NCBI GenBank assembly: GCA_003245525.1 | Contig: QKCY01000447.1 | Span: 1 to 32,936 of the forward strand | DNA length: 32,936 nt | Reading direction: 5' to 3' | From: Victivallales bacterium | Lineage (GTDB): Bacteria; Verrucomicrobiota; Lentisphaeria; Oligosphaerales; Lenti-02 | In this document: in pieces, positions 1-32,936 of the stretch | Layout: every line of letters begins with the position of its first letter | Position numbering within the stretch: position 1 is the stretch's first letter | Position numbers and translations under genes: made by a program | Notes under the pieces: generated by a model | Database searches by the model: none | What the model was told of the DNA's origin: nothing | Seen by the model: the letters and a program-made list of their open reading frames with translations, nothing else

Positions 1-164
1 GGGAACGCCGAGCACCAGCTCGGCGTTCCGGAAGACAGAAAAACCGCCGAGCTGGTGCTCGGCGCTCCCAGGGGGGGGCTGCCGGGTTTGGGATGGGGGG
101 AGTGCCGATCGGGAGATCGGCGTTCCGGAAGACAGAAAAACCGCCGAGCTGGTGCTCGGCGGTT
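1..164. repeat. Intergenic palindromic repeat cluster; 45-bp exact direct repeat (20-64 and 117-161) containing CGCCGAGC-tggt-GCTCGGCG palindromes
   Basis: GGAACGCCGAGC-acca-GCTCGGCGTTCC at 2-29; TCGGCGTTCCGGAAGACAGAAAAACCGCCGAGCTGGTGCTCGGCG occurs twice, offset by 97 bp; variant palindrome GCCGATC-ggga-GATCGGC at 104-121. Confidence 0.9.
136..164 (-). terminator. Intrinsic terminator for the isomerase-like gene, formed by the repeat
   Basis: On the minus strand AACCGCCGAGC-acca-GCTCGGCGGTT (11-bp perfect stem) runs into TTTTTCTGTCTT, about 35 bp downstream of the stop at 200-202. Confidence 0.7.
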
Positions 165-199
165 CTGGGGGGGCTGTTCAGGCGGGGAGCCGCCTTGGC

Positions 200-1651
200 C
201 TATTCGCCGACGATGACGGACTCGATACCGAGGCAGTCGGCGATCTTGGCGATGGTGGTGGCGTGGTGGCCGATGCCGAGGGCGAAGTGGTGGGTGGGGC
301 CTTCGGCGACCCAGCGCTTCAGGAAGGTGCGCACATCGGGCTTGAAGCGGCCGTGGGTGTTGGTGTTGCCGGTGGGCGGAATGGGCCAGCGCACGGACTC
401 GCCTTCGGCGATGACGAACTTGAAGGAGCCGTCGGCCTTGACCCCGATGCTGAGCATGGTGATCGGGCCTTCCTTGATCTGGAACTCGACCCCGGCCCCG
501 GAGCCGGGCTTGCCGTGGTACTTGGCGAGGCTGCGCAGGACGGGCTTGCCGTCGGCGATGTTCAGGTGGTGGGGACCATCGTGGCCGACGAGCACGGAGT
601 CGCGCGCGAAGTCGATGGGATGGAACTCCGCGAAGCTGCCGCCGATGTCCAGCCGGTCCATGATGAGCATGGCGATGCAGGTCTTGATGTCGAACTCGCC
701 GCACATGGGGAATCCGGCGGCGCAGAGGAGGGAGTTGCCGACGATGAGGTTGGTGACCACCTGGCGCATTTCGCTGCCCGCCTCGGCCTCGTAGTAGTAG
801 GCCAGGCCGTCGAGTTGCTTGGTGCCGACGAAGCGGTCGAGGGCCAGGGCCACGCGGGCGGCCATGGTCAGATCCTCGTCGTTGAGGCGGCTGGTGAGGG
901 GGTCGCTGACCGGGTCGGGGGTGGCGAAGAAGGCGAGGATCTCCTCCTTCTTGGCGGCGAGTTCGGCGGGCTCCACGGCGCGGTAGGCGCGGAGGATGTC
1001 GTCGGGCTCGCACTGCACGACATGGCAGCCGAAGGCGGCGGTGACGGCGGTGGGGTCGGTATGCATGTCGAGCATGGCTTCGAGCACGTGGCCCATATGG
1101 CCGATGCGGGCCTGGCGCAGGTCGTGGAGGACCTTGGCGATGGAGCACCATTCGGCGAGTTCGGCGTCGGCCGCCGGGTCGTCGTGGAGCATGCCGAGGA
1201 TGAGCGGCGGCGCGGGGCGGCCCATGCGGATGGCGACACCGGTGAACTCCGGCACGCTGCACAGGTCGTCGTTACAGAGCTGCATGTAGGTGTTGCCGCG
1301 CGGGTAGTCCATGGCGGCCAGGGGCTGGAGGGCGACCAGCACGATAGGCAGGTCAAGGGAGCGGGCGAGCACGCCGAAGGTGGAACTGGTGGCGTAGGTC
1401 ACCATGTCGATGAAAAGCACGTCCAGGTCGGCGGCCTTGATCTTGGGCAGGGCGGCATAGGCGACCGTAGCCTGGTCGACCATACCGAAATCCACCACCT
1501 CGACCCCGTTGCCGGTCAGGCGCTCCTTGAGCACCTCGGCCTTGCCCATCAGTTCGTCGAGCAATCCGGGGAACTGGTCCCAGTAGACATGGTGGCCGAC
1601 GGACAGGAGGCCCACGCGGGCCATCAAGGGCTTTCTACGCTCCACTCGCAT
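200..1651 (-). CDS. L-fucose/L-arabinose isomerase family protein
   Basis: ORF with AraA/FucI-like features (GLLSVGHHVYWDQFPGL, DMVTYATSSTFG, GEFDIKTCIAMLIMDRL, HFALGIGHHATTIAKIADCLGIE); ATG at 1651 preceded by AGGAG. Confidence 0.75.
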   Translation of the reverse strand: MRVERRKPLMARVGLLSVGHHVYWDQFPGLLDELMGKAEVLKERLTGNGVEVVDFGMVDQATVAYAALPKIKAADLDVLFIDMVTYATSSTFGVLARSLDLPIVLVALQPLAAMDYPRGNTYMQLCNDDLCSVPEFTGVAIRMGRPAPPLILGMLHDDPAADAELAEWCSIAKVLHDLRQARIGHMGHVLEAMLDMHTDPTAVTAAFGCHVVQCEPDDILRAYRAVEPAELAAKKEEILAFFATPDPVSDPLTSRLNDEDLTMAARVALALDRFVGTKQLDGLAYYYEAEAGSEMRQVVTNLIVGNSLLCAAGFPMCGEFDIKTCIAMLIMDRLDIGGSFAEFHPIDFARDSVLVGHDGPHHLNIADGKPVLRSLAKYHGKPGSGAGVEFQIKEGPITMLSIGVKADGSFKFVIAEGESVRWPIPPTGNTNTHGRFKPDVRTFLKRWVAEGPTHHFALGIGHHATTIAKIADCLGIESVIVGE

Positions 1652-1703
1652 TGGCACGGCTCCTTGGCTAGGTCATCCACTCGCGGGAAAGGGGGAAAAG
1701 GGA

Positions 1704-1736
1704 AACGGGACGACCACCGAGGGTGATCGTCCCGTT
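1704..1736 (-). terminator. Rho-independent-like terminator downstream of rpsU
   Basis: AACGGGACGA...TCGTCCCGTT 10-bp perfect stem plus a 3-bp inner stem, followed on the minus strand by TTCCCTTTTCCCCC. Confidence 0.7.
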
Positions 1737-1780
1737 GTACGTCTAGTTACGACGATGAGGGGGAGGGGAGGAGAGAGAGG

Positions 1781-1942
1781 CTAGTGGGACCGTCTCTTCT
1801 TCCGGCGGTTCACTTCGCTCGGCTTCTCGTAGTGCCGACGATTGCGCAACTCCTTCATCGTACCTTCTTTGTCCAACTTCTTCTTGAGTCGACGCAACGC
1901 CCGATCAACGGGTTCGCCCTTACGACTGCGTACTTCCGACAT
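1781..1942 (-). CDS. rpsU: 30S ribosomal protein S21 (53 aa; absent from the supplied ORF track)
   Basis: Minus-strand translation MSEVRSRKGEPVDRALRRLKKKLDKEGTMKELRNRRHYEKPSEVNRRKKRRSH*, typical bS21; strong SD AAAGGGGGTG upstream of the ATG. Confidence 0.95.
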   Translation of the reverse strand: MSEVRSRKGEPVDRALRRLKKKLDKEGTMKELRNRRHYEKPSEVNRRKKRRSH

Positions 1943-1980
1943 GCTTTGTTCACCCCCTTTCGTATCGGTCTGTGCCTGGG

Positions 1981-2817
1981 TTAGTCGTGGTCCAAGGGGA
2001 CCGCTTCAGCGCCAAGCATGGCTCGTAGTTTCATCAAGGCCCGGTACTGGATCTGGCGGACCCGTTCGCGCGTGCAGCCCACATGCTGGCTGACTTCCTC
2101 GAGGGTGCGCGGCGGTTCGCCGTTCAGTCCGAAACGCATATTCAGAATGGTCTGCTCCCGTTCGTCGAGTTGTTCGCGGATCACCTCTTGCAGGTGTTCG
2201 GCCATGAGCACCCGTTCCAGGATGCTGTCGGGACTGTCGCTTTCGCTGTCGGGGATCACGTCCTCGTAGTCGCCGGCGTCTTCGCCGCCCAACGCATCAC
2301 TGAGGGAGATACCCCGCACATCGGCCTGCTTGAGCCACGCCACCGTCTTGAGGCTGAACTCGCTGGCCTCGGCGATCTCCTGGTCGGTCGGTTCCCGGCC
2401 AAGGTCCTCGGTGAGCGAGCGGGTGATGTTGCGCACTTTGCCCAAGCGCACAGCCGACTGGATCGGCACCCGGACGGTCCGGCTCTGGTTGGCCAGAGCC
2501 CGGCGCATGGCCTGCTTGATCCACCAGGAGGAGTAGCTGCTGAACTTGGCTCCCTTGGCCGGATCGAACCGGTCTGCGGCTCGGATCAGTCCCACATTGC
2601 CTTCCGCGATCAGGTCGCAGAGGGGGAGGCCCAGTCCCCGGAAATCATAGGCGATTTTGACCACCAGACGCAGGTTGCTGCGGATCAGTTTCTTCTTGGC
2701 TTCTTCGGAACCAGCGTGAATCTGCTCGGCGAGTTGGACTTCGTCGTCCTCGCTGAGGAGCGGAAATCGCATAATATCGTGCATGTACTGCCGAATACTA
2801 TCGCCGCCGTCACGCAT
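1981..2817 (-). CDS. RNA polymerase sigma factor, sigma-70 family (group-2-like, no region 1.1)
   Basis: MRDGGDSIRQYMHDIMRFPLLSEDDEVQLAEQ (region 1.2), NLRLVVKIAYDFRGLGLPLCDLIAEGNVGLIRAADRFDPAKGAKFSSYSSWWIKQAMRRAL (region 2), C-terminal RERVRQIQYRALMKLR (region 4.2); start corrected to 2817 with SD GGAGG. Confidence 0.92.
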   Translation of the reverse strand: MRDGGDSIRQYMHDIMRFPLLSEDDEVQLAEQIHAGSEEAKKKLIRSNLRLVVKIAYDFRGLGLPLCDLIAEGNVGLIRAADRFDPAKGAKFSSYSSWWIKQAMRRALANQSRTVRVPIQSAVRLGKVRNITRSLTEDLGREPTDQEIAEASEFSLKTVAWLKQADVRGISLSDALGGEDAGDYEDVIPDSESDSPDSILERVLMAEHLQEVIREQLDEREQTILNMRFGLNGEPPRTLEEVSQHVGCTRERVRQIQYRALMKLRAMLGAEAVPLDHD

Positions 2818-2937
2818 TCGTTTCCTCCGGGTGAGGCTAGGCAGGGACTCCGGGGCAAAAGCGGGGAAGGAGCGGGTGGGGTTCCGGCCCCGCTTCTTCC
2901 CATCTGTCAGCGGAGCCTCGCCTCGTAGACCCGGGCT

Positions 2938-2965
2938 ACTATATTCCCCAGACCACACGGTGCAA
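2938..2965 (-). promoter_or_regulatory. Putative sigma-70 promoter of the sigma-factor/rpsU unit
   Basis: Minus strand TTGCAC-N16-TATAGT (2960-2965 / 2938-2943). Confidence 0.45.
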
Positions 2966-2979
2966 CGCAAAAGAATCGC

Positions 2980-5900
2980 ATGGAATCGTGGCGTAATCAA
3001 CTGGCAGCGTGGGCGAAAACGTCGTCTGGGGCTCCGGAACGGCGGCGAATCCTGCTGCCCGATAGCGGCTGCGTGGCTCCGGCAGTGGCCCGTCTGGCGA
3101 CGCAATGCTCTCATCGGCTGGTGGTTGTGTCTCCGGACTCAGCCCGGTCCGAACGTTTGGCCGCGAACTTGGCCGCCTATCTGGATTTGCTCGGGGATTC
3201 CCGGCCGATCATGCAAGTGCCGGAAGTGGTGGGGCCCAACCGCAGCCAATGGCAACCCGAGAACGAGGCGGCCCGCTGCGCGGCCCTGGAGGGCATTCTC
3301 GGCGGGCAGCCGGGAGTTTTCGTCCTGACAGTCCAGTCGCTGCTGAGTCCGGTCATCTCGCCGGTGGGTTTCATGGAACGGACCTTCACGCTGCGGGTGG
3401 GCGACCGGGACTGGGAGCCGGAGGCCCTGGCCCGCCGGCTGGTGGAACTGGACTACGACAGCGAACTGGAGGTGCAGGCCCCCGGCGAGTTCGCCCGGCG
3501 CGGCGGCCTGATGGACATCTACTCCCCGCTCTGCGACGCCCCCGTGCGCATCGAGTTCTTCGGCGACGAAATCGAGTCGATGCGCTTGTTTCTGCCGGAC
3601 AGCCAGCGTTCGTTCCGCCCGGTCGAGGAGTTGCGGATTGTGCCGCGCGGCATGGTGGTGACCGATCCGGAGGGCCACGAAGCGGCCTGTGTCCGCGACT
3701 ACTTCGCCGCCGACGTGCCCTTTGCCGTGGTGGAGCCCGAGGCCGTTGCCGAGCACCTCGGCACCTTTGGCGACGCGGCCATGGTCGCCACCTGGCAGGA
3801 ACTGCGCGACCAGCTTCCGCACGCGGCGTTCTTGACCTGGGACGTGGGCGGCGGCGAGGAGGTCACCGGTCCCGTTGCCGGCGAGGAACGGGTGGACTGC
3901 GTGGGGCTCGGGCACGAACTGAGCATGCTCCTCCCCGAACTGGGCGAGGAGGGGGCGATCCTGCATTGGCAGCAGTTGCGCGATGCCCTGATCGGCTGGC
4001 AGCGGCGCGGCTTCGCGATTGTCATCGGCTTGGCGGAGGAGGGCGAGCGGGATCGTTTCGCCCAGATGCTGGCGGACGATCCGCTGACCCGGGGCCTCTC
4101 CCTGGCCGTGGAGTCGGTGCGGTTGGAGGCGGGCGTGCTCTTCCCCGACGCCCGGTTGGTCCTGTTGAGCGAGCGCGAAGCATTCGGGCGTGCGCCGGAC
4201 ATGCGCCGCCGCCGGACCAGCCGCTACCACCTGGACGAGGCCACGGCGGACGGCATGGATCTGGAGGAGGGCGGTTACGCGGTCCATGCCTCCCATGGCA
4301 TCTGCCTGTTCCATGGCATCACCCATCTGGAGGTCAATGGCGAGATCCAGGAGGTGATGGAGCTGGAGTTTGCCGACGATGCGCGGCTCTACGTGCCGCT
4401 CGACCAGGCCTTCCTGGTGGCCCGCTACGTGGGTGGCAGCAAGAAGCTGCCGTCTCTGAGCAAGCTCGGCGGTGCCGCCTGGAAGAACGCCCGCGAGGCC
4501 GCCGCCACGGCGGCTTGGGACCTGGCCGCGGAACTCCTCCGCCTGGAGGCCATGCGCCAACACGCGCAAGGGGCCAGTTTCCCCCCGTCGCCGGACTGGG
4601 AGACCTCCTTCGCCCGCAGTTTCCCCTACAACGAGACGCCCGACCAGACCAAGGCCATCGAGGACGTACTCGGCGATCTGGCCAGCGGCAAGCCCACCGA
4701 CCGCCTGCTTTGCGGCGATGTGGGCTACGGCAAGACCGAGGTGGCCATGCGGGCCGCCTTCCGCGCCGTGGTCAACGGCAAACAGGTCGCCGTGCTGGTG
4801 CCCACCACCGTGCTCGCCCAGCAGCACCACCGCACCTTCACCGAACGCATGGCCGGGTACCCGGTGAACATCGAGGTGCTGAACCGGTTCCGCACCAAGG
4901 GCGAGCAGCGCCATGTGCTGGAGCGGCTCTCGGCAGGCGGGGTGGACATCGTGATCGGCACCCACCGCCTGCTCCAGAAGGATGTCCACTTCGCCGATCT
5001 CGGCCTGCTGATCGTGGACGAGGAACAGCGTTTCGGCGTCCGTCACAAGCAGAAGCTGAAGCAGTTGCGGGCCAGCCTCGACATTCTCACGATGACCGCC
5101 ACGCCGATCCCCCGGACGCTCTACTTCAGCCTCAGCGGCATCCGCAATCTGAGCACGATCATGACCGCCCCGGCCGAGCGGCTGCCGGTGAACACCATCG
5201 TGGCCCAGTATGACAAGCACCTGATCCGCCAGGCGGTGCTGCGCGAACTGGAGCGCGGCGGCCAGGTCTACTACCTGCACAACCGGGTGCGCACCATCGA
5301 GCGCGAGGCCTTCCGGCTGGGCCAGGTGGTGCCCGAGGCCCGGATCGGGGTCGGCCACGGCCAGATGACGCCCCACGAACTGGAGGAGGTGATGACCCGG
5401 TTCGTCACCGGCGAGATCGACGTGCTCGTCTGCACCACCATCATCGAGTCCGGCATCGACATCCCCAACGCGAACACGATCGTCATCGACCGGGCCGACC
5501 GCTTTGGCTTGGCCGAGATGTACCAGCTCCGGGGCCGCGTGGGCCGCTACCACAACCAGGCCTACGCCTATCTGCTCCTCCCGCCCAGCAACATCCTCAC
5601 CAAGGACGCGCGCGACCGGCTCAACGCGATCCGCAAGTACACCCACCTCGGGGCCGGGTTCAAGCTGGCGCTGCGCGACCTGGAGATCCGTGGCGCGGGC
5701 AATATCCTGGGGTCCGAACAGAGCGGACACATCGCCGCCGTCGGTTTCGAACTCTACTGCGACCTACTCAAGGAAGCGGTCGCCCGGCTCGACCACCGCC
5801 AGCCGGACGTGGCCCGACCGATCCCCGTGGATCTGGACCGCCTCGTCTTCGCTGCCGAGGACCGCGTGGGACGCTCCACCGCGGCCCTGCCTGCCGACTA

Positions 5901-6213
5901 CATTCCCGGCGACGTCCGTCGGATCGAGCTGTACCGCCGGATCGCCCGCGTGGCCAAGCTGGAACAGGTGGACGATCTGGCCAAGGAACTGGCGGACCGT
6001 TTCGGTCCCTTGCCGAACTCGGTCGAGACCCTGCTGGCCGTAGCCCGCGTGCGCTGCCTCGCCCGCGCCGCGAAGGTGACCAGCGTCCGGGTATGGGACC
6101 GCCGGGTCTATCTGGAGACCGCCCGCGGCCTGCTCAAGCCCCAGGGCAACTCCTTGCCGCTCCTCCATTCCGACGACGGTCGCGCCCAACTCGGCGAACT
6201 GGCCCACCGCTAG
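2980..6213 (+). CDS. mfd: Transcription-repair coupling factor
   Basis: 1077 aa; UvrB-like N-terminal region, CarD-like RID (LEEGGYAVHASHGICLFHGI), helicase motifs (LLCGDVGYGKTEVAMRAAF, DEEQRFGVRHKQKLK, TATPIPRTL, QLRGRVGR), C-terminal TRCF domain. Confidence 0.97.
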   Translation: MESWRNQLAAWAKTSSGAPERRRILLPDSGCVAPAVARLATQCSHRLVVVSPDSARSERLAANLAAYLDLLGDSRPIMQVPEVVGPNRSQWQPENEAARCAALEGILGGQPGVFVLTVQSLLSPVISPVGFMERTFTLRVGDRDWEPEALARRLVELDYDSELEVQAPGEFARRGGLMDIYSPLCDAPVRIEFFGDEIESMRLFLPDSQRSFRPVEELRIVPRGMVVTDPEGHEAACVRDYFAADVPFAVVEPEAVAEHLGTFGDAAMVATWQELRDQLPHAAFLTWDVGGGEEVTGPVAGEERVDCVGLGHELSMLLPELGEEGAILHWQQLRDALIGWQRRGFAIVIGLAEEGERDRFAQMLADDPLTRGLSLAVESVRLEAGVLFPDARLVLLSEREAFGRAPDMRRRRTSRYHLDEATADGMDLEEGGYAVHASHGICLFHGITHLEVNGEIQEVMELEFADDARLYVPLDQAFLVARYVGGSKKLPSLSKLGGAAWKNAREAAATAAWDLAAELLRLEAMRQHAQGASFPPSPDWETSFARSFPYNETPDQTKAIEDVLGDLASGKPTDRLLCGDVGYGKTEVAMRAAFRAVVNGKQVAVLVPTTVLAQQHHRTFTERMAGYPVNIEVLNRFRTKGEQRHVLERLSAGGVDIVIGTHRLLQKDVHFADLGLLIVDEEQRFGVRHKQKLKQLRASLDILTMTATPIPRTLYFSLSGIRNLSTIMTAPAERLPVNTIVAQYDKHLIRQAVLRELERGGQVYYLHNRVRTIEREAFRLGQVVPEARIGVGHGQMTPHELEEVMTRFVTGEIDVLVCTTIIESGIDIPNANTIVIDRADRFGLAEMYQLRGRVGRYHNQAYAYLLLPPSNILTKDARDRLNAIRKYTHLGAGFKLALRDLEIRGAGNILGSEQSGHIAAVGFELYCDLLKEAVARLDHRQPDVARPIPVDLDRLVFAAEDRVGRSTAALPADYIPGDVRRIELYRRIARVAKLEQVDDLAKELADRFGPLPNSVETLLAVARVRCLARAAKVTSVRVWDRRVYLETARGLLKPQGNSLPLLHSDDGRAQLGELAHR

Positions 6214-6356
6214 TCTCCCACCAGCGCCTGCGTTGGCAAGTGGGGGTGCGGACCTTACATTAAGGGGATGGTTCCGACTGCCCAATCACGCATCGGGTTC
6301 GCGTGGTGCTTGCGTATGCGACGGGGGGTCGTGGTTCGTTCCTACGGAGATATGCG

Positions 6357-6635
6357 ATGAAGAGCGCCTTCGAACTGGCGATGGAGCGCCTGGGCGGCGG
6401 TCCCCTGCGCGAATATACGGCGGCCCAGAAGGAGCAGTTGGCCGAGGTCGACCGCGCCTACGACGCGCGGATCGCCCAGGCCCGCCTGCAGGCCGAGACG
6501 GCCATCCGGGCGGCAGCGAGCGATCCGGCCAAGCAGCAGGAGTTGCAGGCCCGGTTGGCGACCGATGTCGCCACTTTCGAGGAGCGGCGGCAACGGGACA
6601 AGGACGAGCTGCGCAAGCGGTTCGATGCGGAGTAG
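6357..6635 (+). CDS. Small conserved-looking hypothetical protein
   Basis: MKSAFELAMERLGGGPLREYTAAQKEQLAEVDRAYDARIAQ...; SD ACGGAGA before the ATG; 3-nt gap to obgE. Confidence 0.75.
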   Translation: MKSAFELAMERLGGGPLREYTAAQKEQLAEVDRAYDARIAQARLQAETAIRAAASDPAKQQELQARLATDVATFEERRQRDKDELRKRFDAE

Positions 6636-6638
6636 CCT

Positions 6639-7739
6639 ATGTTCGTCGATCAAGCGAAGGTGTTTGTGCAGGCCGGTGCCGGAGGCGACGGGTGCGCCAG
6701 TTTCCGCCGCGAGCGGTTTGTGCCGAAGGGCGGGCCGGACGGCGGCGACGGCGGACCGGGCGGTTCGGTGATCTTCCGGGCGGTGACCGGCGAGCAGAGC
6801 CTGGTCAATCTGCGTTTCCAGCAGCATTGGCGGGCGGAGCGGGGTTTCCACGGCAAGGGCAAAGGCCAGCATGGCCACCGGGGCCAGGACTGCATCGTCG
6901 AGGTGCCCTTGGGCACGATGGTGTGGGACGAGGAGACCGACGAGCTGCTGGTGGATCTGACCGAGGTGGGCCAGGAGTTCATCGTCGCCCAGGGCGGCGC
7001 GGGCGGCCGGGGCAACTGCCGCTATGTCTCCTCGGTGAACCGGGCTCCGACAAAATGTACCCCCGGCAAGCCGGGCGAGGAGCGTTGGGTCCGCGCGGTG
7101 ATGAAGACCATCGCCGACGTGGGCCTGGTGGGCTATCCCAATGCCGGGAAATCCACCCTCATCACTGCCATCTCCGACGCCCATCCCAAGACGGCGCCCT
7201 ATCCCTTCACCACGCTGCATCCCAATGTGGGGGTGGTGGAGTTCGAGGATTTCTTCCGCTTCACCGTGGCCGATATTCCCGGCCTGATCGACGGGGCCCA
7301 TGACAATGTGGGCCTAGGGCACGCCTTCCTGCGCCATATCGAGCGCTGCCATGCGCTCGCCTATGTGCTGGATATGGGCGGGGTGGACGGCCGCGACCCG
7401 CTGGAGGATCTGAAGCACCTCCGGGCCGAGTTGGAGATGTACCAGGAGGGGCTCAGCGAGCGTCCTTGCATTCTGGTCGCCAACAAGATGGACCTCGACG
7501 GGGCACCCGAGAACCTGGAGCGCCTGCGGGCCGAGGAGCCGTACCCGGTGATTCCCATTTCCGCCGAGATCGAGGAGAACACCGCCGAGGTCGTGCGGAT
7601 TCTGCGGGAGTTGGTCACCGAGTTGCGCGAACGCGAGGCTGAGCGCAAGCAGCGGGAGAAGGAGGCCAACGCGCCAGCAACGCTCCCGCCGGTGCTGGAC
7701 ATGGAGCCGCCTACGATGGAGCCGCCTACGGAGGAATAG
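6639..7739 (+). CDS. obgE: GTPase ObgE/CgtA
   Basis: MFVDQAKVFVQAGAGGDGCASFRRERFVPKGGPDGGDGGPGGSV (Obg fold), GLVGYPNAGKSTLI (G1), DIPGLIDGAHDNVGLGHAFLRHIERC. Confidence 0.98.
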   Translation: MFVDQAKVFVQAGAGGDGCASFRRERFVPKGGPDGGDGGPGGSVIFRAVTGEQSLVNLRFQQHWRAERGFHGKGKGQHGHRGQDCIVEVPLGTMVWDEETDELLVDLTEVGQEFIVAQGGAGGRGNCRYVSSVNRAPTKCTPGKPGEERWVRAVMKTIADVGLVGYPNAGKSTLITAISDAHPKTAPYPFTTLHPNVGVVEFEDFFRFTVADIPGLIDGAHDNVGLGHAFLRHIERCHALAYVLDMGGVDGRDPLEDLKHLRAELEMYQEGLSERPCILVANKMDLDGAPENLERLRAEEPYPVIPISAEIEENTAEVVRILRELVTELREREAERKQREKEANAPATLPPVLDMEPPTMEPPTEE

Positions 7740-7771
7740 CCTCCCGTTCACTTGCCGAGGGACGGTACCCC

Positions 7772-8392
7772 ATGTTGCACGAGATCCACCACCCGTTGTT
7801 GCAGCACAAGCTCACCGCCCTGCGCGACCGGCGCACGGGCTGCAAGGAGTTCCGCGAACTGGCCAGCGAGATCACCCTCCTGCTGGCCTACGAGGCGCTC
7901 AAGGAAGTGGCGGTGGACGATTGCGAGATCGAGACGCCGCTGACCACCATGACCGGCAAGAAGCTGCGGAACGATCTGGTCATCGTTCCCGTGCTCCGGG
8001 CGGGCGTGGGGATGCTGGACGGAATGCTGACGCTGGTGCCCACCGCGCGGGTGGGGTTCGTGGGCATGTACCGCGATCCCGAGACCAAGGAGCCGGTGGA
8101 GTACTACTGCAAGCTGCCCGAGAACCTGGTGCATCCCCTGGCCATCGTCATCGACCCCATGCTGGCCACGGGCGGCTCGCTGGCGGCCACCGTGGACCTG
8201 CTGAAACGGTCTGGGATGGACCAGGTGCTCGTCATCTCCATCCTGGCCGCACCCGAGGGGGTCGCGGTGATGACCGAGCGCCATCCCGACGTTCCCGTCT
8301 ACACCGCCGCCGTGGACGAGCGGCTGAACGACCACAAGTACATTGTGCCCGGTCTCGGCGATGCCGGCGACCGGCTGTACGGCACCAAGTAG
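7772..8392 (+). CDS. upp: Uracil phosphoribosyltransferase
   Basis: LLAYEALKEV...IETPLTTMTGKKL...VVPVLRAGVGMLDGML, VIDPMLATGGSLAATVDLLK, YIVPGLGDAGDRLYGTK. Confidence 0.97.
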   Translation: MLHEIHHPLLQHKLTALRDRRTGCKEFRELASEITLLLAYEALKEVAVDDCEIETPLTTMTGKKLRNDLVIVPVLRAGVGMLDGMLTLVPTARVGFVGMYRDPETKEPVEYYCKLPENLVHPLAIVIDPMLATGGSLAATVDLLKRSGMDQVLVISILAAPEGVAVMTERHPDVPVYTAAVDERLNDHKYIVPGLGDAGDRLYGTK

Positions 8393-8420
8393 CGTTCCCG
8401 ACCGCAGGAAAGGGCCTCGG

Positions 8421-9683
8421 ATGCCCGACGCCACCACTGTTCCCACCATGAACCGGGGCGGTTCCGCCCTGCTGGCCGTGCAACACGTCTTTGCCATGTT
8501 CGGGGCCACCGTGCTGGTGCCGATTCTGACCGGACTGAACCCGAGCGTGGCCCTGATCTCGGCTGGCTTGGGCACGCTGGTCTTCCATTTCGTGACCGGA
8601 AAGCAGGTGCCGGTCTTCCTGGGGTCGAGCTTTGCCTTCATCGGCGTGATCATCGCCGTGGGCAAGGGCGATCCGGCGAACTTCGGCTACGTGGGCGGTG
8701 GGATTCTGGTGGCCGGCTTGTTGTACTGCGTGTTTGCCGGGATCGTCCGGCTGGTCGGGCCAGGCATCGTGAAGAAGCTCTTTCCACCCGTGGTCACCGG
8801 TCCGGTCATCATGGTGATCGGGCTCCACCTGGCCCCGGTGGCGGTGGGCATGGCCGCCCAGAACTGGTGGCTGGCCCTGGTCCCGATCCTCACGATCATC
8901 GGGGTTTCCTGTTTCATGCAGGGGTTCTTCCGGCTGGTGCCGATCATCATCGGCATCGCGGCGGGATACCTGGTGGCGGTCAGTTGCGGCCTGGTTGACT
9001 TCTCGGCGGTGCAGACCGTGCTCGACCAACACCGGTTCTTCGTCTCGCCCAAGGACTTCACCTTGCCGAGATTCGGCTGGTCGGCGATTGCGGTCATCGC
9101 GCCCATCGCCATCGTCACCTTCATGGAGCACATCGGGGATGTGACCACGAACGGGGCCGTGGTGGGACGCGACTTCCTGACGAGTCCCGGCCTCCACCGG
9201 ACCCTGCTCGGGGACGGGCTGGCGACCATGCTGGCCGGCTGCATCGGCGCCCCCGCCAACACCACCTACAGCGAGAACACGGGGGTGTTGGCGGTGACCC
9301 GCAACTACAATCCCGCGATTCTGCGGCTGGCCGCCGTCTTCGCGATTCTACTCGGCCTGGTCAAGCCCGTGGGCGCCATCCTGCAGACGGTGCCGACGCC
9401 GGTCATGGGCGGAGTGAGCTTCATCCTCTTCGGTATGATCGCCTCCATCGGCATGCGCACCATCAGCGAGGCGAAGGTCGATTTCAGCCACAGCCGCAAC
9501 CTGATCATCGTGACGCTGATCCTGGTTACCGGTCTGGCCCGCCCGGTTCCCGATCTCTCCCCCGGCATCGCTGTGACCGTCGGCAAGCTACAGTTGGCGG
9601 GCATCAGCCTGGCAGCCCTGGTGGGACTGGTCGCCAATCTGGTGCTGCACCTGCTGCTGCCCGACAACCCCGACAGCGATTGA
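8421..9683 (+). CDS. uraA: Uracil permease / nucleobase:cation symporter-2 family
   Basis: LAVQHVFAMFGATVLVPILTGLNPSVALISAGLGTLVFHFVT, EHIGDVTTNGAVVG, TTYSENTGVLAVTRNYNP; directly downstream of upp; start corrected to 8421. Confidence 0.93.
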   Translation: MPDATTVPTMNRGGSALLAVQHVFAMFGATVLVPILTGLNPSVALISAGLGTLVFHFVTGKQVPVFLGSSFAFIGVIIAVGKGDPANFGYVGGGILVAGLLYCVFAGIVRLVGPGIVKKLFPPVVTGPVIMVIGLHLAPVAVGMAAQNWWLALVPILTIIGVSCFMQGFFRLVPIIIGIAAGYLVAVSCGLVDFSAVQTVLDQHRFFVSPKDFTLPRFGWSAIAVIAPIAIVTFMEHIGDVTTNGAVVGRDFLTSPGLHRTLLGDGLATMLAGCIGAPANTTYSENTGVLAVTRNYNPAILRLAAVFAILLGLVKPVGAILQTVPTPVMGGVSFILFGMIASIGMRTISEAKVDFSHSRNLIIVTLILVTGLARPVPDLSPGIAVTVGKLQLAGISLAALVGLVANLVLHLLLPDNPDSD

Positions 9684-9686
9684 CCG

Positions 9687-10259
9687 CTAGACGTGCGTGG
9701 CAGCCTGCCACGCATTCCGGGTCAGCACATAGTGCCGCATGTTCATCTCGGTGCCCGAGCGGTCGTTCCATTCGGGCTCCTCGCTTTCCAGTTGGAACCC
9801 GTTGGCCTCGGCGGCCTGGATGGCGCAGTCGTTCTCCTCCCAGATGCCGGTCTCGATCCGGTCCGCGCCGAGTTCCTCGAAGATGTAGGGGAAGAGCAGG
9901 GCGCGCGCCTCGCGGCAATGGTTCTTGCGCCAGTAGGGCCGGGCGATGCGGTTGCCTTCCCCGGCCACCCGGCAGCCGTCCCGGTCCTCCAGGCAGAGGA
10001 AGAAGCGCCCGATGACCCGGTCGCTGGGGTTGTCCACCACCATCCAGGTCGAGAGCAGAGGGAGCGAGACGATCCGCTCCAACTCCTCCTGCGCCTCCTC
10101 GACCGAAGCGGGAGAGAGGGCGCCGCTCGAGGTGTGCATCTCCGGGTCGAGTCCCATCGTGAAATACTCGCGGGCGTCGGCTACCGGGTCCGGGGGGCGC
10201 AAGGTGACCACGTTCGACCGGAGAACCGGCACTGGCCGTGGCATGGGCATGCGGGACAT
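9687..10259 (-). CDS. GNAT family N-acetyltransferase
   Basis: NVVTLRPPDPVADAREYFTMGLDPEMH...WMVVDNPSDRVIGRFFL...EARALLFPYIFEELGADRIETGIWEENDCAIQAAEANGFQLE; start corrected to 10259. Confidence 0.85.
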   Translation of the reverse strand: MSRMPMPRPVPVLRSNVVTLRPPDPVADAREYFTMGLDPEMHTSSGALSPASVEEAQEELERIVSLPLLSTWMVVDNPSDRVIGRFFLCLEDRDGCRVAGEGNRIARPYWRKNHCREARALLFPYIFEELGADRIETGIWEENDCAIQAAEANGFQLESEEPEWNDRSGTEMNMRHYVLTRNAWQAATHV

Positions 10260-10639
10260 GGCACTCTTCCTTGGACTGGCGGGGAGGGGGGGGATCGGTC
10301 CGCATTGCCGCACCGGGAAACGGGATGCACGGCAAAGCCGTCCCGTCTCCCCTCTCCAGGAGAGTCCGGAACCGACCATGGACGCCGTTTCCATTCCAGT
10401 TCCTGGGGGAGTTGGACTGGCAACGGCTACTACTCTCAGATCACTGCAGAATCGACAGAATAGCCTCATTATCCAGGTGTTGCGCCGCCATGACAAGGGA
10501 AATCATGGCTTGTTCACGGATTTCGTCAGCGGGACCCTCCGGGAGGTCGCAAAGGCCTGCGGTTGCCTTTTGTCCGGTGGCTGATTACGGTTGCTCCCCT
10601 GCGTTCCTCGTCATCCTGTCGTCTGCCGGAGTCGCTGCC

Positions 10640-13498
10640 ATGCAACGTTCTTGTGTCGTCGCCCTGATTCTGCTTGCCTTCTTGGCTGGAGCCGAACCCT
10701 ACACCGGACTGGTCAGCACGGCTGGCGCGGTCTTTTTCGAGGCGGGCGGACAGCAGGCATTTGAGTTGCATCCGGCGCTGTTTGGGGCGGGTTGGCGGGG
10801 GAGCCGGGCGCTGCCGCGGAAGCTCGGCGAGGATACCGGCGATGTCTGCCGCGGGGTGATCCGGCATCCGGATGGCGGCTCGGTGGAGTCCGAACTGCGT
10901 GCGCAGCAGGTCGGCGACGCGCTGGATCTGCACTATGTGCTGACCACCAAGGACGAACTCAAACTGAACAGCCTGCATGTCTCCTTCAGCTTCCCCGAAG
11001 CGTTCCTCGCCGGGGCCAGCTACACGGTGGGGGGAGAGACAACGGCGTTTCCTGCCCAGTACGGCGAGACCCATCTGTGGCGGGGCGAAACGGTGTCGGA
11101 CGTGCGTTTCTCCTGGCCCGACGGGGCCTGGCTGCAGGTGGCGTTCGCCAATCCTGCACCGGTTCTGATCCAGGACGATCGCCGCTGGGGACCCTCCTTC
11201 GAGCTGCGCATTGGACCGCAGATGGACGACGCCAAGGCGGTCCCTGCCGGGCACGCTCTCGACGTGGACCTGAAAGTCAGTTCCAGCGCCGGCATCAAAC
11301 TCGACATCGACCGGCCGGTGACCATCGAGGCGGGCGACGACTGGGTGCCGCTTACCGTCGAACTGGACATCGAGCCCGGTTCCGCCCTGGACTTCTCCAG
11401 CCTGTTTCCCCGCGATCTTCCGGCAGGTCGGCATGGCTGGCTCCAGGTCCGCCCCGACGGCCAGTTCGTCTTTGCCGATGCGCCGGACCAGGCCCGGCGG
11501 TTCTACGGCGTCAACTTCTGCGGCACCGCCAACTATCTGGCCCACGAGGAGGCGGACCGGGTGGCCGAACGGCTCCAGCGGTTGGGCTACAACGCCCTGC
11601 GCTTCCACCACCACGAGCGCCCGCTGGAGGACCGCAGCCAGGGCCGTTCCACCGATCTGAATCCCGAGCGCCTTGATCAGTTCGACTACCTCTTCAATGC
11701 CCTCAAGCAGCGGGGGATCTACCTGACCACCGACTGCTATGTTTCCCGGGCCGTGGCGGCGAACGAGATCTGGCCCGACGCCAAGGGCGATGTGGAGATG
11801 GACGAGTTCAAGATGCTGGTGCCGGTGAACGAGCGGGCCTACGAGAACTGGGCCACCTTCATGCGGAACCTGCTGACCCATGTCAACCCCTACACCGGGC
11901 TCCGCTATGCCGACGATCCGGCTCTGGCCTGGCTGGCCCTGATCAACGAGGGCACCTTCACCCGCCTCATCGGCCGAGTGAGCGACCGGGTCCGCCCGGA
12001 CTGGGAACGGGCCTGGGGAGCTTGGCTTAAGCAGCGCTACGGCACCGCCGAGGCGGTAGCCAAGGCCTGGAACACCGAGTTTGCGGGCGACCTCTCCGTC
12101 CCGCAGGCCGAGCTGGCGAAATCCTTCACGAAGGACGATCCGCAGAGCCGCGATTTCGCCGTCTTCCTGGCCGAGAGCGATCGGGACATGTTCCGGCGTA
12201 TGAAGCACTTCCTGCGCGACGAGATCGGCACGAAGGCTCTGCTGACCAATATGAACTGCGGTACCAACACCCCGCAGAACCAGCTCGCCCGCGCCGAGTT
12301 CGACTATGTGGACGACCATTTCTACGTGGACCATCCCCAGTTCCTCGACCAGCGGTGGCGGCTGCCTTCCCGGTGCGGCAACACCAGTCCGGCCTTGGTT
12401 GGTGCGCCGGGCGGTCGCCATACGGCCTTCACCCGCATCTATGGCAAGCCCTTCACGATCAGTGAGTTCAACTACTCGGGACCGGGCCGCTACCGGGGCG
12501 TGGGTGGGATTCTGACCGGGTGCATGGGGGCCTTGCAGGACTGGTCGGTCATCTGGCGTTTCGCCTATAGCCATAGCTCCGCCAGTATGCTTTCCCCCCG
12601 CACGGCTGGCTATTTCGATATGGCGTCCGACCCCCTGAACCAGGCGGCGGAACGGGCGAGCCTCTGCCTCTTCCTGCGGGGGGATATGGCCCCGGCCCCG
12701 CGTGCCGTGGCCATGACCTTCGATCCGGTCGCCATCACCGCCGGGCAGGACACCCAAGGGGCCGTGGCCCCCGGCTGGAGCGCGTTGGTATCCGTGGTGC
12801 GCGTGGGCACCTTCCTGGGGGATCGTGCCGCCAAGGTACCTGCCGACATCGCGTTGCCCGACACGTCCTCCGCTCCCGCCCAGGCGGCAGCGGTGATTGC
12901 CGAGCCCTATCGCAAAGAGGCCGGGACGGAGATCCTGGCCCAACTGCGGGAACGGGGTTGGTTGCCCGCCGACAATGCGACCGACTTGGAGGCCAAACGG
13001 GGCCAGAGCGCGAACAACCAGTTCCTGATGGACGGCGAGAAGAATGTGATGGTACTCGATACGCCGTGCACCGCCGGTGGCTATGCGCCTGCCGGGCAGA
13101 CCGTGCGGACGGCGGCGGCGGATTTTGCCATCGACGGGGCCGGGGAGGGGGCCACGATCTGGATCTCCAGCCTGGACGGCAAGCCGATCCAGACCAGCCA
13201 GCGGCTGCTGCTCACCCATTTGACCGACCTCCAGAACACCTCGGTCCACTATGCCGAACGAGCCCGCCAGATTCTGCTGTCCTGGGGAAAACTGCCGCAC
13301 TTGGTGCGGGTGGGGGCGGCCACGGTGACGCTCCACCGGGCCGATGGGCCCTTGCCCAAGGTCTATGCCTTGGCCACGAACGGCCGCCGGACCGGCGAGG
13401 TCCCGGTCAGCCGGGGAGCGGGCGGGGCACTGGTGCTGGACATCTCTACCAAGGGGCCGGATGGGGCCCGGATGCTCTACGAACTGGACTTCCGGTAG
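10640..13498 (+). CDS. Secreted glycoside hydrolase-like protein (TIM barrel, clan GH-A-like)
   Basis: Signal peptide MQRSCVVALILLAFLAGA; RFYGVNFCGTANYLAHEEADRVAERLQRLGYNALRFHHHE; candidate acid/base LALINEGTF and nucleophile FTISEFNYSGP. Confidence 0.75.
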   Translation: MQRSCVVALILLAFLAGAEPYTGLVSTAGAVFFEAGGQQAFELHPALFGAGWRGSRALPRKLGEDTGDVCRGVIRHPDGGSVESELRAQQVGDALDLHYVLTTKDELKLNSLHVSFSFPEAFLAGASYTVGGETTAFPAQYGETHLWRGETVSDVRFSWPDGAWLQVAFANPAPVLIQDDRRWGPSFELRIGPQMDDAKAVPAGHALDVDLKVSSSAGIKLDIDRPVTIEAGDDWVPLTVELDIEPGSALDFSSLFPRDLPAGRHGWLQVRPDGQFVFADAPDQARRFYGVNFCGTANYLAHEEADRVAERLQRLGYNALRFHHHERPLEDRSQGRSTDLNPERLDQFDYLFNALKQRGIYLTTDCYVSRAVAANEIWPDAKGDVEMDEFKMLVPVNERAYENWATFMRNLLTHVNPYTGLRYADDPALAWLALINEGTFTRLIGRVSDRVRPDWERAWGAWLKQRYGTAEAVAKAWNTEFAGDLSVPQAELAKSFTKDDPQSRDFAVFLAESDRDMFRRMKHFLRDEIGTKALLTNMNCGTNTPQNQLARAEFDYVDDHFYVDHPQFLDQRWRLPSRCGNTSPALVGAPGGRHTAFTRIYGKPFTISEFNYSGPGRYRGVGGILTGCMGALQDWSVIWRFAYSHSSASMLSPRTAGYFDMASDPLNQAAERASLCLFLRGDMAPAPRAVAMTFDPVAITAGQDTQGAVAPGWSALVSVVRVGTFLGDRAAKVPADIALPDTSSAPAQAAAVIAEPYRKEAGTEILAQLRERGWLPADNATDLEAKRGQSANNQFLMDGEKNVMVLDTPCTAGGYAPAGQTVRTAAADFAIDGAGEGATIWISSLDGKPIQTSQRLLLTHLTDLQNTSVHYAERARQILLSWGKLPHLVRVGAATVTLHRADGPLPKVYALATNGRRTGEVPVSRGAGGALVLDISTKGPDGARMLYELDFR

Positions 13499-13509
13499 TG
13501 AACAGGAGA

Positions 13510-13535
13510 CCTGCGGGGACGGGTGCCCCCGCAGG
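13510..13535. terminator. Hairpin between convergent genes, possible bidirectional terminator
   Basis: CCTGCGGGG-acgggtgc-CCCCGCAGG 9-bp perfect stem between stops at 13498 and 13547; no clear T tract. Confidence 0.45.
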
Positions 13536-13546
13536 CCTCGGACCGT

Positions 13547-14731
13547 CTAGAACTCGATGGCGAGCTGGGCGGTCAGGGTATCCTCCTCGGTGTCGTTGCC
13601 GTCGTCATAGGTACCATGGAGGTACTCCAGCGACAGGATGGCGGCACCGTAATCGCCCTCATGGAGCAGGTAGGAGGCGGCGACGCCGTAGCGGGTGTCG
13701 GGGAGCCAGTCGTTCAGGTCCTCGCCGCGCTCGTACTTGAGGGCCACGCCCAGCTTTTCGGTGGCGGCGAAGGAAGCCTCGAAGTTCCAGGCGCTGGGCC
13801 GGGCGGAAGCGGCGGCGACTTCGCCAGCGGCGAAGTCGTCGAGCGCGCCCACGTATTCGGCCAGGAAGCCGAAGCGCCCCATGGTCAGGCAGGCGAAGGC
13901 GTTGATGCCATCCACCTTGTCCGCCACGAGAACATCCCCCGTGAGCTCGTCGATGCGGTCGGTGATCCCGTCCGAGTCGGCCAGGTTGGTGGTGTAGGCC
14001 ACGCCCAGTTCGAGAATGACATCATCGCTGAAGGAATGGGCGTAGGAGAGGGCGAGGACCAAGTCGTCGAGCTGGCTCTCGTCATCATCCTCGATGTCGC
14101 CGTTGAACACGGTCAGGCTGAGGTCCAGGTTGCCGAATACCGCGCCTAGCTGGGCGGCGCTTTCGCGGGTCTCGCTGAGCTCAAGCACGAGCGGATCGGT
14201 GATGAAGCTGGATCCGAAGGCACCGAAGGGCACATACATCTTGCCCACTTCGAGGTAGAGCGGGAAGGCGTCGGGGTTGCCGAGCCGGAGGATGCCCACA
14301 TCCACGGTGACGTCCTCGGTATCGTCCTCCTCGTAGAGCAGCACGACTTCGCCTGCAATCCAGTCGTTCAGCCGGGCCTCCAGTCCGATCTCGACGACGG
14401 CTAGGGTGAGATCCGATCCCTTCGCCTCGGCGGCGGGATCGTCGGAGGAGGTCCTGGCGTAGCCTGCCTCGACTTCCACCACCCCGTGAATCGTGAGGTG
14501 GTCTGACCAAGGCTGGGCGGGGATGACGGGCCGGGCTGTCTGCGTTGCCAACTGGGCGGCCTGGACGGCAATGGTCTGCTGCTGGGTCTGGACGAGCCGT
14601 TCGAACTCGGCCATGCGGGCCTTGAGGGCCTCGAATTCGGCCCGGGAAACGGTGCTTTCCTGGGCAGTGGCCAAGCCAACCAGGGATAGCAGGCCCGCAA
14701 GGGCGATACGCGGCAGGACGGGGGTTCTCAT
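13547..14731 (-). CDS. LbtU-family siderophore porin-like outer-membrane beta-barrel protein
   Basis: Signal peptide MRTPVLPRIALAGLLSLVGLATA; coiled-coil FEALKARMAEFERLVQTQQQTI; barrel-like GVVEVEAGYART..., ILRLGNPDAFPLYLEVGKMYVPFGAFGSSFITDPLVLELSETRESAAQLGA; terminal aromatic residue F. Confidence 0.75.
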   Translation of the reverse strand: MRTPVLPRIALAGLLSLVGLATAQESTVSRAEFEALKARMAEFERLVQTQQQTIAVQAAQLATQTARPVIPAQPWSDHLTIHGVVEVEAGYARTSSDDPAAEAKGSDLTLAVVEIGLEARLNDWIAGEVVLLYEEDDTEDVTVDVGILRLGNPDAFPLYLEVGKMYVPFGAFGSSFITDPLVLELSETRESAAQLGAVFGNLDLSLTVFNGDIEDDDESQLDDLVLALSYAHSFSDDVILELGVAYTTNLADSDGITDRIDELTGDVLVADKVDGINAFACLTMGRFGFLAEYVGALDDFAAGEVAAASARPSAWNFEASFAATEKLGVALKYERGEDLNDWLPDTRYGVAASYLLHEGDYGAAILSLEYLHGTYDDGNDTEEDTLTAQLAIEF

Positions 14732-14764
14732 CGGTGGACTCTCGATTTGGTCTGGAAAACAAAC

Positions 14765-14809
14765 GAGGGCGCAAGGCAACCCGAGGAATCGGGCAGTCCT
14801 TGCGCCCTC
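14765..14809 (-). terminator. Strong intrinsic-terminator-like hairpin between the small protein gene and the porin
   Basis: GAGGGCGCAAGG...CCTTGCGCCCTC 12-bp perfect stem with inner stem CCCGA-ttcc-TCGGG; minus-strand 3' flank GTTTGTTTTCC. Confidence 0.7.
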
Positions 14810-14860
14810 ACTTTCCGGCTCGATTGGCCGGACCGTAGGACGGATAGCGCAGGCGATGGC

Positions 14861-15133
14861 CTATTCGGTGGTGGCGAGTAGGTCGATCAGCCGCTTGCGC
14901 AGGGTTTCGAGTTGTTTCGACTTGAAGGAGCGCCGGGTGTCGTCGAGCACGGCGATCACCTCGGCCAAAGTCTGGCGCAGAAGACGCTGATGGGGACAGC
15001 GCACGGTGGGGCACGTAGCGAGGTCGACATGGGCGTGGGCTCCTTGGCTGACGTGGTGTAGAAGCTCTTGGTGAGCCTTGAGGCGCAGCGCCAGTTCTTC
15101 GGCGCTGCCCGCCAAGGCATCATGGATGGTCAT
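14861..15133 (-). CDS. Small uncharacterised protein with a CPTVRCPH motif (90 aa)
   Basis: MTIHDALAGSAEELALRLKAHQELLHHVSQGAHAHVDLATCPTVRCPHQRLLRQTLAEVIAVLDDTRRSFKSKQLETLRKRLIDLLATTE; lies directly behind the putative promoter/operator. Confidence 0.7.
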   Translation of the reverse strand: MTIHDALAGSAEELALRLKAHQELLHHVSQGAHAHVDLATCPTVRCPHQRLLRQTLAEVIAVLDDTRRSFKSKQLETLRKRLIDLLATTE

Positions 15134-15181
15134 GCCTGCACTCTCCCGAGGGGTGGCTGTGGAGGCGGTCAAACCGCATAG

Positions 15182-15218
15182 TATGTTACATTATAACATA
15201 ACAAGGAAAAGGGTGCAA
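15182..15218 (-). promoter_or_regulatory. Putative promoter with a palindromic operator overlapping the -10
   Basis: TATGTTA-cattA-TAACATA perfect 7-bp arms (15182-15200); minus-strand TTGCAC (15213-15218)-N17-TATAAT (15190-15195). Confidence 0.65.
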
Positions 15219-15286
15219 CCAGTATGGGCCAACAAGCTGGGCGGTATCGCGGCAGGCAACCCGTCCCGCCGCGCGAAGGAGGGAGG

Positions 15287-15817
15287 TCACTCCTGGTCGG
15301 CTGGCGAGGCGGGGGAATGGTGGAGATCGTCGAGCGCCAGTTCCATGCAGCGTTCGCACTTCTCGGGTTCTTCCGCAGGTTCGCAGAAGTACTCGTAGCT
15401 GCGGATCCATTTTGCCCCCCCGCGCGGGCAGCGTTGCACGAAATCCATGAAACTGGCCAGATGGTCCAGCACTTCCTTGTCCACGGCGTGCTCCAGCCGG
15501 CAGGCATTGCTCTCGGCCAACTCGTCCCGGAGCAAGAGCACATCGGTCAAGAACCGTTTCAGCACATCGTGCCGGTGCTGGATGCGCTTGGCGATGGTCT
15601 GCCCCTGCTCGGTCAGAGTCGGCTGGGCATAGGGCTGGTAGTGGACCAGGCCCTTCTCCGCCAGCGATCGCAAGGCCAGCGTCACGCTCGGCTTGCGCAC
15701 CGAGAGCCGTTCGGCGATATCCGTCACCCGCGCCTCGCCCGCCGAACGGATCAGCGACGCGATCGTCTCGAGATAGTCTTCCATCTCGCGGCTAAGAGTG
15801 AGGGTGGCAGCGGTCAT
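15287..15817 (-). CDS. DtxR/MntR-family metal-dependent transcriptional regulator
   Basis: LSREMEDYLETIASLIRSAGEARVTDIAERLSVRKPSVTLALRSLAEKGLVHYQPYAQPTLTEQGQTIAKRIQHRHDVLKRFLTDVLLLRDELAESNACRLEHAVDKEVLDHLASFMDFV; Cys-rich tail CPRGG...FCEPAEEPEKCERC. Confidence 0.92.
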   Translation of the reverse strand: MTAATLTLSREMEDYLETIASLIRSAGEARVTDIAERLSVRKPSVTLALRSLAEKGLVHYQPYAQPTLTEQGQTIAKRIQHRHDVLKRFLTDVLLLRDELAESNACRLEHAVDKEVLDHLASFMDFVQRCPRGGAKWIRSYEYFCEPAEEPEKCERCMELALDDLHHSPASPADQE

Positions 15818-15837
15818 TTTCGGCTCCGGAACAGGGC

Positions 15838-15857
15838 GTGTTTTGTTTGCCTAACAT
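15838..15857 (-). promoter_or_regulatory. Putative DtxR-type box upstream of the regulator gene
   Basis: GTGTTTTGTTTGCCTAACAT (plus strand); 19/20 identical to 17361-17380; minus-strand core TGTTAGGCAAACA is imperfectly palindromic and contains TTAGG. Confidence 0.55.
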
Positions 15858-16165
15858 GGCGGCGCAAAAACGGATGTCAAACCAGTTCCGGCGCATTTGG
15901 GTCCAGTGCTAGAGGAGAGTCCCCCGTCCTTTGGGCGGGGCCCAAGGGTTGGGCTAGGCCAATCCCGAATGGATCGTGTGTCCGGCCGCACTTTGCCCGG
16001 TCGGTCTGCTGTCTTCCAGAAGCTCCATCTGCATGCCGATGGAAAAGTGGGAGCCGCCTCCGTGCGGCGATGGAGCGGGTTGCATCCGGTTCTACCCGCC
16101 GCTTGACCAGAGCGGATCGCGGCTCCCGCCCTTGTCTGGGAACACGGCAAACCACGGGAAAGCCT

Positions 16166-16339
16166 GCCCTCCTATGGCATTCAACGGAATTACTGCACAT
16201 CAAGGAAAGCTTCCCCGTTCGTAGTCCAGGCTTTAGCCTGTGCGTTTCCCTGCCCGATCCAAGGGACAGCAGGCTGAAGCCTGGGCTACGAACAGATCGC
16301 TCACATGCCAGGTTATTCCGTTGAATGCCATTGGAGGGC
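16166..16339. repeat. MITE-like element: 28-nt terminal inverted repeats (26/28) around a second inverted repeat
   Basis: GCCCTCCtATGGCATTCAACGGAATtAC (16166-16193) and its inverted copy at 16312-16339; inner pair GTTCGTAGTCCAGGCTTTAGCCTG (16217-16240) and inverted copy 16270-16293 (22/24). Confidence 0.75.
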
Positions 16340-16371
16340 GAACCCATGCCCCCTCTTCTGGGCGGGATTCC

Positions 16372-17328
16372 TTACGAGGGGAGCGGAGCCGGATCGAGGC
16401 AGCTTGGGCCGGGGCAGGGGATGACCTCGATGGTCGAGTGGCGGATCTCGCCGAAGGTGGCAAGGAGTTGGCGATAGTGCTCGGGGGGTCGGGGCGAGTG
16501 GGTCACCAGCGCCACGGCCACGCTGAGCGAACCGCCGCCCAGGGTCCAGACATGGAGGTCGGCAACCCGGTTGTCGGCATCCGCTTCGAGGCAGTTCCGG
16601 ATGCGGTCCACGGTGGCGGGATCGACGCCGGCATCCAACAGAGTGCGAGCGGTTTCCCGCAGCAGGCCGAAGCCCCAGACCACGATCAGGACCGCGCCTA
16701 GAACGCCCATGGCGGGGTCCAGCCAGCGCAGGTTCCAGTAACGGACCCCGAGGAGGGCCGCCATGGCCAGGAGCGAGGTGAGGGCATCGGCAACCACATG
16801 GAGGAAGGCGGCCCGCAGATTGTGGTCGTGGTGATGGTGGTGCCCACGGTCGTCCTCGTGCGGATGGTCCTCATGGGGCTGGTGCAGCATGAACACGCTG
16901 AACAGGTTCACCGCCAAACCGATACAGGCAACCGTGAAGGCCTGCCGGAAGTGAATCTCGGGCTGACTGAACAGGCGATGAATCGATTCGGCGGCCATGC
17001 CCAACGCCACGATGCCGAGCACGATGGAGCTGGCAAAGCCAGCCAGGCTCTGGACCTTGCCCGTGCCGAAGGTGAAAGCCGGGTTGTTGCTCTGCCGGCG
17101 GGCAAAACGGTAGGCAAAGACGGTGATGCCCAGGGCAAACACATGGGTCCCCATGTGCCAACCATCCGCCAGCAGGGCCATGGAGCCGGTCAACCAGCCA
17201 GCCACAATCTCCACGACCATGGTACAGGCGGTGAGCAGGATCACCCATTGGGTCATCCGTTCCGCCCGCGTGGCTGCCGCGTCGAACTGGTGACTGTGTG
17301 TCCACTGGTCCATGTGAAGGGTATGCAT
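16372..17328 (-). CDS. dmeF: CDF-family cation efflux protein, DmeF-like (Co/Ni/other divalent metals)
   Basis: MDQWTHSHQFDAAATRAERMTQWVILLTACTMVVEIVAGWLTGSMALLADGWHMGTHVFALGI; FGTGKVQSLAGFASS; His-rich loop HQPHEDHPHEDDRGHHHHHDHN. Confidence 0.85.
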   Translation of the reverse strand: MHTLHMDQWTHSHQFDAAATRAERMTQWVILLTACTMVVEIVAGWLTGSMALLADGWHMGTHVFALGITVFAYRFARRQSNNPAFTFGTGKVQSLAGFASSIVLGIVALGMAAESIHRLFSQPEIHFRQAFTVACIGLAVNLFSVFMLHQPHEDHPHEDDRGHHHHHDHNLRAAFLHVVADALTSLLAMAALLGVRYWNLRWLDPAMGVLGAVLIVVWGFGLLRETARTLLDAGVDPATVDRIRNCLEADADNRVADLHVWTLGGGSLSVAVALVTHSPRPPEHYRQLLATFGEIRHSTIEVIPCPGPSCLDPAPLPS

Positions 17329-17360
17329 GTCGGTTCCCGAGGTGGCGAAGGGCCAGGATT

Positions 17361-17380
17361 GTGTTTTGTGTGCCTAACAT
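17361..17380 (-). promoter_or_regulatory. Putative DtxR-type box upstream of the CDF exporter
   Basis: GTGTTTTGTGTGCCTAACAT (plus strand); 19/20 identical to the motif upstream of the DtxR-family gene. Confidence 0.55.
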
Positions 17381-17663
17381 AATGCCGGCAGTCCCACTGG
17401 CAAGGAATCAGCGGACATTGTAGACGAGAGGGGGGGGCAGGTATTGCCCTCTCTGTCGGCACGTCGCCATGGCCATCGACTTGGCCCAAGCGGGTTGGGC
17501 AGTTTTCCTCGGCTCGCCGATTCTCCACGCCCAGTAGTTGGGGGTTGCCTGCCTACCCCGAGTCGCCGCAGACCCGGGTTTCACGCCGACCGGGTAGTCG
17601 CGCGGTCGATGAACGCGCGGGGGGCCGGTTGCCGACCAAGGTCCTGGTCCGCGTGGTCCCCCT

Positions 17664-17688
17664 GTCGCAGGTTCGTCGAACCTGCGAC
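17664..17688. repeat. 25-nt perfect palindrome in a repeat-like intergenic region
   Basis: GTCGCAGGTTCG-T-CGAACCTGCGAC. Confidence 0.85.
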
Positions 17689-17741
17689 TACCCAACGGGG
17701 AGCATGCCGGGCACCGGTAGGAGGGCGGATCTGGTGCCGGG

Positions 17742-18368
17742 TCAGGGAACTGGCTGGTGCTGCCCTTCCTCCCGGCCGAGCAGAAGGTGGCGGTAGGATT
17801 CGGTGAGCATGGTCTGGATGCGGGGCCAGTCGGGGTGGGGGTGTTGCTGGTAGCGCAGGTGGGCGGCTTGGGCGCGGAGGATACCGGCTTCGGCGTAGTG
17901 GGGGCTGGCGTTGCCGTAGAAGAGGGTATAGAGCTCGGCGATGCGGCAACCAACCTGTTCCGGTTCCTTTTCGCCGGGGGTGCGGCGGGCGACCCACCAG
18001 GCGAGCTCGGCGCGGGCCACGGGTGCGGGGTCGAAGGTCCGTCCGGTTGCTTGGCGGATCTGCTCGTAGGCGGCGACGAGGTCGGGAAGGGCGGCTTCCG
18101 CGTAGTCGTCCCGTGCCCGCTTGAAGTGCATGGCCGAGCGGGCCAGCAGGTAGCCGGTGTGGATTGCCTGGAGAAGAGTCAGGTGGAACTGGGCGCGCAA
18201 CTGGCGGACCAACTCCAGGCAGAGGGGCAGGCGCTTGCCGCCGTAGTACGCCTGCCACATGCGGGTCTCCGACGCGGCGAGATGCGAGGCGCTATGGCCG
18301 GGGCAGCGCAGCAGGACCAGGGCACCGATAGCCACCAAGAGGACTAGCAGGCAGAGCGCCGGGACCAT
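17742..18368 (-). CDS. Uncharacterised membrane-anchored protein
   Basis: N-terminal TM segment MVPALCLLVLLVAIGALVLLRC then an alpha-helix-rich region (possibly TPR-like); 10-nt gap to the upstream DUF3014-like gene; start corrected to 18368. Confidence 0.65.
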   Translation of the reverse strand: MVPALCLLVLLVAIGALVLLRCPGHSASHLAASETRMWQAYYGGKRLPLCLELVRQLRAQFHLTLLQAIHTGYLLARSAMHFKRARDDYAEAALPDLVAAYEQIRQATGRTFDPAPVARAELAWWVARRTPGEKEPEQVGCRIAELYTLFYGNASPHYAEAGILRAQAAHLRYQQHPHPDWPRIQTMLTESYRHLLLGREEGQHQPVP

Positions 18369-18378
18369 TGACGGTCGC

Positions 18379-19209
18379 CTAGTTGAGCTTGAGTTGCATG
18401 GCCTGGGCGATGGCCATGATCTGCTTCTGGACCCGGCGGGCGTCGTCGACCCCGAGGCGGAGCAGGTGCTTCTGGGCGGGATACAGCTCCTCCAGCTTAG
18501 GGTCGGCATAGTAATAGAGCGTGCCCGAGTGGGTCAGCGCGGGTTCCTGCTCGGGGACCGGGGTGGTGAGGAGCACTCGGCAGGCGAGGGCGAGGGCATC
18601 GCGGAACTTGGCGTCGGGGTAGCCGATGTCGTGGTAGAGCTGGTCGAAGACCGGTTCCAGCCGGGTGTAGGCGGCGGCGACGGCCTGGGGATTGGCGTGG
18701 CAGAAGGTCTCGATGGTGGCGCGGGTGCGCAGGGCGTTGGCGGCGGAGGCGTACCAGCGGCGGTCGCGACCGGCTTCCGCCCGGTAGGGTTCGGTGGGGG
18801 CGAGGAAGGTGAGCTGGCCCTTGGGGCTGGTGCCGTTCGCCAGGCAGTCCGTCACCGCGACGATGCGCCGGAGTAGGTCGGATTGCTTCAGCCATTCGGC
18901 GATGCGTTCCGGGGGAAAGATCTGGTTCGCCAACTCGGGGAAGAGGGCGTTCGCCTCGGCCAGCGTGGTGACCGGTGGCGGGGGCGTGGCGGGCGCGGAC
19001 GGCTGGGGAGTAACCGGGGCCGCAGCAGGAGGCCGAACCGCGGCGACGGGGCCGGGCTCGTCCTTGGGCTGCACGGCCGCCGGGGCCTTGTCGGTGGGCT
19101 CCGGCGGGGCATCCTGGGCGGGCTGGTGCTGGAGGTACTGCCAGACCCCAATCGCGATGCCGGCGATGAGCGGGGGCGGAATGTAGAACAACAGCGAACT
19201 GCGTTTCAT
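18379..19209 (-). CDS. DUF3014-like domain protein
   Basis: N-terminal TM, Pro/Ala-rich linker, then LKQSDLLRRIVAVTDCLANGTSPKGQLTFLAPTEPY...YTRLEPVFDQLYHDIGYPDAKFRDALALACRVLLTTPVP...YYYADPKLEELYPAQKHLLRLG, resembling DUF3014. Confidence 0.7.
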   Translation of the reverse strand: MKRSSLLFYIPPPLIAGIAIGVWQYLQHQPAQDAPPEPTDKAPAAVQPKDEPGPVAAVRPPAAAPVTPQPSAPATPPPPVTTLAEANALFPELANQIFPPERIAEWLKQSDLLRRIVAVTDCLANGTSPKGQLTFLAPTEPYRAEAGRDRRWYASAANALRTRATIETFCHANPQAVAAAYTRLEPVFDQLYHDIGYPDAKFRDALALACRVLLTTPVPEQEPALTHSGTLYYYADPKLEELYPAQKHLLRLGVDDARRVQKQIMAIAQAMQLKLN

Positions 19210-19269
19210 GCGATGGACCTCGGTTGCGGAGAGAGAACCAACTCTTTGTGCGAGAACGCACGCGAAGGG

Positions 19270-20892
19270 TCAGGGAGTGGCGAAGGAGACGTATTTGTAC
19301 GGATGATGGTCGAGGATGGTGGGGTACCAACCTTGGACCTGCGGGCGGATTAGGGTGGCGCGGACGTAGAAGTAGACCGGCAGAATGGGCAGCTCGTTCA
19401 CCAGCAGCGCTTCGGCTTCCTGGAAACGCTGGAAGCGGGCGGCGGGATCGCGTTCGCGGCTGGCAGCCTCGATCAGCCGGTCGTAGTCGGCATTGCTCCA
19501 ACCGGTACGGTTGTTGCCGCCGTCGGTCACCCACATGTCGAGGAAGGTGTTCGGGTCGTTGTAGTCCCCGATCCAGGAGGCCCGGACGATGTCGTAGTCC
19601 ATCCGGCGCATGGAGTCGAGATAGACTTTCCACTCCTGGTTGTCGAGGGTGATCTGGACGCCGAGGCTGGTCTTCCACATCTGCTGGATGGCTTCGGCGA
19701 TGACCTTGTGGGCTTCGCTGGTGTTGTAGAGCAGGCGCAGCTCGGGGAAGCCCTGTCCGTCGGGATAGCCTGCTTCGGCGAGCAGGCGCTTGGCCTCGGC
19801 AAGGTCCTCGGCGAGCTTGGCCTCGCAGACATAGCCACCCGTGTTGGGCGGGGTAAGACAGTAGGCGGGCAACTGCCCGGCCTTCAGAATGGCCCGGCAG
19901 ATCTGCTCCCGGTTGATGGTCATGGCCAAGGCCCGGCGCACGCGGGGGTCGTCCAGGGGTTTGTGGGTGCAGTTGAGGCGGTAGAAATAGGTGCCCAGGT
20001 AGGGGTCGATGCGCAGCAGGTCGGGCTCCGTCTTCTGGTAGTACTCGATCCGGTGGAGGGGAACCGAGTAGGTGACATGCAACTGGCCGTTGCGGAAGGC
20101 GCGTTCCTCGGTTTCCGTGTCGTCGATGGCGAGGAACTCGATCCCCTTCAGCTTCACGGTCGCCGCATCCCAGTAGAGCGGATTGGGGACGACCACGATC
20201 TTCTGGTTGGTCTGCCAGCTCTTGAGGATAAAAGGGCCGTTACCCACATAGTTCCCCGGCTGGGTCCAGGGCGTCTGGGGATTGTCGATCGCGCCGAACT
20301 TGAGGATGGTGGCGGGATGGACCGGCCACCAGGAGTAGTGGTTGAGGAGCTGGAGGAAATAGGGCACGGAGTCATGCAGCGAGAGCACCAGCGTATGGTC
20401 GTCCACCGCCTTGGCACCGACCTGCGCGAAATCGGTCAGCTTGCCCTCGTTGAACTCCTTGGCGTTGGTCAGCGGGTAGAGCATGTAGGCGTACTCGGCG
20501 GCCAGGCCGGGAGAGAGGATGCGCTGGAAGGAGAAGACGAAGTCGCCGGCCACGACGGGGTCGCCGTTGGACCACTTGGCGTTTTCGCGCAGATGGAAGG
20601 TGTAGGTGAGGCCGTCGGGGGAGATATCCCAGGACTCGGCCACCCCTGGCACGGGCTTGAGGGTCTTGGGGTCCTCCGCCACCAGCCCTTCCAGCAGGGA
20701 GGAGATGAGGTTGTGCTCGGTGACCCCCGTCACCGTGTGGGGGTCCAGCCCCTTTGGCTCCGTGCCGTTGCCGAGTAGCAGGATGCCTTCCTGGGCGGCC
20801 CGGTCGGCGGCGGTCTGGCGCTGGGTCTTGCCGCAACCAGTCAGCAACAGGGCGGCCACGGCGAGGATGCCGAGACAAGAGACGATGCGCAT
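19270..20892 (-). CDS. Peptide/oligopeptide ABC transporter substrate-binding lipoprotein (OppA-like)
   Basis: Lipobox LLLTGC; LLLGNGTEPKGLDPHTVTGVTEHNLISSLLEGLV, VPGVAESWDISPDGLTYTFHLRENAKWSNGDPVVAGDFVFSFQRILSP; SD AGGAGA before the ATG at 20892. Confidence 0.92.
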   Translation of the reverse strand: MRIVSCLGILAVAALLLTGCGKTQRQTAADRAAQEGILLLGNGTEPKGLDPHTVTGVTEHNLISSLLEGLVAEDPKTLKPVPGVAESWDISPDGLTYTFHLRENAKWSNGDPVVAGDFVFSFQRILSPGLAAEYAYMLYPLTNAKEFNEGKLTDFAQVGAKAVDDHTLVLSLHDSVPYFLQLLNHYSWWPVHPATILKFGAIDNPQTPWTQPGNYVGNGPFILKSWQTNQKIVVVPNPLYWDAATVKLKGIEFLAIDDTETEERAFRNGQLHVTYSVPLHRIEYYQKTEPDLLRIDPYLGTYFYRLNCTHKPLDDPRVRRALAMTINREQICRAILKAGQLPAYCLTPPNTGGYVCEAKLAEDLAEAKRLLAEAGYPDGQGFPELRLLYNTSEAHKVIAEAIQQMWKTSLGVQITLDNQEWKVYLDSMRRMDYDIVRASWIGDYNDPNTFLDMWVTDGGNNRTGWSNADYDRLIEAASRERDPAARFQRFQEAEALLVNELPILPVYFYVRATLIRPQVQGWYPTILDHHPYKYVSFATP

Positions 20893-21038
20893 GGAGTTCT
20901 CCTGAAGATGGTTCATCGGTACTGCCGGAACGGTGGCCGACCTGCCCGGAATGTCAAGCGGTTCCCGCCTCTTGCATTCCGTCCTTCGCGGGGGACATTG
21001 CGGCGTTCGCGCACCTTCATTCACCGAGGTAACGCATC

Positions 21039-22652
21039 ATGCCTGTGCAATCTTGGTTGTCCACGTCCTGTGTCCGCTGGTATCCCGCCAGTGCTCCCCG
21101 TCCCTATCGTTCCCTGGCGTTGGAGGCGGCGCGCAACGAGCAGTTCAGTTTCCAGGTCGCGCTACAGAGCGACGAGGCGAACACCCAGACGGTCCGGGTC
21201 GAAGTGAACGGCCCCGAGGGTTGGTCGGTCCGGGTACGCCGGGTTGGCTTTGTCCCGGTCCGGCACCTGAACACGGCTTTGGCCGAGGGCCCGCTGGAAG
21301 TGGATGGAGTCGGGCATATCCCCGGCTACGTGCCTGATCCGCTCTTCGAAGAGACGGCGGTGGTTCTGCCCAAGGCCGAGACCCACGCCTTCTGGATTAC
21401 GGTGAATCCCGCCAGTGCCCCGGCGGGCGACTACGCTCTGAAGGTGCGGGTGCTGCCCGAACGGGGCAAGGTCCAGATCCGGACCGTGAAGGTGAAGGTC
21501 CACGACCTGCTGCTCCAGCCCCGGCAAGGCTTCTCCATGACCCATTGGTTCTACGCCGATTCGCTGATCGAGTGGTACCGGGTGAAGCCCTTCGGCGAGG
21601 AGTTCTGGTCGCTGTGCGAAGCCTACATGCGCGACTACGCGGCCCATGGCAACGACATGATCTATGTGCCCGTCTTCACGCCGCCGCTCGACGGGGTGAA
21701 GCGACCCACGCAGTTGCTGCGCGTGACCAACCAGGGCGACGGCGAGTACAGCTTCGACTGGACCGATGTGCGGCGCTGGGTTCGTCTGGCGAAGGACTGC
21801 GGGATCGGGGATTTCGAGTGGACCCATCCCTTCACCCAGTGGGGCGTGCGCCACGCCATCCGCATCTACGAGGGCCAGGGCGAGGACGAAGCGCTGCTCT
21901 GGCCTCCCGAGACCCCCGCGACCGGGACCGTCTACCGGGGCTTCCTCTCCCAATTCCTACCTGAACTGAAAGCCTTCCTGGAGGCGGAGGGGCTGCTGGA
22001 GCACTCCGTCTTCCACGTCTCCGACGAGCCGCACAACGAGGACGACAAGGCGAACTACAAGGCCGCCCGCGCCCTGCTCAAGGAATTGGCACCGTGGATG
22101 AAGACCATGGACGCCCTGACCGACATCGCCTACGGCCGCGAACAGCTCACCGACATGCCGGTGCCCAGCATCCGCACGGCGCTCCAGTTCGCCGAGGAGG
22201 GCATCGAGTCCTGGTGCTACTACTGCTGCGGCCCGCGTGGCAGGTTCCTGAACCGGCTGCTCGACACGCCGTTGCCGAAGATCGCCATGCACGGCTTCCT
22301 CTTCTACCGCTGGCCCTTCAAGGGCTTCCTGCACTGGGGCTACAACTACTGGTTCCGGTCCCAGACCCGCGAGTTGATTGACCCCTTCACCGTGCAGGAT
22401 GGCTACAAGTGGCCGAACTGGGCCTACGGCGACACCTGCGTCGTCTATCCCGGTCCGGCGGGCCCCCTCGATTCCCTGCGCTGGGAGGTCTTCGCGGAGA
22501 GCCTGCAGGACTATCAACTGCTCCAGACCCTCGGCCTGCCGCGCGACCACGAGCTGCTTCAGCCCCTGTGCGGCTTCGACGATTTCCCGAAGCAGGAAAG
22601 CTGGCGGCTCCAGGTCCGTCGCGAACTCTTCCGGCTGGTCGCCAGCCGCTGA
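21039..22652 (+). CDS. DUF4091 / GH123-like protein
   Basis: ARNEQFSFQVALQSDE, PGYVPDPLF, QAFWITV-like region, FHVSDEPHNEDDKANYKAARALLKEL, AMHGFLFYRWPFKGFLHWGYNYW, SLRWEVFAESLQDYQLL, typical of the DUF4091 family. Confidence 0.85.
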   Translation: MPVQSWLSTSCVRWYPASAPRPYRSLALEAARNEQFSFQVALQSDEANTQTVRVEVNGPEGWSVRVRRVGFVPVRHLNTALAEGPLEVDGVGHIPGYVPDPLFEETAVVLPKAETHAFWITVNPASAPAGDYALKVRVLPERGKVQIRTVKVKVHDLLLQPRQGFSMTHWFYADSLIEWYRVKPFGEEFWSLCEAYMRDYAAHGNDMIYVPVFTPPLDGVKRPTQLLRVTNQGDGEYSFDWTDVRRWVRLAKDCGIGDFEWTHPFTQWGVRHAIRIYEGQGEDEALLWPPETPATGTVYRGFLSQFLPELKAFLEAEGLLEHSVFHVSDEPHNEDDKANYKAARALLKELAPWMKTMDALTDIAYGREQLTDMPVPSIRTALQFAEEGIESWCYYCCGPRGRFLNRLLDTPLPKIAMHGFLFYRWPFKGFLHWGYNYWFRSQTRELIDPFTVQDGYKWPNWAYGDTCVVYPGPAGPLDSLRWEVFAESLQDYQLLQTLGLPRDHELLQPLCGFDDFPKQESWRLQVRRELFRLVASR

Positions 22653-22667
22653 ACCAAGGAGTGCATC

Positions 22668-23210
22668 ATGGAACTGCCTCCCCGTCCCCGCAGCTACAGT
22701 TTCTCCCCCCTCGCCGGGTTTGCCAACGAGTACGTCGGCTGGCTCGCCGCCGCTTTGGCCGAAACCACGGAACGCCATTTCGACTTTGCGCGCCGTCTGC
22801 CGACCGAACTGCTCGACGTGCGGCTGGAGGAAGCACCCAGCAGCGTGCTGCAAGTCCTGTCCCACCTCGGCTGGGCCGATGCCTACTGGCTGGGTTGCCT
22901 GCGGGGCGAGGCCATTCCCGTCGATGCGGTTCTCGACCGTGACCGGCACGAACCGCCGAGCCCCTTCTCGTTGGAGGAAACCATCGCCGCCTGCGTCGCT
23001 GTCCGGGAGACCGGGCTGGCGCACCTGCGCCAGGTGACCGATCCCCACCAGCCGCTGCCCTGGCGTGGCCAGGGGAAACTGACCGTCCACGGTGTGCTGA
23101 TGCACCTCATCTGGCACTGGACCTACCACAGCGGGCAGTGCGGGGAAATCGCCCTGGCCAAAGGCCATTCCCATCCCTGGGCCTTCGAGCAACACGTGGG
23201 GCGGATCTGA
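22668..23210 (+). CDS. DinB-like family protein
   Basis: VLQVLSHLGWADAYWLGCLRG and VLMHLIWHWTYHSGQCGEIAL; four-helix-bundle pattern with conserved His; 15 nt after the DUF4091 stop. Confidence 0.78.
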   Translation: MELPPRPRSYSFSPLAGFANEYVGWLAAALAETTERHFDFARRLPTELLDVRLEEAPSSVLQVLSHLGWADAYWLGCLRGEAIPVDAVLDRDRHEPPSPFSLEETIAACVAVRETGLAHLRQVTDPHQPLPWRGQGKLTVHGVLMHLIWHWTYHSGQCGEIALAKGHSHPWAFEQHVGRI

Positions 23211-23310
23211 TGCCAATTGGACAACAGCCATAGAGTACTGGGGAATCCCGTGGGGTTCGGGCAGTTGGCTGCCTGGGCTTGGGGACCGATGCCGGATCGG
23301 GGTCACGGGG

Positions 23311-23456
23311 GGAGCGGTCGCGGCCCCGCGACCACGGCGCGGAGCGCCGGGACCGCGCTGCCCGTCCCGGAACGTCTGCCGTGCGCGGACCAACCCGCTC
23401 CCAGGGTCCTGTCGGGCATGGTCCGGGAGAAGTGGTCGCGGGGCCGCGACCGCTCC
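23311..23456. repeat. Inverted pair of 25-nt palindromic repeats
   Basis: GGAGCGGTCGCGGCCCCGCGACCAC at 23311-23335 and exact inverted copy at 23432-23456; each copy contains GGTCGCGG-CC-CCGCGACC. Confidence 0.85.
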
Positions 23457-23582
23457 ACACCGGGGACATGCAGGGGTTCCGGGTGGAAACCCCCGACCAT
23501 GGATCAGTTGCCGAGGAAACGTGGGGGGAGGGGTGCCCAGTCCTCTTCGTATGATGGCAGACTGGCATGAACCAAGCCGCAA

Positions 23583-23607
23583 GCCAGAGCCTGGACTACG
23601 AACGGGG
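23583..23607 (-). repeat. Third copy of the GTTCGTAGTCCAGGCT repeat family
   Basis: Minus strand CCCCGTTCGTAGTCCAGGCTCTGGC versus CCCCGTTCGTAGTCCAGGCTTTAGC at 16213-16237. Confidence 0.75.
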
Positions 23608-23608
23608 A

Positions 23609-24766
23609 CTACCGAATCGGATAGGTGCCGTGGTCGCGGACGGTGTCGAACATGGCGCAGACGTGTTCGGGGGGCACGTTCGGCTGGATCACGTGGACTT
23701 GGTTGAAGACGAAGCCACCGCCCGGCGCGAAGATGCGGATGCGTTCGCGGACGTGCTCGGCGATCTCCTCGGGCGGACGGAAGCCGAGGACTTGCTGCGT
23801 ATCGCAGCCGCCGCCCCAGAAGACGATTCGGCCGCCGTACTTGCGCTTGAGTTCGGCGGGGTCCATGCCCGCGGCGGAGGTCTGGATCGGGTTCAGAATG
23901 TCCACGCCCGACTCGATCAGAGTCTCGATGAGGGGTTCGATAGCCCCGCAACTGTGCAGGTAGAGCTGCCAATTGGTGTGCGTGTGCAGCCAGTCGGTGA
24001 AGCGACGGTAGTGGGGCGCGATGGCCTCGGCGAAGAGGTCGGGACTGAGCATGGGTGCGTTTTGGGTGCCGAGGTCGTCGGCGAAGACGGCGCAGAAGGT
24101 GTAGTCGCCGATGGCTTGGTGGAGGAGCCGGTAACGCTCGATCAGGGCGTCGCACTGCCTGGCCAGACGGTCCTGGATTTTGGCCGGTTCCAGGATGAGG
24201 TCCATGAGGAACTCGGGCTGGTGCGAGGAGAAGCCGCCGCCGAAGCGGGCGGTGAGGGCGAGATCCGTCTCGTGGTAGAGGGTGCGGCCATAGGTCTGCA
24301 AGGCGGCCAGCGTCTCGTCGGTTAGGCCAGGGCCGAGACCGTACCACCCCTTGCCGTCCTCCGCGTCGAAGTAGTGGGATGCAGCAGGCTTGAGATAACG
24401 CTTGCCGTTGGGGTGGGTCAGCACCCAGGTGTCGTCGGCTTGGCGGGCGAGGTCCAGCCCGGCAGGCAGGCGGATGGAGAGGCCGTCCACCAGCGGATAG
24501 GTGTCCCAGTCCTGCACGACACACGTGGCATCGATGGCGGCCACATCCAGGCCGAAACGCTCCCGGATATCGCCCTCGACCACGGCCAGCATCTGCATGA
24601 TGTCGTTGCAGGTCACCGTGCCGGAGGGCAGGCCCAGATGGCGGCGCAGGCTGTCATAGGCCCGCACATGGATGCTGCTAGCCCCGGTGCTACCGCCGAG
24701 ATCGACGGGGACCCGGTCCGGCTCCTGGAAATGACAGGCGGCGAGGACGCGTTCGCGGCTGGTCAT
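23609..24766 (-). CDS. Uroporphyrinogen-decarboxylase (URO-D) family protein, possibly corrinoid methyltransferase-like
   Basis: MTSRERVLAACHFQEPDRVPVDLGG; LYLHSCGAIEPLIETLIESGVDILNPIQTSAAGMDPAELKRKYGGRIVFWGGGCDTQQVL; GGGFVFNQVHVIQPNVPPEHV. Confidence 0.88.
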   Translation of the reverse strand: MTSRERVLAACHFQEPDRVPVDLGGSTGASSIHVRAYDSLRRHLGLPSGTVTCNDIMQMLAVVEGDIRERFGLDVAAIDATCVVQDWDTYPLVDGLSIRLPAGLDLARQADDTWVLTHPNGKRYLKPAASHYFDAEDGKGWYGLGPGLTDETLAALQTYGRTLYHETDLALTARFGGGFSSHQPEFLMDLILEPAKIQDRLARQCDALIERYRLLHQAIGDYTFCAVFADDLGTQNAPMLSPDLFAEAIAPHYRRFTDWLHTHTNWQLYLHSCGAIEPLIETLIESGVDILNPIQTSAAGMDPAELKRKYGGRIVFWGGGCDTQQVLGFRPPEEIAEHVRERIRIFAPGGGFVFNQVHVIQPNVPPEHVCAMFDTVRDHGTYPIR

Positions 24767-24784
24767 GGGCGGAGGGCTCCCGGA

Positions 24785-24829
24785 ATGGGATCTATGGGAA
24801 CTGTGGGACCTATGGGACCAATGGGAGGA
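24785..24829. repeat. 9-nt minisatellite, five degenerate units (consensus ATGGGACCT)
   Basis: ATGGGATCT ATGGGAACT GTGGGACCT ATGGGACCA ATGGGAGGA. Confidence 0.8.
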
Positions 24830-24873
24830 AGAGGCCGGAGATTGGTCCCGGACCATTCTGCATTCTCACTTCT

Positions 24874-25647
24874 TCATTCTGCATTTCCCAGCCATTGGCG
24901 GAGTGTTTCCGCGTCGGCGAGGAGTTGCTCGGGGCGGTCGTCGCGGACGAATTCGAGCAGGGCGTAGCGGTCGCCGGGTGCCTGGTTGGCGAGGGCCAGG
25001 AAGGAGCTCCAGCAGTCGGCTCCGGCGGCGAGGGGTTCCCGGCTGCGCTTGCCGTCCTGGACCACCCAGTGGAAGACATGCAGGTTGGTCAGGATGGGCA
25101 GCAGGGAGGTGAGCCCCGCTTCGCAGTAGCCGGTGGGCTGGGCTACCGGCGGCTGCCAGTAGGCGCGGAGGTTGGGATGATCCACCTCGCGGTAGAGGGC
25201 GAGGGCGGAATCGTTGGTGTCGGTCAGGGTGCCGCCGTGGAATTCGCAGGCCACGACGATACCGGCAGCGGCGGCGGCCGCCGCAATGTGGCGGAGGTCG
25301 GCAACCACTTGGGCGCGCTGTTCGGCGGTGGTATCGGCGGAACCGCGCTTCCCGGCCCAGACCCGGATCAGGGGCGCACCCAACGCCTGGGCGCTGGCCA
25401 GCACGTCGGCAAAGGTGGGGTTGTCGATGGTCTCGCCGACCCGGTAGTAGGAGCCGTAGGCGGCGACGGTCAGGCCCGCCGCCACGGTGGCTTGGCCCAC
25501 TTCGCGGGCGATCTCCAGGTTGCCGTGGGGCACATGGACGTCGCCGCCCCATTCGATGCCGGACAGACCGCCTTTCACGCAGAGATCGATGATCTGGGCG
25601 GGCGAGAGCGAGCGGAAACTGATGGAGACGAGTCCGGGCCGGATCAT
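24874..25647 (-). CDS. Sugar phosphate isomerase/epimerase (xylose-isomerase-like TIM barrel)
   Basis: LVSISFRSLSPAQIIDLCVKGGLSGIEWGGDVHVPHGN...ACEFHGGTLTDTNDSALALYREVDHPNLRAYWQPP. Confidence 0.87.
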   Translation of the reverse strand: MIRPGLVSISFRSLSPAQIIDLCVKGGLSGIEWGGDVHVPHGNLEIAREVGQATVAAGLTVAAYGSYYRVGETIDNPTFADVLASAQALGAPLIRVWAGKRGSADTTAEQRAQVVADLRHIAAAAAAAGIVVACEFHGGTLTDTNDSALALYREVDHPNLRAYWQPPVAQPTGYCEAGLTSLLPILTNLHVFHWVVQDGKRSREPLAAGADCWSSFLALANQAPGDRYALLEFVRDDRPEQLLADAETLRQWLGNAE

Positions 25648-25657
25648 GGCAAATCCT

Positions 25658-26656
25658 CTAGGCGAGCTTGGCGGCGAGTTCGCGGGTCACCTGCCACTGG
25701 AGCGGTTCGCCGTTCAGGTAGCGACGGCACTCGTCCACCGCGTACTGGCCCATGCGGCGGCACTCGTTGTTCATCGAGCCCGCGATGTGGGGGGTCAGAA
25801 TCACGTTGGGGAGAGTGTAGAGGGGCGAATCCGGGGCCGGGGGCTCGGGGTAGGTGACGTCGAGCAGGGCGAAGAGATCGGGCCGGGCGGCGAGCACTTC
25901 GATCATGGCCGGTTCGTCCACCACGGCCCCGCGGGCGGTGTTGATGAAGGTCGCGCCTTCCTTCATGGCCCGGAAGTGCTCGCCCTTGATCATCTTCTCG
26001 GTCTCCTTCAGCCAGGGCGTGTGCAGGCTGACCACGTCGGCGCGGGCAAAGGCCTCGTCCAAGGAGACCAGTTCCACGCCGAGGTCGGCGGCGGCCTGGG
26101 GGTCGATGAAGGGATCGTAGGCGATCACGTTCACGTCGAAGCGCTTGAGGTGTTCGCAGACGCCCCGGCCGATCATGCCGAGGGAAATGAGGGCGACCGT
26201 GCTGCCGTAGGCGCCGGGCACGGGGTCCTTGCGCGGGTACTTGCCGTCGCGCTTGATGGTCAGGGCAAACTGCCAGCCGTGCTTGAGGCTGAAGAGAATC
26301 TGGGAGAGGGTGTATTCGATCACCGGGATGGCGTTCGCGCCCCAGGAACTGGTGACCACGATGCCCCGGTTCCAGAGGTCGTCGGTGACCATGCCCTTGA
26401 CCGAACCGGCCCCGTAGAACACCGCCTTCAGATTGGGGGCGGCGGCGAGGAACTCGGCGTCCATTTTGGGCGCGCCCCAGCCGGAGAAGATGACCTTGAC
26501 GTCGGCCAGCAGGGAGGGGTTTTCCTTGACCGAGGCGGCGGTTTGGGGGAGGGCGTAGATCTCGACCATCTCGTCGATGGCGGCGCGCTCCTTAGGACCG
26601 TAGATCAGGGAATAGCTGCCTTCGTTGAGAACGAAAAGGGCTTTGGGCAGGGCCAT
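25658..26656 (-). CDS. D-isomer-specific 2-hydroxyacid dehydrogenase family protein
   Basis: VALISLGMIGRGVCEHLKRFDVNVIAYDPF, DVVSLHTPWLKETEKMIKGEHFRAMKEGATFINTARGAVVDEPAMIEVL, PNVILTPHIAGS. Confidence 0.93.
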   Translation of the reverse strand: MALPKALFVLNEGSYSLIYGPKERAAIDEMVEIYALPQTAASVKENPSLLADVKVIFSGWGAPKMDAEFLAAAPNLKAVFYGAGSVKGMVTDDLWNRGIVVTSSWGANAIPVIEYTLSQILFSLKHGWQFALTIKRDGKYPRKDPVPGAYGSTVALISLGMIGRGVCEHLKRFDVNVIAYDPFIDPQAAADLGVELVSLDEAFARADVVSLHTPWLKETEKMIKGEHFRAMKEGATFINTARGAVVDEPAMIEVLAARPDLFALLDVTYPEPPAPDSPLYTLPNVILTPHIAGSMNNECRRMGQYAVDECRRYLNGEPLQWQVTRELAAKLA

Positions 26657-26725
26657 GATGGGAATCTCCGCGTAAATAGGATTGCTGGCCGCAATATAGA
26701 CTCTCGTGCCCGGATCGCTCGGTGT

Positions 26726-29700
26726 CTATCGTTCGACTCGCCAGGAGCCGGGACGGCCGCCGATTTCGGCGTAGGTCCAGCCCTCGCGGCGGGTGAGCTT
26801 GGCGGCGGTACCGTCGGTCGCGGAGACGATGGCTTTGACCTCGCCGGGCAAGCCCACGGTGATCGTCTCGGTCATGGGGACCGGCGTGAGCAATTCTCCC
26901 GCGTCGGTACGGTGACAGACTATGGCTCCGTTGGTGGCCAGGGTCGGGAAGCGCAGCACGCGGCGGTCACGATTCAGCCCCGCCCGATAGGGAGCTGCGT
27001 CGCAACCGGGAGGGAAGGGACTGGCGCTGGGCGCGAAGCGGAGGGTGTTGTCGGCCAGGATGGTCACCGTGCCGAGGGTAAGGGTGTCGCCGCCGGGAAC
27101 CAGTTCCTCCCGGCCACCTTCGCCGTAGAGGCCCACCTGCATGGTGAAGGAGCGGCTGTTCAGTGTCTCGGGAATCTGCAGGTCAAAGGGACCATCCATG
27201 ATGCTCTGTCCTGGCCGCCAGGTAGTGGTGGCGGATTTGGGGCGGTGATCGCTCTGGAAGGCGATGGTTTCGTCGGTCCGGAAGTGCCAGAACACCTTCA
27301 GGTCCCGGCTCGCGGTGCGTTGCGGTTGCCAGCGCACGGCAACCCGGAAACGATGGGCGCCCAGATCCTCGAATTGCACCGCCTTCGCCAGGATGCCAGC
27401 GGCTTGCGGCGGTGCCCAGGCTTCCGAACGGGCGTCGGCGTAGACCACGTCGTCGTATGCCGCATAGTCGGCGCGCTGGCCATCCACCAATGCCGTCCAG
27501 GCGGTGGCGCGGGGACCGCGGGTGAACGTGCCGTACTGGGGTAGAGTTTGCCCGGCATAGGGGAAGTCAGCCGAACCCGAGTTCACCACCACTTCCTGCT
27601 GGCCGTCGTAGACGACGCGCAGGTGTTCGCTGGCCCCGTGCCGGGCGGCGGTGCCGCCGTCCAGCCAATGGCCGTTCCGTTCGTACTGCAGGTAGCGGAC
27701 TGGCTGGCTGGTGTAGGCGCGGGCAAAGGCCTGCATGAGATAGAACTCGCGGACCACGGCATGGGTGCTGCGCAGGGTCTGCTTGCCGATGAAACCAGTA
27801 CGGCCGAAGGCCACGGTCATGGCCCGGTACTTGTCCCGCTCAAGATCGGTCATGAGGTAGGCGGCCCACCCGGCCCCGTAGCCCCAGTCCAGCCAGCGCT
27901 CGTAGTAGCTCATGCCGTGGTTCGACATCTTGACGTGGGTTCGGAGCAGTTCGGTGGCGGGCAGGAAGGGGTAGCGTTCGATGGCTTTGCCCATGGAGGT
28001 GCCGCCGTCATAGACGCCCGCCATCAGCTTGTCTGCCGCCTCGAAGAAGACCGGGCCGCCGTAGAGTTCGCGGTCGTAGTTGCAGAGGCGGCGGGTCTGC
28101 TCGTGGGTGTAGCGGATCATGCCTGCGTCCGGGACATTCGCGTCGAAATCGATCTTCCAGGTGGGCATGATGTCGTGATAGGCGGCGGTGCAGCCGTAAC
28201 GCCGCTCCGCCTCGGGGCTGAAACGCTGGGCGTAGTCGAGCAGGAGCGAGGGCTTGAGGATGAAGGCGTCCACCGGTCCGGCGGCGTAGCCAGGTACCTT
28301 CTTGCCGTCGGGCAGCAGGGCGCAGTCGGTTTCGCGGAAACTCTCGGCGTTGGGGTAGTAGTCGTAGAAGTTCTCGTGGACGCAGAACCGGTGCCCGAGC
28401 CGTCTGGCGGTGTCGGCCAGTTGCCGCAACCCCGCGTCCCCGCCCTGTCTGGCGTTGGCGGGCATGACGTCGGGATAGGTCCGGTCGTAGCCGTCCCGCT
28501 GCCAGACGTGCTTGATGATGAGGAAATGGTCGAGTCCATAGCCCGCCATCTGCTCCAGCCACGCCACATCGTCCGCAAAACCGCCACTCCAGAGATCGAG
28601 CATGACCCGGCCAGCGAACTCGGGCAGGAAGGGGGAGGGGGCATGGGGCACGTTGGGGATGGTCTCCTCGTAGCGGGTGGAGACGGTCAACGCATAGCGG
28701 TCGAACAGGGGATTGCGCGAGCCGTCGGTGCGCGGGGAGTAGTCGTTGCCGCGCGTCCCGACGGAACTGGCGTTTGAGTGCCAGGGATCGGTCATCAGGG
28801 AAGCATAGGCACGGGAATCGGGGTAGTAGGTGGTGGGTGTGATCTCGTAGACGCAGGGAACCGGTACCCCGCCGCGCCGTTCGATGGTGCTCCCCGCAAA
28901 GAGGTCGGCGGCGGCCTGCAATTCGATCACCAGCGACTTGCGCAGGGGCCGGACGCGCAGGGAAAGGGGAAGGGATTCGCCGCCAGCCTGTACCGCGAGC
29001 TGCCAGTGGACAGCGCCATCCTCCAGCCGTTCCGCCTGCGTGACCTGCACCGTGTCGACGTCGACGGGCTTGCGGTTTGCCAGCGGACGGAAGGCCAGCC
29101 GGAAGGGAAGCGGTTCGATGGTCTGGCCATTGACGGTGATCTGGAACGCCAGTGTCTTGGCGGGCAGCAGCTCATAGACGATGGCGTCGGTTGCATCGGT
29201 GAAGGAGAAACGGGCGGTCTGGCCGAGGAGTTCGGTCTGGCTCCGCACCGGACCGAGCGGGGTGGGGGCGAAATCGCGGGCTTCGGGACCGGAAAGGGGA
29301 CCGAGATCGACCTGCGCCGCCTGTTCGGCATGGGTGAATTCAGCGGCCAGCGCGGCGGCTTGCCGGGCCTTGGCCTGGGCTTCGGCGGCGGCAATCTGTC
29401 TGGGCGTACCCGCGACGAGGTCCGCCCGGTACCACAAGGACCAGTCGTCGCGGGTGTTCTGGTTGGGGCCGGGGTCCACGGTCAGACGGAGCGCAACGGT
29501 CTGTCCGGCGTAGGCCGCGAGATCAACGGTGAACTCGCGGGGTTCCTTCCAGGTGCAGAGGGTCTGGAACCCCTCCTTCCCATCGATCAGCACCCGATAG
29601 GTGACCCCGTCGCTGTCCGGCGCATCCCGGCGGAGGGCGACGGCGAGTTGCAGTTCCAGTGGGTGGACGCCAGGCAAGGCCAGGGGGAACTCGGCAAAGG

Positions 29701-29971
29701 TGGTGCCGGGACCTTTCGCGTAGGGGCAGTGCATGAACACGGCGCGCCGTCCGTTCTCGGGGGCTCCGAAGTACTGGAATGCCGCCCCGCTGGCCCGGTC
29801 GGCCCCCTGCCAATACTCGCCCAGGATGGTCTCTTGTGTGGCACTGAACAGGCGGTAGCCTACCGTGGCTCGCAAGTCGTCGAGCAGGCGGGTGACTCCC
29901 GGCTCCACCGGCTGCGGAGACAAGGCGAAGAGGGAGGTGGCGAACAGGGCGGCGAGGATGGACAGGCGCAT
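26726..29971 (-). CDS. Large secreted glycoside hydrolase-like protein (1081 aa), family uncertain
   Basis: Signal peptide MRLSILAALFATSLFALS; NPCBM-like N-terminal segment; TIM-barrel-like RVMLDLWSGGFADDVAWLEQMAGYGLDHFLIIKHVWQRDGYDRTYPDVMPAN...RFCVHENFYDYYPN; start corrected from the overextended 1435-aa ORF. Confidence 0.7.
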   Translation of the reverse strand: MRLSILAALFATSLFALSPQPVEPGVTRLLDDLRATVGYRLFSATQETILGEYWQGADRASGAAFQYFGAPENGRRAVFMHCPYAKGPGTTFAEFPLALPGVHPLELQLAVALRRDAPDSDGVTYRVLIDGKEGFQTLCTWKEPREFTVDLAAYAGQTVALRLTVDPGPNQNTRDDWSLWYRADLVAGTPRQIAAAEAQAKARQAAALAAEFTHAEQAAQVDLGPLSGPEARDFAPTPLGPVRSQTELLGQTARFSFTDATDAIVYELLPAKTLAFQITVNGQTIEPLPFRLAFRPLANRKPVDVDTVQVTQAERLEDGAVHWQLAVQAGGESLPLSLRVRPLRKSLVIELQAAADLFAGSTIERRGGVPVPCVYEITPTTYYPDSRAYASLMTDPWHSNASSVGTRGNDYSPRTDGSRNPLFDRYALTVSTRYEETIPNVPHAPSPFLPEFAGRVMLDLWSGGFADDVAWLEQMAGYGLDHFLIIKHVWQRDGYDRTYPDVMPANARQGGDAGLRQLADTARRLGHRFCVHENFYDYYPNAESFRETDCALLPDGKKVPGYAAGPVDAFILKPSLLLDYAQRFSPEAERRYGCTAAYHDIMPTWKIDFDANVPDAGMIRYTHEQTRRLCNYDRELYGGPVFFEAADKLMAGVYDGGTSMGKAIERYPFLPATELLRTHVKMSNHGMSYYERWLDWGYGAGWAAYLMTDLERDKYRAMTVAFGRTGFIGKQTLRSTHAVVREFYLMQAFARAYTSQPVRYLQYERNGHWLDGGTAARHGASEHLRVVYDGQQEVVVNSGSADFPYAGQTLPQYGTFTRGPRATAWTALVDGQRADYAAYDDVVYADARSEAWAPPQAAGILAKAVQFEDLGAHRFRVAVRWQPQRTASRDLKVFWHFRTDETIAFQSDHRPKSATTTWRPGQSIMDGPFDLQIPETLNSRSFTMQVGLYGEGGREELVPGGDTLTLGTVTILADNTLRFAPSASPFPPGCDAAPYRAGLNRDRRVLRFPTLATNGAIVCHRTDAGELLTPVPMTETITVGLPGEVKAIVSATDGTAAKLTRREGWTYAEIGGRPGSWRVER

Positions 29972-30112
29972 GGTTTCTCCTGGGCTCCGGGGAACCGTCG
30001 AAGCATACCGTCGCCTCCCGATCCTGCAAGAATCTGGTGGCTGAACGGTGAGAGGCAGGCTAGGTTTGTGCCCAACGGTTGCTGGCGGTGGCCGGAACCG
30101 CATGCGGGAGCC

Positions 30113-30835
30113 ATGATGGATACCTACCGTCTGATGACCTACAACATCCGGCATGGGCTGGGGCTGGACGGCCACCTCGACATGCGGCGCGCGGCGGAGG
30201 CGATCCGGCAGGCGGGGGCCGATCTGGTCGCTGTGCAGGAAGTGGACCGGCACACGGACCGAGTGGCCGGGCGCGACGAGCTGGTGGACCTGATCGAGGG
30301 CACGGAGCTCGGGGGGACCTTCAGCAAGAGTATCGACTTCCGCAACGGCAGTTACGGCAACGCCTTGCTCTACCGCCTGCCGGTGGTGGCCGAGCACCGG
30401 TGCTCCCTTCCCGGGCGCGAACCCCGTTCGGCTCTGGCTTGTGATCTCGGGCTGCCGCAAAACGGATGCCTGCGTTTCGTCGTCGTCCATCTCGATCTGG
30501 ACGACGCCTGTCGCCTGGAGTCGGTGGCGGTTCTGCTCGCCTTCCTGGACAGCCTGCCCCCCATGCCCACGGTCCTGGGCGGCGACTTCAATGCTGTGCC
30601 AGACAGCCCCACCTTGCGGGCGTTTCTCGCGCAAGGTTGGCAGATGGCGGCTGGCGACCAGCGGACGCCCACCTATCCTGCCGATCAGCCCGAGATCCGG
30701 ATCGACTATTTGCTGGCCCGGAACCTGGCGCCCGGCATGGCCTTGTCCCGGGCGCGGGTTGGCGGCGAGCGGCAGGCCTCCGACCACCGCCCGTTGACGG
30801 CGCTCCTGACCGTGGCTGCCCCGGCCCTGCAATAG
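30113..30835 (+). CDS. Endonuclease/exonuclease/phosphatase family protein
   Basis: LMTYNIRHGLGLDGHLDMRRAAEAIRQAGADLVAVQEVDRHTDR, VLGGDFNAVPDSPTL, IDYLLAR, ASDHRPL. Confidence 0.92.
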   Translation: MMDTYRLMTYNIRHGLGLDGHLDMRRAAEAIRQAGADLVAVQEVDRHTDRVAGRDELVDLIEGTELGGTFSKSIDFRNGSYGNALLYRLPVVAEHRCSLPGREPRSALACDLGLPQNGCLRFVVVHLDLDDACRLESVAVLLAFLDSLPPMPTVLGGDFNAVPDSPTLRAFLAQGWQMAAGDQRTPTYPADQPEIRIDYLLARNLAPGMALSRARVGGERQASDHRPLTALLTVAAPALQ

Positions 30836-30854
30836 CGGCATTTCGCCCTGCCTG

Positions 30855-30883
30855 TTGCGGGTTGCCGCAAAGACAGCTATTGT
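30855..30883 (+). promoter_or_regulatory. Putative promoter of the universal stress protein gene
   Basis: TTGCGG-N17-TATTGT; the -35 also forms one arm of the TTGCGG-gttg-CCGCAA hairpin. Confidence 0.4.
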
Positions 30884-30926
30884 CTCAACGGATGGCCCGA
30901 TCATCGTACGGCGGAAGACACAATTC

Positions 30927-31421
30927 ATGTTTGGCTTCAAGACCAAATCAGCATCCGATGCCGAGGCTCCACTCTTCACGAACGTGTTGCTGGTAGTGGA
31001 CGGCTCCGAGCCTTCCGTAGCCGCCGCGAACATGGCGGTCCGGATGGCGGCCCAGCAGGGCTGTTCCCTGACTGCCGTCTATGTGGTCGATACGGCCACC
31101 CTGGACTACCTGCTCCAGATGCGGATTCTCGTAAACCAGGAACGCGAGGGTTTCGAACAGGACCTGGCGAAGACCGGGGCGCGCTACCTGGAGTTCGTGA
31201 CTACCATCGCCCGCAAGCACGGGGCCCAGGTGGAGACCGTTCTCCGCCATGGCAGCATCCATCAGGAGATCCTGAAAGAAGCCCACGCCCGGAATGTGGA
31301 CGCCATCGTGCTGGGTGGCTGGAAGCGGACGATTGCCCGCAAGGACTCTGCCAGCGTCGAGCGCCAGCACATCCTCGACCAAGCCGACTGCCCCGTGATC
31401 GTGGTCAAGGCCGCCGACTAG
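30927..31421 (+). CDS. Universal stress protein (UspA family)
   Basis: NVLLVVDGSEPSVAAANMAVRMAAQQGCSLTAVYVVD...ILKEAHARNVDAIVLGGWKRT...ILDQADCPVIVVKA. Confidence 0.92.
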   Translation: MFGFKTKSASDAEAPLFTNVLLVVDGSEPSVAAANMAVRMAAQQGCSLTAVYVVDTATLDYLLQMRILVNQEREGFEQDLAKTGARYLEFVTTIARKHGAQVETVLRHGSIHQEILKEAHARNVDAIVLGGWKRTIARKDSASVERQHILDQADCPVIVVKAAD

Positions 31422-32936
31422 GGCAAGCGCTCGAAGAGGGCGTAGATCGGCAGGTTGGGCAGTTCCCAACCGGCGACGGTCGATGCGGTCTGCAAGGCGT
31501 CGGTGGAGACGAGTTGCAGTCTGGCCGCAGTGGCGATGCGGACGTTGGCGGCCGGCTCCTCTCCGGTCGCTACCAGAAGCACGAACCGGCGTTCCCCGGC
31601 CCGGAACTCACGCCAGAACACCTCGCCCTCGGCGGCGACGGCTAGGTCTGGTTGCGGCACGAAATCCGCGATGGCGGACCAGATGTCCGCCGGGTTCTCC
31701 GGATTCCGCACCGTGGCGACGATGCCGTTCGCCCCGGGCTGGCCGTAGAGGGACTGGAACGGCTTGCTGTTCAGGTAGAGGACTTCACCGCCGTTCTTCT
31801 CGAAGGTCCGCAGGGCATCGCGGAAGGGGCTGCTGCCGTCCGGGTTGTCGGGCAGGCAACTGTCGAGGAGCAGTAGGCGGCGGCAATCGGTGGCGGCGAG
31901 GTCGCTGGGGCGGAGAGTGGAAACGAGGCGGAAGCTGATGCCATGCGTGTAGAGCTCGCGGCAAACATCCTTCACCTCGGGGCCGGACACTCCGTGCCAG
32001 CGGTCAATGGCGTGATCGCTCACCAGCACGTCGACGGTACTCTCGCGGTGGCTGACGATGGCGTCCAGCCGCTCCCATTCCCCATAGGTCTCCTTCACGG
32101 CCTGGTAGGTGCTCTTGGGCTTGCGGTCGGCGGTTAGGATGCCCCAGTAGTCTTCGCCCGTATCCGGCGCTTTGGGGTCCTTGCCGTGCCACCACTCGTC
32201 GCAGTAGACGAAGGGGAAGATGCCCTTGACTTCGCTGTGCAGGAGGAGGGCCCAGAGCATCTGCCGCATGAGCCGGTCGGCCACGGCGGGATCGGGAAAA
32301 CGGTTGGTGTTGATCCCGGTTTCAGTCAGCAGAATCGGGCGGGCGGGGCCGATCCGGCGCGAGAGCCGGACGCAGTAGCCCAGCCAGTTCCTGTCCCAGT
32401 GGTAGTAGAGATTGTCGCCCTGGAGTTCGAGGAAGGGCAGGTCGGCATCCTCGGTGGCGGCGTCCCAGCGGCTGCCGCAGAGCAGGGCGTAGGTGACCGG
32501 GGTGGTGGGATCGACGGCGCGAATGGCATCATGCCCCGCCTTCAGGTACGCGCCAAAGGCCTCGCGCTGGAACCGCCACCACTCCCAGAACAGCAACGTG
32601 TCCTTCTGGCCGGTGGGGGGCATGATCGCCGCGAAACTGGCGTCGTCCTGGCCGGTGAGCCGCTGCCAGGTGGCGATGTCGCCGAACCGCTGCTCCAGAT
32701 TCCGGCGGAAGGCGGCGAGGGTGGGCTCGTCGAAGCCCTGGTACTGGTACTTGCCCTCCTTGTTCGTCCCGACCCAGCTATACTCGTTGCCGAGGTTGTA
32801 GGCGGCGAGTCCCGGTACGCCCTTCAGGGCTTCGGCGAGAGCCGTTCCCCGTTCGGCAATGGTGCGCAGCGACTCGGGATCCACGTAGGCCACATGCCCG
32901 GTCTTGCCGTCGGCAAAGGTCATGCGGGGAGCCTTG
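31418..32936 (-). CDS. GH42/clan GH-A-like glycoside hydrolase, 5' truncated by the window edge
   Basis: GLAAYNLGNEYSWVG (NE acid/base), PILLTETGINTNRF (nucleophile E), C-terminal glutamine-amidotransferase-like DALRTFEKNGGEVLYLNSKP; reading frame open past 32923. Confidence 0.78.
   Translation of the reverse strand, partial: KAPRMTFADGKTGHVAYVDPESLRTIAERGTALAEALKGVPGLAAYNLGNEYSWVGTNKEGKYQYQGFDEPTLAAFRRNLEQRFGDIATWQRLTGQDDASFAAIMPPTGQKDTLLFWEWWRFQREAFGAYLKAGHDAIRAVDPTTPVTYALLCGSRWDAATEDADLPFLELQGDNLYYHWDRNWLGYCVRLSRRIGPARPILLTETGINTNRFPDPAVADRLMRQMLWALLLHSEVKGIFPFVYCDEWWHGKDPKAPDTGEDYWGILTADRKPKSTYQAVKETYGEWERLDAIVSHRESTVDVLVSDHAIDRWHGVSGPEVKDVCRELYTHGISFRLVSTLRPSDLAATDCRRLLLLDSCLPDNPDGSSPFRDALRTFEKNGGEVLYLNSKPFQSLYGQPGANGIVATVRNPENPADIWSAIADFVPQPDLAVAAEGEVFWREFRAGERRFVLLVATGEEPAANVRIATAARLQLVSTDALQTASTVAGWELPNLPIYALFERLP

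Follow-up and report, generated by a model that had tools for sequence, protein, structure and literature searches.

A DmeF-type metal exporter as a candidate member of a feo-linked DtxR/MntR-type regulon in a Victivallales bacterium

The window, by which is meant the whole analysed stretch of 32,936 nucleotides from a Victivallales bacterium, harbours the genes of a DtxR/MntR-type regulator and of a DmeF-type CDF exporter, both located on the minus strand and each preceded by nearly the same dyad. The features on which the argument depends are listed below, the last of them lying on another contig of the same genome.

15287..15817, minus strand: DtxR/MntR-type regulator of 176 aa (PF02742 and PF01325 above cut-off)
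15839..15856, minus strand: candidate operator of the regulator gene, 18-bp dyad TGTTAGGCAAACAAAACA (pattern scans; 22.5 bits with a matrix from other genomes)
15853..15880, minus strand: predicted promoter of the regulator gene, TTGACA-16-CATGTT, with the -10 box overlapping the operator (shared by orthologues L004-L007, L068 and L069)
16372..17328, minus strand: DmeF-type CDF exporter of 318 aa (NF033827; HX3H, HX3D and His-rich loop)
17362..17379, minus strand: candidate operator of the CDF exporter gene, TGTTAGGCACACAAAACA (pattern scans; 21.8 bits with the matrix from other genomes)
17376..17403, minus strand: predicted promoter of the CDF gene, TTGCCA-16-TATGTT, with the -10 box overlapping the operator in the same register
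L115 2046-3035: gene for a fusion of a Fur domain with two FeoA domains, immediately 5' of feoB

The regulator displays the architecture of the DtxR/MntR family, an N-terminal winged helix-turn-helix followed by a metal-binding/dimerisation domain (PF01325, 59.4 bits for a cut-off of 26; PF02742, 74.1 bits for a cut-off of 27), and its nearest PDB entries by sequence and fold are the MntR proteins of E. coli and B. subtilis, which bears out the assignment to this type made in an earlier note on the same DNA. Since the protein scores below the cut-offs of the NCBIfam MntR equivalog models (97.9 bits versus 153 and 81.8 versus 138), the orthologue name MntR is not claimed for it. The predicted metal ligands D14, E17, H83, C106, E109 and H110, all invariant or more than 90% conserved, correspond to D8, E11, H77, E99, E102 and H103 of MntR, with Asp as in MntR and, at the E99 position, a Cys as in DtxR and PgMntR. 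The C-terminal SH3-like domain and the primary-site Met that distinguish DtxR/IdeR proteins are missing, the chain ending at 176 aa and carrying Asp at the Met10 position. The C-terminal tail is modelled at low confidence (pLDDT about 45-56); its residues 128-160 are rich in Cys (C130, C145, C154, C157), a feature shared by most feo-linked orthologues that might ligate Zn or an Fe-S cluster. A scan of the assembly found no DtxR-type gene besides this one.

The exporter reaches 365.7 bits with the NF033827 model (CDF_efflux_DmeF, cut-off 250), confirming its earlier description as a DmeF-like CDF exporter, and possesses HX3H in TM2, HX3D in TM5 and a His-rich stretch, the hallmarks of DmeF (PMC6044271), which are retained across the aligned homologues. 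Judging from the family to which it belongs, its substrates are most likely Co/Ni-like metals. No DmeR-type regulator was found beside the exporter gene, the neighbouring ORFs coding for the DtxR-type regulator and for unrelated proteins. The earlier statement that DmeF exporters normally depend on a dedicated DmeR does not always hold, a MarR-type regulator being used in Vibrio (PMC9820535). In two members of the phylum a CsoR-like ORF, recognized by sequence reading without a domain scan, occurs directly upstream of the exporter.

The 20-mers at 15838-15857 and 17361-17380 are identical at 19/20 positions, with one differing position, and are located 20 nt from the ATG of the regulator gene and 32 nt from that of the CDF gene, respectively; positions, identity, distances and minus-strand genes are all as the earlier note had given them. 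When up to 3 mismatches are allowed, the 20-mer has two matches in the window, versus none in 100 shuffles, and the whole 6.7 Mb genome contains only the same two copies; the pattern TGTTWNRN6WAACA also matches the genome exclusively at these two sites. A few additional 19/20 pairs of 20-mers, some of them repeats, exist in the window, so that the pair by itself is modest evidence, its strength deriving from its uniqueness in the genome, its position before start codons and its conservation in relatives. The additional pairs, together with a dispersed repeat that separates the two genes (16167-16323), could point to chance or to a shared repeat as the origin of the match, but the similarity ends at the operator edges and both copies in 6.7 Mb stand just 5' of a start codon, and the operator recurs in orthologues, which leaves such an origin extremely improbable.

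Comparison with relatives defines the operator unit as an 18-bp dyad, TGTTAGGCAMACAAAACA, of the form TGTT-N10-AACA with two 9-bp half-sites, which takes the place of the core TGTTAGGCAAACA previously regarded as the unit. The closest orthologues of the regulator (L004-L009) are 64-81% identical to it, and in nearly all of these loci feoA-feoB are found directly downstream of the regulator gene, accompanied by lbtU in L004; the exception is L009, whose stretch shows no feo genes. In L004-L007 the dyad occurs before the regulator gene and again before feoB. The regulator gene of the window is likewise preceded by an operator, as in its orthologues, which agrees with the autoregulation put forward earlier. 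Two further arrangements were observed, a second dyad at 6761-6778 of L009, in front of a gene for an outer-membrane-type barrel that reaches no family cut-off and may be another metal-linked target, and, in a family-level relative (G242, L169 1728-1777), two tandem dyads before the regulator gene, with starts 32 bp apart.

In the genome of the window feoAB are missing from the regulator locus, and feoB is located on another contig, behind the Fur-FeoA-FeoA fusion gene. The same-genus sister genome (G241), to which L004 belongs as matched by site coordinates, retains both feo loci, and its Fur-FeoA-FeoA gene is 79-82% identical. A third operator of the own genome, AGTTTGGTACGCAAAACA, is found 16 nt 5' of the ATG of the fusion gene and just downstream of the -10 box; it lacks the first T and has a lower score, and the sister genome shows AGTTTGGCGTGACAAACA at the matching position. 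The regulon is thus not merely local, as had been supposed; it would extend to the remote Fur-FeoA-FeoB locus and, in relatives, to feoB. With these genes in its regulon, the regulator has the appearance of a normal regulator of import. Both members of the genus carry the site before the fusion gene itself, which might lead one to suppose that the Fur domain of the fusion, or some other protein, occupies the sites. Operators of this kind are found with DtxR orthologues in several genomes, immediately 5' of the DtxR gene, and MntR operators have the same 18-bp form with two 9-bp half-sites (PMC11275975), so that binding by another protein appears very unlikely. The motifs of the window are preferably read as candidate operators of the adjoining DtxR/MntR-type regulator, an interpretation held at about even confidence together with the explanation as a whole.

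The genome scans relied on patterns and on a hand-made matrix, an 18-position sequence model having proved too weak in a whole-genome search, where it gave no match at E<=10, even to its own training sites. The pattern WGTTWGGNNNNCNAAACA with 1 mismatch occurs at exactly three places in the own 6.7 Mb genome, before the regulator, CDF exporter and Fur-FeoA-FeoB genes, and at four places in G241, corresponding to the regulator, feoB, lbtU (inside the gene) and Fur-FeoA. A reversed control pattern with 1 mismatch gave one match in the own genome and five in G241, so that single sites may be due to chance, and since WGTTWGGNNNNCNAAACA was designed after the sites were known, its clean list is supportive rather than independent. 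More independent is the matrix, trained on other genomes only and with the Fur-FeoA sites left out, which assigns 22.5 bits to the regulator site, 21.8 to the CDF site and 17.9 and 18.2 to the Fur-FeoA sites of the own and sister genomes, about 4 windows at >=17 bits being expected in a random 6.7 Mb. The stricter TGTTWNRN6WAACA was rejected as a description of the full regulon, as it misses the Fur-FeoA site by its first base, a site caught by the looser pattern. Farther out in the order the strict pattern is about as frequent as its control, and the claims on the regulon are therefore restricted to two genomes, that of the window and its sister. The assembly being 87.75% complete in 607 contigs, further sites are possibly missing from these counts. 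Many copies away from metal genes, named in the earlier note as one outcome that would refute its reading, did not turn up in the scan, and the reading was not refuted. In the sister genome, the site at lbtU (L004 9252-9269) lies about 200 nt within the coding sequence and may be fortuitous.

The direction of control can be approached through the geometry of the promoters. In seven genomes (the own genome, L004-L007, L068 and L069) the regulator promoter comprises a -35 box, a spacer of 16-17 nt and a -10 box, at the third base of which the operator begins, and the CDF promoter presents the same register. The latter is the sole promoter-like site found in 15100-17500, where shuffles average 0.6, which makes its prediction weak when taken alone. 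In B. subtilis, a single site covering the promoter serves MntR for repression, and mneP is activated by MntR through an array of four 18-bp sites in tandem (PMC11275975). Tandem 18-bp sites in 19-bp steps, typical of MntR-activated promoters, were sought at the CDF gene, and no second site was found within 120 nt of its operator. A single site on the -10 box with no tandem array speaks for a metal-loaded regulator that represses the exporter. The alternative that the regulator activates the exporter when loaded with metal, so that the sensed Fe or Mn is removed as by the MntR-MneP/MneS system of B. subtilis, finds some encouragement in the facts that MntR-activated CDF exporters also move iron (PMC9993123) and that Fe(II) is exported by some CDF proteins (PMC7762939). 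It is, however, distinctly unlikely, given a single site in the register of the self-regulated promoter, where mneP has four, and an exporter of the DmeF type with HX3H. Control of the exporter by the regulator, as suggested earlier, is supported by the same operator before the CDF gene, with repression as the predicted direction. The claim that a DtxR-type regulator coupled to a CDF exporter is unusual needs qualification, MntR of B. subtilis being an activator of mneP and mneS (PMC9993123, PMC11275975); the unusual point is that one lone site covers the -10 box, from which repression of the exporter along with import is predicted.

As regards the metal, the sequence alone fits Fe or Mn, since PgMntR has an identical ligand set and works with Mn, and since, according to a review, family members devoid of the SH3-like domain show no Fe response in vivo (PMC7762939). 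If Mn(II) were sensed, the linked FeoB would be a manganese importer within an all-manganese regulon, and the exporter would remove competitors or excess Mn. The D/C/E/H ligands are indeed those of PgMntR, a protein that Fe destabilises and that Mn causes to bind more tightly to the promoter of FeoB2, a Mn transporter (PMC4805248), and the closest folds are those of MntR. Against these similarities, the FeoB of the regulon goes with a Fur-FeoA-FeoA fusion, and feoA-feoB together with an LbtU-type siderophore porin belong to the regulon in relatives; a manganese regulon is accordingly regarded as unlikely.

The LbtU-type porin of the window was considered for the DtxR-type regulon and dropped, because its operon bears a different palindrome, TATGTTACATTATAACATA, which we take to resemble a Zur box. 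This palindrome occurs only twice in the genome, at 15182-15200 of the window and at 1501-1519 of L172 (0 and 2 mismatches), the former before the genes of a 90-aa protein and of the porin and the latter 35 nt before a ZnuA-like gene, so that the porin beside the regulator may belong to a zinc regulon. The 90-aa protein (14861-15133, minus strand), encoded between the regulator and the porin, contains a CPTVRCPH motif and, scanned as a 103-aa ORF, had no Pfam or NCBIfam match. The dispersed repeat between the regulator and exporter genes measures 157 bp, has inverted ends and recurs as an 87% identical copy close to the ZnuA-like gene of L172. The contig start (1-176) carries short repeats, both direct and inverted.

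No copy of the exporter was found in either of the two closest genomes, and its operator can therefore not be checked by conservation. Taken together with the differences between the feo loci, this suggests that the exporter appears to be a later addition, which joined a pre-existing regulon. In G081, another genome of the phylum, a DmeF homologue closes a same-strand run lbtU-feoA-feoB-feoB-feoC (feoC being read from the sequence), which is, judging from gene order, an independent link between a DmeF-type pump and iron uptake; of the 16 neighbourhoods of DmeF homologues examined elsewhere in the phylum, the 15 besides this one are without a feo or DtxR link.

From these observations we infer a model in which a dimer of the regulator, loaded most likely with Fe(II) and possibly with Mn(II), would bind the 18-bp dyad and silence its own gene and the exporter gene from over the -10 box, and the Fur-FeoA-FeoB ferrous-iron importer from just downstream of the -10 box. 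Under metal shortage all three would be released together, and the exporter would then expel competing divalent metals, most likely Co, Ni and perhaps Zn, which enter through the induced iron uptake or are most harmful during that uptake. Such joint repression of import and exporter by the metal-loaded regulator, with clearance of stray Co/Ni-like metals in iron starvation, stands in our estimate at about an even chance. The stronger formulation, that the CDF exporter and the ferrous-iron importer form one repressed set whose Co/Ni-type pump is on in iron starvation, as a bacterial counterpart of the plant IRT1 and IREG2 proteins co-induced in iron deficiency (PMC10740792), is offered more tentatively. 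Metal exporters are usually viewed as induced by an excess of their own substrate, and the present arrangement suggests instead a joint induction of import and export under iron scarcity; if true, a pump belonging to the iron-starvation set would mean that cells anticipate mis-metallation on opening an unspecific iron import. The compact regulon, with three sites in the genome, would also illustrate how a single 18-bp operator can bring an exporter under a regulator already in place, in a group for which the literature searched holds no worked-out metal regulation; on this regulon itself nothing was found, subscription journals being mostly outside the search.

Depending on the component considered, the predicted regulon resembles different known systems. 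With the B. subtilis MntR-MneP/MneS system it shares a DtxR/MntR-family regulator, an 18-bp dyad of 9-bp half-sites and a CDF exporter in the regulon, but the B. subtilis exporters are activated from four tandem sites, whereas here a single site on the -10 box predicts repression, the CDF protein is of the DmeF type and the regulon is feo-linked. The P. gingivalis PgMntR-FeoB2 pair offers the same D/C/E/H metal site in a DtxR-family protein that targets a FeoB-type transporter; PgMntR differs by two fused FeoA domains, in place of the short Cys-rich tail of the window regulator, and no exporter was found described in its regulon. The DmeRF systems (RcnR/CsoR-type DmeR in Rhizobiaceae, MarR-type DmeR in Vibrio) likewise combine a DmeF-type exporter with a nearby metal regulator, which here is of the DtxR/MntR type, with feo genes in its regulon and no adjacent DmeR. 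Finally, the czcABC efflux system of Geobacter sulfurreducens, induced by Fe limitation through Fur (PMC7726332), ties a cobalt-type metal exporter to iron limitation, as predicted here, although it does so with Fur and an RND pump, whereas the Victivallales bacterium would employ a DtxR-type regulator and a CDF exporter.
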